64,000 bases of DNA from Candidatus Obscuribacterales bacterium (GTDB taxonomy: Bacteria > Cyanobacteriota > Vampirovibrionia > Obscuribacterales > Obscuribacteraceae): contig JAGVKB010000073.1 in NCBI GenBank assembly GCA_020050835.1, positions 1 through 64,000 of the forward strand. Reading direction: 5' to 3'. A program made the translations under genes and the position numbers. The notes beneath the pieces were generated by a model. That model was not told the origin of the DNA and searched no databases. It was given only the letters and a program-made list of their open reading frames with translations. The stretch's first letter is position 1, and each line of letters begins with the position of its first letter. Below are positions 1-64,000 of this stretch, in pieces.

Positions 1-2653
1 GCAAAGCGAATCCAGTAGACTCGTAAGATGAGCCGCTTACGAATTGAATACTTCCCGACAGACTGTCAAAGACTACAGCTCCTCTTTGGATAAAGATGCC
101 TGAACCCGATATGTCGATCGTTCCTCCGCCTGAAGCCGGATTTCGCTGCAGGAGTCCAAGTCCGGTCCCAAAATCGCTGACGAACACATTGGTGCCAAAC
201 AAACTGGTGTCTGTCACTATTCCCCCTGAAAGAGCAGGACTAATGAAGCCTGCCCCTCTAGTCGAGAAATAATCGGCAAGATTAGTGCTTGACGTAAGTC
301 CGGATCCCAACTCAATACCACCTCCCGAAAATGAGTCTACGGTACCTACAGCACGAACACTGAAGGAGTCTGTCTCCCCAGAGATGTTGCCGGAAGCCAG
401 CAGTATGATGTCTCCCCCATTGGCCCGGAAGCTTAGAAAACTAGCCAGATCGACGTCACCGGCAAGCGCCTTTCCAACTATGCTTCCTCCTGTTGAGATA
501 AGGCTTCCACCGATGGAAGTGTTACCAGTGGTGGAAATGAGAGTGACAGACCCAGCCGAAGCGATGTCCGAATTGGACAGGGTGCCAAATCCAGGCGCAC
601 CAGAACTCAAAGTCCCGGACTGAACTATAGTTCCTGTGCCAGTTCTCACGCCAGTCTGCCCGCTCAAGCCGACCGGGCCGCCCTCACTGATAATTGAACC
701 GAGGTCGCCAGCATCGACCGCGCCATCCGTACTGATGAGACTGATGCCGGTTACAGCAGCCAGATTGTTGAAACCAGCGAAGGTGAGATCTTCAGCCGCA
801 GATAGCACTATGCTCGTTCCTGCGGAAATATCCAGATTGGCCGACAGATCAATCGTTCCACTCGTCTGAACCAGCACACCACCTGTGGTAGCACCGGTAA
901 GACCGGGATTGATCGCGCCGTTTAGATTGACCGGCACCGGCGCATGACCAGGATCTTGACCAGGTCCAAAGCTCCCCGCTCCTCCTTTTGTGCCTCCTAG
1001 AAAGGTAACCGTTCCGCCAGATACAAAGGGAGCGAAGCCAAAAATAGTCACATCTCCAACAGTGCCAAGTGCTCCTCCATCAGTACTTACAGTTCCGTTC
1101 ACAGTCACCGAAGATTGTCCGATGATAGTAACTGCCCCTCCGTCCGAACCGCCAGTTGAACGAGTGTCGATACCACCCACCGTCACGTTTCCGGAGGCGC
1201 CGGAGCCGCTGCTGTTGTCTCCGGCAATGATAATGACGCTTCCACCAGAGGTTGTACCACTCGTATCGATTTGCGCCCCGAAGAGGCTGACATTGCCGCC
1301 CGCTGTCGAAGCTGGTCCGATCGTGTAAGTGGTAGTGTTATTGGTCTGTTGCGGAAACGCCGGGGGGGAGAAATTGAATCCGGCAACGATATAGAGATTT
1401 CCGCCCGGTCCGGAACTGTTTGATAAATCGATAGTGGCAACGCCGGATGAGAAGACTCCATCCCGCCCGAGCAGTGCTAAGTCCTGTCCCGGAAGCGGTG
1501 AGAGACTCGTCAAGATTACAGGTCCTCCAGAGTTGGCTATCGTCGGGTCACCGGTCAAAGCTATGTTTCCCATTCGAAGGTCTCCAGATGAAACATAGAT
1601 ATGGGCTTCGCCGGCATTGACGTTTACCTGAGCACGAATTTCGTCTACCGCCGCCCGAGCCAACCCGTCACCGGAAAAAATATTCAGTTCTCTGGCAGAC
1701 AGAAGCCCTCCAAACACATGGGTATTTAACTTTTCAACAAGCAGGGCGTTACCCAGATTGATATCGGACAGAACGGCGCTTATATGCCCGAGATTGTTGT
1801 TGATATTCAAGTTGGCTCCCGGCGCCGCGGCAATGCTCACCGCGCCGAGGGTAGAGCTAATCAAACCGCTGTTGGTCACGACACCGGAAGCGGAATTGAA
1901 ATTTACTCCCTGTCCTCCGCTCACTAAAGCTTGTGAGGTAGCCGTCGAAAGGTTGCTTATGTTGTTGGCGGCAATAATGTTTAGGACGCCAGAAGCTATT
2001 ATTTGTCCGTAGTTTAGAACCTCGCTCGCCGATGTGATTGCAAGATTCACCGAGCTTTGACTGCCATAGGTCGAAATCAAACCTCCTCCACCGACCAGTA
2101 CCGAGCCGGCGTTGATCGCAACTGAGCCAGTTCCGCCGTCAAGAAGGTGAATCGACCCCAGTGCGTTGAGCGCCCCCTCTATATTCAAAGGGCTGCCCGG
2201 GGATGTAAAAATAGACACGCCAGCCGGAACCACTAACGACAACAACTCGGGAACATTTCCCAGCGTTTGCAGGTTAAGATGCCCGCTTACAGCTATTCCC
2301 TCGTGGTTGATTACAAGATGTTGAGCCTGCCCTGCCACTATTTGTGAGATAGCAGCCAATTCAGCTGCCGTTACGTGGTCTCCTGCCATCACAGTGCGCT
2401 GAACTTCCCCAACGGTGATGACCGCTCGGCCCGATGCACCGAGCATTTCCTCTCCCACATGGATATTGGCGGTCCGATTGGAAAGATCCAGCCCGACCGG
2501 TGCTTCGCCCCCTGCATGCAGCAGACCGTCGCCTGCATGTTCACTGGGTTGTGCGACAGCCGACTCAGCCGCCTCGACAGCATATGCCGGGCGGATCGGT
2601 GTCAGACTGATAAGTAGGGATACCGTTACGAGAACCGATAGAAGGCGTCTCAT
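1..2653 (-). CDS. Large secreted beta-helix adhesin (filamentous-haemagglutinin-like), 3' end outside the window
   Basis: Reading the minus strand from the ATG at 2653 gives about 884 codons with no stop before the left edge, so this is the N-terminal part of a larger protein. Residues 1-25 form a signal peptide (MRRLL, a hydrophobic stretch, then cleavage after AYA). The rest is almost wholly Gly/Ser/Thr/Asn/Val with short alternating strands such as VNLAI, GSVTLIS and GGNVSLFG, the composition of right-handed beta-helix exoproteins of the haemagglutinin/two-partner-secretion kind. Export to the surface as an adhesin is inferred. No TpsB-like transporter is seen here. A weak GGGGG precedes the start. 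The short plus-strand frames over this region are shadows. Confidence 0.8.
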   Translation of the reverse strand, partial: MRRLLSVLVTVSLLISLTPIRPAYAVEAAESAVAQPSEHAGDGLLHAGGEAPVGLDLSNRTANIHVGEEMLGASGRAVITVGEVQRTVMAGDHVTAAELAAISQIVAGQAQHLVINHEGIAVSGHLNLQTLGNVPELLSLVVPAGVSIFTSPGSPLNIEGALNALGSIHLLDGGTGSVAINAGSVLVGGGGLISTYGSQSSVNLAITSASEVLNYGQIIASGVLNIIAANNISNLSTATSQALVSGGQGVNFNSASGVVTNSGLISSTLGAVSIAAAPGANLNINNNLGHISAVLSDINLGNALLVEKLNTHVFGGLLSARELNIFSGDGLARAAVDEIRAQVNVNAGEAHIYVSSGDLRMGNIALTGDPTIANSGGPVILTSLSPLPGQDLALLGRDGVFSSGVATIDLSNSSGPGGNLYIVAGFNFSPPAFPQQTNNTTTYTIGPASTAGGNVSLFGAQIDTSGTTSGGSVIIIAGDNSSGSGASGNVTVGGIDTRSTGGSDGGAVTIIGQSSVTVNGTVSTDGGALGTVGDVTIFGFAPFVSGGTVTFLGGTKGGAGSFGPGQDPGHAPVPVNLNGAINPGLTGATTGGVLVQTSGTIDLSANLDISAGTSIVLSAAEDLTFAGFNNLAAVTGISLISTDGAVDAGDLGSIISEGGPVGLSGQTGVRTGTGTIVQSGTLSSGAPGFGTLSNSDIASAGSVTLISTTGNTSIGGSLISTGGSIVGKALAGDVDLASFLSFRANGGDIILLASGNISGETDSFSVRAVGTVDSFSGGGIELGSGLTSSTNLADYFSTRGAGFISPALSGGIVTDTSLFGTNVFVSDFGTGLGLLQRNPASGGGTIDISGSGIFIQRGAVVFDSLSGSIQFVSGSSYESTGFAL

Positions 2654-3138
2654 GAGGCTACCCCCAACGCACTATCTAATCCATTTTTGCATGAAGATTT
2701 CTAGCCTTGGTGTATTTGACGGGTTAAAGAAAGAAATGACTTGAATTTCCCATCTCTCCATTGAAACACCCCCTTGCCTGGAGCGACATGCGACTCTAAT
2801 CGTCGCAGCAGTTCTTTAGCTGTTCAAAGTGAATCAAGCTGTCCAAGCGGTTAGAGCGGGCCCGCAGGCTGCTTCCGGAGCGTTTCCCTGAAAGTGTGGA
2901 CGGACGTTGTCCCGGCAAGTTTTTCGATCGCGATTACAAGGCGGTAGGCCAATATGCAGATTTGAATCATTGCAAACTGTCGTACAAAGCGGTAGCCGAT
3001 CTCCGCCTGGCGCTGCCTGATGTTCGAATAACATTCGACAGCCCTTAAAGCAATATCCGGGGACCGTTAAGTCCCCGGACTAATGCATTCAGCGTGTCTG
3101 GCAGGAGCTTTAGCGCTCCGCTATGACCGGTGGTTCAA
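2654..3138. other. Intergenic region between the adhesin gene and groEL
   Basis: This 485-bp stretch holds no convincing gene; a 66-codon minus-strand frame (2834-3034) has no family resemblance and no ribosome site. It contains the stem-loop at 3056-3079 and a smaller one at 3103-3118 (GGAGC, six-base loop, GCTCC). It must also carry the adhesin promoter on the minus strand, but I see no clear -35/-10 pair. Confidence 0.5.
3056..3079 (-). terminator. Stem-loop downstream of groEL
   Basis: A perfect 9-bp inverted repeat (TCCGGGGAC / GTCCCCGGA) with a six-base loop lies about 60 bp past the groEL stop. On the minus strand only TATTGCTTTAA follows, so there is no true U-tract. It may be a weak terminator or an mRNA 3' stabiliser. 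Confidence 0.4.
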
Positions 3139-4770
3139 TTAGAACTCACCCATGCCGGCGCCGGCTGGCATGGCGTTCTTTTTTTCCTCGGGCACATCCA
3201 CTACCAGAGCTTCGGTGGTGAGGAACATCGCGGCGATTGAGGCAGCGTTTTGAAGAGCAACGCGCTCAACCTTGGCCGGATCGATGATACCTTCCTTGGC
3301 CATGTCTACGTACTGGAATGTCTGAGCATTGAAGCCAATCCCTTCCTTTTCGCTCTTGACCTTTTCGACCACGACTTCACCGGAGAGTCCGGCGTTGTCA
3401 GCGATCTGGCGGACGGGAGCTTCGAAGGACTTGACGACGATGTCGAAACCGGTCTTTTCGTCACCTTGAAGAGCCTTGTATTCCTTGCACTCGGCCAACT
3501 TCTTGACCAAGCCGAGCAAGGTGGTGCCACCACCAGGTACATAGCCTTCTTCGACCGCGGCGCGGGTCGCATTCAGAGCATCTTCAAGACGCAGTTTGCG
3601 ATCCTTGAGCTCGGTTTCGGTAGCGGCGCCGACTTTGATTACGGCTACACCACCGGAGAGCTTCGCGAGACGCTCTTGCAGCTTCTCTTTGTCGAAGCTG
3701 GAATCGGTCTCTTCGATCTGGCGCTTGATCAGTCCGACGCGCTTTTGAACTTCAGCCTTGTTTTCGTTGCCAGCAACGATCGTGGTCTTGTCCTTGGTGA
3801 TCCGAACTTGGCGAGCCTTGCCGAGCATCTCCATCGTGACGTTCTCGAGCTTCAGACCTGCTTCTTCAGCGATTACTTGACCGCCGGTCAGAATAGCGAT
3901 GTCCTTCAACATCTCTTTTCTTCTGTCGCCGAAGCCAGGAGCTTTCACCGAGCAGCAGCGAAGAACTTGACGCAGGTGGTTGACAACCAGCGTAGCCAGC
4001 GCTTCACCTTCGACATCTTCAGCGATCAACAGGAGCGGACGGCCAGCGCGCGCTACCTTCTCTAGCACCGGTACGAGGTCGGCGAGCAGGTTGACCTTCT
4101 TGTCGACACAGAGGATGAACGGCTCGTCGAGCACTGCTTCCATCTTCTCGCTGTCGGTCACGAAGTAAGCCGAGACGTAGCCCTTGTCGAACTGCATACC
4201 TTCGACGCACTCGAGCTCTGTGGAAAGAGACTTCGACTCTTCGACGGTGATGACGCCATCCTTGCCTACTTTGTCCATCGCATCAGCGATCAACTTGCCG
4301 ATCTCTTCGTCATTGCCAGCAGAGATTGTGGCAACTTGCTGCCAGGCGGTCTTATTTTCGACCGGCTTGGCAATCTTCTTGATTTCAGCTACGGCAGCCG
4401 TCACGGCCTTGTTGATCCCGCGACGCAGAACCATCGGGTTGGCACCGGCAGCGACGTTACGAAGACCTTCCTTGACCATTGCTTGCGCAAGAACGGCAGC
4501 GGTGGTCGTGCCATCGCCGGCCGAATCATTGGTCTTGGTGCAGACTTCACGAATCAGTTGAGCGCCGGCATTTTCGAGGTGGTCGGGCAGCTCGATCTCC
4601 TTGGCGATGGTGACACCATCATTGACGATTTGCGGAGCGCCAAACTTCTTTTCGAGAACCACATTGCGTCCGGCCGGACCCAGGGTGATTTTGACAGTGT
4701 TGGCGACCTGATCGACACCACGCTCCAGGGCGCGGCGTGCTTCTTCTTCATAAACTATTTGCTTTGGCAT
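3139..4770 (-). CDS. groEL: Chaperonin GroEL (60 kDa)
   Basis: Cytoplasmic ATP-driven folding chamber that works with GroES. The start is taken at 4770 ([13 protein letters not shown]), 13 codons inside the longest frame, because GGAGAGG lies just upstream; this gives 543 residues, the usual family length. Visible signatures are the ATP-site GDGTTT motif in the equatorial domain (near residue 85), the apical domain, and EEGYVPGGG near residue 400. The tail ends GAGMGEF rather than the Gly-Met repeat of E. coli. It follows groES by 58 bp on the same strand, a standard groESL operon. The 271-codon antisense frame at 3250-4065 is a shadow. Confidence 0.98.
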
Positions 4771-4828
4771 ATTTACCAGTTCCTCTCCTGTTATTGGGAA
4801 CAACAATTACGTCAGTTGAAAAACCGAA

Positions 4829-5134
4829 TTAGCCGATCACTGCGAGTAGATCGCGCTCGGCAAGAATCAGATACTCGACACCTTCAATTTTTACTTCAGT
4901 GCCGGAATACTTTGCGAAGAGAACTTTGTCGCCCACCTTAACTTCCATCGGCATGCGACTTCCCTTCTCATCGAACTTGCCGGGTCCGATTGCCAGTACT
5001 TCGCCCTGTTGCGGCTTTTCTTTCGCCGTGTCAGGAAGGACGATTCCACCTGAAGTCTTCTCCTCAGCATCCAACTTTTTGACGACGACTCGGTCGGCTA
5101 GTGGTTTCAAAAGTAGCTTTGTTGCTGTAGCCAA
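4829..5134 (-). CDS. groES: Co-chaperonin GroES (10 kDa), TTG start
   Basis: Heptameric lid of the GroEL chamber. The 101-residue product has the typical core: PLADRVVVK at the N-terminus, the mobile loop around [19 protein letters not shown], the GEVLAIGPG strand and a C-terminal [17 protein letters not shown]. No ATG precedes this core; TTG at 5134 sits six bases after a perfect AGGAGG, so I take it as the start. This matches family length, whereas the longest frame would add nine unlikely residues. First gene of the groES-groEL operon. No CIRCE element is visible upstream (5135-5330), so heat control is probably not HrcA-type. Confidence 0.96.
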
Positions 5135-5330
5135 GGCTAATCCTCCTAATCTGAATTGCAACTCAAAACACGATCGTCCGGGACCAGAACGCTTCTTCAG
5201 CGCCTTCTATCTCCAGACCAATCAATAGTAGGAGTGTAGCGAGGAAACGCTTTGCTATCCTAGCTTTCCCCGATTTTCTTAATGATCATCTTTAAAGTCT
5301 TCGAATCCCAGCTCGGCAATGAGACGAGCC

Positions 5331-6992
5331 TCACAACTCGCCGGCTTTCCGCTTGCTGGTTTTCATCCAGCTGGCGTACTCCGGCGCGACTTCCAAATGG
5401 CTTTTCAATTTTGACTGCCGCTCGCTAATGACGGAGAGTTTTGCCTGGCGAGCCAGCTCTTCCCAAGAGATCTGCCCGGTGGTAGGAAGCCCTGACATCG
5501 TCACCTTAACTCTATCTCTACCTTCAAACTTCGCTACATCTAGAGCTTGCTCGGCGGATTTCAAAAGCTCTTCGGCATTATGGGCGTTGTGTGGGAAAGA
5601 TGACAAGCCGATCGATACGGTTACCATGCCGATACCCGGGGCGGCTTCAGTGCGAATTCTGTGCCTGAGCCTCTCGGCAACGTCGGTTGCACTCGCCAAC
5701 CCGGTCTCCGGCAGTAGAATTGCCAGCTCCTCTCCGCCGTATCGACAAGGAATATCGATGTCTCTGAGCGTCCCTTTCACCAGACGAGCCACATGTCTGA
5801 TTGCTTCATCACCCTTTTCATGCCCGAGATGTTCATTAATATGAGAGAGATGGTCGATGTCGACCAGCATTAAGGCGAGATCTCGCTTATGACGCTGAGA
5901 ACGCTCGGTCTCCTTCAGCAGAGAATCTTCAAAATGCCAGCGATTGTAAAGCCCGGTATGACCGTCTTGAATCGACTGGGCGGTAGCGCTTTCATGGGTA
6001 AGTGCAACATTGAGCGCGGTCGTCACTTGCGAAACCAGAGACTCGAGCAGATCGATCTGTTCTCGATGAAAAGCTCGAGCATCAGTGGAAAATACCATCA
6101 ACACTCCCATCGGCTCATGATCATGGACCATCGGCAACGCTACCACCGAACCAAAAATGCTACCGCCAGTGGAGCGAGGCAATCCATACATATGAGCATT
6201 GGAGTCCTGGATGTACTCAGTCTTACCCGAGCTCATCGCCCGCCCGGCAATCGTCCCGTCGACCGAGAGATCAAACTCACTGATCGATGCTCCTTCCAGC
6301 CCCTTAAAGGCGGCCAGATTGAAGGCCCGCCGGGAAGGATCGTAAAGAAGAACGGCGCAATTAGGAGTGTTGCCCAGAACGAGCGCAGTGTCGGAGGCTA
6401 TTTGCAAAACCTCGGGTGCACTCAACACACTGCCAGAAAGTGCGCAGGAAGTTTTGTACAAGGTGCCCAGCCGCTCGCGTTCATATTCGCTGCGTCCATA
6501 CAGGATGGAATTGGCGATTGCCATCGCCACCACGTCAGCGACATCCTTATAAAAGTCGATGTTCGATAGAGTGCTCGCTTCAGTCAGGTCTAGCAAAGCC
6601 GCTCCCACCATCAAATTGGCTGTGATCAGCGGCAAAGCGAACTGCGCGGCTGAATTCTCGCGGCGCATGACCGAAGCGCTAATGTCGGGGGCCGAATCGC
6701 CGGGACTGATGCTGAATGGCATGCGCTTCTGCACCACATGTTTGAGCAAACTCTCGGCAGCAAAGGGCACTACTCGCAAAGTTTCAATCGATGATTCCGA
6801 ATACCCCTTTGATGCCATCAATTTGAGCGCCAGGCTTTCGTTGTCGGAAAGAAAGATAGCCACCTTGGCACCGCCGGCCAGGTCTGCAAACAAGAGGGCC
6901 GCAGCATCCAGTACATCTTTCAAATGCAAGGAGGAGAACAGTGCCTTTTGCATCATTATGTAGCGAGGCAAAAGATTGCCGTCTGGCGTCAT
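5331..6992 (-). CDS. GAF-GAF-GGDEF diguanylate cyclase
   Basis: Predicted to make cyclic di-GMP from two GTP. Starting at 6992 (MTPDGNLLPRYIM, strong GGAGG five to six bases upstream; 13 codons inside the longest frame) it has 553 residues: GAF-like domain at about 15-165, a second GAF at about 185-340, then GGDEF at about 345-510. The active-site motif is GGEEL near residue 419, and an RDID inhibitory I-site lies five residues before it, so product inhibition is likely. No transmembrane segment is seen; the protein should be soluble and respond to a small ligand through the GAF domains. It stands alone, divergent from the HIT gene. Confidence 0.92.
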   Translation of the reverse strand: MTPDGNLLPRYIMMQKALFSSLHLKDVLDAAALLFADLAGGAKVAIFLSDNESLALKLMASKGYSESSIETLRVVPFAAESLLKHVVQKRMPFSISPGDSAPDISASVMRRENSAAQFALPLITANLMVGAALLDLTEASTLSNIDFYKDVADVVAMAIANSILYGRSEYERERLGTLYKTSCALSGSVLSAPEVLQIASDTALVLGNTPNCAVLLYDPSRRAFNLAAFKGLEGASISEFDLSVDGTIAGRAMSSGKTEYIQDSNAHMYGLPRSTGGSIFGSVVALPMVHDHEPMGVLMVFSTDARAFHREQIDLLESLVSQVTTALNVALTHESATAQSIQDGHTGLYNRWHFEDSLLKETERSQRHKRDLALMLVDIDHLSHINEHLGHEKGDEAIRHVARLVKGTLRDIDIPCRYGGEELAILLPETGLASATDVAERLRHRIRTEAAPGIGMVTVSIGLSSFPHNAHNAEELLKSAEQALDVAKFEGRDRVKVTMSGLPTTGQISWEELARQAKLSVISERQSKLKSHLEVAPEYASWMKTSKRKAGEL

Positions 6993-7117
6993 AGATTCCT
7001 CCCCGAAACAATCCGTAGTCGCATCAAGCACTTAGTACCCAGCCCGGACCTTTAATTACCATATCTAAGTCCCTCTCCGTCCCCTAGATTAAGCGACGAG
7101 TCTGATTCAGCTTCCAT

Positions 7118-7134
7118 TGACGCGACATGCGTCA
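7118..7134. promoter_or_regulatory. Inverted repeat in the cyclase/HIT divergent region
   Basis: TGACGC and GCGTCA form a perfect 6-bp inverted repeat with a five-base spacer, between two divergent genes and 70 bp before the HIT start. It could be a small dimeric-repressor site, but it is short and no second copy was seen. Confidence 0.25.
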
Positions 7135-7204
7135 TACTTATCTGTTGTCGTCGGCTCGACAGACAACCCTCGTTCAAGCCGCTTCAATGCAAACGGAGAT
7201 TATT

Positions 7205-7555
7205 ATGGGACAGAGCGTGCGCGATTCGAATTGTATTTTTTGCAAGATTCTAGAAAAGAAGATACCGGCGACGATAGTTAGTGAAGGCAGCGACCATATA
7301 GCGATTCGAGACGTAAGCCCGCAGGCTCCCAGTCATATTCTTGTCATTCCAAGCGATCACATTGCAGACATACGCGAGTTCAAACAGTCAGAAGCGCTCG
7401 GAAAGCTTTTCCAGACTGCAACCAGCATCGCCAAACTAGAGCAACTGGAATCATTTCGATTAGTAGTAAACACTGGAGCAGAAGCCGGGCAAACCGTTTT
7501 CCACTTGCATATTCACCTGCTGGCAGGACGAGCGATGCAATGGCCTCCAGGATAG
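7205..7555 (+). CDS. HIT-family nucleotide hydrolase (HinT-like)
   Basis: Small purine-nucleoside phosphoramidase/hydrolase of the histidine-triad superfamily. The hallmark HLHIHLLAG lies near the C-terminus, and the N-terminus has the CIFCKI motif typical of HinT proteins. I start at 7205 (MGQSVRDSNCIFC, GGAG eight bases upstream), giving 116 residues, close to the family norm; the longest frame adds 26 residues without resemblance. The physiological substrate cannot be told from sequence. Confidence 0.93.
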   Translation: MGQSVRDSNCIFCKILEKKIPATIVSEGSDHIAIRDVSPQAPSHILVIPSDHIADIREFKQSEALGKLFQTATSIAKLEQLESFRLVVNTGAEAGQTVFHLHIHLLAGRAMQWPPG

Positions 7556-7784
7556 ATGTAGCAGTTTGATGCAACTACGCGGCGCCGCCATTGCCGGCTG
7601 ATTCAATTCGTAAATCAATCGTGCGAATCATGGAACCTCAGGATGCCCTGTTACGTCACTTACGGAAGTGGGGGTAAATTTTGTAACGTAGTGACCAAAA
7701 GTGGTCGTTTCAGGCAGTTGCGAAATGGGTATGACGAACGTGTGAAGGCTATTGCCTTTGCAGGTGACAATGAGGGCTATCCCA

Positions 7785-7988
7785 ATGCTTACTCAAGAAA
7801 AAGGTGAACAAGTCCTTTGGATGGCGGATTGCTACAGCCTAGCAAAACGGTTTCCAAATCCACGCACCTGGATGGCATTGCTCGAACCTGCAGACCCGAA
7901 TCTCAATCCATTTCATTATTGGTTGTGGATGGAAATTTGGAAAGCGTCGCACTCCGATTCCGATCCGGAACCGAAGATAGCCTCATAA
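7785..7988 (+). CDS. Small hypothetical protein (67 aa)
   Basis: A 67-codon frame starting at ATG 7785, with GAGGG eight bases upstream. The product is acidic and Trp-rich in the middle (MALLEPADPNLNPFHYWLW), which looks protein-like, but I recognise no family. Its stop codon touches the stop of the convergent nucleotidyltransferase gene with no base between them. It could be spurious; the overlapping +frame at 7817-8077 is less protein-like. Confidence 0.4.
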   Translation: MLTQEKGEQVLWMADCYSLAKRFPNPRTWMALLEPADPNLNPFHYWLWMEIWKASHSDSDPEPKIAS

Positions 7989-9023
7989 CTAGCGCGGAAC
8001 CGGTTCAACAGTGGCTTTCTCGAAGTGTCGAGAGCCATTCTTCACAACGCAGTTGCGTCCAATTACTGAATCTCTGAGAACTGCCGAACGCTCAATGCTG
8101 ACGTTCGACCAGACGACCGTTCCTTCGAGCTCGACATTCTCTTCGATATTGCAATTGTCACCGATCACGACCGTTCCCCTGATAGCGACACCTTTGCCCA
8201 GACGGCTATTCTTTCCGAGCATAAGCTTGCCGTCAATGCGGCAACTGTCGTCGATGACCGAGCCCGCACCGAGCCAGCCCCAGGCCGTTCTCTCACCCGG
8301 GAGATCAACTTTTAGGCGCCCTTCAATGGCGTCAATGTTGGACTGCCTGTACTGTTTGATCGTACCGACATCCGACCAGTACGACTTTATCTCCACACCG
8401 AGCACCGGCAATCCCCGCTCGACCAATGCGGGAAACAGCTGGCGGCCAAATCCAAACTGTCCGGCCGCTGGAATGTGCTTGAAAACCTCCGGTTCGAGGA
8501 TGTAAATTCCGCTCGAAGCCAGGTTGGACAGAGCTTCTTCCTGCAACGGCTTCTCCTGAAATCCCTTGATGAATCCTTCCCCGTCTAGTACAGCCACGCC
8601 AAACTGAGAAACATCATCAACGCGCTTGAGACAGATAGTCGCCAGGGCCTGCTTCCTTTTGTGCTCAGCGACCGCGGCCGAAATGTCAGCATCGGTCAGA
8701 AGGTCACCCATCATGACCAGGAAAGTCTGATCGTCTAAGTACTTGCGCAACGCTCGCACGCCACCGGCATCGCCGGTGAGCTCCGCTTCATAGAGAAAAT
8801 TGAGGTTCATTCCCAACCCGGAGCCGTCTTGGAAAAAATCCCGAATCTGGTCCGGCAGATAGTGGAGATTGGACGACACCTCTAGAATGCGATGTTGCTT
8901 CAAAAGCCGGAGGATGTGCTCCATCACCGGAACATTCGCTACAGGAACCATCGGCTTTGCTATCTGAGTCGTGAGCGGATCTAGTCTCGAACCTACTCCT
9001 GCAGCCAGAACTATCGCCTTCAT
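7989..9023 (-). CDS. Sugar-1-phosphate nucleotidyltransferase (NDP-sugar pyrophosphorylase)
   Basis: Couples a sugar-1-phosphate to an NTP to make an activated sugar for glycan or envelope synthesis. The N-terminal Rossmann-like domain has the signature AAGVGSRLDPLT with IAKPMVPV (residues 7-27); MGDLLTD near residue 105 is the metal site. The C-terminal third is a left-handed beta-helix of hexapeptides (IDDSCRIDGKLMLGKNSRLG), as in mannose-1-phosphate guanylyltransferase and GlmU-type enzymes. The 344-residue length fits. Which sugar and nucleotide it uses is not decided by sequence; GDP-mannose or dTDP-glucose type are both possible. It stands alone. Confidence 0.88.
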   Translation of the reverse strand: MKAIVLAAGVGSRLDPLTTQIAKPMVPVANVPVMEHILRLLKQHRILEVSSNLHYLPDQIRDFFQDGSGLGMNLNFLYEAELTGDAGGVRALRKYLDDQTFLVMMGDLLTDADISAAVAEHKRKQALATICLKRVDDVSQFGVAVLDGEGFIKGFQEKPLQEEALSNLASSGIYILEPEVFKHIPAAGQFGFGRQLFPALVERGLPVLGVEIKSYWSDVGTIKQYRQSNIDAIEGRLKVDLPGERTAWGWLGAGSVIDDSCRIDGKLMLGKNSRLGKGVAIRGTVVIGDNCNIEENVELEGTVVWSNVSIERSAVLRDSVIGRNCVVKNGSRHFEKATVEPVPR

Positions 9024-9166
9024 ATCGCCCTAGTTTCCTCGATGAATTTGTCTTAAACCATCTTTCGCAGAAGCGTTAAGCCTGTCTCCGCTCGGTCTCG
9101 GAGCGCTTACCCTGCTCCGTTATCCTCTCATATCCATGCTGCCTGCTAATCAATCTTTGATATTAC

Positions 9167-10612
9167 TTATATATTCTGAAGCTGCCGGATTTTTATCCTT
9201 TCTTTTGCCAGCATAGGCAGATTGGACTGATCTAGCTCCAACATCTCCTTGGCTCTGACTATGCCTGCCATCACTTGCTCGAGCGAAGTGCCGCCGAAAG
9301 AGGAGCGTGCACCGACCGACTCTTCCATCGTCACGTGTTGATAAATGTCTGTGTCAAAGGCCGGGCAGAACTGCTGCCACTCATTTAACTCCAGGTCGGC
9401 TAGAGACTTGTGCCTTTGCGTGCAGTAATTCACGAGCTGTTCGACAATTTTGGAAGCTTGATCGGGCGGCATGCCACCGTTGACCAGGTAATCGACAGCA
9501 GCAGCGGCGTTGGTCAGATCGGAGACAGCAATCTCCTTCATGCGCTCGGCATTAACATCAACCGACTGAAGAACAGCCCGGGTCAGCTCCAGCGAGAATT
9601 TCAAGGTATCAACCACATCCATCAGAGCCGGAAGGCTATCTTGAAGATCGTGACAATAGCCCATAGGCACCGCCTTAAGAGCGGCAACGAGCTCGACGAG
9701 ACGGCCGAAAATCACTGATGGTCGGCTGCGCAAAATCTCCAGCACAACCGGATTACTTTTCTGCGGCATGCTCTGACTGCGGAAAACGAAAGCTTTGCGC
9801 AATCGCACGAAACGGAACTCCTGAGTAGCCCACAAAAGTAGATCGGCGCCGATTTGCGAGATATGCAAGCCAACCAGTGAAGCGACGGAGCCGAACTCGA
9901 CCATAAAATCTCGGTCGGAGACGGCATAAAGACTGTTTTCAATTACATCGTCGAAATTGAGATACTGTGCGACCAGCGTTCGGTCAATCGGTTGACTGGT
10001 GCCGGCTAAGGCTCCCGCACCGAGAGGCAAGACATTGAATCGTCGGTAGAAATCGGTCAAACGACTGAAGTCGCGACGGAAGCGGGTCTCGTTGGCGAGC
10101 CACCAGTGCGAAAGCAAGATAGGCATGGCGGGCTGCATGTGCGTGTAGCCCGGCATCACTATTTCGAGATCACGCTCGGCCAGTTTGGTGAGCTCCAAGC
10201 GCAATTCGAGCAGCTCGGCGAAAATGTCCAGGACTCTTTCCCGAAGCCAGAGTCGCACGTCGGTGGCGATCTGATCGTTGCTGGACTTGGCTATCCGCAG
10301 ATTTAAAGAAAGATCGCCTATCAGCTCGGCCAGGCGCGCTTCGAGGGCGGAGTGAATATCGACGTGTTCGGCTTTCAAATATGCTTTGCCTTCCAAGAGT
10401 TCGCGCTTGATCTGCGCCAAACCATCGAGCATCGCCTTTGTCGTCTCGCGGTCTAAAATCTTGGTTTCGCCCAGCATCTTTACATGGGCGATGCTTGATT
10501 CGAGATCATATTCGGCTAGTTGCAGCTCAAGTTCAGGATGCCGCCCGAAGCGCAAGAGTTGATTGGACTCGTGCGTCCAGCTTCTTTCAGATTGACTCTC
10601 ATCTGTGCTCAT
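9167..10612 (-). CDS. argH: Argininosuccinate lyase (divergent)
   Basis: Last step of arginine synthesis: argininosuccinate to arginine and fumarate. The 481-residue protein follows the ASL plan: DIHSALEARL (85-94), SNDQIATD (111-118), GYTHMQ (155-160), PLGAGALAGT (196-205), VSDLTNA, and a C-terminal SVGARSSFGGT. Key motifs differ from the usual enzyme: the flexible loop reads SQSMPQKSNP (279-288) instead of SSxMPQKKNP, SRNDQ is SSNDQ, and the AQP after THxQ is AMP. The first loop serine, the probable catalytic base, is kept. Most likely a working ASL of a divergent branch; a related lyase of the fumarase/aspartase superfamily is the alternative. No other arginine gene is adjacent. Confidence 0.82.
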   Translation of the reverse strand: MSTDESQSERSWTHESNQLLRFGRHPELELQLAEYDLESSIAHVKMLGETKILDRETTKAMLDGLAQIKRELLEGKAYLKAEHVDIHSALEARLAELIGDLSLNLRIAKSSNDQIATDVRLWLRERVLDIFAELLELRLELTKLAERDLEIVMPGYTHMQPAMPILLSHWWLANETRFRRDFSRLTDFYRRFNVLPLGAGALAGTSQPIDRTLVAQYLNFDDVIENSLYAVSDRDFMVEFGSVASLVGLHISQIGADLLLWATQEFRFVRLRKAFVFRSQSMPQKSNPVVLEILRSRPSVIFGRLVELVAALKAVPMGYCHDLQDSLPALMDVVDTLKFSLELTRAVLQSVDVNAERMKEIAVSDLTNAAAAVDYLVNGGMPPDQASKIVEQLVNYCTQRHKSLADLELNEWQQFCPAFDTDIYQHVTMEESVGARSSFGGTSLEQVMAGIVRAKEMLELDQSNLPMLAKERIKIRQLQNI

Positions 10613-10778
10613 GGAAATAGCCTAACAGAAGAGAAATCGGCCTGACTGAGTAAGCGCTAATTCACCGCAAAATCAAAGGAACCGGCATTTCGCACGGCTC
10701 CTCAAATGTTTTTTTGATTGTGTTGGCCAGCTGCTAAGCAGCTAATCCGCTGTGCATATCGTCTTTCTAGCGATAGTT

Positions 10779-10889
10779 CTAAGCGGCCTTTTTCTGCTCG
10801 AGCACTTTCTTGGTCTTTTCTATCTGCTTTTGATAGCGGCTCAACTCTTGTTGATAGCGCTTTTGTACGTCTTGTTGTGGCGTTCCCAT
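10779..10889 (-). CDS. 36-residue Gln/Lys-rich coiled-coil peptide
   Basis: ATG at 10889 is preceded by CAGGAAGTAAAT (AGGA seven bases upstream) and followed by 36 sense codons ending KKAA and TAG. The sequence, MGTPQQDVQKRYQQELSRYQ then a run of Lys/Gln/Glu with heptad-spaced Tyr, Ile, Val and Leu, predicts one amphipathic helix or short coiled coil. I know no family. It resembles in size and composition the peptide at 21545-21682. A longer frame in another phase (10702-10914) overlaps but has no ribosome site. Confidence 0.55.
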   Translation of the reverse strand: MGTPQQDVQKRYQQELSRYQKQIEKTKKVLEQKKAA

Positions 10890-11230
10890 ATTTACTTCCT
10901 GATTCTAGTCCCAAATGTTATCTGCGACCCGATATGCCATCGGGCGGTCGGTGACGCATTTGACTTGGTAAGGTTTGCTTGGCGATGCCTCTCGGGGCTG
11001 CGAAGCTGGATTAATATAGCACACTTTTAATATTATGCAAACCCTGCCGGCAAAAACCCCAATAAACGCCACCATTTACCGTCTTAGCACCATCTTTCCT
11101 GGTTTACATATACCCCCGGATGCGGTTGACTAATCGTCACCGCACCGGATCTGCCCCCGACGAAAGAGGCTGAGCTAAGCGCCCTGGATGAGCTAGACGC
11201 AATCAGTTGACGAGTTGTTCCTGGAACTTT
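10890..11230. other. Intergenic region upstream of the small peptide
   Basis: This 341-bp stretch separates the tiny peptide gene from the exporter gene, both on the minus strand. No gene is apparent. The only signal is the candidate promoter at 11013-11040 in an AT-rich patch. Confidence 0.45.
11013..11040 (-). promoter_or_regulatory. Candidate promoter for the 36-residue peptide
   Basis: On the minus strand TTGCAT and TATATT are separated by 16 bp in an AT-rich island. The -10 matches consensus at five of six positions, the -35 at three. The leader would be about 115 nt. Confidence 0.33.
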
Positions 11231-12472
11231 TCAAACGCTGTTTGCGCTCGACTTCGACTGCTTGACAGCCTCACCCAAGGACCGGTTGAGGGCCTCGGCA
11301 TTGGGCAACAAAAGTGAAACCGCAAAGGCGACTAGCATGGTGGCAGCGCCTACCATGTAAGGGCTCGCCATACCGAGATATTGAAACGCTGCACCACCAG
11401 CAAGCGGTCCCAGAATGCGGCCGAGCGTCGAGAGCGATTGCCCTACCCCCATGACGCCGCCAACCTGATCTCCGGCCGCTAGCTTAGACAAAATACTCTG
11501 GTTCGAAGGGGTCGTCATGCCAGAGCCCAATGCAAGCAAAGCCAGCGCTGAATAGAGAACTGCCACCGAATTAGTCAGCGGCGTCAACAACAAACCGAGG
11601 GCCACCAGCAGCGACCCGGCAGCAATCAGTTTCTTCTCACCGAATCGCTTGGACAAACGCCCAATCATGCCGCCTTGCATAAAGACCATCACGAATCCGA
11701 TGAAGGCGAACATCCACCCGTTGGCGGCCGCATCGAAATGGAACTGGTGCTCGGTCAACAGAACGAGCGTCGTCTCCATCAGAGCGAAAGCAAAGGTTGA
11801 AATGAAAAAGATCGACAGCGGCGCTCGCAGTTTGCGATCTCCCAACGTCTGCCAATAGAAGTTCGGTTCGAGCACGAATCGCTCATGCCCAGCCTGCGTA
11901 CGGCGTTCCGGCTCGGGCAGAAAAAAGAGCGTGAGCAGCAGATCAAGAAAACTGAAACCAGCCGCGACATATCCGGCCAGCGAAAAATGGTGAGCGGCGC
12001 ACGCTCCGCCGATCGCCGGTACCAGCACGAAGCCGAGTCCGAAGGCGGCGCCAACCACACCCATCCCCTTGGCGCGGTTCTCTACCGTGGTGACGTCGGC
12101 AATGTAGGCCTGGGCGACCGCCAGGTTAGCATTGCCGATCCCTGCCACTATCCGTGAGACGAAGAGCATGGTAAGGCTACCGGCAAAACCCCAGATCAAA
12201 TAGCCAACCCCAGAGGCAGCCAGGCTAACCAGCAGAATCGGGCGCCGGCCAACCTTGTCTGACAGCCTGCCCCAGAACGGCGTAAAGATGAACTGCATAA
12301 GTGAGTAGGACATCAACAAAAGCCCTACTTCGAAGCCACCGGCACCAAACTTCTCGGCGAATGTCGGCAAAAGTGGAATGATGATGCCGAACCCAATCAG
12401 GTCGATGAAGACCGTGAAAAAGATAAGGAGCAATGAGAGCTTTCCGGATTTCTTTTCGGTGCCGTTGGTCAT
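11231..12472 (-). CDS. MFS drug exporter, TetA-like (DHA1 family)
   Basis: Inner-membrane proton-driven efflux carrier with 12 predicted helices over 413 residues. The family signature between helices 2 and 3 is GRLSDKVGRRPIL (about 68-80), and GFGIIIPLLP in helix 1 matches the TetA/multidrug group. The start ATG has AGGAA five bases upstream. Substrate cannot be assigned; tetracycline resistance should not be assumed. No TetR-type regulator is next to it. Confidence 0.88.
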   Translation of the reverse strand: MTNGTEKKSGKLSLLLIFFTVFIDLIGFGIIIPLLPTFAEKFGAGGFEVGLLLMSYSLMQFIFTPFWGRLSDKVGRRPILLVSLAASGVGYLIWGFAGSLTMLFVSRIVAGIGNANLAVAQAYIADVTTVENRAKGMGVVGAAFGLGFVLVPAIGGACAAHHFSLAGYVAAGFSFLDLLLTLFFLPEPERRTQAGHERFVLEPNFYWQTLGDRKLRAPLSIFFISTFAFALMETTLVLLTEHQFHFDAAANGWMFAFIGFVMVFMQGGMIGRLSKRFGEKKLIAAGSLLVALGLLLTPLTNSVAVLYSALALLALGSGMTTPSNQSILSKLAAGDQVGGVMGVGQSLSTLGRILGPLAGGAAFQYLGMASPYMVGAATMLVAFAVSLLLPNAEALNRSLGEAVKQSKSSANSV

Positions 12473-12641
12473 GGGTTCCTGGCTCGCTGAATAATTTGGA
12501 AGGAGAGCGGTCGGGCGACTTGAGTCAGCCTGCGCGCCGACCTGCGCCGTTTATATTAGTTTGTCCCGGTCTGGGGCGGGGTAAGTCTAATGTAATGTAA
12601 GGACAGTAGAAGTGCCCAAATCGAAACAAAATTATTAGACG

Positions 12642-14249
12642 ATGAAACTGTGCTTGTCCTGCCACTTAGAGTTCACCGATGAAATGGACGTTTGCCCGAA
12701 GGATAACGTTACTCTGGTTACTCTTGGTGACGATCCCTTAATCGGCAACACTCTGCAGGACCGTTACAAGATTGAATCGGTAATCGGACGAGGAGCGATG
12801 GGAGCCGTTTATAAGGCCACCCAGGAGATTATCGGACGGGAAGTGGCTATTAAGGTGCTGCACACGCATCTGGTCGACGACAACGATGCGCTCAAACGCT
12901 TTCACCAGCAAGCGAAAGCCGCCAGCCGGCTCAATCACCCGCACATCATCACGCTCTATGATTATGGCGTCATGTCCGGCGGGCAGCCCTACATAGTAAT
13001 GGACTTGCTCAAGGGCACAGCCATGTCCCGGATATTAGAAGAGCGTGAATACCTTCCGCTGGAAGAGGCTGTCCCGCTGATCAAGCAGATCTGCGAGGCG
13101 CTCGGTGATGCTCACAAACACGGCGTGGTTCATCGCGACGTCAAGCCGGACAATATCGTGCTGGAAGAACAGAACGACAATAAACTATGGGTTAAGGTGG
13201 TCGACTTCGGAATCGCCAAAATCGTCCAAGGCGGCGACGAAACGCTCGTGCGCATCACGCGAACCGGCATGGTTTGCGGCAGCCCAGCCTACATGAGCCC
13301 GGAGCAGTTCCAGGGCGACGAAGTAGACGCTCGTTCGGATATCTATTCGCTAGCAGTCCTGATCTTTGAAATGTTGACCGGGCGGCTGCCATTTCAAGCG
13401 AAAGACTTAGTCGGTTTGATGTCTCTTCATGTCTCCGACAAGCCGCCATCCATGAAGAAAGTGAGACCAGATCTCGACTTTCCGCCGGAGCTGGAGAAGG
13501 CTCTCGAGCATGCGATGAACAAGAACGTCGAAGGCCGACCGGCATCCATGGACGATTTCTGGCAAGAGCTCGAAGCCGGATTTGCCGCCCGACACAAGAT
13601 AAGCAGGAGCGGAGCAGGTCCTGCTTTGAGCAGCGGCGGCACGCCAGAGCAGCAGCTGTCGGGCAAGGACATTCAGGAGCTTGTTTCGGCAAAGATCTCG
13701 GCAAAATCAAAACAAGTCGAAGACGAAATTCAAAAATGGGCGCGCGCCACCGTCTCGCAAGTCGACAATCCATCCGGGCAAGCCATTACGCAACGAGCAC
13801 CGCGAACGAGAGCGAGCATTCCCTGGTGGGCCAAAGCAGTCGGCATGGCGCAGAGCACCATGCCATTCGTTTTCACGCTGGCGTTGATGTGCGGACTGTA
13901 CTGGTTTACGCAAGGGGACTCGGAGTTGGCCAGCGCGCTCCGAGACCGGCTGAAGACGAGTTTGCCGTTCTTGAGCAGACTAGGGCTCTCCGAGCCAGCA
14001 CAACTATTTTCCGCCGGGAGATTGAGCGAGGCCGTAAGCCTGCTCGAACAGAAGAAAGCAACAGGCAGATTGAGCCAGCCGGAATCAGATCTGCTCAACA
14101 AATGTTACTTGCACCTCTCCAACGAAGAGGCCAAGAAGAAAAACTACAAAGCAGCGATCGCTCTGCTCGCGCATGTCTCCGGCAAAGGCGTCCATAGCTC
14201 TAAAGCAAAAGCGCTGATCAAAAGATACAAACGTATGCTCGACAAGTGA
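12642..14249 (+). CDS. Zinc-ribbon Ser/Thr protein kinase, membrane-anchored
   Basis: Eukaryote-like kinase expected to phosphorylate Ser/Thr of unknown targets. Residues 4-18 hold a short zinc ribbon (CLSC, then CPKD). The kinase domain spans about 42-300: glycine loop GRGAMGAVYKA, the AIKVL lysine, catalytic HRDVKPDN near 163, DFGIAK, and SPEQ for APE. After a polar linker there is one transmembrane helix near 407-423 (FVFTLALMCGLYW), then an outer C-terminal part with TPR-like helices (LFSAGRLSEAVSLLEQ). Because the kinase precedes the single helix, the C-terminal domain should face the periplasm and may sense. The first stretch before the kinase is typical of predatory and Obscuribacter-type kinases (inference). 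Confidence 0.92.
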   Translation: MKLCLSCHLEFTDEMDVCPKDNVTLVTLGDDPLIGNTLQDRYKIESVIGRGAMGAVYKATQEIIGREVAIKVLHTHLVDDNDALKRFHQQAKAASRLNHPHIITLYDYGVMSGGQPYIVMDLLKGTAMSRILEEREYLPLEEAVPLIKQICEALGDAHKHGVVHRDVKPDNIVLEEQNDNKLWVKVVDFGIAKIVQGGDETLVRITRTGMVCGSPAYMSPEQFQGDEVDARSDIYSLAVLIFEMLTGRLPFQAKDLVGLMSLHVSDKPPSMKKVRPDLDFPPELEKALEHAMNKNVEGRPASMDDFWQELEAGFAARHKISRSGAGPALSSGGTPEQQLSGKDIQELVSAKISAKSKQVEDEIQKWARATVSQVDNPSGQAITQRAPRTRASIPWWAKAVGMAQSTMPFVFTLALMCGLYWFTQGDSELASALRDRLKTSLPFLSRLGLSEPAQLFSAGRLSEAVSLLEQKKATGRLSQPESDLLNKCYLHLSNEEAKKKNYKAAIALLAHVSGKGVHSSKAKALIKRYKRMLDK

Positions 14250-14271
14250 AACAGAAGCTCTACTCTAAGAG

Positions 14272-15249
14272 TTAGACCGCAGCTTCGACGAAGCTGCCCA
14301 TCTTGCGAAACTTGCGGTGGCGATCGTCTTTCAAGGACGGTCCGGACAGGAGCGTGAGTTCGGTCAGCTGCCCGATTAAGGCCGCTTTGACCTTCTGCGA
14401 TGCAAAATCAAAATCATGATGAGCACCGCCGAGCGGCTCCTCAATCACCTGATCGATCACGCCCAGAGAGAACAGCTCGCGCGCGGTCATTTTCATGGCC
14501 TGACAGGCTTCAGCCACCTTGTCGCCAGAGCGCCAGAGGATTGAAGCGCAACCTTCCGGCGATATCACCGAATAGACGGAATGCTCGAGCATCAATATAC
14601 GATTGGCAACACCGATTGCCAGCGCGCCCCCCGAGCCACCTTCACCGGTGACGACTGCCACCACCGGCACTGTCAAACCGGCCAGCTCCCGCAAGTTTAA
14701 GGCGATCGCTTGCGCTTGATTGCGCTCTTCGGCGTTGAGACCCGGATAAGCACCAGGAGTGTCGATTAAGCAGACGATCGGCAGCCCGAACTTTTCGGCA
14801 TGATGAAAGTTTCTGAGCGCTTTGCGATATCCTTCCGGCTGCGGCATGCCGAAATTGCATTGCTGCTTGTCTCTGAGCGCTCGACCTTTCTGTGTGCCGA
14901 CGCCCAGCACGGCAAAGTCACCAAGCTGCAAGAACCCGGTCACCATCGCTGGATCGTCGCTGCCTTGCCTGTCTCCGTGCATCTCCACCCAATTGGCGTC
15001 CCAGCGCTCGAAGTAATCACGCGTGTATGGACGCTGCGGATGGCGAGCGATCGCCAGATGATCGATCGGGCGCAAATTGGCATACAGTGAACGCTTGAGA
15101 TGAATGTATTGCTCGTTGAGCTGAGCGATGTCGGTCTCCAGCTCGGCATTTGGATTGTCGGCAAGCTGCTTTTCCAACGCTTCTATCTGTTGCGCCAAAA
15201 GAAGCAACGGTTGCTCGAATTCCAGTGGAACAATTTTCTTTCCGTTCAT
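14272..15249 (-). CDS. accA: Acetyl-CoA carboxylase carboxyltransferase alpha subunit
   Basis: With AccD transfers CO2 from carboxybiotin to acetyl-CoA, the committed step of fatty-acid synthesis. Start placed at 15249 (MNGKKIVPLEFEQP, AGGACGGAG just upstream), 325 residues, the usual length. Visible: N-terminal helical LEKQL/HLKRSLYANL segment, RPYTRDYFERW, MHGDR, the oxyanion-hole region GEGGSGGALAIGVANR and ISPEGCASILWR. It begins 7 bp after the accD stop, so the two are one transcript and likely coupled for equal dosage. Confidence 0.97.
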   Translation of the reverse strand: MNGKKIVPLEFEQPLLLLAQQIEALEKQLADNPNAELETDIAQLNEQYIHLKRSLYANLRPIDHLAIARHPQRPYTRDYFERWDANWVEMHGDRQGSDDPAMVTGFLQLGDFAVLGVGTQKGRALRDKQQCNFGMPQPEGYRKALRNFHHAEKFGLPIVCLIDTPGAYPGLNAEERNQAQAIALNLRELAGLTVPVVAVVTGEGGSGGALAIGVANRILMLEHSVYSVISPEGCASILWRSGDKVAEACQAMKMTARELFSLGVIDQVIEEPLGGAHHDFDFASQKVKAALIGQLTELTLLSGPSLKDDRHRKFRKMGSFVEAAV

Positions 15250-15256
15250 CTCCGTC

Positions 15257-16195
15257 CTATCTAGTCTGCCGACTCGACACTTTGCCCTGAGCAATCTGCT
15301 CTCGGCTTTCCGCTTTGGCGGAAGCTACCAGCTTGCGCTTATGAAATTTCACCAGACCGTGAAGAGTGTCCTTGAGCTTAGTCCGCTCGACAACCATGTC
15401 GACCTGTCCGTGTTTCAAAAGATGCTCGGCCGTTTGAAACTCATTGGGCAATTTTTGCCGAATAGTCTGCTCGATTACGCGCCGGCCAGCAAAGCCGATC
15501 CGAGCTCCGGGCTCGGCGATGATGATGTCACCCAACATAGCAAAACTAGCCGTCACACCACCGAATGTCGGCTCCGTCAAAATAGAGACGAAAAGAAGCT
15601 TGGCTTCGTGCAAAGATTGCAAAGCGGCGCTGGTCTTGGCCATCTGCATCAAGCTCAAGATCCCCTCTTGCATGCGAGCTCCGCCGGAGCTTGAGATCAC
15701 AATCACAGGCAGCTCATGCTCGACGGCATGCTCGATCAAACGCGTTACCTTTTCGCCGACCACCGACCCCATCGAACCGCCAAAATGCCCGAAATCCATT
15801 ACGGAGAGCGCTACTTTGGTGTCCTGCAAGAGGCAGGTGCCGGTCACGACCGCCTCCCGCAATCCAGACTTACGGGTCGCTTCGATCAATCGATTGGGAT
15901 AAGTATCGGTGTCCACGAATCCAAGCGGATCGGACGACATCAGATTGCCGAAAAGCTCTTGCCAGGTATCAGGATCGGCCAGCTGTTCGATCCGTTGGTC
16001 GGCTCCGATTCGAAAGTGATACTGACATTTCGGGCAGACTTGAAAGTTGCTCCTGAGATCTCGGGTATACAAGAGCTCGCGACATTGAAAACATTGCGTC
16101 CAAAGCGCGCAATACTCCTCGGTTGTCAGCGGCTGCTTAACTTGCATCGCTTCGCGGCTTTTACGCCTGCTCGCGAACCATTCCTTCAGATCCAT
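15257..16195 (-). CDS. accD: Acetyl-CoA carboxylase carboxyltransferase beta subunit
   Basis: Partner of AccA. The four-cysteine zinc finger at the N-terminus is present (C35, C38, C54, C57, counted from the ATG at 16195), followed by the crotonase-like carboxyltransferase domain with SSSGGARMQEG and TEPTFGGVTASFA. Product about 312 residues. The longest frame begins at a TTG eight codons upstream; I prefer the ATG (MDLKEWFASRRK), although its ribosome site is weak. First gene of accD-accA. Confidence 0.96.
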   Translation of the reverse strand: MDLKEWFASRRKSREAMQVKQPLTTEEYCALWTQCFQCRELLYTRDLRSNFQVCPKCQYHFRIGADQRIEQLADPDTWQELFGNLMSSDPLGFVDTDTYPNRLIEATRKSGLREAVVTGTCLLQDTKVALSVMDFGHFGGSMGSVVGEKVTRLIEHAVEHELPVIVISSSGGARMQEGILSLMQMAKTSAALQSLHEAKLLFVSILTEPTFGGVTASFAMLGDIIIAEPGARIGFAGRRVIEQTIRQKLPNEFQTAEHLLKHGQVDMVVERTKLKDTLHGLVKFHKRKLVASAKAESREQIAQGKVSSRQTR

Positions 16196-16305
16196 CGTCG
16201 CGGGTCTCACTTCCCTCAACCAGCCGATTCCGCGGTTGCGGTGCTACGGTCAGGTTTGTAAAGGGTAAAGCTTCACTAGAAATCACATAGAATCACAGGA
16301 GGATG

Positions 16306-16314
16306 ATTATAACA
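16306..16314 (-). promoter_or_regulatory. Extended -10 promoter candidate for accD-accA
   Basis: On the minus strand TGTTATAAT is a perfect extended -10 element, about 110 bp before the accD start. No good -35 precedes it, which extended -10 promoters do not need. It lies in the short divergent space shared with rsmE. Confidence 0.45.
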
Positions 16315-16339
16315 CTGGCATGATTTAGCGCTTTACTCC

Positions 16340-17131
16340 ATGAGCACACAACGTTTCTTCTTGAGCCCGGAATCGATTGACCTTGCCAGCGGGCAAGTGG
16401 AGGTCGCTGAACGCTCGCTAATCAGCCAGATGCGCTCGGTTCTGAGGCTCAAGACCGGCGATCAGTTCGTGGTGCTGAACGGGCTCGGTCAACTATTCAC
16501 CTGCATCTTAGAAGAGATAGCGCCTACGCGAATCCGAGCGCGCATTGTCGATGCCAGCCAGGCAAGCGGCGATCTACCGATTGTTGTAACAATAGCTCTG
16601 CCGCTTTTAAAAGGCGACCGCTTCGACTGGGCGCTACAGAAGCTTACCGAACTGGGAGTCGCTTATGTTTTGCCATTCGTTTCCGATCGCAGCGTAGTAA
16701 AGTTAGACGCCCAAACGCCAAATCCAAATCGCCCGAGCTCAAAACTCAGCCGCTGGCAAACGATCATGAAAGAGGCGGCTGAGCAATCGGAACGCGCATC
16801 CATCCCTCAGATCCAACAACCAGCTCAATTTAGAACCGTGCTTGCAAGCATTGCCGCGTCAGCGAAGGGCACCGACCTCTCCCTCATCTGCGCCGAGCGG
16901 CGAAGGACCGAGCGCTTGAGCGCAGTGCTCACCAAAGAGCCGGCTGGCAATTTAGTCGGCAGAAATGTTGCCCTGGCAGTCGGACCGGAAGGCGGCTTTT
17001 CGCCGCAAGAGATCGAGCTGGCGATCGAATGCGGATTTCAAGCCGTCTCGCTCGGTCCAAGAATACTCAGAAGTGAAACAGCGGCAATCTATGCGGTGTC
17101 ACACGTGGTAGCAATCCTGGCCGATGGCTAA
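16340..17131 (+). CDS. rsmE: 16S rRNA (uracil-1498-N3) methyltransferase
   Basis: SPOUT-class enzyme that methylates U1498 of 16S rRNA. The 263-residue product has the N-terminal PUA-like part (MSTQRFFL, then HxxxVLR-type MRSVLRLKTGD), KGDRFDWALQKLTELGV (about 95-111), EAAEQSER, and the C-terminal SAM-binding trefoil knot with LAVGPEGGFSPQE and SLGPRILRSETAA. Divergent from accD. Confidence 0.95.
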   Translation: MSTQRFFLSPESIDLASGQVEVAERSLISQMRSVLRLKTGDQFVVLNGLGQLFTCILEEIAPTRIRARIVDASQASGDLPIVVTIALPLLKGDRFDWALQKLTELGVAYVLPFVSDRSVVKLDAQTPNPNRPSSKLSRWQTIMKEAAEQSERASIPQIQQPAQFRTVLASIAASAKGTDLSLICAERRRTERLSAVLTKEPAGNLVGRNVALAVGPEGGFSPQEIELAIECGFQAVSLGPRILRSETAAIYAVSHVVAILADG

Positions 17132-17170
17132 ACATTCCAGCGCCGCGGTGCAGCCAATTTGCAGCAGGTC

Positions 17171-17203
17171 CGGAAGCTTTCACCTGCCGTCCGAAAGCTT
17201 CCG
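17171..17203 (+). terminator. Stem-loop after rsmE
   Basis: A perfect 11-bp stem (CGGAAGCTTTC / GAAAGCTTCCG) with an 11-base loop lies 40 bp past the rsmE stop, followed by ATTCTTTC. The T-run is poor, so termination is probable but not certain. The 62-codon frame over it (17124-17312) is not a convincing gene. Confidence 0.45.
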
Positions 17204-17313
17204 ATTCTTTCGGGACGGCGAGCGGTCGGGTCAGTTCGCCGAGACCAGCAAGACGCTCAAGCTATATACAGATACGCACTTTGTATGTTCATCCGGCCCA
17301 CTTGCACCATGAA

Positions 17314-17325
17314 ACCACCGGTGGT
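17314..17325. promoter_or_regulatory. 12-bp palindrome upstream of the yggS promoter
   Basis: ACCACCGGTGGT is a perfect palindrome centred about 30 bp before the -35 element of the next gene. It could be an activator site. A shorter ACCGGTGGT copy lies near 3125, so chance occurrence is possible. Confidence 0.3.
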
Positions 17326-17349
17326 GTAAAAGAAAGTGGTATCAGAGGC

Positions 17350-17378
17350 TTGACAAATTGATCATTTCAAAGTCTTAT
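17350..17378 (+). promoter_or_regulatory. Sigma-70-type promoter for the YggS-sepF unit
   Basis: A perfect TTGACA is followed after 17 bp by TCTTAT (four of six matches), 52 bp before the YggS start. Spacing and position fit a main housekeeping promoter. Confidence 0.6.
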
Positions 17379-17429
17379 AGTAGCTGTTGATTTGGCGACC
17401 AAACGGAACGCCTGGCACGCTAGAAAGGC

Positions 17430-18089
17430 ATGAGTGTGGCTGATAACCTGGCTTGTATTCGAGAGGGCATCGGGGCTCGCCCGGTTAAGCTCGTCGCGGT
17501 CACCAAGTATGTTGGTGTGGAGAGCATCAAGGAAGCTTTCGATTGCGGTATCACCGAATTTGGTGAAAGCAAGATTCAAGACGCTCTCGAGAAGCAAGAG
17601 TTAGTCGCCCAGGCTGTCAGCGGAGAGATCAACTGGCATTTCATCGGTCACTTGCAGACCAACAAGGTCAAAAAGGCGGTCGGTCGTTTTTCCTTGATTC
17701 ATTCCGTCGACTCGATTCGACTAGCAGAAGAGATCTCCAAGACTGCCGAAAAGCTGTCGATCGTACAGCCGGTACTACTGCAAGTGAAGATGCTTCCGGA
17801 CAACAGCAAGAACGGATTCACTCCCGACGAACTGCGCCACGATTTGCCGGCGCTCACGGCTTTGCCGGGAATCGCCGTGAAAGGTTTGATGACCATTACC
17901 CCGCTCAGCCAGGACGTCAGCATCTGGCGGCAATGTTTCGAGGGCTTGCAGGAGCTGCGCGACGAATTGAGCAGCGCTTACCGACTCGAATTGAAAGAGC
18001 TCTCGATGGGCATGTCTCAGGACTGGCGAGAGGCCCTTGCTTGCGGTGCCACCATAGTCAGGCTGGGCAGCGCAATCTTCAGGCATTGA
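17430..18089 (+). CDS. YggS-family PLP homeostasis protein
   Basis: Binds pyridoxal 5'-phosphate and buffers it; it has no proven catalytic activity. The PLP lysine is K26 in KLVAVTKY. Also present are NWHFIGHLQTNK (about 69-80), SVDS, and the phosphate-binding end LSMGMSQDWREAL with GATIVRLGSAIF. At 219 residues it has the family length. Start ATG 17430 has AAAGG very close; GTG two codons on is an alternative. It precedes sepF, the arrangement known from Gram-positive and cyanobacterial division clusters. Confidence 0.94.
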   Translation: MSVADNLACIREGIGARPVKLVAVTKYVGVESIKEAFDCGITEFGESKIQDALEKQELVAQAVSGEINWHFIGHLQTNKVKKAVGRFSLIHSVDSIRLAEEISKTAEKLSIVQPVLLQVKMLPDNSKNGFTPDELRHDLPALTALPGIAVKGLMTITPLSQDVSIWRQCFEGLQELRDELSSAYRLELKELSMGMSQDWREALACGATIVRLGSAIFRH

Positions 18090-18174
18090 AAGATTTCGAA
18101 AGGACAGTTTTTTCCCATGTTGTTGTGTGTGTTGTGGAGTAGCTAAGGAACAGGTTGAGGCAAGGAGGAAGGTA

Positions 18175-18681
18175 GTGAGCATAGTGCAAAAGTTTAAGAG
18201 CTTCTGGTTCGGTCCCTCGGACAATTACGACCAGGAAGACTTTGAAGATCTGTTCGAGACCGGTGATACCGTTTATGCCACCAACGGGCAGCTCGCGCTT
18301 GATAACGCTCCGGTCGAGCCCGTTAAATCTGTCCGTCAGACGGTGGGGAACATCAACCAGAAAGTCGTCGACCACCCTAGCGCCCAGCCATCAAGCGAAG
18401 TGCTGGTGATCGAGCCGAGAGCTTTCGATGAAGTAATGGAGATCGTCGAGCACTTGCGTGGACGAAAGTCCGTTCTGCTCAATCTGCATCTTTTGGATAA
18501 CGAAGGATCGCAAAGAGTAGTGGACTTCCTTTCCGGAGCGACTCACGCCGTCGATGGTCACCAACAGCGGATCGGCGAAGGAGTATTCCTGTTCGCGCCC
18601 GCAACTGTGCTAATCAGCTCGGAATCAAGCTCCTCAAAGGCGATTAAAGAAGCGTTCTGGAGCAAGACTCAAAACGGTTAG
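18175..18681 (+). CDS. sepF: Cell-division protein SepF, GTG start
   Basis: Membrane-tethered FtsZ-bundling factor of the septum. I start at GTG 18175, six bases after a perfect AGGAGG; this gives 168 residues beginning with the amphipathic membrane helix VSIVQKFKSFWFG. An acidic linker follows (residues 17-80), then the SepF core with VLVIEPRAFDEVMEIVEHLR and SQRVVDFLSGATHAVDG, ending in GEGVFLFAPATVLIS. The longer frame to 18127 lacks support. It is transcribed with the YggS gene and closed by a strong terminator. SepF rather than ZipA suits a cyanobacterial-lineage cell. Confidence 0.95.
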   Translation: MSIVQKFKSFWFGPSDNYDQEDFEDLFETGDTVYATNGQLALDNAPVEPVKSVRQTVGNINQKVVDHPSAQPSSEVLVIEPRAFDEVMEIVEHLRGRKSVLLNLHLLDNEGSQRVVDFLSGATHAVDGHQQRIGEGVFLFAPATVLISSESSSSKAIKEAFWSKTQNG

Positions 18682-18696
18682 TGGAATCCCAAGCCT

Positions 18697-18735
18697 AAAA
18701 GCGGGTGTCAGGCCAATGGACCGACGCCCGCTTTT
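18697..18735 (+). terminator. Rho-independent terminator after sepF
   Basis: AAAAGCGGGTGTC pairs with GACGCCCGCTTTT (13 bp with one G-U), loop of 13 bases, then CCTTTTTCT. The A-rich 5' arm makes it work in both directions, so it may also end the convergent M23 gene's transcript. Confidence 0.85.
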
Positions 18736-18916
18736 CCTTTTTCTATGCAAGGCTGGACAGGCGGATCGGCCGCAAAAGATTGATTGGATTCAACTCACTA
18801 ATATGGATGGAAATGTCCAGGTCATTCTCTCTATAAGTACGCTCGAACAAGAGCACAAGCAGTTGAGCGTACCGATACTTCATCTTAAGAGTGAATTGTC
18901 CTGTGTAGGTCTGTTC

Positions 18917-19810
18917 TTAGAATTCTTGCTTGAACCAGTCAACCGGATTGGTCGCCACTTGATTCACGTACAAACTAAAGTGCAGGTGCGGTCCGCTAGC
19001 ACGCCCGCTCTGGCCCACCCGCCCGATTATCTGTCCTCTTTTCACCAGCTGGCCCTCTTTTACCAGTACTTTCTGAAGGTGAATGTAAAAGGAGACCACG
19101 GACTGACCATGGTCGACCGCAAGCGCATTGCCATGCAGCTTCCAATTCTTGCCGATCATAATCACCTTGCCGGCGGCGCAGGCGCGAACCGGTGCTCCGA
19201 GCGGAGCGGCGAAATCGAGACCGGAGTGATAATAGTCCGTAAGAAGTTTGCCGTTGACGATTCTCCTTACTCCAAATACAGTCGAAACGCGCGCATCAGC
19301 TGGCTTTCCAAAAGCATCTCGCCAGAAGCGCTCGGACGACACGGTCGCCTTGGCATCGCCTACCGCCTTCTCCTCACCGGGTGAAGCATCAAAACTATCC
19401 TTCCCTTTCGGCAACCTGAGCCGCTGAACCGGAAACCTGGCGGACAAGACTTTGATCTCTTTGTAGTCGGATCCGCAGCGAATCTTGTAACTACCGGGAG
19501 CAAGATCGGCTGGAATAGCCAGAAGCAGCTGAAAGTCCTGGGAGCCAGCACATTCTTTAATTTCAACCGGAAAGACTTGATAGCTGTGCTGGTTAAACTC
19601 CAGCGGCGGATTAATTACGTTCTGGTCAGACTTGGCCGGCTCTTGAAGCTTGAGAAAGACGCTGACAGTTTGCCCTTGCTTGGGACTTTCATCGGAAACA
19701 GAGATCGCTACCCGCCCAGAGGCGGGCAGACAGTGCAGGGACAATAGGACTAGTGAGATTCCCGTAAGCCAGAAGGCGGCGAGCGGGGGACGGGAAAGAC
19801 GAAGATTCAC
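18917..19810 (-). CDS. Secreted M23-family metallopeptidase (LytM-like)
   Basis: Probable peptidoglycan endopeptidase or activator in the periplasm. A hydrophobic N-terminus ending near ASG is a signal peptide (GTG start at 19810; no clear ribosome site). Residues 35-130 form a beta-rich domain of unknown type. The C-terminal M23 domain has both zinc motifs: HSGLD near residue 190 and HLH in GPHLHFSLY near 274, with the intervening HGQSVVSFYIHLQ, so it should be catalytically complete. It starts 9 bp after the PC4-like gene. Confidence 0.88.
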   Translation of the reverse strand: MNLRLSRPPLAAFWLTGISLVLLSLHCLPASGRVAISVSDESPKQGQTVSVFLKLQEPAKSDQNVINPPLEFNQHSYQVFPVEIKECAGSQDFQLLLAIPADLAPGSYKIRCGSDYKEIKVLSARFPVQRLRLPKGKDSFDASPGEEKAVGDAKATVSSERFWRDAFGKPADARVSTVFGVRRIVNGKLLTDYYHSGLDFAAPLGAPVRACAAGKVIMIGKNWKLHGNALAVDHGQSVVSFYIHLQKVLVKEGQLVKRGQIIGRVGQSGRASGPHLHFSLYVNQVATNPVDWFKQEF

Positions 19811-19819
19811 CGTGCCGGG

Positions 19820-20068
19820 TCAGGATTTCGGCACGAGCTGATCGATTGCATCACGCAAGACTTCAATCTTGTCGATTGGAATAGCCACACCTTTCTTGGT
19901 GGGCTTTTCCGACTGATCCTTATCCAGATACCATTCACGGATGTGCAGGTACTTGGTGCCGCGATACTCACCTATGTAAACTTTGATGGTTTCTCCCCGA
20001 GCCTTTTCGTGTACCGTTATCTGCTCTTCCAAGGAAACTCCCTCCCATTTCTCTTTTTTTTGCGGCAT
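19820..20068 (-). CDS. PC4/YdbC-like ssDNA-binding protein
   Basis: An 82-residue protein whose core GETIKVYIGEYRGTKYLHIR, EWYLDKDQ, KPTKKGVAIPIDK and a C-terminal helix fit the transcriptional coactivator p15/PC4 fold (four-stranded sheet plus helix, dimeric, binds single-stranded DNA). Bacterial members are linked to replication, repair or transcription but roles are not settled. I start at ATG 20068 (MPQKKEKWEG); the longest frame begins at a TTG seven codons upstream. The gene leads the M23 peptidase gene, probably by chance of operon packing. Confidence 0.78.
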   Translation of the reverse strand: MPQKKEKWEGVSLEEQITVHEKARGETIKVYIGEYRGTKYLHIREWYLDKDQSEKPTKKGVAIPIDKIEVLRDAIDQLVPKS

Positions 20069-20169
20069 CCTAAAGGGCCGCTCCCACAACTATGAACAGT
20101 ATATAAAATATTACTCTTAAATAAAGATCTACATCTAAATAAGATCTCTTACGCTTCTATAGATCAATT

Positions 20170-21480
20170 ATGAGCACTTTTGTCGATCAAGTAACAATAA
20201 CAGTCCGCTCCGGTGACGGTGGCAACGGCATGATCGCCTGGCGGAGAGAGAAGTACGAGCCGTTGGGAGGTCCGGCCGGCGGTGACGGCGGTCGTCGTGG
20301 TGACGTCCTGCTGGAGGCGGATCAACAATTGAGCACCCTGCTGGACTTTCGTTACAAAAGTCGATATGACGCACAGCGCGGCGCCAAAGGTGGTCCGAAG
20401 AACAAGTATGGAAAGTCCGCCGACCCCTTCGTTATTAAGGTGCCGGTCGGGACGGTCGTCCGGGATTCCGAAAACGGAGCGGTAATCGCCGACTTAGCCA
20501 GAGACGGGCAGAACGTCCTGGTCGCTGAAGGCGGTTTGGGCGGCAGAGGCAACACCAAGCTGGTATCGCCAACCAGGCGTGCTCCTCACTTTTGCGAACC
20601 AGGCCAACCAGGGATCGAGCGCAAGCTCGAATTGGAGCTGAAACTGCTGGCCGACGTCGGCGTCATCGGTGTGCCGAACGCCGGAAAGTCTAGCTTGCTG
20701 GCACTTATGACAGCGGCGCGCCCGAAAATTGCCGATTATCCGTTTTCCACCTTGCAACCCAATCTCGGGGTAGTGAAACTGCCCGGTGGAGATGGCTACG
20801 TAATGGCCGACATCCCCGGTCTGGTGGAAGGCGCAGCCAACGGTACCGGGCTTGGGCACAAATTCCTCCGGCACGTCGAGCGGACGCGATTGCTCATTCA
20901 CCTGGCCGATTTGAGCTCCGAAGACCTCGAGCGAAACATCAAGATTATCAATCAAGAGCTGGCACTTTACAGCCAGACTCTCAGCTCGCTGCCGCAGATT
21001 CTTGTTTTGAACAAGGCGGACCTCCTGGACGAAGCTGCGAAGCAAACGGCGTTCGCCGAAATAAAAGCCAAATACCGGTCGTTAATGCCGGCTGGCATAC
21101 GACTTGAGGCAGACTCGCCTTTGCTCATCTCCTGCGGCACCAGGGAAGGCTTAGAGAAGCTTTCCGCGCAAATCGCCTTGAGCTTGAGCAGACTCGATAA
21201 GAAACCGGTGCTTTATGAAATCGAGGAAGATCCAAAGGCGCTACAGCGACCAGACAGCACCTTCTCAATCGAGCGTCACAAGAAGGTCTTTAATGTGGTG
21301 AGCGACCGGGTAGACCGCCTGGTTGAAGTTACAAATCTGCGCGACCCCGAATCGGTATTCCACCTGCATCACGTGCTCAAGGCGATGGGAGTAATCACGG
21401 CTTTGCTAGCCGAGGGAGCCAAGCCGGGCAGCGATGTAGTGATCGGCGGCGTCACCTTCGCCTTTGGCGAAGATTGGTAG
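20170..21480 (+). CDS. obgE: GTPase Obg (CgtA)
   Basis: Ribosome-associated GTPase for 50S maturation and stress control. Order: glycine-rich Obg fold (1-158: GGPAGGDGGRRG, GGLGGRGN), GTPase domain (G1 GVPNAGKSSL, G3 DIPGL, G4 NKAD, SCGTREG for G5), and a C-terminal OCT domain to residue 436 (VFHLHHVLKAMGV...GVTFAFGEDW). Length and domain set are complete. Upstream is AT-rich with no obvious Shine-Dalgarno. rplU-rpmA, the common neighbours, are not here. Confidence 0.97.
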   Translation: MSTFVDQVTITVRSGDGGNGMIAWRREKYEPLGGPAGGDGGRRGDVLLEADQQLSTLLDFRYKSRYDAQRGAKGGPKNKYGKSADPFVIKVPVGTVVRDSENGAVIADLARDGQNVLVAEGGLGGRGNTKLVSPTRRAPHFCEPGQPGIERKLELELKLLADVGVIGVPNAGKSSLLALMTAARPKIADYPFSTLQPNLGVVKLPGGDGYVMADIPGLVEGAANGTGLGHKFLRHVERTRLLIHLADLSSEDLERNIKIINQELALYSQTLSSLPQILVLNKADLLDEAAKQTAFAEIKAKYRSLMPAGIRLEADSPLLISCGTREGLEKLSAQIALSLSRLDKKPVLYEIEEDPKALQRPDSTFSIERHKKVFNVVSDRVDRLVEVTNLRDPESVFHLHHVLKAMGVITALLAEGAKPGSDVVIGGVTFAFGEDW

Positions 21481-21544
21481 CAGGCAAGATCAACCGTGCC
21501 TGCTTAGCTCATTTGAAGAAATCGGCTGGCGGCCCGACAAAAAC

Positions 21545-21682
21545 CTACTTGGCAGCAGCTTCCTTCGGCTCGCTCACCGGACGTTGCTGACGCTTCAGAC
21601 CGGCTACTTTGGCGGCTGCTTTCTGCTTTTGCTTGCGTTTGAGCACTTTGACCGCCCGCTTGGCACCTTTCTGCTGTGGCAT
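21545..21682 (-). CDS. 45-residue strongly basic peptide
   Basis: ATG at 21682 follows AGGAGAAGGATAA, a very good ribosome site, and opens 45 codons: MPQQKGAKRAVKVLKRKQKQ, then AAAK, RQQRP and an EPKEAAAK end. About a third of the residues are Lys or Arg, suggesting a nucleic-acid or ribosome-binding peptide; no ribosomal protein matches it in my reading. Convergent with obgE. The 91-codon frame in another phase (21504-21779) overlaps it but lacks such a ribosome site. Confidence 0.65.
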   Translation of the reverse strand: MPQQKGAKRAVKVLKRKQKQKAAAKVAGLKRQQRPVSEPKEAAAK

Positions 21683-21908
21683 TTATCCTTCTCCTATCTG
21701 CTTCTTTGCAAGCGCTCCTTGTTCGTGCCGCTGGTCCTGCCGGTACTGGCTTGAGCGCCGACCGATACCTGTTAGGCAAAACCGATCAATCAGCAGTCTC
21801 ACGCACGCAAGAATCGACAGCGACAGGTGGCGGAGCGCTCTTAGAAATCACCTGTTTTGAATCTCTCGCTGGGTTATTTTACGACATCCCGGGCTTTTGC
21901 GGGCCGGC

Positions 21909-22400
21909 TCAGACCCACAAGTTGCCAAGATATTGAATTCCGCCCGAAAACCCGGTTGGCACAAGCTCGAGGATTTTCCTGCCGATTGGCGGAAAGAGAG
22001 TCAGGCGCTCGAGGTCAGCCAGTGGTAGCAGATCGACTCCGGCCAGAACCGGCTCATTGCCGATCTGCATGATGCCGCCGGTAATTCTTCCCTTGAGATA
22101 AATATTGACGATATGACGCGACCGGTCCGGTGCAATCGCCTCCGACAGAAAGAGAAATTTCTCAATCTCGATGTCGAGACCGGTCTCTTCTTTCAACTCG
22201 CGAACAGCACATTCATGAAAAGTCTCGCCATACTCGAGCCGACCACCCGGCAACACCCAGTAAAGGCGATTGCCTTTGCGGTGTCTGACCAGCAAGATTT
22301 TTTGCTCTTCCGTGACCACAATCACCGACACCCGCGTCGTCGGGATCGTGTAACCAGGCTTTCTTCTAATCCGATGCTTGCCCAAACCGATCTGTCCCAA
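21909..22400 (-). CDS. Nudix hydrolase
   Basis: Hydrolyses a nucleoside diphosphate linked to another moiety. The Nudix box is complete near residues 52-74: GGRLEYGETFHECAVRELKE followed by ETGL, matching Gx5Ex7REUxEExGU. 163 residues in the longest frame, but no ATG precedes the fold; the start would be TTG 22400 or TTG 22385, and neither has a good ribosome site, so the N-terminus is uncertain. Substrate unknown. Confidence 0.87.
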   Translation of the reverse strand: MGQIGLGKHRIRRKPGYTIPTTRVSVIVVTEEQKILLVRHRKGNRLYWVLPGGRLEYGETFHECAVRELKEETGLDIEIEKFLFLSEAIAPDRSRHIVNIYLKGRITGGIMQIGNEPVLAGVDLLPLADLERLTLFPPIGRKILELVPTGFSGGIQYLGNLWV

Positions 22401-22526
22401 AAGTAGTACCAGCTAATTCTAAGTTCATGACAGGCGTTTTTCCAGTTGAGCTTCCCTGCCCAAAGAAAAATCTCCCGTCATCTGGTACTGTTAGTGGGTG
22501 TTTCCGGGGCTGGGGAGTGCTCGCTG

Positions 22527-23567
22527 GTGAGCGTTGACGAACTCAAAGAAAAACTTTTGCAAGTCGAAACCGATGCCGTGGCCGAGCTCGAAAGAGCCGA
22601 TACGACGGTAAGGCTCGAAGAGCTGCGCCTGGAATTTCTCGGGCAAAAGGGCACCTTGACTATGGTGCTGCGCGGGCTGGGGATGTTGAGCAAAGAGGAG
22701 CGACCGCCAGTCGGAGAGCTGGCCAACCGCGTCAAGGAGCGAATCGCCTCTGAGATTTCAGCGCGCAAGGAGCACTTCTACAGACTCGAACTGGAAAGAC
22801 GGCTTTCCGGCGAAACGCTTGATGTCACTCTGCCGGGCACCGGCTTGGCGCTCGGGCACCAACATCCGCTTACGCTTGTCACCGAGCGAATCATCGAAAT
22901 TTTCTACGGCATGGGTTTTTCGTTGGCGGTCGGTCCGGAAGTGGAGACGGAGTATTACAACTTCGATGCGCTCAATACGCCCGCTGATCATCCCGCTCGC
23001 GACGAACAAGATACGTTTTATACCGATGCCGGCTCGTCGGTGGTTTTAAGGAGCCAAACATCGACTGTTCAGATTCGGATCATGGAGCAGCAGAAGCCGC
23101 CATTGCGCATTATCTCGCCTGGCCGCGTTTACCGAAATGAAGAGATAAACGCTCGTAAGTATCCGATCTTTCATCAGGTCGAGGGTCTCTTGATCGACCG
23201 CGACGTCACGCTCGGCCAGCTGAAGGGAACTCTCAACGAGTTTATTCGAGTGTTTTTTGGCCGTCCATTGAAGACCAGATTTCGTCCGGACTTCTTCCCG
23301 TTTACCGAGCCGAGCGCCGAGCTTGACAGCCAATGCCCGTTTTGTCTCGGTGATGGCTGCCGGACATGCGGACATAGAGGCTGGCTGGAGCTGCTCGGTT
23401 GCGGCATGGTAGATCCCAATGTCTTGAAAGGGGTGGGAATCGATCCCGACATATGGAGCGGTTTTGCTTTTGGTATGGGGATCGACCGGTTAGCCATGCT
23501 TAAATACGGCGTGAGCGACATCCGTCATTTCTGGAGCTCGGACCTGCGCTTTCTCGAGCAGTTCTGA
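22527..23567 (+). CDS. pheS: Phenylalanyl-tRNA synthetase alpha subunit, GTG start
   Basis: Catalytic class II subunit charging tRNA-Phe. Start at GTG 22527 (SVDELKEKLLQVETD) with GGGGAG nine bases upstream gives 346 residues, the family length; the TTG at 22446 adds 27 unlikely residues. N-terminal coiled coil (about 1-90), class II motif 2 around IFHQVEGLLID, the Cys-rich insert CPFCLGDGCRTCGHRGW, and motif 3 GFAFGMGIDRLAML. Followed 37 bp on by pheT. Confidence 0.96.
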   Translation: MSVDELKEKLLQVETDAVAELERADTTVRLEELRLEFLGQKGTLTMVLRGLGMLSKEERPPVGELANRVKERIASEISARKEHFYRLELERRLSGETLDVTLPGTGLALGHQHPLTLVTERIIEIFYGMGFSLAVGPEVETEYYNFDALNTPADHPARDEQDTFYTDAGSSVVLRSQTSTVQIRIMEQQKPPLRIISPGRVYRNEEINARKYPIFHQVEGLLIDRDVTLGQLKGTLNEFIRVFFGRPLKTRFRPDFFPFTEPSAELDSQCPFCLGDGCRTCGHRGWLELLGCGMVDPNVLKGVGIDPDIWSGFAFGMGIDRLAMLKYGVSDIRHFWSSDLRFLEQF

Positions 23568-23604
23568 GCATTTCCGTTAGCTGCGGCAAGAGGAGCTTTT
23601 CAAA

Positions 23605-26079
23605 GTGCGTCTTTCATTCGATTGGTTGCTGGATTTCGTCGATGTTGCGGATTTGACTCCGGCCGCGGTCGCCGAGAAACTGACGATGGGGGCCTTCGAA
23701 GTCGAAGAGATTCGCAAGGTCAGACCAGAAATCACCGGTCCGGTGGTTGTCGGCGAAATCGTGGAAATCAACCCGCATCCGAATGCAGACAAGATTCGAC
23801 TGACCAGGGTCAGGGTTGATACTACATCCGAACCACTCGAAATAGTCTGCGGGGCAGGCAACATTATCGTCGGGCAGCGTATTCCAGTGGCGTTGCCAGG
23901 CGCCCGCGTGATCAATCGGCACGACGGCAGCGCGCTAAACATCAAGCAGTCCAAAATCCGCGGAGCAGTATCAAACGGTATGCTCTGCTCGCCACCAGAG
24001 CTCGGCATTACCGATGGTGACTCGGAAGGAATATTGATTCTGCCCAACACACCGGCGCTCGGCACGGACATCATCGAGCTTTTAAGGCTTCATCCGGACC
24101 ACGTGTTGCACGTCGGTACCCGCTCGAACCGCGGCGATGCGCTGAGCGTAATCGGCTTGGCGCGCGAAGTCGCCGCCTTGCTAGATCGTCCGATGCGAGA
24201 GCCGAAATGGCAGCTGCCCGAGCCGGATGAAACCAGCGACGCAATCGAGGTTCGCATCAGTGACACTCAGGATTGTCCTTTCTTCAGCCTTCGAGTCCTG
24301 CAAGGCTTGAGCGTCGGACCTTCGCCGTTAAAGATCATACGCAGGCTCGAGGCTATAGGCGTAAGGCCGGTAAATAATGTCGTCGATGTCACTAACTATG
24401 TTCTCCATGAGTTGGGACAGCCGCTGCACGCATATGACTTGGCGAAATTGACAACGCGCGCAGTCGATGTTCGCCGCGCTCGGTCCGGCGAACAGCTCTT
24501 GACGATCGACGGCAAAGAGCGCGAGCTTTCTGAAGCGGTGCTGGTGGTAGCCGACCAGTCAGGGGCGCTGGGCGTAGCCGGCGTAATGGGCGGCAAAGAT
24601 TCAGAGATAACGGAAAAAACCAAGTTCGTCGCCCTCGAGGCGGCTTCCTTCCACCCGGCCAGAGTTCGACGAGCGAGCCGGCTGTTGGGACTAGCGAGCG
24701 ACAGCAGCCAGCGCTTCGAGCGCGGAGTGGACGTCGGCGGTGTTCGTCGGGCTTCAGATCGCGCCGCCGCTCTCCTTTTGGAGTGCTGCGGTGGCTACCT
24801 GGGCCGCATCACCAGCGGTGGCAGCGACAAGGTGAGTCCGGTGCAAGTAGGCTTTAGAGTCGAGCAGCTGAAGCGGCTGACTGAAATTGATCTGCCGGCT
24901 CAGGGAGTGGCCTCTCTGCTCGCCCGCCTGGGGCTGCAATCGCAATTGGTAGGCGAAGCGCTGCTGGACGTTTCAATTCCCAGCTTCCGCCAGAACGATC
25001 TGACCAGAGAGATAGATCTGATTGAAGAAGCTTGCCGGATGTGGGGATACGACCGTATTCCGGCCTCGATGCCCAATTCTACGGCTGCTCCCGATCTGCC
25101 GGACAAAACTGAATCAACCGTGCGGCAAGCGCTCCTTGCCTGTGGTCTGAGCGAGACCTGCACTTCAAGCTTGACCGGAGTGGGCTCTTTCGGTCTTGGC
25201 GGCGAAGCTCTGCAAGCAAGAAATACTGTCCGGGTCCTCAATCCGCTTTCGGAAGACCACCAAGTCTTAAGACGAAGCTTGCTCCCCGGCCTCGTGAAGG
25301 CGGTTGCTTACAATCGCGATCGCGGCGCCGATGATGCCTGGCTGTTCGATGTCGGACACATTTATGAGCGTACCGGTGAAAGCTCGCAACGAGAGACCGG
25401 CGTGCACGAGGACTTGCGAGCTGGCGGCGTGCTGGCCGGAACACGAAAGCTGTCGTGCTGGAACGAAAAGGACAGCAACGAATTGAAATCACAGACAGAT
25501 TCAATGGCGTCTAATTTCTACGTGGCAAAAGGAGTAGTCGAAAACCTGCTCACTCGTTTAAATGTAAACCCAGCCCAGATAAGTTTTCAAAGGATGGCCG
25601 AACCGCCCGAGCATTTCCATCCTGGTCGCTGTTGCGAAATTCGATATCAAGCAGGCCAAGAGTCAGTCGCGCTCGGCACGCTCGGCGAAGTTAATCCGGC
25701 CATCTCAGACAAACTGTCGTTGCGGTCTGCAGTGGCGCTTTTCGAGTTGAGCCTTGGGGCAGTTCGGGCTGCCGGCTCAGCCGCTGTTTTCACAGAGATA
25801 CCCACTACACCATCTGTGGTGCGAGACCTCACTTGCGATCTGCCGCAAGCGGTAGACAACGGTTCAGTGGTGAGCGCTATCGCTCAAGTATCAGGTCCTG
25901 AATTGAGAGAAGTCAATTTAGTAAGCGTCTTTCGCCTCTCGGACGATTTGAAGAGTCACTCTTACCGGCTCACCTTTCAACACGCCGAACAAACCTTGAC
26001 CAATGAACAGGTCGAGCAGCAGCTTGCCAGAGTACGTCAGGCGTTGACCGAGCAACTTTCCGCCGCATTTCGTACTTAA
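23605..26079 (+). CDS. pheT: Phenylalanyl-tRNA synthetase beta subunit, GTG start
   Basis: Partner of PheS for tRNA binding and editing. 824 residues from a GTG with AGGAG upstream: N-terminal EMAP-like tRNA-binding domain (about 40-150, VVVGEIVEINPHPNADKIRL), B3/B4 editing domain (about 210-390), B5 (about 400-475), the catalytic-like core, and the C-terminal FDX-ACB anticodon-binding domain (about 730-824). All parts are intact. Same transcript as pheS. Confidence 0.97.
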   Translation: MRLSFDWLLDFVDVADLTPAAVAEKLTMGAFEVEEIRKVRPEITGPVVVGEIVEINPHPNADKIRLTRVRVDTTSEPLEIVCGAGNIIVGQRIPVALPGARVINRHDGSALNIKQSKIRGAVSNGMLCSPPELGITDGDSEGILILPNTPALGTDIIELLRLHPDHVLHVGTRSNRGDALSVIGLAREVAALLDRPMREPKWQLPEPDETSDAIEVRISDTQDCPFFSLRVLQGLSVGPSPLKIIRRLEAIGVRPVNNVVDVTNYVLHELGQPLHAYDLAKLTTRAVDVRRARSGEQLLTIDGKERELSEAVLVVADQSGALGVAGVMGGKDSEITEKTKFVALEAASFHPARVRRASRLLGLASDSSQRFERGVDVGGVRRASDRAAALLLECCGGYLGRITSGGSDKVSPVQVGFRVEQLKRLTEIDLPAQGVASLLARLGLQSQLVGEALLDVSIPSFRQNDLTREIDLIEEACRMWGYDRIPASMPNSTAAPDLPDKTESTVRQALLACGLSETCTSSLTGVGSFGLGGEALQARNTVRVLNPLSEDHQVLRRSLLPGLVKAVAYNRDRGADDAWLFDVGHIYERTGESSQRETGVHEDLRAGGVLAGTRKLSCWNEKDSNELKSQTDSMASNFYVAKGVVENLLTRLNVNPAQISFQRMAEPPEHFHPGRCCEIRYQAGQESVALGTLGEVNPAISDKLSLRSAVALFELSLGAVRAAGSAAVFTEIPTTPSVVRDLTCDLPQAVDNGSVVSAIAQVSGPELREVNLVSVFRLSDDLKSHSYRLTFQHAEQTLTNEQVEQQLARVRQALTEQLSAAFRT

Positions 26080-26206
26080 CTACTATTTAGCTTCCAATGG
26101 AACGAAACTCCCGTTTGAGCGGCTTGAATACCGTCGGCCGGGTATATTAGTTACCGTAGGGTAAAAGGCTGTTAACCTTGGCATGCACCGGCGGACTACT
26201 TCCTGA

Positions 26207-29200
26207 ATGTACAAATTAGTAACCAATCCCAATCGGATCTTAATCGTCCTGGTGCTGGCGGCCGGACTTGCCGCCGCCTTCTACTTCCCGCAGCAGTACC
26301 CGGAAAGGATTGTCGAGATACCGGTGCTGGCATTATTCGTCGGAGAGCTGGGCCTCGCGCTCTTCTTGAGCTTGCTTTGCTACGAGAATGCCACGCCCCA
26401 GCAGATCCTCAAACTATCCACCGCCATGTTCGGATTGACCATGTTTGTAGGCGCGATCAGCAACTCGGTCGGGCAGTTGACTCAAATGCTTCCGGATTAC
26501 TTTGTTTTAGTGAGCTGGGTGCAGCTGATAATCATGAATACAGCAGGAATCACAAGCACTCTTTGCTTCTACCGCCTTCATCTGCCGGATGAGTCCCAGG
26601 CGCTGCGTTCTCGCTTGGCAGAGCCAATTCAAGTTCAACCGGCGGCTCCACGCTCTGAGGGTCCAAGGTCAGTAACGTCCGACACTTCGGACTCCGGACC
26701 GCTGTCGCACGATTTCACTCCGCCAGAGGTCGCCGCCGGTGAAGCTGCCTCGGCTGAACCGAAGCGTACGCAGTCCGTCAAAGAGATCCTGGAGAGTCTG
26801 GATATATCGCGCATCATGCGGTTGGAAAGATCGATTCACCCGGCCGAACCGCCTTCGCTGGAGACATTATTCAAGGAAGAGAGCAAGGCGGCCGAAGCCA
26901 CCGCCGCGGCTGAGGCACCAGTCGCCGCTCCAAGCAGCAATGCCGTGGTGCTGCCGACCGGCAAGCGACCGCCGGAAGACCAAGCCTTTAACTTTTCGCC
27001 CGAAGAGATAAAGGCAATTGCGATGCGCAACGCCCCGAACGAGAGCGCGATCTTTGCACCGGAGCAAGCGCCATTCGAGCCCGACCTGGGCCTCGACGAA
27101 GATCAACCGATTACCGAACGGCTCGATTTAGATCAGATCCTGGGTATGGAACAGTCGCTGATGCCCGATTCGGCTCCGGACAGCCACGGACTCAGCCGGA
27201 CGCTGACAGAAGTTAGTGCCGGCGGTGAGCCGACAGAGACCGCTTCCGACAGAGCGCCCAAGTCGTCGGAACCAAAGGCAATCGAGCTGCCGGCCGCCCC
27301 CGAGGCTGTCGACCTGGCCACCATTGCGCTCGAGGGCTCCGCCGAGTCAAATGCAAACATTATCGCCCTGGCGGCCGCCCTCGATTTAGCGCCGGCTGCA
27401 ACCACTCAGAAAGCAGTCCCGGAGCCTGAACCGGTAGCCTTGCCAGCCGCCAAGGACGCCGGCAGCGCTCCCATCCCGAAGACTGCGTCAGGCGACGAGC
27501 CGGACCTTGACTTGATACCACTGGCAGCTGGCGAATCCGAAGGAGAAGCGAAAGTGGCGCTTGCCCCCGGCGAGCCGAACGAGCCGGTGATCGCCCTGCC
27601 GGCCGCTGCCAGCTCAACAGCCGAGCCGCAAACTTTGCCTAAATCGTCAGCCAAATCGAAAGCAGAAGACCAACCGCTGGCGCTGCCGGATCAACCGAGT
27701 CAGAGCCAACCAATTGTCGGCTCCGGATTGCCAAGCCTGCAGGAATTACTCAAAACAGAGACGCTGGACGGTCCGCTCGTGCCGTTGGAGGAAGCTCCGG
27801 AAGCTTATCCCCAACCGGTAGCATCGACTGCAAGCACAATTGCCGCCACCGACAATACGGCTTTCGACGAAGCGGCAGTCGCCGAAGACCTGGACAAGGC
27901 CTTCAAGAAGCTGGTTCCGCGCGAAGCGCTCCGGGACGTCTCGACCGAAACGCTGCGGCAATTGCGAGAGTCCAACGCAGCCAGCAAGGCAAGCGACGAT
28001 GATTTCACCGGCGCCAGCTTGAGCGCGCCGGCAGCGAGCGCCGAAATCGCTGATTTGATTAGAAGTCTGGCCGAAGAAGATCTCGCAAGTGAAGCAGACC
28101 AACTTGAAGCAGCCCAACTGCCGCAAACGATGCCTCAAGCGGCGGAGCCAAAAGAAGTAAAGGACTTCGGCCGGCTCTCGGCCAAGGCAAGCGCGAAATC
28201 GCCCGTCGAACAAGACACCGCCGGCAGTATGAAGACGATCGGCAAAATGCTGATCGACACTCAGGCGGTGGAGAACATCATCAAGCAAGGCGAAAAGCGC
28301 AGCGGCGGCATGACTACTGCCAAGATTGTGAGCGCCAAACGCGGCGAAGCGATTAGATCTCTTCTTACATACATCGACAATTATCCAGGAGTGACCGGCA
28401 GCCTGATCGTCGGCAATGATGGTTTGGTGATCTCGTCCACAGTCGATCCAGCGCTCGACAAAGATCTGCTGGGAGCGATGTCTATGGCTATTCACGGCAA
28501 TTCTTCGATTGCGTCCGACAAGCTCTCGCTGGGCGAATTGAAGGAGATAGTTCTATGGTCGCCCGAAAAGCTTACTTTGCTCAAGAAGCTAGATGACGGC
28601 ATCCTGGCCGTTTACTCCGACACGCCGGCAATCTCCAGGCTGGATGGACTATTGAAACTGCTCTCCTCACTGATGCGCGAGACGACCGACAAGGAAACAG
28701 CGGCAGCGTCAACCGGAAAAGACATAGCCGAGCCGGTCAAGGCTCCAGCGCCGGCCGCAGAGAAGCTGGCGGCGGCGGAATCGCCTACCGCCTCTGAGCC
28801 GAAAGCAGCTGGATCGGCAGCGCGTCCATACGTCCAACCGTCGCAGCAACAATCGCCATCCAAGCCAGCCGCGGCCGAAGCTGACGCTGGCTCGGCCGAT
28901 AGTTCGGGCAATCGCATTGCAGTTGCAGCAGATCTGGTGCGAGACTTGATCGCCAGCCTTTCGGTTCAACAACCGGAGCCGGCGCCGGCTAAACCGCCAG
29001 AGTCCGCCACCGCACCAGCTTCGCAAGGCAAGGAAGATGCCGCTGCAGCAACCGCTGCCAACCAGCTCGCTATGACCGAAAAGCCCCCCGCGCTCAAGCT
29101 GGAAGAACCGGCGAAGCCGAGTCCGGTCAGCGCGCCAGCGAACTCGCAGGAGGAAAAGAGCGCCGCTTTGCCAGCCAGCACCAGCACGCCGCCGGCGGCA

Positions 29201-29782
29201 CAGGATGTTTGCGAGGCGGACAGTCCTGCACCACCGGCGACACCATCACAGTCGGTCAAGGAGTTCGGGCGCCTTTCGGCTTCTTCCGGCTCGCACTCGG
29301 TAATCGATGAATCCAGCGGTTCCGGCAGCATGTCAATCGGCAAAATGCTTCTTGACGTCCAGGCGGTATCCAACATCATTAAAGGCGCCGACAAACGCGG
29401 CAACGGATTGACCACGGCCCGCGTGATTAGCGCCGCTCGTGGCGAGGGGATCAGGTCGCTCCTGAGCAAAGTCGATACTTACCCGGGCGTTTCGGGCAGT
29501 TTAATCGTCGGTCACGACGGATTGGTAATCGCTTCTACCTTGAGCTCCGAGTTCGACAAAGACACATTGGGAGCGATGGCAACATCAGTGCACAGCCATA
29601 CGAATGTGACGACTACTAAGCTCGAGCTCGGTCGTTTACATCAAGCCGTTTTGCAGTCGAGTGACAATATTACTGTCCTCACTAATGTGGAAGTCGGAGT
29701 ACTGGCAGTTTTCACAAAGCTTCGCGAGCTGGAGAAATTGGACGGACTGCTGGAAGCAATTGATCAGACGGTGCAAAGTTAA
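26207..29782 (+). CDS. Membrane protein with two roadblock/LC7 domains
   Basis: 1191 residues. Residues 1-130 hold three or four hydrophobic helices. Then comes about 500 residues rich in Ala, Pro and Glu, likely disordered. Residues about 648-824 and 1015-1191 are two copies of one unit: a lead-in VK(D/E)FGRLSA, then (S/T)IGKMLxD.QAV.NIIK, then a roadblock fold (TTAK/RV.SA.RGE.IRSLL, PGV.GSLIVG.DGLVI). A second Ala/Pro linker parts them. Roadblock proteins such as MglB pair up and regulate small GTPases. Two in one chain could pair within the molecule. No MglA-like GTPase is in the window. The role (polarity, motility or surface assembly) is unknown. Confidence 0.85.
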   Translation: MYKLVTNPNRILIVLVLAAGLAAAFYFPQQYPERIVEIPVLALFVGELGLALFLSLLCYENATPQQILKLSTAMFGLTMFVGAISNSVGQLTQMLPDYFVLVSWVQLIIMNTAGITSTLCFYRLHLPDESQALRSRLAEPIQVQPAAPRSEGPRSVTSDTSDSGPLSHDFTPPEVAAGEAASAEPKRTQSVKEILESLDISRIMRLERSIHPAEPPSLETLFKEESKAAEATAAAEAPVAAPSSNAVVLPTGKRPPEDQAFNFSPEEIKAIAMRNAPNESAIFAPEQAPFEPDLGLDEDQPITERLDLDQILGMEQSLMPDSAPDSHGLSRTLTEVSAGGEPTETASDRAPKSSEPKAIELPAAPEAVDLATIALEGSAESNANIIALAAALDLAPAATTQKAVPEPEPVALPAAKDAGSAPIPKTASGDEPDLDLIPLAAGESEGEAKVALAPGEPNEPVIALPAAASSTAEPQTLPKSSAKSKAEDQPLALPDQPSQSQPIVGSGLPSLQELLKTETLDGPLVPLEEAPEAYPQPVASTASTIAATDNTAFDEAAVAEDLDKAFKKLVPREALRDVSTETLRQLRESNAASKASDDDFTGASLSAPAASAEIADLIRSLAEEDLASEADQLEAAQLPQTMPQAAEPKEVKDFGRLSAKASAKSPVEQDTAGSMKTIGKMLIDTQAVENIIKQGEKRSGGMTTAKIVSAKRGEAIRSLLTYIDNYPGVTGSLIVGNDGLVISSTVDPALDKDLLGAMSMAIHGNSSIASDKLSLGELKEIVLWSPEKLTLLKKLDDGILAVYSDTPAISRLDGLLKLLSSLMRETTDKETAAASTGKDIAEPVKAPAPAAEKLAAAESPTASEPKAAGSAARPYVQPSQQQSPSKPAAAEADAGSADSSGNRIAVAADLVRDLIASLSVQQPEPAPAKPPESATAPASQGKEDAAAATAANQLAMTEKPPALKLEEPAKPSPVSAPANSQEEKSAALPASTSTPPAAQDVCEADSPAPPATPSQSVKEFGRLSASSGSHSVIDESSGSGSMSIGKMLLDVQAVSNIIKGADKRGNGLTTARVISAARGEGIRSLLSKVDTYPGVSGSLIVGHDGLVIASTLSSEFDKDTLGAMATSVHSHTNVTTTKLELGRLHQAVLQSSDNITVLTNVEVGVLAVFTKLRELEKLDGLLEAIDQTVQS

Positions 29783-29811
29783 ACAGCGCAAGCGCTTCGG
29801 CATGCGAAAAT

Positions 29812-29833
29812 GTGAAGCTCATTCTAGCTTCAC
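29812..29833 (+). promoter_or_regulatory. Hairpin just before the peroxiredoxin ribosome site
   Basis: GTGAAGCT and AGCTTCAC form an 8-bp stem with a six-base loop, ending about 10 bases before the AAGGAG of the next gene. It may be a weak end signal for the roadblock gene or a stabilising 5' hairpin. Confidence 0.35.
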
Positions 29834-29853
29834 CGAAGCTAAGGAGCTTAATC

Positions 29854-30324
29854 ATGACTACCCCCAGAGAAGCTGCACTCAAGGTTCCCCAGGCCGGAGA
29901 GGAAGCACCAAAATTCAAGGCCCAGGCCTACCCGTCCGGCGAGCATTCACTCGACGACTTTGCCGGCAAGAAGAACGTGATACTAGCCTTTTATCCCAAG
30001 GACATGACTCCAGGATGCACCAAAGAGATGTGCGACTTTTCCGCCGATCTCGCCAAATTCGATGACGCTCAGACGCAAGTTTTCGGTGTATCTTGCGATA
30101 CGCTCAAGAACCACGAGGAGTTTGCCAAGAAATACAGCCTCACCGTCACCTTGCTGGCCGACGAGGATGCAACTGTCGCCAAGGCATACGGCGCCGTACG
30201 CGAAGGAGCCCGGATGGCCAATCGAGTGCTTTTTGTAATCGATAAGAATGGAGTCGTCCAGCACGTTTTCGAAGGGATGCCAAACAACGCCGAGCTGCTG
30301 GCGGTCGTCGAGCAATTGCCGTAA
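29854..30324 (+). CDS. bcp: Peroxiredoxin, BCP/PrxQ type
   Basis: Thiol peroxidase that reduces hydrogen and organic peroxides with thioredoxin. Start at ATG 29854 (MTTPREAALKVPQAGEEAP), eight bases after AAGGAG; 156 residues. The peroxidatic cysteine lies in DMTPGCTKEMC and the second cysteine is five residues on, the layout of atypical two-Cys BCP enzymes. Conserved YPKD and VLFVIDKNG are also there. Its stop is 10 bp from the stop of the convergent kinase gene. Confidence 0.93.
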   Translation: MTTPREAALKVPQAGEEAPKFKAQAYPSGEHSLDDFAGKKNVILAFYPKDMTPGCTKEMCDFSADLAKFDDAQTQVFGVSCDTLKNHEEFAKKYSLTVTLLADEDATVAKAYGAVREGARMANRVLFVIDKNGVVQHVFEGMPNNAELLAVVEQLP

Positions 30325-30333
30325 GACGATGCG

Positions 30334-31626
30334 TTATTGCTCCGGCCTGTTGGTCAGGACATCTGCGCAGTAGTTGGGCATCGACAAGGTAAAAGTAGAG
30401 CCAGAACCAGCTTCACTCGTACAGGTGAGCTCGGCGCCATGGGCTTCGGCGATCTGGCGGCAGATGTACAGGCCCAGCCCGGAGCTGGCACTGTGCCTGG
30501 TTGCGTCGCCCGCTTGCTCGTGAGCATAAAACCGCTCGAACAGATGCTTCTGTTTCTCTTTTGAGATACCCGGGCCGGTATCGGCTACCTCGACAACCGC
30601 TACACTCCCGCCGCCGATCGAGCTACGCACTGTAATGCTGCCGCCGGCGGGAGTGTAGCGGACGGCATTACCAAGTAAATTTGTGACCAGACGCCTCAAG
30701 GCCAGTCGATCGGCTGTGACCTCTACCTTGTCGGCGTCGCACTCAAGGCAGATTTTCAAGCCGCCGTCGCGGGCCAGCTCTTGCATCTCGTCAATACAGC
30801 TATTGACGATCGCCAATACATCAATCCTTTCGAAAACCAGCTTATAGCCACTTTCAAAACGGTACACATCGACCAGATTGTGAACCATCTCCAACAAAGC
30901 CTTGTTGCTATTTCTCAAGGTTGAGAGCAGTCTCTTCTGCTCATCGAGCAGCTGTCCAGAGCGTCCTTCCAGAAGAACTCGATAGACCATCTCCGCGCCG
31001 ACCAGCGGGCTCTTCAGATCATGCGAGAGTCTGGTCATAAACTCTTCTCGCAATTTGGATGACTCAAGCTGCCGCTCGACTTCCACCAGCTGCTTCTTGA
31101 ACTCGCTTTGCAGACCGCTCATCAGATCATCAAAACTGGCCGCTAGATAGCTGCCCAGTCGCGCGCGGTCTATTTCTAATACTGCTAATCTGCTGAAGGA
31201 AGACAGATCACTTTGCGAGTCGGCCCGCTCCGAAAAATCGGCAAGCACCCGCTGAATTCGGTGAATCAAGCCTGCCGGGTCGACCGGTTTTCGGACAAAA
31301 CTGTCCGCACCACAAACCAATCCATCGACGGTATCTTTGAGTTCAGACAGCTGGGTCACAAGAATTACCGGTATCGACGAGCCACCGCTATGGGACTTTA
31401 TCTTGCGGCAGAGCTCGTAGCCAGACAGTTCAGGCATCACAACATCGGTCAAGACTAGGTCGTACCTGGCAGCACAAAACAGCTCGAAACCTTTAAGCCC
31501 GTCTCCAGCCAGATCTACCTCATAGCCGCTCATCTCCAGGATAGACTTGAGCTGAGCAGCCTGAACCGGACTGTCTTCCACGACTAGCACGCGCGCAATG
31601 CGGCGATTGTTCCCGATTCCTGCCAA
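30334..31626 (-). CDS. Receiver-histidine kinase hybrid
   Basis: Soluble phosphorelay protein with an N-terminal receiver (acceptor D61 in VLTDVVMPE, K113 in RKPVD) followed by a HisKA domain (H202 in SHDLKSP) and an ATPase domain (NLLGNAVRYTP, DTGPGIS, SSGLGLYI). The order receiver first, kinase second, suggests that another kinase controls this one. No transmembrane segment. 430 residues from a TTG start with AGGGA close by; the true start could be a few codons inside. No output regulator is adjacent. Confidence 0.9.
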   Translation of the reverse strand: MAGIGNNRRIARVLVVEDSPVQAAQLKSILEMSGYEVDLAGDGLKGFELFCAARYDLVLTDVVMPELSGYELCRKIKSHSGGSSIPVILVTQLSELKDTVDGLVCGADSFVRKPVDPAGLIHRIQRVLADFSERADSQSDLSSFSRLAVLEIDRARLGSYLAASFDDLMSGLQSEFKKQLVEVERQLESSKLREEFMTRLSHDLKSPLVGAEMVYRVLLEGRSGQLLDEQKRLLSTLRNSNKALLEMVHNLVDVYRFESGYKLVFERIDVLAIVNSCIDEMQELARDGGLKICLECDADKVEVTADRLALRRLVTNLLGNAVRYTPAGGSITVRSSIGGGSVAVVEVADTGPGISKEKQKHLFERFYAHEQAGDATRHSASSGLGLYICRQIAEAHGAELTCTSEAGSGSTFTLSMPNYCADVLTNRPEQ

Positions 31627-31849
31627 CGTCCCTTATCCCCGACGCTTGCAGCCCACACTATTACAAATCCAGCCCGATCCAGATAATCTGCTCTCATCCT
31701 ACCAATTTGCTGCCGAAATGCGGCGAGCCAGGACGTACAATTCACCAAAGCGCTACAAAATTTACTACAGGCTTCGCTTGACTTCCAGGCCAGCCAATCA
31801 AACACACCCTTTCTCTCACTGCCAAATTCGACGGTGGTTTAGACTTTAT

Positions 31850-32137
31850 CTATCTGGCGCCCGAAAGCCACTTCGATTTCAATGCGAGCGGGCCTTCCGC
31901 CGACAGCTTTGTCTCGCCCAAAAGCATTAGAGTGGAAACCGAAATCTCGAGTGCTTGCGCCAGGCGGCTCAGATTCTTAACAGAGATGCTGCGCCCACCG
32001 CGCTCGAAATCTCCAATGTAAGAGCGATTCAAGCCGCTGCGATTGGCCAAGTCGTTTTGCGACATACCCAACTCATCACGCCTTTCTCGGACGACCAGCG
32101 CGATTGCAATCAGCAGTTGGTCGTGTACCGTCTCCAC
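31850..32137 (-). CDS. XRE-family helix-turn-helix regulator
   Basis: A 95-residue DNA-binding protein with a lambda-repressor-like HTH at about 10-70: VRERRDELGMSQNDLANRSG, then LNRSYIGDFERGGRSIS, and LSRLAQALEIS. No effector domain follows. The GTG start has a GGGGG run eight bases upstream. The target is unknown; it could control its own gene or the neighbouring kinase or dsbD. Confidence 0.85.
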   Translation of the reverse strand: METVHDQLLIAIALVVRERRDELGMSQNDLANRSGLNRSYIGDFERGGRSISVKNLSRLAQALEISVSTLMLLGETKLSAEGPLALKSKWLSGAR

Positions 32138-32370
32138 CGGTGGCGCCCCCTGTCTCAGTAACTCTCAACCAGAGCGGTCTTCCTAGTGATGCCGAGCATC
32201 GCTCACTCTTCAATACACACCATCGCCAGCCGATATGAGAGTTCATTTCCCATCCTAGAAATGAGCAACAACTGAAAGACCCCCCATTCGGGGTATAGTT
32301 TCGGGTGCTTGATTTGCTAAGCAGACTCCTGCTAGAACACGGACTCTCAGCGATTTCAGACAGGCAACGG

Positions 32371-34371
32371 CTAATCTTTGCTGGCGCCGGCTTTCTGCAA
32401 TGCATCCAAAACGATCGGCGGCGTTATCACTTCGGGTAACACGATCGGCTCGGTCGGACGGCCGGCCGGAAAGATTACGTAGAGCGGTACGCCCGAGCGT
32501 CCGAATTTGTGCAAAAGCGCCGATATCTGCGGATCCTGCCTGGTCCAATCAGCTTTCATGGCCACTACCTTCAAAGCTTTCATTCTCGCCACCACCGGCT
32601 TGGTATCAATCACGGCTTGCTCGTTTACCTTGCAGGTCAGGCACCACTCCGCAGTGAAATCCAGAAAGACCGTCTTACCAAGCGACAGCTGCATTTCCAG
32701 AGCATCAATCGTAAAGGGCTGCCAGTCTATCTCGCCTTTGGTCGGTCGCCTTTCAGAGCTTGAAATCGGCATTTGCGGCGACGGCAACCCCAAGCCAGGA
32801 ACCGTTGCAATACAGAAGTAGTAGCCGACTCCAACCACAACCAGAGCGATTGACCAAACTGTTAACTTACGTCGGCTGGAGCTGGTCAGGTCTGTATACC
32901 GACTGACACACCAGACCGCAAAAGAGATTACTACCAGGAAAGCCGCAATCCACAGCGCCTGCTCAAAGCCAACTTGGGCACCCAAGACTCTGAGCAGCCA
33001 GATGACAGTGGCAAGCAGAAGAAATCCCAGCGACTCTTTAAATTTCTCCATCCAGACTCCCGGTCTGGGTATAAAGCGCATCCAGCCTGGTTTGGCGGTC
33101 AGCACCAGATAAGGAAAGGCCATGCCGAGTCCGACTACCATGAAGATAGTAATCACAACCCACCATGATTCAGTAAATGCGAACCCGACAGCCGTGCCGA
33201 GGAAGGGCGCGGTGCACGGGGTCGACAGCGTCGTCGCCAGCACCCCTTTGAAGAAAGTACCGGCAATTCCTTCCTGGCTGGCAGCCTTGTCGATCGCCGC
33301 CTGCCCGGCCGGGGCAGAGATGTAGAAGAGCCCGAAAAGGCTCAAGGCAAACAGTTGCACAATCACAGCCATCACAATCACAAAGACCGGATGCTGAAAC
33401 TGAAAGCCCCAGCCAACCTGTTGTCCGGTCTGCTTCAGCAATAGCACCAGGATGGCCAGCGCCAGAAAAGAGGCGAGAATGCCGGCAGTGAACACAAGTC
33501 CCAGTCTAAATACTTGTTTGGGGTCCTCACCGGCTTGTTGCACAAAGCCGAGCACCTTGATTGATATGACGGGCAACACACAAGGCATGAAATTGAGAAT
33601 GAATCCACCAACGAAGGCCAGGAGTAGATAGCCGGCCAAACCGTTAGGCTGCTCGGCAGCTCCCTCAACTTTCAACGACTGGGACAGCAAGTTAATCGGC
33701 TTGGTTTGTCCGGACGTGGCCGCTTCGCTCTTCGATATGGCTGCCGGCTCGCCTGCCGGTGCCGCTCCGATCTCACCGCTATAGCCGACTTTGGCGAATT
33801 CATCTAGATGGTCGGCCGCGTAGGCGCTCGAACCTGATGCCGTAAGCTCGAGCGTAAGATCAGCCTTGCCAGGTACACACAGGTCTTTGCATTGCAACCA
33901 CTTAACAGCTGCGCCAAAAGAGAGTGGCTTGCCGGCAGGCAAGCGCTCCGGTGGAGTAATGCTGGCAGCAATTAACGTTTTGTCGTGATATCCGTAAGTG
34001 GTGATACCAGCATCGTTAAACGTATTCGGTCTTTCCCATTCGAGCGGGCCGGCCTTGAATCCCTCCGGCAGCCGCCAGACAATCTTAGTCGGCATACCGG
34101 CATCACCGCTTAGCTTGTAGTAAGTGTGCCAGTCCGGCGGCATGAGCAGCTCGACCCCCAGTTTAAACGGCTGACCGGCAGGGACGGACTTAACGTTGGC
34201 CAGCAGCTTAGCAGTTACCGGCGGCACCGCCTGCGAGTCTGTCTGGGTCGATGCCGGAGACGCCTCAGCCAAAGGCGCAAAGCTCAGAACAAAGGATAAT
34301 AAGACTCCTAAAAGGAGAGCAAACAGCGAAGCGCTCGGCAAGGTCGATCGCACTGAGTGAATTGAAAGCAT
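32371..34371 (-). CDS. dsbD: Protein-disulfide reductase DsbD-like
   Basis: Moves electrons from cytoplasmic thioredoxin to periplasmic thiols. Start at 34371 (MLSIHSVRS, GAGG seven bases upstream) gives 666 residues: signal peptide ending AEA, an N-terminal DsbD-alpha-like domain (about 30-190) with the CKDLC cysteine pair, eight or so transmembrane helices with the paired cysteines in NFMPCVLP and STPCTAPF, and a C-terminal thioredoxin domain with WCLTC near residue 575. All three redox centres are visible. The longer frame to 34449 overlaps the GH1 gene and is rejected. Confidence 0.92.
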   Translation of the reverse strand: MLSIHSVRSTLPSASLFALLLGVLLSFVLSFAPLAEASPASTQTDSQAVPPVTAKLLANVKSVPAGQPFKLGVELLMPPDWHTYYKLSGDAGMPTKIVWRLPEGFKAGPLEWERPNTFNDAGITTYGYHDKTLIAASITPPERLPAGKPLSFGAAVKWLQCKDLCVPGKADLTLELTASGSSAYAADHLDEFAKVGYSGEIGAAPAGEPAAISKSEAATSGQTKPINLLSQSLKVEGAAEQPNGLAGYLLLAFVGGFILNFMPCVLPVISIKVLGFVQQAGEDPKQVFRLGLVFTAGILASFLALAILVLLLKQTGQQVGWGFQFQHPVFVIVMAVIVQLFALSLFGLFYISAPAGQAAIDKAASQEGIAGTFFKGVLATTLSTPCTAPFLGTAVGFAFTESWWVVITIFMVVGLGMAFPYLVLTAKPGWMRFIPRPGVWMEKFKESLGFLLLATVIWLLRVLGAQVGFEQALWIAAFLVVISFAVWCVSRYTDLTSSSRRKLTVWSIALVVVGVGYYFCIATVPGLGLPSPQMPISSSERRPTKGEIDWQPFTIDALEMQLSLGKTVFLDFTAEWCLTCKVNEQAVIDTKPVVARMKALKVVAMKADWTRQDPQISALLHKFGRSGVPLYVIFPAGRPTEPIVLPEVITPPIVLDALQKAGASKD

Positions 34372-34402
34372 AGCCAGCCTCGTAGTCGAGCTGCCAAATT
34401 GA

Positions 34403-35803
34403 TTATAAAAGGTTCGCACCAATGCCTCCACGCGCCACGATTTCAGCATAAACGCCGGCGCTCTTTCTCAGCGTCCGCTTCTGGCTGGGATAAGCCACTC
34501 TTACCAGACCGAAACGGGGCTTCAAACCGTCCGACCATTCGAAATTATCCAGGAGCGACCAGTGAAGGTAGCCCCTGATATTCTCCCCTTTACCGATTGC
34601 CTTCTGCAATGCCACCAAATGTGATACTAAATACCTCACCCTCTGTTCATCGCTCAGCGACCAGTCGCCTTCATTCAAATCGGACGAAAACGCATCAGCC
34701 ATGCCATTTTCAGTAATGAAAATTTCCCGCCGTTGGCCATTGCTGTCGTAACGGTAGGCAGCGATATCTTCACTCAACATGTAGTAAAGACCTTCCGGAA
34801 AGATCTCCCAGCCCATACCGGTGGTGGCAAGCCTGGTCACTGCTGATTGAATGCCAAACACATCGGGCGGCCAGGAATACCGAAACTCACAGATTTCGCG
34901 CGTGAAGTAATTGAAGGCCAAAAAATCGATTGCGCCCTTGAGGTTCGGAATCGGCCCGCTAATTTTCTTGATCTCTCTTTCGGTGCTGATCGGATAAGGA
35001 AACTGCAGATCGCCTGTTTCAACCGCAGTCGGAAAGATGTGGTTAAACACTTGATCCCGAAAGTAACGGACAACCTGATCGAGCGGATTGAGTCCGTTGC
35101 GCGCTACAAACGGTCGCCAGTGGACAACGTAGCTGACTTTCGCGCTCGGATGCTCATCATGAATCGCCCGGTAAGCCGCGACATGCCCCTCCAGCAGCCG
35201 TCGAATTGTTTTGAAGGCCAGCAGATAGTTTCGTCTAAACCCGGGCGGCCAGATGCCGTTGACATATCCCTGGTAAACATAGACCAGAGGCTCATTCAAT
35301 GTGAGCCAATAATCGACGAGATCGCCGAATTCACGAGCAGCAGCCCGGGCATACTGCGAGAATTCAGAGACACTGAGCGGATTGTTCCAACCACCGACTT
35401 CGGCCAACCAGGATGGCAGGCAAAAATGAAAGAGAGTAACAAAGGTTTTCATGCCGCGAGCCTTGATGTCCGTCAACAACTGGCGATAGTGAGCTACCGC
35501 CTCCGGCTGAAGCGCGAACGGTTCGGTGCGTACCGGTCTGAGCACCGGCCAGTTTAGGCTCAATCTGAAGCAATTGACATTTAGTTGCTGGCAGAGATCG
35601 AGATCTTCTTTGTACCGTTTGTAAAACTCGCAAGCGACGTCGGCATTAGTGCCGTCGCGAATCTTGCCGTTCTTGACGGTCCAATCCGACCAATCCGAAA
35701 GCCTGCCTTGCGCTTCGCAAGGGTGTCCCTCGACTTGGAAGGCGGAGGTTGAGACACCCCATAAGAAGCCTGCGGGAAACTGGAGAATCTTGTGATCGAA
35801 AAT
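34403..35803 (-). CDS. GH1 family beta-glucosidase with a non-standard (ATT) start
   Basis: Retaining glycosidase, cytoplasmic, 466 residues if begun at ATT 35803. The acid/base is in LTLNEP near residue 170 and the nucleophile in ITENG near 360. The essential N-terminal GH1 stretch FPAGFLWGVSTSAFQVEG is in frame, yet between the TGA upstream (35816-35818) and TTG 35563 there is no ATG, GTG or TTG. ATT 35803, with AAAGGAAG about 10 bases before, or ATT 35788, directly before LQFPAGF, are the only sensible starts. Beginning at 35563 would delete the first barrel strand. A start-codon mutation or sequence error is the other explanation. It ends 31 bp before dsbD. Confidence 0.85.
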   Translation of the reverse strand: MFDHKILQFPAGFLWGVSTSAFQVEGHPCEAQGRLSDWSDWTVKNGKIRDGTNADVACEFYKRYKEDLDLCQQLNVNCFRLSLNWPVLRPVRTEPFALQPEAVAHYRQLLTDIKARGMKTFVTLFHFCLPSWLAEVGGWNNPLSVSEFSQYARAAAREFGDLVDYWLTLNEPLVYVYQGYVNGIWPPGFRRNYLLAFKTIRRLLEGHVAAYRAIHDEHPSAKVSYVVHWRPFVARNGLNPLDQVVRYFRDQVFNHIFPTAVETGDLQFPYPISTEREIKKISGPIPNLKGAIDFLAFNYFTREICEFRYSWPPDVFGIQSAVTRLATTGMGWEIFPEGLYYMLSEDIAAYRYDSNGQRREIFITENGMADAFSSDLNEGDWSLSDEQRVRYLVSHLVALQKAIGKGENIRGYLHWSLLDNFEWSDGLKPRFGLVRVAYPSQKRTLRKSAGVYAEIVARGGIGANLL

Positions 35804-35952
35804 AGCGCTCGCTTCCTTTCAGAGCCTGAAATGCAAATTGAAAGAATCAAAACACGACCGAGCACAGCGGCAAACCAGCATTAGATTGCGGTCATTTCCA
35901 TCGCACCCGACTTCGCCTGCCTCATTTGCATTTCCTACATAAATCGACATGA

Positions 35953-35984
35953 TTGATTGCTCACTTTATTGATTACTCATTTTA
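35953..35984. repeat. Two tandem 16-bp direct repeats (possible operator)
   Basis: TTGATTGCTCACTTTA is followed at once by TTGATTACTCATTTTA; 14 of 16 positions agree. The repeat period of 16 bp and the place, 32 bp before the -35 of the glycosyltransferase promoter and 150 bp before the GH1 gene, suggest side-by-side binding of a regulator serving both directions. Confidence 0.5.
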
Positions 35985-36015
35985 CGGCATTGCCGTCCGT
36001 CAGGCTAAATCTCAG

Positions 36016-36045
36016 TTAAGCCTGGTCGCTTGTCATCGGTATAAT
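36016..36045 (+). promoter_or_regulatory. Candidate promoter of the GT-C glycosyltransferase pair
   Basis: TATAAT at 36040-36045 matches consensus fully; TTAAGC lies 18 bp upstream and is a weak -35. Transcription would begin near 36052, giving a leader of about 63 nt. Confidence 0.48.
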
Positions 36046-36114
36046 TAGTGGGCTGAGCACAGATTTGCGACAGATTCAGCCGGAAGCGGCACCGATAAGC
36101 TCCGTCGCTTTTCA

Positions 36115-38643
36115 GTGCAATCGCTCCGACCGTCCAAGGGAAAAGGCTCTTTGCCATCGCCGCCTGCCGAGATTATCGCCGCCGCCCGACCTTCAGATCA
36201 GGTCCCAATCCAGACAGTGAAAGCGTCCGGGCGGTCTGTGCTCGCTCTTCTTAATCAACCGCTCGTCCTCTGCGTCATTTTGACAGCCTTCAATTTCATC
36301 TGCTGCTACCGGAGCCTCTCCGGTTATTTCCTGGCTGATGACTTCGTTCACATTCCTTACTTAGCCAGAGTTTTCGACGGTCACCCGGAGCTCTTGCTCG
36401 ACAATTTTCACTCCAACTGGATGCACACCAGCGGCACGCAGTTTTACCGGCCGTTAATCTCCATCACACTGGCTGTCGATTACCTGGTGGCAGGCGTCAA
36501 CCCGTTTGTCTATCACCTCTCCAATCTCCTCTTCCAAACGGCGGCGACAGTCTTTCTATTTTTGTTTGCAGTTCGCTTGCTGGCTGAGTTCGGCATCAGG
36601 CAAGCCAGGCTGTCCGGCTTCTTAGTTGCCGCTTTGTTTGCGGCTTGCCCGCTCCATTCAGAGGTGATCAGCTGGGTGATCGGGCGCGTCGATAGCGTTT
36701 GCACGGCCTTTTTGTTAGCTTCGCTCTGGTTGTTCGTGAAGGGTATTCAAACCGGCTCGAAGCGGGCGAGCGCCCTCAGTCTGGTCGCTTTTGCGCTCAG
36801 CCTGATGTCCAAGGAGATGGCAGTTACATTGCCGCCAACTCTCACTTTGCTCTGTTTGTGCGCATGGCCGGTTTCAGCTTCGCTCAAAGACCGGGTTGTT
36901 CGCTGCGTTCGGCAAACTTGGCCGTTCTGGCTTCTGCTGTTCATCTATCTGGCGATGCGTGTCGTTTTTCTGGGCACCTTGACCGGCGGCTACTCAGGTT
37001 CTGTCGGCGAAGGCTTGAGCGCGTCTTTCACCAAACGCTTCTTCGAAAGCGGCGCATACTACAAGCTGCTCTTCCCACTCAATTGCGAGTTGTTCAATCC
37101 CGGCAGCGGCACCGAGCGCAATCTCAAAATGCTGTACCTGCTGACCGCCGTGTTGGCGACTGCCGCCATTGCGCTCAGACTCTGGTCGGCCTCGGCGGTG
37201 AGATACATCATTTTTGCGGGGGGCTGGTTCGTATTGGCGCTCATCCCCACTTACCAGGTATTCAATCTGAGCGACAGCTTGTTCGGCAGCCGCTTTATCT
37301 ACCTCGCTACTGCGCCGATGGCATTGTTGCTGGCGCTGTTAGCCTGTCCATTGCGGCCGGCAGTGCCGGGTAATGGCTGGCAAGCGCCGCTGGCAGTAGC
37401 AAAATTGATGAGATTAGCCAATGTCGTTTTAACTGCTTGCCTGGTAATCTGCTTTAGCTCCATCCTCTACAAGAACAATCAACCCTGGCTTGAGGCGGGA
37501 AGACAAGTGAGAGAGCTCAAGCTCCAAACAGAAAAGCTCTTGAGTAATTTAGCGCCCGATCAAAAACTAGCAATTTTAAACGTGCCTCAGAAGTTCAAGG
37601 GCGCCCATATGATTTACAACGCGGCGATGTTAAGCGTGCTTTTGAGTAAGCCGTTGTCTAACGATAAGCATTATGAGCGCGTTGTTACGTTCGAGCCGAT
37701 CAACTTCGGAGAGCCGGACTTGCTGGTAGCCTCCAGGCTGAGAGCGTTGGTTGAAAGACCGGACAAGTATTCGTTTTACACCTGGAACAGCAAAGAGCGC
37801 CGCTTGTTGCCACTGCAACTGACACCATCTCAAGTGCAACTTTCCAAAGACGGGCTGGAGGCCAGACCGCTGACCGACGACAGTTACCTGCTGTCGCCAC
37901 CGCTCAACCTGCCGTCGACGGCGACCGACTTCGTCGATGTCTACCTGTCTGCCAAGGCAGGCGAAGATGCTCCTTCAAGCAGCAGTTTGGCAAGGCCCGT
38001 GCTCATTCTTTCCTGGTCAGGACGAAATGAAGCCTTGCCAGTACAAGCAGAAAGGCGCTTGTTCGTAACGCTGGAGCCGGATGGACAGCTTCATCGCTAC
38101 CGTTTCAACGTCTCCGAACACAAGTCCTGGATAATGAGCGAACAGATCGGCCGAGTCAAACTCGAATTCCCGTTCAAGCATTACCAGCAGACGGTGAGTC
38201 GAATTGTATTTTCGAACGGACGTACAGAGATAGCTGTACTCAAGGCGGACAAGAGATCTCTGCATGAAGCGCCCGATGGTAACTGTTATTTGAACGGCAG
38301 CGCTGGAGTTTTTAACTACGATGCCAGCATGCTGCCGGGAGTAAAGCAAGTGGCAGTCGAGCTATCCCGGCCCAACTCCTGGTTTGAGCATTACACAGGG
38401 ACCTATCGAGACACGAAGCTCTCCGAGCATGCGCTCAAGAGCTGGCGAACAGAAAGAACGAAAGGAAGCTTCTCGCTTGCAGCAAGAGCCTTTCCCAGCG
38501 CCGGCTATTACCAGCTGAGAATTTGCGGGCTTTCCGGCAGTGGAGAAGGATTGGGCTATGTCTCAGATCCTGTCAACCTGCAGCTCGACTCCGGACAGAT
38601 CTCCGGACCAGAACAACCGGCGCTGGAGTTCAATGCAAAGTGA
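36115..38643 (+). CDS. GT-C-like membrane glycosyltransferase, first of a tandem pair
   Basis: 842 residues with about 10-12 membrane helices (about 45-460), then a soluble C-terminal part of about 380 residues that looks beta-rich. The first outer loop has the GT-C acidic pair in GYFLADDFVHIPY near residue 76. PLHSEVISWVIGRVDSV and SKEMAVTLPP recall TMTC/O-mannosyltransferases, so transfer from a lipid-linked sugar is probable; donor and acceptor are unknown. GTG start at 36115 lacks a good ribosome site and the N-terminus may begin later. Its last 11 bases overlap the next gene. Confidence 0.8.
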   Translation: MQSLRPSKGKGSLPSPPAEIIAAARPSDQVPIQTVKASGRSVLALLNQPLVLCVILTAFNFICCYRSLSGYFLADDFVHIPYLARVFDGHPELLLDNFHSNWMHTSGTQFYRPLISITLAVDYLVAGVNPFVYHLSNLLFQTAATVFLFLFAVRLLAEFGIRQARLSGFLVAALFAACPLHSEVISWVIGRVDSVCTAFLLASLWLFVKGIQTGSKRASALSLVAFALSLMSKEMAVTLPPTLTLLCLCAWPVSASLKDRVVRCVRQTWPFWLLLFIYLAMRVVFLGTLTGGYSGSVGEGLSASFTKRFFESGAYYKLLFPLNCELFNPGSGTERNLKMLYLLTAVLATAAIALRLWSASAVRYIIFAGGWFVLALIPTYQVFNLSDSLFGSRFIYLATAPMALLLALLACPLRPAVPGNGWQAPLAVAKLMRLANVVLTACLVICFSSILYKNNQPWLEAGRQVRELKLQTEKLLSNLAPDQKLAILNVPQKFKGAHMIYNAAMLSVLLSKPLSNDKHYERVVTFEPINFGEPDLLVASRLRALVERPDKYSFYTWNSKERRLLPLQLTPSQVQLSKDGLEARPLTDDSYLLSPPLNLPSTATDFVDVYLSAKAGEDAPSSSSLARPVLILSWSGRNEALPVQAERRLFVTLEPDGQLHRYRFNVSEHKSWIMSEQIGRVKLEFPFKHYQQTVSRIVFSNGRTEIAVLKADKRSLHEAPDGNCYLNGSAGVFNYDASMLPGVKQVAVELSRPNSWFEHYTGTYRDTKLSEHALKSWRTERTKGSFSLAARAFPSAGYYQLRICGLSGSGEGLGYVSDPVNLQLDSGQISGPEQPALEFNAK

Positions 38644-41176
38644 AGTGGCCAGCATGAAAGCAAGCCAGGCTCAGTTTGAGTTCAAACCAGAGCCGGAGCG
38701 GCTCGACCTTGAATCGCCGAAAGCTCAACTGGCGGTCGGATTTGTCTTGATCTTCACCGCCTGCCTGGTCGGTTACTGGCAAAGCCTTTCAGTCGGCTTC
38801 TTACTAGACGACTTCTTGCATGTCGATTACGTATCTAAAGCGCTTGCCGGCAACTGGAGCCCATTTCTCAACAACTTCACCGGCAACTGGGCCGGCTCGG
38901 ACATTATGAAGAGCTACCGGCCGGTAGCCTCACTGACCATCTTTCTGGACTATCTTTTCTGGCAAACCGAGGGCTTCGGGTTTCACTTAACGAATGTAAT
39001 CGTCTTTTTCGGTTGTTGCGCCTTCGTGAGTTTAATCACGCTGGAGTTAAGCGGTCGCTACGGCAATCGATTGGGCGCAACGCCGGCCATCTGGGCCGGT
39101 TTGTTGTTTGCGGTCTATCCGCTGCATCCCGAAGCGGTAGCCTGGGTAATCGGAAGAGTAGATTTGCTTTGCGGTCTGTTCTACCTGGCCTCAGTCTTTT
39201 GTTATCTGCGCTTCAGACTGCTTAGAGATACCGTCTATCTGAAGGGCTCGTTGCTTTGCTTTTTGCTGGCGCTGCTCAGCAAAGAGATGGCAGTGACACT
39301 GCCGGTAGTGATCACTCTGGCCGAACTGTTGCTGCCAGCCCTTGAGAGAAGCCGCCGTCCCTGGCAGGAGACGGTAGCGGAGCGCCTGAAGTTCGTGCTC
39401 AGCTTTTGGCTTTTGCTGGGACTCTATGCCGCCTTTCGAGCAGTGTTGCTCGGCACCCTGGTCGGAGGATACGGCAGCTCGGGCGCAATGGATCTGTTGA
39501 AGTCCTGGCGAGTATTTCTCGATCGCCCGACGCTCTGGAAAGTAATCTTTCCGGCCAGCGAGGAGGTTGCGGCTCCGGATTTCCTGCGCCCGCTTCTTGT
39601 CGGCTCTTGCGCGCTAACGCTGGCTCTCTTTTGCCTGCGACTGCTCCTGCGTGCAGCCCGGCCGGGACCGCTTATCTTCCTTATGGTTTGGTGCGTGGCA
39701 GCGCTTGTGCCGACCTTTCAGATCTGGCACATTTACCCGAATCTGGTCGGCAGCAGACTTTTCTTTATCTCGTCGGCACCACTTTGCATATCGCTTGCTT
39801 TGTGCGCTCTGCCAACCGTTGATGCCCTGAAAAGATGGCACGCCTCAGTTATTGCAGCAGCCGGCACCGCGCTACTTTTGGTGACTTTCCTGGGCTGGAG
39901 CTACTTGTTAGAACTCAATTTGAAGCCCTGGGTAGCTGCCGGCTCGGCGATGAAGCAGCTGCGGCAACAGCTGACTGAAACGGTTGGCAGCATGCCGCCG
40001 GGAAAGAAGCTCTTGCTTCTGAATTTGCCGACCGATGTCGCCGGTGCCGGCTTGCTTACTCGCCCTCAATATCTGGAGATCATCTCCCGTCCGCCTTTCA
40101 CCTTGAGCGACTCAAACGATCGTCTGGCAACGATCGAGCCGATAATCTCAGGCAGCCACGACTTCATGTGGCCGCACAAATTCATGGATATGCTCAACAG
40201 TCGTCGGCTCTTTGACGTTTTGATCTGGGACATCAGCGCCAATCGGTTCAAACCGTGGCAACCAGGCTCAGGCGAGGCAGAGTATCACTTTAGCGCCGCC
40301 GGCGACGGTTTGTCTGCTTTGACTTACGAACCAAAAAATGCCTTCGTCTCGAGCAAGAACGAATGGAACATCATTCCTGTCGGTTCGGCCATTATTGAGG
40401 CGCACCCCGACGTTTTAAGATTCATTCCGGGCACACAAAAGTGCACTGTGTTTTTCCCGGTTCCCAAGCTCGACCCTGTAAAAGCGCAAGTGGCAACGCT
40501 TGCTCTAAAATTCAGCAAAGCGTCAGACCAACAACAGATCTGCCCCGGAAAGGTAAAGTTGATCTGGAAAGCAGAGAGCCAAAGTGGGCGCACAATCGGG
40601 CAGCCAGACTACTGTCAGACCGAAGTGTTCGAAGGCAAACCAGGCGACTACCGTGTTTGGCTGGGACGCTTTAGAAAGTGGACACTGGCAAAATCCATTA
40701 ATGCAGTCGGCATCGAAATAGCCCCCGGTGACGTTGTAGTGGATCTCTACGGCTTCAAGCTCGAGGGCTTTCGGCAGAGCGTTCCGCTCCTTAACTGGGA
40801 CCGCTCGACCGGCAGACCAAGCTCGCCGAATGGTCCGTATGGAGCTTTTATGTTTAATGCCAAGCGCCACAATCTTCCGTCAATTGTTTACAGTGCGGGC
40901 TCGCTGCCCAACGCCAAACGACTCAAACTATTCGTGACGGCAAGCGGCACCACATTTGATGCCCAATCAGAGCAAGACACCGCAGCGGTTTACCCCGGTG
41001 CCGGACCGACAGTCAAAGGCTACGAATTAGATCTTAATGGGCTCTCCGGAAAAATGCCGCTGCCGCTGGAATCAATCAAAACGCCAGGATTGCACCAGCT
41101 CAGAATCGTCGCGCTGGACCAAGAGGGCAAATCAGTCGGTTTTCCAAGCGAGCCACTGACTGTAGAGTCGCGCTAG
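38633..41176 (+). CDS. GT-C-like membrane glycosyltransferase, second of a tandem pair
   Basis: 847 residues, paralogue of the gene before it: same helix pattern, DD in GFLLDDFLHVDY near residue 58, PLHPEAVAWVIGRVDLL and SKEMAVTLPV, then a C-terminal soluble domain with the sub-motif WKAESQSGRTIG and strands up to the end. Start ATG 38633 lies inside the stop overlap (ATGCAAAGTGA) with GGAG six bases before, so translation is probably coupled. The longest frame, from 38540, reads antithetically through the first gene and is not used. The two may form a heterodimer or act in sequence on one glycan. Confidence 0.82.
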   Translation: MQSEVASMKASQAQFEFKPEPERLDLESPKAQLAVGFVLIFTACLVGYWQSLSVGFLLDDFLHVDYVSKALAGNWSPFLNNFTGNWAGSDIMKSYRPVASLTIFLDYLFWQTEGFGFHLTNVIVFFGCCAFVSLITLELSGRYGNRLGATPAIWAGLLFAVYPLHPEAVAWVIGRVDLLCGLFYLASVFCYLRFRLLRDTVYLKGSLLCFLLALLSKEMAVTLPVVITLAELLLPALERSRRPWQETVAERLKFVLSFWLLLGLYAAFRAVLLGTLVGGYGSSGAMDLLKSWRVFLDRPTLWKVIFPASEEVAAPDFLRPLLVGSCALTLALFCLRLLLRAARPGPLIFLMVWCVAALVPTFQIWHIYPNLVGSRLFFISSAPLCISLALCALPTVDALKRWHASVIAAAGTALLLVTFLGWSYLLELNLKPWVAAGSAMKQLRQQLTETVGSMPPGKKLLLLNLPTDVAGAGLLTRPQYLEIISRPPFTLSDSNDRLATIEPIISGSHDFMWPHKFMDMLNSRRLFDVLIWDISANRFKPWQPGSGEAEYHFSAAGDGLSALTYEPKNAFVSSKNEWNIIPVGSAIIEAHPDVLRFIPGTQKCTVFFPVPKLDPVKAQVATLALKFSKASDQQQICPGKVKLIWKAESQSGRTIGQPDYCQTEVFEGKPGDYRVWLGRFRKWTLAKSINAVGIEIAPGDVVVDLYGFKLEGFRQSVPLLNWDRSTGRPSSPNGPYGAFMFNAKRHNLPSIVYSAGSLPNAKRLKLFVTASGTTFDAQSEQDTAAVYPGAGPTVKGYELDLNGLSGKMPLPLESIKTPGLHQLRIVALDQEGKSVGFPSEPLTVESR

Positions 41177-41187
41177 TTAAGTCGAAA

Positions 41188-42564
41188 CTATTGGAAGCAA
41201 CGCATCAGCTCTTCGGCGTAGATCTCATGACCGCGATCGTTTGGATGATTGGCTCTATCCGCAAGCAGCAATAACGGATTCATCCCCTCTCGCAGGGAGT
41301 TTTCCCAGCGCCAGGCGACATCGGCGACAGCCACCTGATTCTTGTGCGCCAGCTCCCGGACCAGTCCGTAGTATGACCTGGAAGCGACATTTTTCCAACT
41401 CTTCACACCGTAGAAGTTCGGTGAGGGCAGATGTGGCAGGCAGACGATTACCTCGGCGCCACCAAGCTTTGCACCGGCAAACAGCTTGGCGTAATTCTTG
41501 CGAACCTCTTCAGCTGGCAAAGACAGATCGTTTACAAACTCGATGATTAGCAAGTCCGGATGCTGGGGCAGCGCCTCTGCCTCCACTTTCGGAAACACCT
41601 TGCTCGAATTGGCGCCGCCGATGCAAACATTGGTAAAGCCGACTTGGCTCTTTGGATAGCGCTTCTTGAGTTTGTCGAGAAAGACATATGGAAATGATCT
41701 CTCCATTTTCGAGGCGAAACAGCCGCAGGCTACACTGTCACCACAAAATGTAATCTTGACCGGCTGTCCGGCCGCTAGCTTGCCAATAGTTTTTGCCAGC
41801 GCCTGCTTGTTGGCCTCCAGTACATCTGAGCTTGCATCCCGGCTCAAAGAGAGCGATTCAATCGGCATCACCGATTTGGAGTCGAGCGGGCGCTCGAAAG
41901 GCGGCGCCAGGATATTAGCCAGCGGCAACATGCCAGCCGGAAGCGCAGGTGGCGTCGGCGCAAACGCAGTCGGCTGCCCACTGAAAAGTTTGATCTGTCC
42001 GGCGCTGTCGACGGCGACAGTATCTATCCTCGTTCTGTAAATTCTGTAAGACAAAAGAACGTCCTGACCTTCCTTGGCTGAGCCGGATGCAACCCGTTCG
42101 ATCGAGCTCCAGTTGGGTTCGACGCGATAATCAACGCCGGGACGAAAGACGACGGGCGGACTGGCTGCACTGCGAACACTCAAACTATCACGTACGAGCA
42201 ACCCGCCAACCGGCCCACCGCGAGCGCCACCGGCCATAAAGCCAGCCGGGATGCGAACAAAAAACGGGTGATCATCAGTCGCCGAAAACAGTTTCGATCG
42301 CTCGTCTGCCACCGTCTCAGGCAAGACGGGAGGGATCTGAAGAGAGGTTACGCCAGCCACCTTAATCGTCTTGCCACTCAGCAAGCAAGAGCCCGGATTG
42401 ACAATTACATTTCTGCCGCTGACTTTCAACGACAGTCCGTGACAGTCGCGGTTCTCCATCGGGACTTCAAAGCCGTCCGCTGCATCTTCTTGAGCGGAAG
42501 CCCCGAGCCAACCGAAGGTGGCTAAAACGGAAAAAAGTAGTGCAATTCTTAAAACGAGATTCAT
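41188..42564 (-). CDS. Secreted SGNH/GDSL hydrolase
   Basis: Signal peptide (cleavage near ASA, residues 1-24), a beta-rich N-terminal region of about 240 residues, then an SGNH fold: block I FCGDSVACG near residue 274 (nucleophile Ser), block II CIGGANSS, block III EFVND, and block V HPNDRGHEIY with the Asp/His pair. Probably an esterase or deacylase acting on cell-surface polysaccharide. 458 residues. It is convergent with, and 11 bp from, the GT-C pair, which hints at a role in the same glycan, though on the opposite strand. Confidence 0.83.
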   Translation of the reverse strand: MNLVLRIALLFSVLATFGWLGASAQEDAADGFEVPMENRDCHGLSLKVSGRNVIVNPGSCLLSGKTIKVAGVTSLQIPPVLPETVADERSKLFSATDDHPFFVRIPAGFMAGGARGGPVGGLLVRDSLSVRSAASPPVVFRPGVDYRVEPNWSSIERVASGSAKEGQDVLLSYRIYRTRIDTVAVDSAGQIKLFSGQPTAFAPTPPALPAGMLPLANILAPPFERPLDSKSVMPIESLSLSRDASSDVLEANKQALAKTIGKLAAGQPVKITFCGDSVACGCFASKMERSFPYVFLDKLKKRYPKSQVGFTNVCIGGANSSKVFPKVEAEALPQHPDLLIIEFVNDLSLPAEEVRKNYAKLFAGAKLGGAEVIVCLPHLPSPNFYGVKSWKNVASRSYYGLVRELAHKNQVAVADVAWRWENSLREGMNPLLLLADRANHPNDRGHEIYAEELMRCFQ

Positions 42565-42647
42565 TTCGAGCTGGGCGTAGCTTGAGCGACCCGGCTATAT
42601 TACTACATGCCTCGCCAGGCTTAATTGCAAAGGAGTGAGCGCTGCAA

Positions 42648-43727
42648 CTATGATTTTTCGACCGCGACTCCAACTGCTTGAGCGAGGGTAAGACCGTTTC
42701 GCTCCAGCAACGCTGAGAGTTCGTAGTTGATCTGGCGAGGGAGAAACGGTCCTTCATAGACGAGCGCAGTGTAAAGTTGAACGGCTGAAGCACCGGCGGA
42801 GATGAACTCGTAAGCATCCTTGCCAGACGCGATGCCGCCAACGGCAATGATGGACTGCTGCGCAGACTTCAACCGGTAGAGCTTCCGGCAAAGCTTTACC
42901 GCCAGCGGCTTTAACGGCTGGCCGCTCAAGCCGCCCTTACCGATCCGCTTCAGCTCCGACTCGTCTGTGTCGAGCCCAAATCGGCTCACCGTCGTGTTGC
43001 CGCAAACGTAGCCCGCGATACCGTATTTAGTTGCACATTCGACAATATCTTCGACCAGCCGGTCGGTACTGTCCGGTGACAGCTTCACGAACACCGGCAG
43101 CCCGCGTGGATTGTCCTTGGCGATCTCAGCGAAGATCTCCTTCAGCTCTCGAGCTTCTTCGATGATACCATCACTGGTATTAGGACAGCTGGCGTTGATG
43201 GTAACAAAACTGACCGGCAAATCGCGAACCTTGCGGTACGTGTAAAGGATATCGGCAACTGCCGCATCGCCCTGAATCGAAGGATCGTTTGTCTTGGCGA
43301 TGTTGAGCCCAACCGGCAAGGAGAGATCAGCCCGGCGCAGGCGCTCGGCAATTACGTCGGCACCATCGCCATTTAGCCCCATGCGGTTAATTAGGGCCTG
43401 GTCAGCCGGCAAGCGAAACAAGCGCGGTCGGGGATTACCATTGCTGGCTCTGGCTGTCACCGAGCCGACTTCGACGAAACCGAAGCCGAGCTGGCCGAGC
43501 ACCGAAACCAGTTCGCCGTTCTTGTCAAAACCAGCTGCCAATCCGACCGGATTGGCCAGTTTCACCCCGGATAAATTGACTTGAAGATCGTTTCGCCGAT
43601 AGTTGAACAGCCCCGAAAGCAACGGCGAGATCGGTTTCAAAAACTTAGCGGCAAAATGGGCCAGATGATGAGCCTGCTCGCAGTCGAGCTGGAACAAAGC
43701 TGGCCTGATTAAACTCCGGTAAATCAT
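42648..43727 (-). CDS. pyrD: Dihydroorotate dehydrogenase, class 2 architecture with a catalytic Cys
   Basis: Oxidises dihydroorotate to orotate in pyrimidine synthesis. The N-terminal helices MIYRSLIRPALFQLDCEQAH match the membrane-associated, quinone-using class 2 enzymes, as do NPVGLAAGFDKNGE, NRMGLN and GGLSGQPL. The catalytic loop, however, reads NASCPNTSDG: position 181 is Cys, as in class 1, where class 2 enzymes have Ser (NxSSPNT). The start is taken at ATG 43727 by alignment; GTG 43751 with a weak AGGT is possible. No PyrK-like gene is nearby. Confidence 0.93.
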   Translation of the reverse strand: MIYRSLIRPALFQLDCEQAHHLAHFAAKFLKPISPLLSGLFNYRRNDLQVNLSGVKLANPVGLAAGFDKNGELVSVLGQLGFGFVEVGSVTARASNGNPRPRLFRLPADQALINRMGLNGDGADVIAERLRRADLSLPVGLNIAKTNDPSIQGDAAVADILYTYRKVRDLPVSFVTINASCPNTSDGIIEEARELKEIFAEIAKDNPRGLPVFVKLSPDSTDRLVEDIVECATKYGIAGYVCGNTTVSRFGLDTDESELKRIGKGGLSGQPLKPLAVKLCRKLYRLKSAQQSIIAVGGIASGKDAYEFISAGASAVQLYTALVYEGPFLPRQINYELSALLERNGLTLAQAVGVAVEKS

Positions 43728-43860
43728 GTTGTCAGGCACGAAGTAACCCACAATACCTGTAACATCTTAGTCTGAGAACGCTTGTTAAACCATACCGACC
43801 CGCCCTCTGCAATCAATCATTAGATTCATTGGGTTGCGGGAATTTAAAAGAGCCAGCGAA

Positions 43861-45231
43861 ATGAAGATGGAAAACCTCGAGCAAGACTCCGTGCCAGCGC
43901 AAGGCGCGGATGAAGCAACAAGCAAAGAGATCTTTTCCTGGGCGATGTTCGACTTCGCCAACTCCAGCTACAGCACCGTCGTAATTACTACTGTCTTCAA
44001 TACTTATTTCGTAAATGTAATCGCCAAAGAAGTCGTCACGTCAGCCCAGGCAGGCTCCACATCGGACGGTCTGCCTACTTTGTTGTGGACGGTCGCGGTC
44101 GGGATCTCCAACTTTTTCATTGTTTTAACCGCGCCGGTGCTAGGAGCGTTCGCGGACTATTCGGCGGCAAAGAAGACTTTGTTGGTGATCACCACCGCCG
44201 CCTGCGCTTGTTGCACGGCCTTGTTAGCTCTTACACATGCCGGCACCGTCGCCCTGGCCATGTTTCTAATCGTTCTTGCCAATTGCGCCTATGGAACCGG
44301 TGAGAATCTAATCGCCGCCTTTCTGACCGAGATAGCTCCCCGGGAGAAGATGGGACGCATCTCGGCGATCGGGCTTGCGCTCGGTTACTTCGGTGGACCA
44401 CTGGTGCTGGCTATTTGTCTGGTCTATATCCATTTCGCCCAGCAATATCATTTGACTGAAACCGTGTTCGTGCCGCATGTAATGCTGCTTGTAGCAGTCA
44501 TTTATTCGCTTTGCACTTTGCCGACTTTTTTCTGGTTGAAGGAACGAGCCGTCGGCGTAGCCTTGCCCTCGGGCCGCAGCTTCGTGCAAATCGGCTTCCA
44601 GAGACTGGTGAACACTCTGAAGCAAGCTCGACGATATAAGGACCTCTTCGCCTTTCTGGTGGCGCTGCTCGTGTTCAGCTGCGGAACCGCTACTGTCATA
44701 GTGATTGCGGCAATCTATGCTCAAAAGGTGATCGGGTTCAGTTCACAGGACACAATCGCCATGATCTTGTTCGTCAATGTAACGGCAGCGTTGGGAGCAT
44801 TTGCTTTCGGACAAGTTCAAGACAAAATCGGCTCAGTAAAGACGCTCTTGATCTCGCTCACTATTTGGGTCGCTGCTACCTCAATCGCTTTCTTCATTAC
44901 CACCAAGTTGCAGTTCTGGCTGGATGCAATTTTAATCGGAGTGGCGATGGGCTCCACTCAATCCACTGCTCGGGCTTTGATCGGACAATTCTCTCCGGCT
45001 GGCCGCTCGGCTGAATTCTACGGATTGTGGGGACTGACCGTCCGTCTCGCATCGATTATCGGACCGGTCACATTCGGCATGATCAGTTATCTAACCAATG
45101 GCAACGAGCGACTGGCGATTCTTTCGACCGCAACCTTTTTTATCCTGGGGTTGGTCTTGATGTTGCTGGTCGACGAAAAACGCGGAATAGCGGCAGCGCT
45201 AGCTGATGATCCGCTGATTACAATCGAGTAG
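43861..45231 (+). CDS. UMF1/Atg22-type MFS transporter
   Basis: Twelve-helix carrier of about 456 residues. The hallmark of the family is WAMFDFANSSYSTVV in helix 1; NLIAAFLTEIAP and GPLVLAICLVY fit the same group. Eukaryotic relatives release amino acids from vacuoles; bacterial substrates are not settled. The longest frame starts at TTG 43834; I use ATG 43861, and ATG 43867 is also possible. It stands divergent from pyrD. Confidence 0.85.
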   Translation: MKMENLEQDSVPAQGADEATSKEIFSWAMFDFANSSYSTVVITTVFNTYFVNVIAKEVVTSAQAGSTSDGLPTLLWTVAVGISNFFIVLTAPVLGAFADYSAAKKTLLVITTAACACCTALLALTHAGTVALAMFLIVLANCAYGTGENLIAAFLTEIAPREKMGRISAIGLALGYFGGPLVLAICLVYIHFAQQYHLTETVFVPHVMLLVAVIYSLCTLPTFFWLKERAVGVALPSGRSFVQIGFQRLVNTLKQARRYKDLFAFLVALLVFSCGTATVIVIAAIYAQKVIGFSSQDTIAMILFVNVTAALGAFAFGQVQDKIGSVKTLLISLTIWVAATSIAFFITTKLQFWLDAILIGVAMGSTQSTARALIGQFSPAGRSAEFYGLWGLTVRLASIIGPVTFGMISYLTNGNERLAILSTATFFILGLVLMLLVDEKRGIAAALADDPLITIE

Positions 45232-45309
45232 GTAGAGACACCGGTAAGCAGGAACCGGGAATATTACCTAAGTCGTCGATTGAAAGATACTGGCTCAGGT
45301 AATTGATTC

Positions 45310-46356
45310 ATGCACCGAAAGAGTACTCGTAATTGCAAATCAGCTTCAGCTCTCGTCGTCCTTGCAGCGACTTTTGCATTGCCGGCCTACTGCCTGGGAG
45401 CTCAGGGCAGCGATGGCAATTCCGCCCAAGCCTCCGATCCTGGCAGCCAGTCTGATTCAGCCGGGCAGAATGGCGCCACGTCAACCGGACGACAACAGGG
45501 TTGGCGAGGGAATTACGGCGGACACTATTCCGCTCCGCCGAGAAACTGGTTTCTCTACAACCAGCCAGCTGATGGCGTAAGCGGCAATAACAATCAGATG
45601 CCGGGTCAAAGTTATGGACAGCCGAACCCGAACAATCCAAACCATCCAAACAATCAGTCCCAACGAGTGGGCAATCAAGCCTACGATCGCCCTCCTTTTC
45701 GGTCAGCGGTTCAAGGGAGCTATGCCGCCACCGGCTTAGTGATTCCGCTGGTATTGATCACCAGCCTTTCGTCTCATGGCGAGCGCAAGGGGACGCCGGT
45801 CAGAGCAAGCGTGAGCCGAGGCGTTGCGCTGCAAGGCAACGGTCAGATTCCGGCAGGCTCAATTGTCTCCGGGCATGTCACCGAATCAAAAGGAAATGGT
45901 TTTCTGGAGCGCGGTGGCTCCCTCAGCATTATTTTCGATCAACTGACATTGCCAGACGGCAGAGCCTTGGCAATCAATGCACATCTGCTCGGTGGCTTAG
46001 GGGCGGTCGGATACGGCAACCTGGCATATTCAGACACGCATGACAGCCTATCGTCGAGGCAACGCCTGGAGAATATGGGTGTCAGCGCGGAAATCGGGAC
46101 GGTCGGAGGCGGAGCTGTCGGACTGGCCGCCGCGCCGGTTTACGGCGCTAATTTTGTCCGTGGTTTGGGTTCGGCGACCAGCATCGTCGGAGCTGCCAAT
46201 GTATTGGGCGGAATGCTCCGCCGAGGACACAATGTTATCGTTCCATCGGGCGTGCAGTTTCAGATTCAGCTCGATACTCCGCTTCGAATCGGCCCGTTTA
46301 AAGATGGGCAGGAGATTCCACCGCCGCCGGTCGAGGGCAGCGGAAGCGGATTTTGA
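45310..46356 (+). CDS. Secreted protein with a VirB10/TrbI-like domain
   Basis: 348 residues: signal peptide (cleavage near CLG), a low-complexity Gln/Asn/Pro/Gly-rich segment (about 33-125), a hydrophobic stretch (GLVIPLVLITSL near 143-154), then a beta domain beginning GTPVRASVSRGVALQGNGQ, IPAGSIVSGHV, SIIFDQLTLPDGRALAINA. That pattern resembles the C-terminal barrel of VirB10/TrbI-type proteins of type IV secretion. No other secretion gene is near, so it is probably an orphan envelope protein rather than part of a conjugation system. The assignment is by eye. Confidence 0.6.
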   Translation: MHRKSTRNCKSASALVVLAATFALPAYCLGAQGSDGNSAQASDPGSQSDSAGQNGATSTGRQQGWRGNYGGHYSAPPRNWFLYNQPADGVSGNNNQMPGQSYGQPNPNNPNHPNNQSQRVGNQAYDRPPFRSAVQGSYAATGLVIPLVLITSLSSHGERKGTPVRASVSRGVALQGNGQIPAGSIVSGHVTESKGNGFLERGGSLSIIFDQLTLPDGRALAINAHLLGGLGAVGYGNLAYSDTHDSLSSRQRLENMGVSAEIGTVGGGAVGLAAAPVYGANFVRGLGSATSIVGAANVLGGMLRRGHNVIVPSGVQFQIQLDTPLRIGPFKDGQEIPPPPVEGSGSGF

Positions 46357-46372
46357 GACTGGAAGCTGGTTG

Positions 46373-46942
46373 TCAGCTAAGTTTTGATGTTCGCAGTGAC
46401 TGCGCCTGCCTAAGTCTGATTTTCTCGGCTACTGATTCTGGATCTTCGAAATCAAGAATGAAATGACGCCAACCGAAAAGGCGGGGACCTCCTCTTAAGG
46501 TTAGTTTCGAGGAGATTCGCGAAGCACTGACATGCTTGATGTTCTTTAGATCTAAAGCCTTCACTGCCGGTAAACCAGCAACAGGCTTCACGTCAACCGC
46601 AATCACCTGCCGGTCGGTAATGAGCAGATACTTCTTGGTGCGCCGATCCCACGAGCTATAGGCAGCAAGCAATACGGCGCAGAAGGCGATCTCCAGTATG
46701 ACCACAAAACCGCTCCCTGAGCCCAAGAATTGGAGGAATGCCTGCTTTCCCACCAGCCACAGGCTGCTGAGAACCAAACAAAAAACTGCTGTGGAATACG
46801 CCATGCTTCTTCCGGCTGAAGACTGCAGAAAGCTGACGTTGCGATCGACCACATCCAATATCTGCTCATCTTGTTTCAAGTATGGTAGCACTCGCTCGGC
46901 AAGCTCCGGACTGAGCAGTGAGAGACTGGAATATGCCTTCAT
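46373..46942 (-). CDS. Membrane protein with a bacterial PH-like domain
   Basis: 189 residues from ATG 46942 (GGGGG eight bases upstream; the ATG 12 codons earlier has none). A cytoplasmic N-terminal helix is followed by two membrane helices at about 40-85 and a C-terminal domain with the strand pattern KKYLLITDRQVIAVDV, ALDLKNIKHVSAS, which looks like a bacterial PH (YdbS/YdbT) domain. Function unknown. Convergent with the VirB10-like gene. Confidence 0.65.
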   Translation of the reverse strand: MKAYSSLSLLSPELAERVLPYLKQDEQILDVVDRNVSFLQSSAGRSMAYSTAVFCLVLSSLWLVGKQAFLQFLGSGSGFVVILEIAFCAVLLAAYSSWDRRTKKYLLITDRQVIAVDVKPVAGLPAVKALDLKNIKHVSASRISSKLTLRGGPRLFGWRHFILDFEDPESVAEKIRLRQAQSLRTSKLS

Positions 46943-47262
46943 CAAAATCGCCCCCGAGCGAAGCTGGCATCGCCGCATACAACCACAGTAGCACTGACCG
47001 TTGGGTAAAGCCGGGTCAAAGCGGCCGCCTGCCGCAGCTAGCCTGCCATCGGCGCCAAAATAGCTGACTTGATGTCAGCAAACCTGGTCAATATTAAAAT
47101 ACCGCTGCCGTTGCCCTGCGCTTTCAAACGGTCAGATATACTGTGGCGCAAATGAGACAGAGGATTCTCAGGCTCGGCTGCAATCCAGCCGCCTCGGGTC
47201 GTCATGCTTTAGCCAGTTGAAATTAGTCTCGCAACCCACTTTCAATAATTGGAGTATTGCCG
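46943..47262. other. Divergent intergenic region before fumC
   Basis: 320 bp with no gene. It contains the inverted repeat with overlapping promoter-like boxes at 47063-47097 and a small GGCTG/CAGCC hairpin near 47190. Confidence 0.4.
47063..47097 (+). promoter_or_regulatory. Inverted repeat overlapping a fumC promoter candidate
   Basis: GCTGAC and GTCAGC form a 6-bp inverted repeat with a five-base loop (47063-47079). TTGATG inside it and TATTAA at 47092 are 17 bp apart, a fair promoter pair. A repressor bound at the repeat would cover the -35. The 165-nt leader to fumC is long. Confidence 0.3.
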
Positions 47263-48696
47263 ATGTCCATCACGATTTCCGAAAAGACTGCCAGATCCAA
47301 GGAGGCCGGCTCAGTGCGCAAAGAAAGTGACAGCATGGGACCGATCGACGTTCCGGACAATCATTACTGGGGCGCGCAAACGGAACGCTCTCTTCATCAT
47401 TTCGCAATCGGTCATGACATCATGCCGAGAGAGATGATAAGAGCATTCGGCATTCTTAAGAAAGCTGCGGCCCTCGTCAATCAAGAGTTGAAGCTCTTGC
47501 CGGACGAGCGAGCCAAGTTAATCGTAGAAGCGGCTGATGAAGTCATTTCAGGCAAGCTGGATGAAGAGTTTCCGCTCCGTGTATGGCAGACCGGCAGCGG
47601 TACACAGACTAACATGAACGCAAACGAAGTAATCTCCAATCGCGCCATCGAGCTGGCCGGTGGAGTACTGGGAAGCAAGAAGCCGGTTCACCCTAATGAC
47701 GACGTCAATATGTCGCAGTCATCGAATGATACCTTCCCGACGGCGATGCATATCGCGGCCGCCGAACAGATCAACCACCGCTTGCTCCCAATGGTCACGA
47801 AGTTTCGTGATGCCCTGGCAGACAAGGCGAAGGAATTCGACAAAATAGTCAAGATCGGACGCACGCACTTGATGGATGCCGTTCCGCTCACCCTCGGGCA
47901 GGAGTTCTCGGGTTATGTCGATCAACTGGATCATGACTTGAAGCGCATTAAGGCCTCCTTGCCGGACATTTATGAGCTGGCGATCGGCGGCACGGCAGTC
48001 GGCACCGGTCTCAACACTCATCCCAAATTCGCGGATAAAGCAGCAGCTCAAATCGCCAAAGAAACCGGTCTTCCCTTCGTAAGCGCACCCAACAAGTTCG
48101 CAGCGCTGGCTGGACATGAAGCGCTGGTGGCAGCTAGCGGTGCACTCAAGACGCTGGCCTGCTCGCTGATGAAAATTGCCAACGACCTGAGATGGCTCGG
48201 GTCAGGGCCTCGCTGCGGTCTAGCCGAACTCCGTTTACCCGAAAACGAACCGGGATCATCGATTATGCCTGGCAAAGTCAATCCGACTCAATGCGAATCG
48301 ATGACGATGGTATGCGTGCAAGTGCTCGGAAATGACACCACCATTGGTATCGCGGGCTCGCAGGGCAATTTCGAGCTGAATGTCTTCAAGCCGGTGATTA
48401 TCCACAACTTGCTGCACTCGATTCGCATTCTGGCAGACGTTTGTTCCTCGGCGACCGAATTCATGGTGCTCGGAATCGAAGCGGATACGCAGAAAATCAA
48501 GCATTACGTAGATAGCTCATTGATGTTAGTGACCGCCTTGTCTCCGCACATCGGCTATGACAACTCGGCTAAAGTCGCCAAGAAAGCTCATGCTGAATCG
48601 AAGACGCTGAAAGAAGCCTGCGTTGAGCTGGGCTTATTGACGCCGGAGAAGTTCGATGAGCTGGTGCGCGCCGAAAAGATGCTCGGTCCGCAATAA
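47263..48696 (+). CDS. fumC: Fumarate hydratase, class II
   Basis: Iron-free fumarase of the TCA cycle; converts fumarate to L-malate. 477 residues from ATG 47263 (GGAG nine bases upstream). Signature motifs are complete: [41 protein letters not shown] and the catalytic loop [11 protein letters not shown] near residue 330. Compared with the ArgH-like lyase at 9.2-10.6 kb, its loop is canonical. The extra 20 or so residues at the N-terminus ([18 protein letters not shown]) are not part of the fold. Confidence 0.96.
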
Positions 48697-48746
48697 GCTT
48701 TCGATTCAATAGCAAGGCAGTAGAAAGTCGAGCAACATTCAGTGCC

Positions 48747-48779
48747 AAGTGCGGGCGGCTGCCAGAGCCGCCCGCACTT
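48747..48779 (+). terminator. Terminator hairpin after fumC
   Basis: A perfect 14-bp stem (AAGTGCGGGCGGCT / AGCCGCCCGCACTT) with a five-base loop, 50 bp after the fumC stop. The following TTGTCGGTCTT is a poor U-tract, but the stem is very stable. Confidence 0.65.
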
Positions 48780-48834
48780 TGTCGGTCTTGGCGGGTAGAA
48801 TGTTGGTAGTAGCTTTCGGTTTACGAAACAGGTC

Positions 48835-49488
48835 ATGGACGAACAAGGTACCGAGAATACAGCGAAGAAAGCCTCGATTCGACGTTTCGTCACGCTCTGG
48901 GCAGCAATTTTAGTAATCTGCACGATTTACTGCGGGCGCGAATTTTGCGCTCAAGAGCTGTATCAATGGGGATTTTACTATAAGCAGCTTGGTTGGACGG
49001 AAGGCTCTCGCGCCTTACTGAGTCTTTCCGAATTTGTCGGGGCAGAAGGAAAAGCCGGGCAGGCGGCAAGGCGGTATCTTCACACCAAGGTGCCACGCTA
49101 CAAGCAGCCGGAAGACGCCGTGCGATTGAACATTCAGGGCTACAACGCCGACAACGGCGCGCACGACCTCGACCGGGCCCAGCAGTATTTCGAAGAGTGC
49201 ATTCGTCGTTATCCAAACTTCGAGTGGCCTTTAGCAAACGTTGCCACCATTTACATCCGGAGAGGTCAGCTCGATAAGGCAGAGGAGGCAGCGGCAAAGG
49301 CAGTCAGCATCAACCCGGAATATGTAAACGGCTGGTTGGTCTACGCGACGGTAAAATCCGAGAAAGGCGACTTGAAGGGAGCCCGGCAATGCGCCGAAAG
49401 GGCGCAGCAGCTCGACCCGGAAAGGTCTGATCTGGAAGCACAATCGAAAGCGGCTACCGCCAGCCGGCAGCGCTTGGACAAGCAATAG
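48835..49488 (+). CDS. Membrane-anchored TPR protein
   Basis: 217 residues: short cytoplasmic N-terminus, one membrane helix (about 18-33, FVTLWAAILVICTIYC), then a periplasmic part with at least two to three tetratricopeptide units (AQQYFEECIRRYPNFEWPLA, ATIYIRRGQLDKAEEAAAKA, AERAQQLDPE). Likely a scaffold for an envelope complex; partner unknown. It lies between fumC and the convergent sensor kinase. Confidence 0.7.
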   Translation: MDEQGTENTAKKASIRRFVTLWAAILVICTIYCGREFCAQELYQWGFYYKQLGWTEGSRALLSLSEFVGAEGKAGQAARRYLHTKVPRYKQPEDAVRLNIQGYNADNGAHDLDRAQQYFEECIRRYPNFEWPLANVATIYIRRGQLDKAEEAAAKAVSINPEYVNGWLVYATVKSEKGDLKGARQCAERAQQLDPERSDLEAQSKAATASRQRLDKQ

Positions 49489-49591
49489 CCGGAAGCAGGT
49501 GTAACCCCCGCTTCCTCGACCGTCCAGAATTCAGCCGGTATTGCCGCGGTCGCCGATTTATCAGGTCGATTTCGTGGCAATTCAGCCGTCC

Positions 49592-51139
49592 TCAAGAAGA
49601 GTCGGTGGAAATCAGACTAGCTGGCATTGTCCGATCGTTGTTGCTAGCTGGAATGCGAAACCAGAAGGTCGAGCCGCTCCCCTCTTGACTCTCGGCGCCT
49701 AGCTGCCCTTTGTGCTCTTCGACAATCGCCTTGCAGATGGCTAGACCGAGCCCAGAGCCACCTTTTACTTTGGCATCGCTGATTTCGACTTGTTGAAATC
49801 GGTCGAAAATTTTCTTGAGATGAGAAGCGGGAATCCCTCTTCCTTGATCGCTTACTCGAAACTCGCTCCAACCTGGAATTTCTAGAACAGACACTTTGAC
49901 GGTACTCTTTTTCGGTGCAAATTTGATCGCGTTAGAGATGAGATTCACAAGTATCTGCACGAGCCTGTCGGCATCAGCATATACCTCGACATCTGAAGCA
50001 GCTGTTTCAATCTGGATCTCTTTGCTGGTAGAAAGATCTTGTACGGACTCGACAGCTCTTTCAACAATGTCAGCCGTTCTGGCAATCTCAAGGCTCAATT
50101 CAAACTTCCCGGACTCCAGCTTGTCAATGTCCAGCAAGTCGTTTATCAACTCAAGAAGGCGATTGCAGCTCCGCTCAGAGCGCTGAATCGTTGATTTTGC
50201 CTTGTCTGAAACGTCGCCCGATATTCCACTGGTAACTGCCTGCAAATTGCACAGGATTGAAGCGACAGGCGCCCTGAGATCATGGGTGATCATCGACATA
50301 AATTCTTGCTTCAACCGCTCAACGGCCTCGAGCCCGTTAGCCATTTTGTGAAACGTTCTGTCCAGGTAGGCAATTTCGTCATTACCATCTAATGGCTGGC
50401 GTAATTCCTGCTTCTTGGACAATCGAAATGTATTGTCAATTACAATTGCCAGTCGGTTCGTCAACCCTTTGGTAAACAAGATTGCTAGAGCGATTGCAAT
50501 CACAACGTTTAGTGCCACACCGGCCAACAACCATCGCTCAACACCATGCCTGGACTGTGTTTCAGCATCAGGAGCTTGAATGAGCAGCTGCTTCTCCTGT
50601 TCATCGAGTCGCTCCAGATCTGATCGCACTTTATTAATGCTGGCTTTCACCTGGCTTGTAACGTCGTCTGGCGAAAGAAAGTTGAGTTCAGACAGGTTGC
50701 CCTCAGCAACGGTCATCAGTCGCGCCAGGAGGGTCGTTACTTGCTGCATAGAAGCATCTAAGGCGGCAATATCGATCTTTCGCTCCGGAGTCTCCGCATA
50801 GAGAAGCTTGAGCGATGCCAACTGTCTGGGGATATTGTTCAAATCTCGCTCGAATTGCGCCTTAACAGAGCTGTCTTTCGACAGACCGTACATGTAGACG
50901 TAAGAGCCGCTCACAATGATGGATCTATTCAAATCAGCCAGCTGTGTTAATACCTTTTTCGAGTGCCATTGTTTCCAAATGTCATGTTCAGCTTGACGAA
51001 GTAAACCAATCAACACCGCAAAGAATGAAAGCTCCAACACAAGCAACATGCCAACCAGCAACAGCCCCTTTTGCACGAGGCTTAGTCCCTGGATTCTTAA
51101 CGGTTCAGCCGCTATATCAGACGACTTATCTGGTGGCAT
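49592..51139 (-). CDS. Transmembrane sensor histidine kinase with HAMP
   Basis: 515 residues from ATG 51139. Two membrane helices (about 24-47 and 203-223) enclose a helical periplasmic sensor of about 155 residues. HAMP follows (about 224-278), then HisKA with H286 in MITHDLRAP, and the ATPase domain (NLISNAIKFAP, DQGRGIP, GSGLGLAI). The start lies inside the end of the TPR lipoprotein gene: ATG 51139, stop of the other at 51126, so they overlap by 14 bases and are probably coupled. No response regulator is next to it on this strand. Confidence 0.9.
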   Translation of the reverse strand: MPPDKSSDIAAEPLRIQGLSLVQKGLLLVGMLLVLELSFFAVLIGLLRQAEHDIWKQWHSKKVLTQLADLNRSIIVSGSYVYMYGLSKDSSVKAQFERDLNNIPRQLASLKLLYAETPERKIDIAALDASMQQVTTLLARLMTVAEGNLSELNFLSPDDVTSQVKASINKVRSDLERLDEQEKQLLIQAPDAETQSRHGVERWLLAGVALNVVIAIALAILFTKGLTNRLAIVIDNTFRLSKKQELRQPLDGNDEIAYLDRTFHKMANGLEAVERLKQEFMSMITHDLRAPVASILCNLQAVTSGISGDVSDKAKSTIQRSERSCNRLLELINDLLDIDKLESGKFELSLEIARTADIVERAVESVQDLSTSKEIQIETAASDVEVYADADRLVQILVNLISNAIKFAPKKSTVKVSVLEIPGWSEFRVSDQGRGIPASHLKKIFDRFQQVEISDAKVKGGSGLGLAICKAIVEEHKGQLGAESQEGSGSTFWFRIPASNNDRTMPASLISTDSS

Positions 51140-53135
51140 GTAAATGATCGCTCCCAAAGCTCTTCAATGCTGGAAAGTCACTGAGTATTAGATCCACAGT
51201 CGCGTCTCTAGCGAGTCCGGTCTCTCTGCATATTGTTAGCATCTCCTTTGCGGCCGACAACCCAAGGTCTTCTTTGTGATTCCAGTGGTAAGCGTTGGCA
51301 AGCATGGCTAAAGAATTGACTAAATCAGGGTCGTGTTTGGGCAGAATCTTTCTTTGAATGTCAATTGCCTCGCGGTAATAGCTTTCGGCCAAATCGAGCT
51401 TGCCTTCATCGACCAGCAGATTACCGATCCAGCGTAGATAAAATGGATACTCACGGGTTTGAGGACTATCCTGTCTGTGTGCTTTGATCCAATCGATCAA
51501 TAAAGACTTTGTTTTAGCAGCAAGCAACAAGCAGGACTGCTTGTCTTTCCTTTGCAAGGCCAGCTCTTTGAGCCGACTGAGACAGTGGAGATGGCCGTCC
51601 ATATTGAGATGCCGGTATCTCTGCGTATTCTCCAAAGCCTTACTGAGATGATATAACTCCTTTTCGGCATCCTTGTTTCGCTCGGTCTCAAGGCCTAAGA
51701 AGTAGTGCCCAAATGTGTAATTCGGATTACTTGTAGCATTCTCCTTTTCATAGATCGAAAGAGCCTGCTGAGTGCATGAAACGGCATCACTCATCTTTCC
51801 TTGTTTCTGGCAGTTGAAGGAGATTGCCGATAGCGTCTCAGCTAACTTCAGTGGGTCTCTGCCAGGTTGCGCGGTTAAACCGTGTAGACGCTTTAGCAAG
51901 AGCTGCTCGGATTTGGCGTGCTTTCCAAGTCTTGAATACAACGACGACAGTGCAGAAACAGGCCAACTCAACTCGAAATCGCAATTGTTCAAGTTACTGG
52001 AAAGAATCCTGAGAGCCTCCTCGTAAAATTGAATTGCTATCTCCGGATTATCTCGAACGTTGTATAAGTCTCCCAGTTTCTGTAATGCTAAGGCGAGCTC
52101 CAGCTCCGCTGATCTGCCGGATTGTCGAGCTAAGACAATCGCCTTTCGATAAAAGTTGGCAGCCCTTTCCGGCTGTTTCTGGGACTCGTAAGTATCACCA
52201 AGTTTCGTACACAAATGAATGGCACGGTGTTTATAGTCCAACGGCTCAGGACTATTGCCATTAAGCTTGGCAAGCAGCTGCTCTGCCTGGGAGAGTTGAT
52301 TGTCTTTGATTGCGACTTCAATCTTATCAAGTAAGCTTTCCAGCTTGAAACTAGTGTTCTGCTCACTTGAGCATTCAGGTTGACCAGCTGAGGAGATAGA
52401 GCGTGGCGCTTCTCTCTGCCCAGCTCTTTGTACTAGTACCTCATATTGAGTTCGAATAACTGACTTTAGCTGATTCGCGGCAGCTAGCTGCGAAACGACA
52501 GAGAGCGCTTTGCTCAAATGCTGCTCAGCAAGACCGGCATTGCCCAGTGCATAATTAGCAAGGGCTAGTCCCGACAGAGCGGTCGCGAGCTCCTCACCAA
52601 TCAGATCGTCAACTACAGACAAGCTGTGGCTGTGCCAGAGGCTCTCTAGAATCACGATTGCTCGGCCAAACAATGACCCCGCTTCCTTGAAGCGCTCCTC
52701 CTTGAGCCTGAGCTCGGCAAGCCTAAGCAGGCTCAAAGACTCTTCTTGCGCAAAGATTGCCGGTAGCCCCGAGTCTGTCGATCGGACACTGGCTTGATTC
52801 TTGCACGCTGCCAGCGCACGCTGGCTAGCGGTCTCGACGTTTTGATAGTCACCGCGCTTAAAATAGAGATCGGCCAAGCGATTGAGTGAGTAGCAGAGCC
52901 GGAAGTCTGCCGGACCAAAATGTTCAGCCTCAGCTACGGCTGACTTGAATTCGACCTCAGCGTCATTCAGGTCTTGTTTCTCAATTAACTTGTCACCTTT
53001 GAGCCGATGGTCCTCCCAGCAGCGCAGATGATAGTCATAGGCGGGTATCAACGAAGACGTACATGAGCTCAAGCAAACGCAACAAAGCGATGCGGTTAGA
53101 AAACTATTGGAAGTGTGCCTTTGATACCGCAGCAT
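51126..53135 (-). CDS. Tetratricopeptide lipoprotein
   Basis: About 669 residues. The N-terminus is a lipoprotein signal (RYQR, hydrophobic run, then LSSC with Cys 25). The mature protein is an array of perhaps ten or more TPR helices pairs, for instance LADLYFKRGDYQNVETASQR, LGDLYNVRDNPEIAIQFYEE and LAESYYREAIDIQRKILPKH. Start at ATG 53135; the longest frame from 53159 would lack a proper signal charge pattern but is possible. Overlap with the sensor kinase suggests that the lipoprotein feeds a signal to the kinase's periplasmic domain; this is inference. Confidence 0.8.
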   Translation of the reverse strand: MLRYQRHTSNSFLTASLCCVCLSSCTSSLIPAYDYHLRCWEDHRLKGDKLIEKQDLNDAEVEFKSAVAEAEHFGPADFRLCYSLNRLADLYFKRGDYQNVETASQRALAACKNQASVRSTDSGLPAIFAQEESLSLLRLAELRLKEERFKEAGSLFGRAIVILESLWHSHSLSVVDDLIGEELATALSGLALANYALGNAGLAEQHLSKALSVVSQLAAANQLKSVIRTQYEVLVQRAGQREAPRSISSAGQPECSSEQNTSFKLESLLDKIEVAIKDNQLSQAEQLLAKLNGNSPEPLDYKHRAIHLCTKLGDTYESQKQPERAANFYRKAIVLARQSGRSAELELALALQKLGDLYNVRDNPEIAIQFYEEALRILSSNLNNCDFELSWPVSALSSLYSRLGKHAKSEQLLLKRLHGLTAQPGRDPLKLAETLSAISFNCQKQGKMSDAVSCTQQALSIYEKENATSNPNYTFGHYFLGLETERNKDAEKELYHLSKALENTQRYRHLNMDGHLHCLSRLKELALQRKDKQSCLLLAAKTKSLLIDWIKAHRQDSPQTREYPFYLRWIGNLLVDEGKLDLAESYYREAIDIQRKILPKHDPDLVNSLAMLANAYHWNHKEDLGLSAAKEMLTICRETGLARDATVDLILSDFPALKSFGSDHLHATR

Positions 53136-53181
53136 TACCGATGGGCTCTTGCGAAACAAGGTGTTGGAAGAATCAGAACTG

Positions 53182-54312
53182 CTACTTGTAATACTGTATA
53201 TAAGGACTTGATGTTCGCTCAGAACCTTTGTTGGAGTTCTCTTGCTCTCTTGCGGCAGGAGCTGTTTCCTGGACCGGCGTCATAGCGGGCGAAGTTTGCG
53301 TTGGTGTAATTTGAGGCAAGCTGGTCGCCGCCGGTGCCGGCGTAACTGGTGCGGTAAAACCGTTTGCGCCCGGAGCGCCAGGGGCTTTCAATGCTCCCGT
53401 TGTTACTTCAGCGGGCTGCTGGATTCTGGTCTGGCTTTGATCAAAATACGGATTGGGTGGCGCATTCTGTTGTTGATCTTGCCATGCGGGTTGTTCCGGA
53501 GCAGCTTGCTGTCCGCCCATGATCATCTGTTCGTAGGGCATAATGACTTCAGATGATGCGGAACTCGAACGCTTTAGCTGCGACGGTGTCCTTGATTGAC
53601 TCGCCGAGTCTGCTTTCACTTCAGTGCTCGACTGAGAATCCGAAGATGTAGTTGGGGAGACTGTCACCGCCGGCGGCGGTGCGGGCGGAGCCAGCACCGC
53701 TAATGTGACAACAGCAATTATAATCAGGGCGGCCGCGGCAGAAGCGATCACTAAATTTCGTCTTTGCGCTACTGCGACCGGGCAATCAGCGGTCAAAAAT
53801 TTGCCGTCCTTACGACGATAGAATGAAGGATTCTCCTTGCCTTCCCTTTGTAGCACCAGCTTTTCGGCATCCAAGCGATCTGTCTTGCTGAAGTCGTAGA
53901 CATGCAAGCGACACTTATGACAAACTTTGAACAAACCCTTTCCATTCATATCGTCCCAGCGGGACGAGCAGGGAGTTGTCTGGCGATACTTGTCGATCAG
54001 CTTGAGCGGGGCAAGCGGCTCTGCCGAAGCTGATTCGATCAATTCCTTCAACTGAGCCACTTTCTTGGTAGAAGATCCTTCGGCGATCTTTCGACAGGCA
54101 TCAGGGTCCAATCTGGTTTTCAGACAGATACTGTCTAACTTTTTTACCACCCGATTGAGGCCTTTCGCTTTCGGCGGTGGTGGTGGCGGCGGTGGCATAA
54201 AGCCGGCAGGATCGGATAAAACTTCGCTGCTCTCAGTGAATGACGGTTCTATCAAAGTCCGTCTTACTTCTGGGGAGTTCGGCTCAGGTGCTCCTGATTC
54301 TTCGCCTGGCAT
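53182..54312 (-). CDS. Zinc-ribbon, single-helix membrane protein with a Pro/Gln-rich outer tail
   Basis: 376 residues. A Pro run (residues 40-47), a small helical segment with C63 and C73, then four cysteines spaced as in a zinc ribbon: C115, C131 and C134 (CHKC), and C177 (DCPVA). The conserved surround, SSRWDDMNGKGLFKVC and VYDFSK, resembles a short domain seen on many bacterial signalling proteins. One helix at about 187-208 is followed by about 170 disordered residues rich in Ser, Pro, Gln and Ala. ATG with AGGGG nine bases upstream. It precedes the TPR lipoprotein gene by 47 bp, so the three may form one operon. Confidence 0.7.
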   Translation of the reverse strand: MPGEESGAPEPNSPEVRRTLIEPSFTESSEVLSDPAGFMPPPPPPPPKAKGLNRVVKKLDSICLKTRLDPDACRKIAEGSSTKKVAQLKELIESASAEPLAPLKLIDKYRQTTPCSSRWDDMNGKGLFKVCHKCRLHVYDFSKTDRLDAEKLVLQREGKENPSFYRRKDGKFLTADCPVAVAQRRNLVIASAAAALIIIAVVTLAVLAPPAPPPAVTVSPTTSSDSQSSTEVKADSASQSRTPSQLKRSSSASSEVIMPYEQMIMGGQQAAPEQPAWQDQQQNAPPNPYFDQSQTRIQQPAEVTTGALKAPGAPGANGFTAPVTPAPAATSLPQITPTQTSPAMTPVQETAPAAREQENSNKGSERTSSPYIQYYK

Positions 54313-54605
54313 TATCCATTCCCCTTCAGACCAGTTAATTTGGTCATTACTCTGGGCTTTTTACTGCCTATGCTGCGTCTGTTTATCGGACGCAAACAGC
54401 TTACAGATCCGCTAGATATTTGATGAGCTGTTGAGCTTTGAGTCCACCAAATTTTAGTCTATCACAGCGGAATTTCGACACCATAGCCGCAGACTGTAAG
54501 GGAAAGAGCAGTTTCAGGCGAGATTAAACCGGGTAGATTAGCTTGTATCTTTAGCAACTGCACAACTGTCAAAAGCTTCGGTCTTGGTCTTTCACTTCGG
54601 CGACT

Positions 54606-55940
54606 ATGGCAGACATACTCTATCTAGATGATGATGAAGAGCTGGCAGAGGCGGTCAAGCTCGTTCTGGTCAATGATGGACATAAAGTAAGTACAGTCAA
54701 CTCCGGGCCTACCGGTTGGACACATATTAAGTCCCAACCGTTTGACGTTGTAATTCTCGACTGGGAGATGCCTGACCTCAACGGCATCGACATTCTGAAG
54801 CTAATGCGGACTTCCGGAGACAGCACGCCGGTGATCATGATGACTTCTCGCAGTTCAACTGAGGACAAGGTTCTTGGTCTCGACTGCGGCGCCAATGACT
54901 ATCTGACCAAGCCATTTGTTCCGCAGGAATTGTGTGCTCGTGTGCGAGCCGCGCTGAGGTCAAAGGCCTCACCTGCACCAGCGCCTAAAGCTCTCGGCTC
55001 AAACAACGTGGCTGTGTTGAACCGAGCCAAGCTTGCCGGAACCGCCGTTGCTGCACACCTCGAATTCGTCGAGCTAATCGGTGAAGGTGGGTTTGCCTTG
55101 GTCTTCAAGGCCAGGCACCCGCAATTGGAGAAGTTTGTAGCGGTTAAAATGCTGTTGCCATCTGAGCTATCGGCTGACATGGTTTCCCGATTCGTGCGCG
55201 AAGCCAGAATAGTAAGCAACCTTGACCATCCGAACATTGTAGCCGTCCATGACTTCGGCATCACGGAGAATAAGCAGCCCTATATGGTAATGGAGCTGGT
55301 GGAAGGTCCAAGCCTGTACAAAGTGATCCAGGATAAGGACTTTCTTTCACTCAAGGAAGGATTGACTATTTTGCTGCCTGTTGCATCTGCTCTTTGTTAT
55401 GCGCACGACCAGGGGATATTGCACCGCGATATCAAACCCGAGAACATCGTACTAAAAGAAGGTCCCGACGAGGGTGTTGTCCCCAAAGTCCTGGACTTTG
55501 GACTGGCCAAGGTTATCGAGCTGGATCTGAATTCAAGCAAAGAAGCGCGACTGACACAGGGGCAGCAAATGCTTGGCAGTCCGCCATACATGAGCCCAGA
55601 ACAAGTCCGCGGAAAACCGCTGGACGAAAGGTCCGACATTTACTCGTTCGGCTGCCTTGTCTTTGAAGTATTCACCGGTTTCACGCCTTTCGTAGGCGAT
55701 ACACCGATGGAGATTACTCTGAAGCACTTGGAAGAAGCTCCACTTTCGTTCAAGGAGGCTCAACCGACAGTGAAGTATCCAGCCGAGCTTGAGCAGCTGG
55801 TTGCCAGAGCGCTGCAAAAAGACCCGGTAAAGCGATATCAAACGATGCACGAATTGTGTGACGAACTAGGCAAGCTGCTTGCTAAATCGAGCGACAATTC
55901 GATCTGGGGCAAGTTGCGCAAGATCAAGATTTTCGGTTAG
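54606..55940 (+). CDS. Response-regulator receiver fused to a Ser/Thr kinase
   Basis: 444 residues. Residues 1-120 are a CheY-like receiver with acceptor D52 (VVILDWEMPD), the acidic pocket DDD at 8-10 and K103 (TKPF). After a short Ala/Pro linker the kinase domain runs from about 150 to 425: GEGGFALVFKA, AVKMLLP, HRDIKPEN, DFGLAK and SPEQ are present, so it should be active. It ends without a membrane segment, so it is cytosolic. Histidine-kinase phosphorylation of the receiver presumably switches Ser/Thr phosphorylation. Candidate upstream kinases nearby are at 49.6 kb and 30.3 kb. Confidence 0.92.
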   Translation: MADILYLDDDEELAEAVKLVLVNDGHKVSTVNSGPTGWTHIKSQPFDVVILDWEMPDLNGIDILKLMRTSGDSTPVIMMTSRSSTEDKVLGLDCGANDYLTKPFVPQELCARVRAALRSKASPAPAPKALGSNNVAVLNRAKLAGTAVAAHLEFVELIGEGGFALVFKARHPQLEKFVAVKMLLPSELSADMVSRFVREARIVSNLDHPNIVAVHDFGITENKQPYMVMELVEGPSLYKVIQDKDFLSLKEGLTILLPVASALCYAHDQGILHRDIKPENIVLKEGPDEGVVPKVLDFGLAKVIELDLNSSKEARLTQGQQMLGSPPYMSPEQVRGKPLDERSDIYSFGCLVFEVFTGFTPFVGDTPMEITLKHLEEAPLSFKEAQPTVKYPAELEQLVARALQKDPVKRYQTMHELCDELGKLLAKSSDNSIWGKLRKIKIFG

Positions 55941-56329
55941 CTCTTTGCTGTAAGGTCTTAATCGCTGGTGAGCAAAGCGACATTGTCTGGCCCATTTCGG
56001 CGCCCACTATGGCGAGCGAAGATAACAGACAGCGCGCTCGTTTGGGATGCTAAAGGTCTTACTGGCTGGCTGTGTGCGCTACCGGCACTGCGTTTTAAGC
56101 ACCGAGACGACGAGCGAGAGGGCACCAGTCTGTCCGGTAACAAGGACTGGATATAGTATCCTAAGAAATGGCGGTCACATTTGTGTAGCAATTTGCCCAT
56201 ATGGTACTAACAAGTGGAAGTTGGCTACTCGCTCACCAGCGCTGCCTCTCTACGAAGGAGAGCTCGGACGGACCGCGAGCGTACCAAGATGCACCGAGAT
56301 TACGACATATGCTAATGAGGGCTGAAGCG
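55941..56329. other. Intergenic region between the receiver-kinase and TadE-like genes
   Basis: 389 bp in which short frames exist on both strands (for example 55968-56156 and 55958-56200 on the minus strand) but none has both a ribosome site and protein-like composition. TATAGT near 56153 might be a -10, without a -35. I see no RNA gene. Confidence 0.4.
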
Positions 56330-57094
56330 ATGAGAAGAATGAGAACGGCGACCGGACAGGCACTGGCGGAAAGCACCGCGTCGCTCTGCATACTCCTTCC
56401 GATTGGAATTCTGCTGATACTGGGATTCGTCAATGTTTTCGCAGTATTGCTCAACAGCAGCAAACTAAACTTCATTGCAATGGAAGCCGTCAAATACAGG
56501 CAGGATAATATCTACTGGCTCGGCATGAAAAGGCAAGATCCGGAAGGCAAGCTGAAAGAACAAGCAGATAAGACAGCCGCTAAGATTGCGGTCCAAATCG
56601 CCCGAGCGGCCGGTATTGATTTAGTGGAGAAGAACGTTACGTTCAAAGAAAGGGAAACGGAAGCATCCGGCACCGACTTGCCCACCACAATTGAGGAATG
56701 CACTGTTACCCCGAGCGGTTACAGGCTTCCATTTGCCGGAGTTCCAGGCTTCCCTGCCTTTTGGAGCCCTTCGGTGACTGTAGCGATTGCAGCAGCGCCG
56801 GTACCGCCGCCGTGCGCATTTATCTTCGATGTAAATTACCAGCCGGGCAAATTGGACAACGAGCAAAGCAACAATCCGAAAGGGGCCAATACTGGCATAC
56901 TCGTCCCAGCCTATGGCGCCATGTGGGGTCCTACCAACACCGGCAGAGGAGGCGCCTCGAGAATTCCAGACATGCCGGACGTTCCACCGCCTTCCCAAAT
57001 TAGCGGACTGCCTCAATCAGCGATTATGGGTGTTATGTCTCCAAGTTGTTATCTGAGATCTCCCAGAGGAATTGCATTTGCAAATGGTCATTAG
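56330..57094 (+). CDS. TadE-like pilus-assembly/pseudopilin protein
   Basis: 254 residues from ATG 56330 (GAGGG nine bases upstream). Residues 9-40 show the TadE/TadG layout: GQALAESTASLCILLPIG followed by a long hydrophobic helix LLILGFVNVFAVLL. A charged helical region follows (to about 90) and then a Pro/Gly-rich part that may be exported. No other Tad gene (TadA ATPase, TadB/C, RcpA) is in the window, so it is either an orphan minor pilin or the cluster lies elsewhere. The longest frame from 56201 is not supported. Confidence 0.65.
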   Translation: MRRMRTATGQALAESTASLCILLPIGILLILGFVNVFAVLLNSSKLNFIAMEAVKYRQDNIYWLGMKRQDPEGKLKEQADKTAAKIAVQIARAAGIDLVEKNVTFKERETEASGTDLPTTIEECTVTPSGYRLPFAGVPGFPAFWSPSVTVAIAAAPVPPPCAFIFDVNYQPGKLDNEQSNNPKGANTGILVPAYGAMWGPTNTGRGGASRIPDMPDVPPPSQISGLPQSAIMGVMSPSCYLRSPRGIAFANGH

Positions 57095-57120
57095 TCCAAG
57101 CAGCTCTTAGTTGTAACCGA

Positions 57121-57162
57121 AGAGAGACCGTCTGCCCCTTTCCGGCAACGGTCTCTTTTCTA
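57121..57162 (+). terminator. Rho-independent terminator after the TadE-like gene
   Basis: AGAGACCGT and ACGGTCTCT form a 9-bp stem with a 16-base loop that can pair further (TGCC/GGCA), followed by TTTTCTATTT. The A-rich 5' side would also serve the convergent preA transcript. Confidence 0.75.
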
Positions 57163-57246
57163 TTTGAGTAAAGAATCAGCGCTTACTTCCAGGGTCTTTC
57201 GGAATGCTATCGAAGCTGACTTCTGCGAATCTAACTGGTGGATACT

Positions 57247-58584
57247 TTAGTGGATATGGATGTTCGCGCCTTGCCGGTACTCTTCCATTTTGTCCCATTC
57301 CAGGACTTCCGGTTTCTTAGCGACCAGCTCATTCCACGTGATATGCGGGCGGCCGGTTTCAATCTCTACCATTGAGATGCAATCGTCGACCGGGCACACT
57401 TTCGAGCAGAGATCGCAGCCGACACAATCCTCTTCACGGACGACCGGCCACAAGCGCTCATTGGTTTGATCTGAAAGTTTGAGATCTTTGAGATCGATAC
57501 ACTGGTGGGCAGCATCATTGCAGGCGATATAGCAAAGATTGCACTGAATGCATTTGCTGTGATCGATGCGAGCGACCGTCTGAAAGCCGAGATCGAAATC
57601 GCCGAACGAGGAGATGCGGTTGACCGATTTACCGATGAACTCATCGCAGCTCTTGAAGCCCTTCTCGTCCATCCAGTTAGACATGCCATCGATCATATCT
57701 TCGACTATTCGGAAGCCCCAGTGCATAACGGCTGTGCAAACTTGGACCGAAGTCGCGCCCAAGAGCATGAACTCGACGCAGTCGCGCCATGTTTCCACAC
57801 CGCCGATCCCGGAGATTGGCAGCTTGGCCTTTTGTATCTCGGGATCACTTGCCACAGCGGACAAAAGGTGAAGCGCAATCGGCTTGACCGCCGGGCCGGC
57901 GTAGCCGCCGTGCCCACCCTTGCCACCAACATCAGGAACGATGCGGAACGTATCGAGGTCAACCCCCATGATGCTATTGATCGTGTTGATCAATGAAATC
58001 GCCGAAGCCCGGCCCTTAACGGCTGCCCGCGCCGGTTGGACGATATCGGTAATGTTTGGAGTTAGTTTGACGATTACCGGCCTGGTGGCAACATCCATCA
58101 CCCACTCGGTAACCATGCAGGTGTATTCAGGAACCTGACCCATCGCCGATCCCATCCCGCGCTCGGACATGCCGTGCGGGCAGCCGAAGTTAAGCTCGAA
58201 ACCATCGGCGCCGGTATCTTCGACGCGCTTTACGATGTCCTGCCAGGCCTCTTTGCTCGACTCGACCATCACCGAGACGATCACCGCGTGGTTGGGAAAG
58301 TTCTTCTTTACCTCTTTTATCTCTTTGAGGTTGGTTTCCACCGAGCGATCGCTTATAAGCTTGACGTTGTTGAGTCCAATAATTTTGGACCCCTTATAGT
58401 CGATGGTGCCATAGCGATTGCAGACATTCAAAACCGGCGCTCCGATCGTCTTCCAAACCGCCCCGCCCCAACCTTGCTCGAAGGCCTTTTGCACCTGGTA
58501 GCCCGAATTGCTGGGCGGCGCCGAAGCGAGCCAGAACGGATTGGGCGACTTGATTCCGCAAAAATCAATCTCGAGGTTTGCCAT
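57247..58584 (-). CDS. preA: NAD-dependent dihydropyrimidine dehydrogenase, PreA subunit
   Basis: With PreT reduces uracil or thymine to the 5,6-dihydro form. 445 residues: an FMN-binding barrel (1-310; catalytic loop GCPHGMSERGMG near 135, KLTPN, ISGIGGV) and two 4Fe-4S ferredoxin motifs at the C-terminus (CIQCNLCYIAC and CVGCDLCSKVCP, about 340-410). All the cluster cysteines are there. The last gene of the minus-strand pyrimidine catabolism cluster; a terminator follows the convergent gene. Confidence 0.95.
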   Translation of the reverse strand: MANLEIDFCGIKSPNPFWLASAPPSNSGYQVQKAFEQGWGGAVWKTIGAPVLNVCNRYGTIDYKGSKIIGLNNVKLISDRSVETNLKEIKEVKKNFPNHAVIVSVMVESSKEAWQDIVKRVEDTGADGFELNFGCPHGMSERGMGSAMGQVPEYTCMVTEWVMDVATRPVIVKLTPNITDIVQPARAAVKGRASAISLINTINSIMGVDLDTFRIVPDVGGKGGHGGYAGPAVKPIALHLLSAVASDPEIQKAKLPISGIGGVETWRDCVEFMLLGATSVQVCTAVMHWGFRIVEDMIDGMSNWMDEKGFKSCDEFIGKSVNRISSFGDFDLGFQTVARIDHSKCIQCNLCYIACNDAAHQCIDLKDLKLSDQTNERLWPVVREEDCVGCDLCSKVCPVDDCISMVEIETGRPHITWNELVAKKPEVLEWDKMEEYRQGANIHIH

Positions 58585-58653
58585 TTCTTAATTCCTCTCG
58601 CTCACAGGCGAATCATCAATCGGTGCCGGCGATGCCAGGCATCGCCGCTAACT

Positions 58654-60051
58654 TCATTTACGGGTAGCAGCTTGCTGGACGGTAGTGCTTCCGACGAGCT
58701 GATTGAAGATCGCTTTGGCAGCAATCTTCCCATCCTGCACGGCCATTACTGTCGATGCTTCGCCTTTACTGCGAACACAGTCACCACCAGCGAAGATTTT
58801 CGGGTGCTCGGTGCGGTTGGTCTCGGGGTCCACCACGATGTATCCCTTGCTGTTCTTTACGCCAAAGGCAGTCAGCTTTTCGAGAATATCAATGCGCTTC
58901 TTCTGACCGATAGCGGTCACTACCATATCGCAGGGCAGCACGAACTCGGAGTTGGGCACCGGAATCGGGACGCGACGCCCAGATGCATCGGGACCACCGA
59001 GATCCATCCGGATGCAGCGCAACCCTTCCACCTTGCCGTCCTTGCCTACAACCTCGATCGGTTGAGTCAAGAACATAAAGCTCACTCCCTCTTTCAAGGC
59101 GAATTCGTACTCGAAATGATAGCAAGGCATCTCGGCTTCGGAGCGGCGATAGACGATCATCACGCGCTCGGCACCGAGGCGCCGAGCGATGGTGACACAG
59201 TCAATCGCCGTGTTGCCGGCACCAATCACGCAGACCCGATTGCCAAACTCGATCGAGTCGAGCTTCATAATCTTGGTCTCTTCGATAAAGTCCAGTCCGT
59301 CGACGACGCCTTCGAGCTCCTCGCCTGGAATTTCCAGCGCCGGAACATTACCCATTCCGACGCTGACAAACACAGCATCATATTGCTTGACCAACTCATC
59401 AAAACTTACGTCCTTGCCGACCGTGACATTAGTCTTCACGGTGACGCCCAGCTGCTCGATCATTTTCACTTCGGAAAGGCTGACCTCAACCGGCTCCCGG
59501 AACACTACAATGCCATAAGTATCCAATCCACCGGCCAGCGGTTTCTTTTCCAAGCAGGTGACGTCGAATCCGAGCTTAGCCAATTCACCGGCGCAAGAAA
59601 GTCCAGCTGGTCCGGTGCCGACAACGGCGACCTTGAGCCCATTGCGCTTGCCCGGCTCGAAGAATTTGATCTTGCGGTCGGCTGCGTAATCCATGGCATA
59701 ACGCTGCAACCGGCCGATCATAATCGGCGGATGATCGTGATTCAGAACGCACGCCCCCTCACAAAGCTCCTCTACCGGGCAGACCCGCGAGCAAGTGGCC
59801 CCGAGTAGATTGGCCTCCAGAATTGTGCGAGCGGAGCCTTTCACATTACCGGTGGCAATCTTTTTGATGAAAGTCGGTATATCGATGTGTGTCGGACATG
59901 CCACCATGCACGGTGCATCGTAACAATAGAGACATCGATTCGCTTCAGTCACTGCTTCGCGTTCGCCCAAAGGCGGAAAGTATTCTTGAAAACGCTCTTC
60001 CAGCGTTAATTCCCAGGCTTTGTATTTCTGCGGTTTGTAATGTTCAGCCAT
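58654..60051 (-). CDS. preT: NAD-dependent dihydropyrimidine dehydrogenase, PreT subunit
   Basis: FAD/NAD(P)H-binding electron-input half of the PreTA complex, related to the small subunit of glutamate synthase. 465 residues from ATG 60051 (MAEHYKPQKYKAW); the longest frame adds 66 unlikely residues. N-terminal Cys-rich Fe-S segment (CLYCYDAPC, CPTHIDIP, CSRVCPVEELCEGAC), FAD motif VAVVGTGPAGLSCAGELA (about 145), NAD motif VCVIGAGNTAIDCV (about 283) and AGGDCV near 425. 69 bp before preA. The long antisense frame on the plus strand (58174-59808) is a shadow. Confidence 0.94.
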   Translation of the reverse strand: MAEHYKPQKYKAWELTLEERFQEYFPPLGEREAVTEANRCLYCYDAPCMVACPTHIDIPTFIKKIATGNVKGSARTILEANLLGATCSRVCPVEELCEGACVLNHDHPPIMIGRLQRYAMDYAADRKIKFFEPGKRNGLKVAVVGTGPAGLSCAGELAKLGFDVTCLEKKPLAGGLDTYGIVVFREPVEVSLSEVKMIEQLGVTVKTNVTVGKDVSFDELVKQYDAVFVSVGMGNVPALEIPGEELEGVVDGLDFIEETKIMKLDSIEFGNRVCVIGAGNTAIDCVTIARRLGAERVMIVYRRSEAEMPCYHFEYEFALKEGVSFMFLTQPIEVVGKDGKVEGLRCIRMDLGGPDASGRRVPIPVPNSEFVLPCDMVVTAIGQKKRIDILEKLTAFGVKNSKGYIVVDPETNRTEHPKIFAGGDCVRSKGEASTVMAVQDGKIAAKAIFNQLVGSTTVQQAATRK

Positions 60052-60112
60052 TAATTCAATCGTCCATAAAATCGGCGGCAGGGATACAACGGTTTCTATT
60101 CTGACTGGCGGC

Positions 60113-61000
60113 TTAGAGCTTGACCAGTTGCTCGTAAGTCTCCGGTCGCCTATCACGGAAGAACTGCCAGGTGTGGCGAACTTCCTTGATCTCGTCCAGG
60201 TCGAGATCGGAGACCAGCAGCTCGTCTTTGTCGCGGCAGGCTTGGGCAATTATCTTGCCGCGCGGATCGCAAAAATAGCTAGATCCGAAAAACTCACCGA
60301 TATTCCAAGGCTTTTCAGTTCCCACTCGATTGATGGCACCGATGAAATAGCCGTTAGCGGCGGCATGAGCGGGCTGCTCGAGGCGCCATAGATATTCCGA
60401 AAGACCGGCTACTGTCGCCGACGGATTGAACACTATCTCGGCACCGTTCAGGCCGAGCGCACGCGCTCCTTCAGGGAAATGCCTGTCATAGCAGATGTAC
60501 ACGCCGACCTTTGCGTAGCGAGTGTTAAAGACCGGATAGCCGAGGTTGCCCGGACGGAAGTAAAACTTCTCCCAAAAACCGGGATTGACCTGCGGGATAT
60601 GATTCTTGCGATACTTGCCCAGGAAAGAGCCGTCCGCGTCGATCACGGCGGCGGTATTGTAATAGATTCCGACCTGCTCGATTTCGTAGATCGGCACCAC
60701 AATTACCATGTTGTGTTTCTTGGCCACCTCTTGGAAGGCCTTGATGGTCGGACCGTTTGGAATCTGCTCGGCGGCGTCGTACCAACGCGGTTGTTGCTCC
60801 GCGCAGAAATACGGTCCATTGAAAATCTCTTGCAAGCAGAGGATCTGTACGCCTTTGTCGGCGGCATCCTTGACAAACTGGAGATGCTTTTCCAGCATCG
60901 CCTGCTTGCTCTTGTCGATCGCTTTGGCATCGACATTGTCCGCGGGGGGCGGAATCACATTTTCCGCTTGCACTAACCCACAACGAACTAAATTAGGCAT
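60113..61000 (-). CDS. Nitrilase-superfamily amidohydrolase, beta-ureidopropionase-like
   Basis: Expected to split N-carbamoyl-beta-alanine to beta-alanine, CO2 and ammonia. 295 residues from ATG 61000, with GGAGG eight bases upstream. The Glu-Lys-Cys triad is visible: E58 (LQEIF), K132 (YRKNHIP) and C170 (VYICYDRHFPEG). The CYDRHFPEGAR context is characteristic of beta-ureidopropionases. Sits between the aminotransferase and preT genes, which is the main reason for the name; a related N-carbamoyl or putrescine hydrolase is the alternative. Confidence 0.86.
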   Translation of the reverse strand: MPNLVRCGLVQAENVIPPPADNVDAKAIDKSKQAMLEKHLQFVKDAADKGVQILCLQEIFNGPYFCAEQQPRWYDAAEQIPNGPTIKAFQEVAKKHNMVIVVPIYEIEQVGIYYNTAAVIDADGSFLGKYRKNHIPQVNPGFWEKFYFRPGNLGYPVFNTRYAKVGVYICYDRHFPEGARALGLNGAEIVFNPSATVAGLSEYLWRLEQPAHAAANGYFIGAINRVGTEKPWNIGEFFGSSYFCDPRGKIIAQACRDKDELLVSDLDLDEIKEVRHTWQFFRDRRPETYEQLVKL

Positions 61001-61112
61001 TTTCAATCCTCCTCAAATGTGCCGGGAGACGCTCCGCATCTTCCAGCCCGGGCACAGCAATAACGATAACGTCCAACTTGCATCGTCTCTCACATGAATC
61101 CGAAGGTAGAGC

Positions 61113-62420
61113 TTATCCGACGGCAACTTTCGATACGACTTCAAGGGACTTTCGAAGCACCTTCAGGCAGGTATCGACATTCTCCTTCGTGATGGACAGC
61201 GGCGGCTTGATCCGAATTACACTGCCCCAGAGTCCACCCTTGCCGATGATCACTCCGTTATCCTTGGCCATCTCGACAATTTTTGCTGTTTCAGCCGTAA
61301 GCGGAACCTTCTTCTCGTCGGCCAGCTCGACTCCCAACATCAGACCTTTCCCGCGCACATCAGCCATGATTGGGAAGCTCTTTTGCAAATCCTTCAAGCC
61401 TGCCAACAAGTACTCGCCGACCACGCAAGCATTGTCCATCAACTTCTCTTCGAGAATGGTCTCGATTACCGCCACCGCAGTGGCCGAAGAGACCGGATTG
61501 CCGCCGAAGGTGTTGATCTGTTGCTTTTGCGCTTTGTCAGCAACTTCCGGTCGAGTAATCATGGCGCCAATCGGCAAGCCATTTCCCAAACCTTTGGCCA
61601 TGGTCATGATGTCCGGCTGGACGCCCCAGTTGCTGATGCCGAACATGTGCTTGCCGGTTCTGCCGAAACCGGTTTGAACCTCGTCGGCGATGAAAAGGAC
61701 GCCGTAGTTCTCCAGAATCCTCTTCACTTCCTTGAAGTAATCGTCCGGCGGAGTGATGGCACCACCGACACCCTGGATCGGCTCGGCGATCATCGCCGCC
61801 GGCTTGCCGCTGGTTTGAGTTTGAATCACTCGCTCAACATCTTTTGCGCATTCCAGGCTGCAATTGTCCGGTGTCTTTTTGAAAGGGCAGCGATAGCAAT
61901 AGGCATTGGCAGCAAAGACCACTCCGGCTGCCGGCATAATCTCCGGACGCCAGTTATGATTGGCAGTGAGCGTCGAGGCTAGATGCGACTCGCCGTGGTA
62001 GGAATGCTCGAGCGCAATTACTTCGTGCCGGCCGCTGGCGATGCGGGCGGTGCGAATCGCCGCTTCATTAGCCTCGGTGCCGGAGTTGGTGATAAACGAC
62101 TTGGAGAGATCGCCGGGAGAGATTTCAGCCAATTTCTCAGCTAAATCGACCATCGGCTGAGTCATGAAGACGGTCGATGTGTGCTGCAATTGCTGCAACT
62201 GATCGATTGTGCGTTGAGTAATCTTGGGATGACAATGTCCGACTGATACCGTCACTATTCCGGCGAACATGTCGAGATATTCGCGGCCTGTCTCGTCGTA
62301 GAGAAACTGTCCTTTCCCCTTCACAATCTGGGGAGGGTCGGAGTAAAGCTGCTTCACGCCAGGAACAACATACTTTTCTCGCCGCTTCTTGAGTTCTTCG
62401 CGATTTGATGGTGCCGTCAC
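61113..62420 (-). CDS. Class III PLP aminotransferase (AGXT2/beta-alanine type)
   Basis: Transfers an amino group, here probably from beta-alanine or 3-aminoisobutyrate to pyruvate or glyoxylate. 435 residues from GTG 62420 (GGAGG seven bases upstream). PLP lysine is K276 (MTMAKGLGNG), with SGTEANEAAIR, ADEVQTGFGRTG and a Cys-rich insert AYCYRCPFKKTPDNC like that of alanine-glyoxylate aminotransferase 2. First gene of the pyrimidine catabolism cluster. Amino-acid donor and acceptor are inferred from the neighbours. Confidence 0.87.
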   Translation of the reverse strand: MTAPSNREELKKRREKYVVPGVKQLYSDPPQIVKGKGQFLYDETGREYLDMFAGIVTVSVGHCHPKITQRTIDQLQQLQHTSTVFMTQPMVDLAEKLAEISPGDLSKSFITNSGTEANEAAIRTARIASGRHEVIALEHSYHGESHLASTLTANHNWRPEIMPAAGVVFAANAYCYRCPFKKTPDNCSLECAKDVERVIQTQTSGKPAAMIAEPIQGVGGAITPPDDYFKEVKRILENYGVLFIADEVQTGFGRTGKHMFGISNWGVQPDIMTMAKGLGNGLPIGAMITRPEVADKAQKQQINTFGGNPVSSATAVAVIETILEEKLMDNACVVGEYLLAGLKDLQKSFPIMADVRGKGLMLGVELADEKKVPLTAETAKIVEMAKDNGVIIGKGGLWGSVIRIKPPLSITKENVDTCLKVLRKSLEVVSKVAVG

Positions 62421-62761
62421 GATTAGCCTCCACTAGTTGAGTTGCGCTTGATGAGAAGCCGGATTACTGAGTCTTGGATTCAAAACTCCAAGCAGGATTC
62501 GGTGGATACACGATCCCCCAATCTCTGCTCATGGAGCAGGTTTCTATCTAATGCGAATACCAATTGAGCAATACTACTAATCATTTGTTAAGAACGTCAA
62601 GATAGAGCGGTTAATGCTTATTAAGGTGGCTCTCTCTTAGGCGGGTAGAGGAAGGCAACCACTTTAATTTCCGATCACTGCCAGCGATCTCACACCGGCC
62701 CGTATACCGCTTAGACGATAGAAGTTCAACCGCTGTATAGCTACCACCAGGAGAGCTTTTC
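62421..62761. other. Divergent region between the pyrimidine cluster and tRNA-Lys
   Basis: About 340 bp without a gene. It carries the minus-strand promoter candidate (62571-62600) and leads into the tRNA promoter. Confidence 0.5.
62571..62600 (-). promoter_or_regulatory. Candidate promoter of the pyrimidine catabolism cluster
   Basis: On the minus strand TTGACG and TAGTAT are 18 bp apart in an AT-rich patch, 150 bp before the first gene. The -35 matches five of six positions, the -10 four. Confidence 0.45.
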
Positions 62762-62791
62762 TTGACAGGCTGGAGCGGAGATTGATAGGAT
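62762..62791 (+). promoter_or_regulatory. Promoter of tRNA-Lys
   Basis: TTGACA (perfect) and TAGGAT are 18 bp apart; the -10 ends 18 bases before the first tRNA base, so the primary transcript would have a short leader. The tRNA is therefore its own transcription unit. Confidence 0.72.
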
Positions 62792-62809
62792 GGTCTGCTG
62801 TCGTGTCTT

Positions 62810-62882
62810 GCGCCCGTAGCTCAGCCGGTAGAGCACTCGGCTTTTAACCGATTGGTCGTGCGTTCGAGTCGCACCGGGCGCA
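62810..62882 (+). tRNA. tRNA-Lys (anticodon TTT)
   Basis: A full 73-base cloverleaf: acceptor GCGCCCG/CGGGCGC, D arm GCTC/GAGC, anticodon loop CTTTTAA with anticodon TTT, T arm GTGCG-TTCGAGT-CGCAC, discriminator A. CCA is not encoded. The anticodon stem has one C-U mismatch at 27-43, a little unusual. Reads AAA and, by wobble, AAG lysine codons. Confidence 0.96.
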
Positions 62883-62890
62883 ATTTCTTC

Positions 62891-62931
62891 ATTGCAGGGG
62901 CAGCTATCAAGCAACCCCTGCAATTTTTTTT
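62891..62931 (+). terminator. Rho-independent terminator of tRNA-Lys
   Basis: ATTGCAGGGG and CCCCTGCAAT form a perfect 10-bp stem with a 14-base loop, running into eight T residues, nine bases after the tRNA. Confidence 0.92.
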
Positions 62932-62996
62932 GGCAGACCGTTGCTAGTGCGCACGATTGGAAACAGACGAGATTGCCGGGCTCGGCTCTATCTGAA

Positions 62997-63458
62997 TTAC
63001 CAGGGGAAGTTCACTCGCACGAATAACGGAACGCTGCCGGTTGTCAGCCCGCCGGCGAAGTCGACAACGCCAACTTGAATACCGCGTTCATCGAGCGATT
63101 GCGGATACAGGTACAGAGCAGCGCTCAATTTGTGAACGCGCCCATGATTGGTTGCACCGGGACCGAACCAGAAAACCGCCTCTAAACCTCTTGGCGATTT
63201 AAGCGGGCGGTCCAGCTCGAAGTACTTCTCAAGGAAGACCTCATCGCCATACGGCGGCGGCTCCTCGAAATCAATCGGATCAGAATGCGAGGTCCATTGC
63301 CAGAGCACATCATCGGTGCCGGCTCGCTTGAGCGAGACGTTCAGGCGGGGAAACCACTCGTCGGCTCCATCCGCCTCACGAAAGACACTGAGCCTGTCCC
63401 TGCTCAGACGCGGACGCTCGACAAGCATCTGACGACCCTGCGCATCGATTTCGTCCAT
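62997..63458 (-). CDS. Hypothetical soluble protein
   Basis: 153 residues from ATG 63458, which follows AAGGAGGG at eight bases; the longest frame begins 19 codons upstream and has none. No signal peptide or membrane helix. The sequence is acidic and rich in Pro and aromatic residues (DPIDFEEPPPYGDE, FWFGPGATNHGR), probably one globular beta-rich domain. I recognise no family. Divergent from the last gene. Confidence 0.7.
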   Translation of the reverse strand: MDEIDAQGRQMLVERPRLSRDRLSVFREADGADEWFPRLNVSLKRAGTDDVLWQWTSHSDPIDFEEPPPYGDEVFLEKYFELDRPLKSPRGLEAVFWFGPGATNHGRVHKLSAALYLYPQSLDERGIQVGVVDFAGGLTTGSVPLFVRVNFPW

Positions 63459-63570
63459 GCGGACACCCTCCTTGAGTAGCAAGAATTGGATAATATCATT
63501 CGGCCGCGTCGACAAACTTTGTAAGTCAAACTTTCCGCCTTTTGAATGACCTCAGGATAATATAGACCGT

Positions 63571-64000
63571 ATGAACCGCTACAGTAAGCTCAGCTCGGTA
63601 TTTCTCGCGGCACTGTTGCTTGGACTGTTTAACTTGGCCGGTCCGGCCGCATCGTCTGCCCAAAATGAATCCGAGTTCGACGAAGCAAGCAAGCAGGTAG
63701 ACAAGATAGCCGCCATATCATATGTCACCTGGTGGGCGCATGACGCGAGCGCCGGCTATCATCCGACGCTGCTTTTAAAGATTGAGAACTACAGCAATAA
63801 AGATCTGACCGGCACGCTGCTCAGGTTCCAAGCGCGATTCATCGATCTGACCGACGGTATTACCTCGACAGCCAAGCGAGACGTCAGACAGTCCTTCGTC
63901 CCTCATCAACAGATATACGTGCTGCTGAAAGGTCCCCAAGCGTTTGACCTGCCAATCGACGAGTACAACTGGCCGATGATTGAATGCAAAGTGATGTGCC
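63571..64000 (+). CDS. Secreted hypothetical protein, 3' end outside the window
   Basis: From ATG 63571 the frame is open to the right edge (143 codons). The first 31 residues are a signal peptide (NRYSKLSSVFLAALLLGLF, cleavage near SSA before QNE). The mature part has beta-type strands (HPTLLLKIENYSNKDLTG, LLRFQARFIDLTDG, QQIYVLLKGPQAFDLP), as in periplasmic immunoglobulin-like or FxLYD-type domains; no family is certain. Ribosome site weak (AGGA 14 bases upstream). Confidence 0.7.
   Translation, partial: MNRYSKLSSVFLAALLLGLFNLAGPAASSAQNESEFDEASKQVDKIAAISYVTWWAHDASAGYHPTLLLKIENYSNKDLTGTLLRFQARFIDLTDGITSTAKRDVRQSFVPHQQIYVLLKGPQAFDLPIDEYNWPMIECKVMC

Follow-up and report, generated by a model that had tools for sequence, protein, structure and literature searches.

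A membrane-anchored protein with two lead-in and roadblock/LC7 units in Obscuribacterales, a putative regulator of MglA

The known bacterial regulators of the Ras-like GTPase MglA, MglB among them, are small and soluble and depend on others to bring them to a cell pole. MglB, the GAP/GEF of MglA in Myxococcus xanthus and Thermus thermophilus, is a short homodimer with the roadblock/LC7 fold that is usually encoded beside mglA; mglA lies within a few genes for just over half of MglB homologues (PMC4316618). Its two protomers bind one MglA asymmetrically and have separate GAP and GEF roles, and its C-terminal helix beyond the roadblock core acts as a GEF (PMC11016934). In Ragulator/LAMTOR, a membrane-anchored scaffold of the Rag GTPases (PMC5680233), p18 holds several individual chains together. 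Asgard roadblock proteins (9jue, 7yh1, and 7f8m) are stand-alone single domains. We analyzed a stretch of 64,000 nucleotides (the window) from a Candidatus Obscuribacterales bacterium (Melainabacteria/Vampirovibrionia), in which anchor and roadblock units lie in one bacterial chain. Obscuribacterales are large-genome relatives of cyanobacteria.

The window protein has 1,191 residues and starts with ATG (Table 1). The Pfam model Robl_LC7 (PF03259; curated cut-off, 23 bits) matched it twice, with a whole-protein E-value of 1.2e-19. Scored singly, unit 1 (residues 648 to 824) reached 35.2 bits and unit 2 (residues 1015 to 1191) reached 44.1 bits. An ungapped alignment of 169 residues gives 49% identity and 73% similarity between the two units (E = 4e-62). 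By profile match and predicted fold, the protein is thus a Roadblock/LC7 member, and the description in an earlier note of two duplicate roadblock units in one chain of this length was borne out.

Table 1. Features of the roadblock gene and its conserved neighbors (positions in the window)
Feature	Position	Strand	Basis or remark
pheS (22446-23567) and pheT (23605-26079), upstream conserved neighbors	22446-26079	+	Beside nearly every orthologue within contig reach
Whole gene	26207-29782	+	Membrane-anchored 1,191-residue protein with two lead-in and roadblock units
N-terminal anchor, residues 1-125, probably four helices	26207-26581	+	Hydropathy, orthologue alignment
Short helical linker element, residues 191-226, KEILESLDISRIMRLERSIHP..SLETLFKEE	26777-26884	+	Listed orthologue sequences
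Degenerate linker-repeat copy, residues 552-578, AFDEAAVAEDLDKAFKKLVPREALRDV	27860-27943	+	Profile A7
Lead-in of unit 1 (KEVKDFGRLSA...IGKMLIDTQAVENIIK...)	28148-28369	+	
Roadblock/LC7 domain 1 and last helix (to residue 824)	28367-28678	+	PF03259 at 28367-28615; AlphaFold2 fold, pLDDT ~83-95
Inter-unit low-complexity linker, ~190 residues, one weak helix VAADLVRDLIASL	28679-29248	+	AlphaFold2, alignment
Lead-in of unit 2 (QSVKEFGRLSA...IGKMLLDVQAVSNIIK...)	29249-29470	+	AlphaFold2 pLDDT only 36-57
Roadblock/LC7 domain 2, C-terminal end of protein	29459-29779	+	PF03259 at 29459-29710, 45.3 bits; AlphaFold2 and Foldseek
bcp (AhpC/TSA peroxiredoxin), downstream conserved neighbor	29812-30324	+	
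dsbD-like gene, after bcp	32371-34449	-	

AlphaFold2 predicted the roadblock core as helix-bb-helix-bbb-helix with a pLDDT of about 77 to 95; the overall pTM of the two-unit chain model was 0.36. The best Foldseek matches of the unit (E 6e-9) were the Asgard roadblock protein 9jue (TM 0.87 by target), Ragulator p14/MP1 (1veu, 5y39, and 6ehr), and MglB (6hjm, 6izw, 3t12, and 1j3w), including MglB in MglA complexes. In a sequence-profile search of the units against solved chains, Asgard roadblock proteins were again the closest, MglC was marginal, and MglB was absent among the matches. In the AlphaFold2 model the last roadblock helix ends the protein, and no MglB-type extra helix follows the core. 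The window protein shares with MglB the fold and the presence of a canonical MglA in the same genome. However, it is not MglB proper, from which it departs in length, in gene position, and in lacking the extra C-terminal helix. MglB is a short stand-alone roadblock protein, whereas here the units end a membrane protein of 1,191 residues with an anchor; its gene lies by pheT on contig C97, whereas mglA is on contig C109. The units also carry a conserved lead-in that is lacking in MglB, and this lead-in, the anchor, and the repeats are likewise lacking in the Asgard proteins.

The hydrophobicity of the N terminus fits four helices at about residues 8 to 26, 40 to 58, 70 to 89, and 100 to 121, whereas a plain hydropathy cut on the window protein itself gave only two segments. 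The four-helix reading follows from the orthologues, as most of about 30 have two to four hydrophobic segments near residues 10 to 28, 40 to 58, 70 to 88, and 102 to 122. Hydrophobic N-terminal helices are coupled to roadblock domains in the window protein and orthologues alike, and residues 1 to 125 matched no Pfam family. An even helix count, with basic residues ahead of the first helix and behind the fourth, would place the C-terminal part in the cytoplasm, so that this part and the N terminus are probably both cytoplasmic. At one locus (L120, 5603-6052), a 150-residue open reading frame resembling only the anchor lies directly upstream of a full-length orthologue, possibly as a duplicate of the anchor in a separate gene. 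At another (L125, 151-2742), the orthologue is divided into two reading frames, one for the anchor and one for the linker and roadblock domain; masked bases lie where the two meet, and this may be either a true split or an effect of assembly.

Between anchor and units lie long linkers that are rich in Ala, Pro, and Glu, as previously described. The linker between the units is predicted with low confidence (pLDDT mostly <50), and its one helix falls at model residues 269 to 280. The element KEILESLDISRIMRLERSIHP..SLETLFKEE recurs in two-unit orthologues and may be a functional motif. A second element, LF..GVDsDIDDIFsnLAPAEAQREV, occurs in two to six spaced copies in the linkers of most orthologues, with the variant VSDNEMSDLFDNLL between the units. 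A regular expression for it gave 89 matches in orthologue linkers versus 0.3 in shuffled linkers; the expression was drawn up after the sequences had been viewed, and the figures therefore document repetition but do not amount to an unbiased test. A single degenerate copy is present in the window protein; it was missed by the regular expression and by the first profile and was found by profile A7, in a partly circular way since A7 contains it. Across the genome, the repeat profile gave good E-values only for the window protein and a paralogue on contig C145, partly by construction. The repeat may resemble the CheY-docking peptides of FliM and CheZ, a likeness on which no claim is based.

The lead-in described earlier, VK(D/E)FGRLSA...IGKML.D.QAV.NIIK, is real and near-invariant across 46 related units. 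The mean top-residue frequency was 0.94 for KEFGRLS and 0.81 for the lead-in helix versus 0.68 for the roadblock core, and the lead-in is thus more conserved than the domain that it precedes. Its pLDDT was 36 to 57 in the single unit and at most about 70 in the tandem. This low confidence suggests a segment that may fold upon binding a partner. No Pfam family matched the lead-in. A likeness by eye to the c-di-GMP-binding MshEN/T2SSE_N domain was discarded, as there was no Pfam match even at E = 10. Within the host genome, the lead-in occurs only in the two units and in the C145 paralogue.

A scan of contigs with the whole protein as the query gave no matches, whereas a scan of GTDB genomes with the unit alignment gave 38 loci. 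Their titles are mostly Candidatus Obscuribacterales, Melainabacteria, or Cyanobacteria, with a few generic names and one Proteobacteria. The orthologue at the latter locus (L111, JAJPJO010000204.1) groups with the Obscuribacterales set, and the title is probably wrong. No viral relatives of the protein were found. The order obg-pheS-pheT-roadblock gene-bcp-dsbD-like gene is kept where contigs reach, with a few loci lacking bcp. A possible partner, the response regulator-kinase gene at 30334-31626, was rejected because it was not seen beside any orthologue. The product of another gene of the window (54606-55940, plus strand) joins a response-regulator receiver domain at its N terminus to a Ser/Thr protein kinase domain. 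Promoter and terminator signals did not exceed chance.

Two units are present in about 10 of the roughly 31 scorable genes (the window, L051 to L056, L061, L062, and one gene divided between contigs L060 and L083), and the others have the C-terminal unit only, although degenerate second units may fall below the BLAST threshold. Since most scorable orthologues are single-unit proteins, the tandem is a lineage-specific duplication, and the suggestion that both halves of a dimer are joined in one chain fails as a general design; the ancestral mode of dimerization is presumably in trans. The two-unit proteins fall into two groups of the unit tree, one with the window protein, G017, and G018 and the other with G016, G026, G019, G015, G034, G006, and G011. 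The first group lacks support as a clade, and the first units of the second stand on long branches. The tree is therefore compatible with either one duplication or several.

PF03259 also matched two further proteins of the host genome, a 124-residue stand-alone roadblock protein on contig C109 (L006; P0003) and the C terminus of the C145 paralogue (G000; L005 6720-9182), a long Pro/Ala-rich protein whose 5' end is cut by the contig. The latter ends in a lead-in and a roadblock domain, and its linker carries several copies each of RWDVPIQER and LF.LDD.AMD.LF..NLG. Next to its gene lie pepA and a DUF4388 (PATAN) gene, and another family (L088) shows this arrangement too. In a sample of 386 genomes of the phylum, the lead-in profile detected 11 further genomes from five other families. 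Proteins from 9 of these 11 end in lead-in and roadblock, and all three of the nine that were checked in Pfam scored over the PF03259 cut-off. One to seven LFD.GGLDSALDDLF-type repeats are present in eight of the nine. By eye, three of these proteins (L135, L142, and L143) have a single hydrophobic N-terminal segment, and three others (L137, L138, and L140) have a lysine-rich N terminus. Roadblock proteins of other families of the phylum share much of the anchor-linker-lead-in plan. The C145 paralogue and the relatives L135 to L143 have in common with the window protein the C-terminal lead-in and roadblock domain and the long low-complexity linker, with LF..LDS.LDDLF repeats in most. Unlike the tandem protein, they carry a single unit; the sequenced part of the paralogue has no membrane segment, and in some far relatives a single membrane helix or a basic N terminus takes the place of the anchor.

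An MglA-like GTPase, for which a genome search had been proposed earlier, was found: the host has one canonical MglA (P0002; E = 1.2e-78 to Myxococcus xanthus MglA, 6hjh). Among the 60 genomes nearest to the host, every member of its family and order had the roadblock protein or a paralogue, and none of the 21 from other families of the class did. MglA was present in 37 of the 39 genomes with the protein or paralogue and in none of the 21 others; the two exceptions are only 65 to 66% complete. In the phylum sample, MglA occurred in 18 genomes and the lead-in in 12, all 12 of which have MglA, while 6 of 386 have MglA without a detected lead-in protein and 368 have neither (Fisher p ~1e-18, uncorrected for kinship, which confounds it). 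Six families of the sample have the lead-in, and two more have MglA only.

On balance, we consider it rather likely that the window protein is a membrane-anchored scaffold or regulator of MglA. Such a platform is the best reading because of the roadblock units, the canonical MglA, and the occurrence of lead-in proteins only in genomes with MglA. It is also favored by the Foldseek matches to MglB in MglA complexes, by the DUF4388 neighbors (mglA has a cNMP-DUF4388 gene at a distance of about 3 kb, and PATAN genes have been reported near mglA/mglB [PMC4316618]), and by the PilT-family ATPases, with four matches over the cut-off in the genome; in M. xanthus, type IV pili are under the control of MglA (PMC11580455 and PMC7519303). 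Against it, the units match Asgard roadblock proteins and not MglB by sequence, the MglB-type C-terminal helix is lacking, six MglA genomes have no detected lead-in protein, and mglA on another contig leaves no operon link. The interpretation in the earlier note, a possible membrane platform for a small GTPase in polarity or motility, is thus partly supported, by the fold, MglA, the pilT-type ATPases, and the co-occurrence; a dimer within one chain is not the general design of the family.

A less likely alternative is that the units bind other roadblock proteins of the cell, the 124-residue protein or the lead-in paralogue, and never each other, with MglA involved at most indirectly. Three kinds of roadblock protein are present in the host genome and recur in many family members, and most orthologues are single-unit, which makes a second chain necessary for pairing. 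Different roadblock chains are paired in Ragulator (PMC5680233), and MglC is a paralogue of MglB (PMC7949163). By itself, however, such pairing leaves the restriction of the lead-in family to MglA genomes unexplained. We regard it as improbable that the target of the units is an NTPase other than MglA, such as PilB/PilT of the type IV pilus or a ParA-like ATPase. Regulation of NTPases is a broad role of roadblock proteins (PMC4316618, after Koonin and Aravind), and the genome encodes several PilT-family ATPases. Nevertheless, the lead-in family tracks MglA, whereas pilus ATPases are generally common across the phylum. A purely structural role in the membrane, with no part in GTPase control and with roadblock units serving solely for dimerization, would suit the long low-complexity tether and the housekeeping-gene surroundings but is very unlikely, since the near-invariant lead-in and the MglA co-occurrence imply specific partners.

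If the protein does regulate MglA, its N-terminal helices would hold it in the inner membrane, and the long flexible cytoplasmic tether, which in relatives bears several spaced helices with a possible docking role, would give the roadblock units reach. The units would bind MglA in the manner of an MglB dimer, paired in cis here and presumably in trans in single-unit orthologues. Once bound, they may set the place or duration of GTP-bound MglA through a GAP or GEF effect. The lead-in would serve for binding and take up its fold on the partner, for which MglA itself and type IV pilus or PATAN proteins are candidates, and the protein may have a role in type IV pilus polarity. Given the asymmetric roles of the MglB protomers, the duplicated unit could specialize. 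In its working, the plan is most like that of Ragulator, as an anchor, tether, and roadblock domains putatively serve a small GTPase; this is a likeness of function and not membership.

More tentatively, and with odds somewhat short of even, the family may be an old class of membrane-tethered MglA regulators in non-photosynthetic Cyanobacteriota. Its members would combine an anchor, LF..LDsDLDDLF docking helices, a GTPase-engaging lead-in that is more conserved than the roadblock domain, and a roadblock unit whose duplication in some lineages puts both protomers of an asymmetric MglB-like dimer in one chain. This would in effect be a one-chain bacterial Ragulator. A regulator that is built into the membrane and carries a tether of its own would represent another means of positioning a Ras-like GTPase, one that resembles the eukaryotic anchoring of Rag GTPases. 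The two-unit proteins would also allow each protomer to be mutated separately without engineering, which matters as MglB protomers differ in their GAP/GEF roles (PMC11016934). The family, found in non-photosynthetic relatives of cyanobacteria, is apparently undescribed: no paper in the freely accessible literature searched linked Obscuribacter with roadblock or Sericytochromatia with MglA or gave the architecture, a result that is weak evidence for subscription journals. As the family is near-universal in Obscuribacterales and has relatives in other families, it may bear on the evolution of the MglA system there.

MglA is 93 to 98% identical in nearly all members of the host's family, as would be expected of a hub, and this too speaks for the reading of the window protein as an MglA regulator or scaffold. 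Many relatives of the host have a second MglA copy that is about 60 to 78% identical to the first, and one genome (G033) gave five matches.
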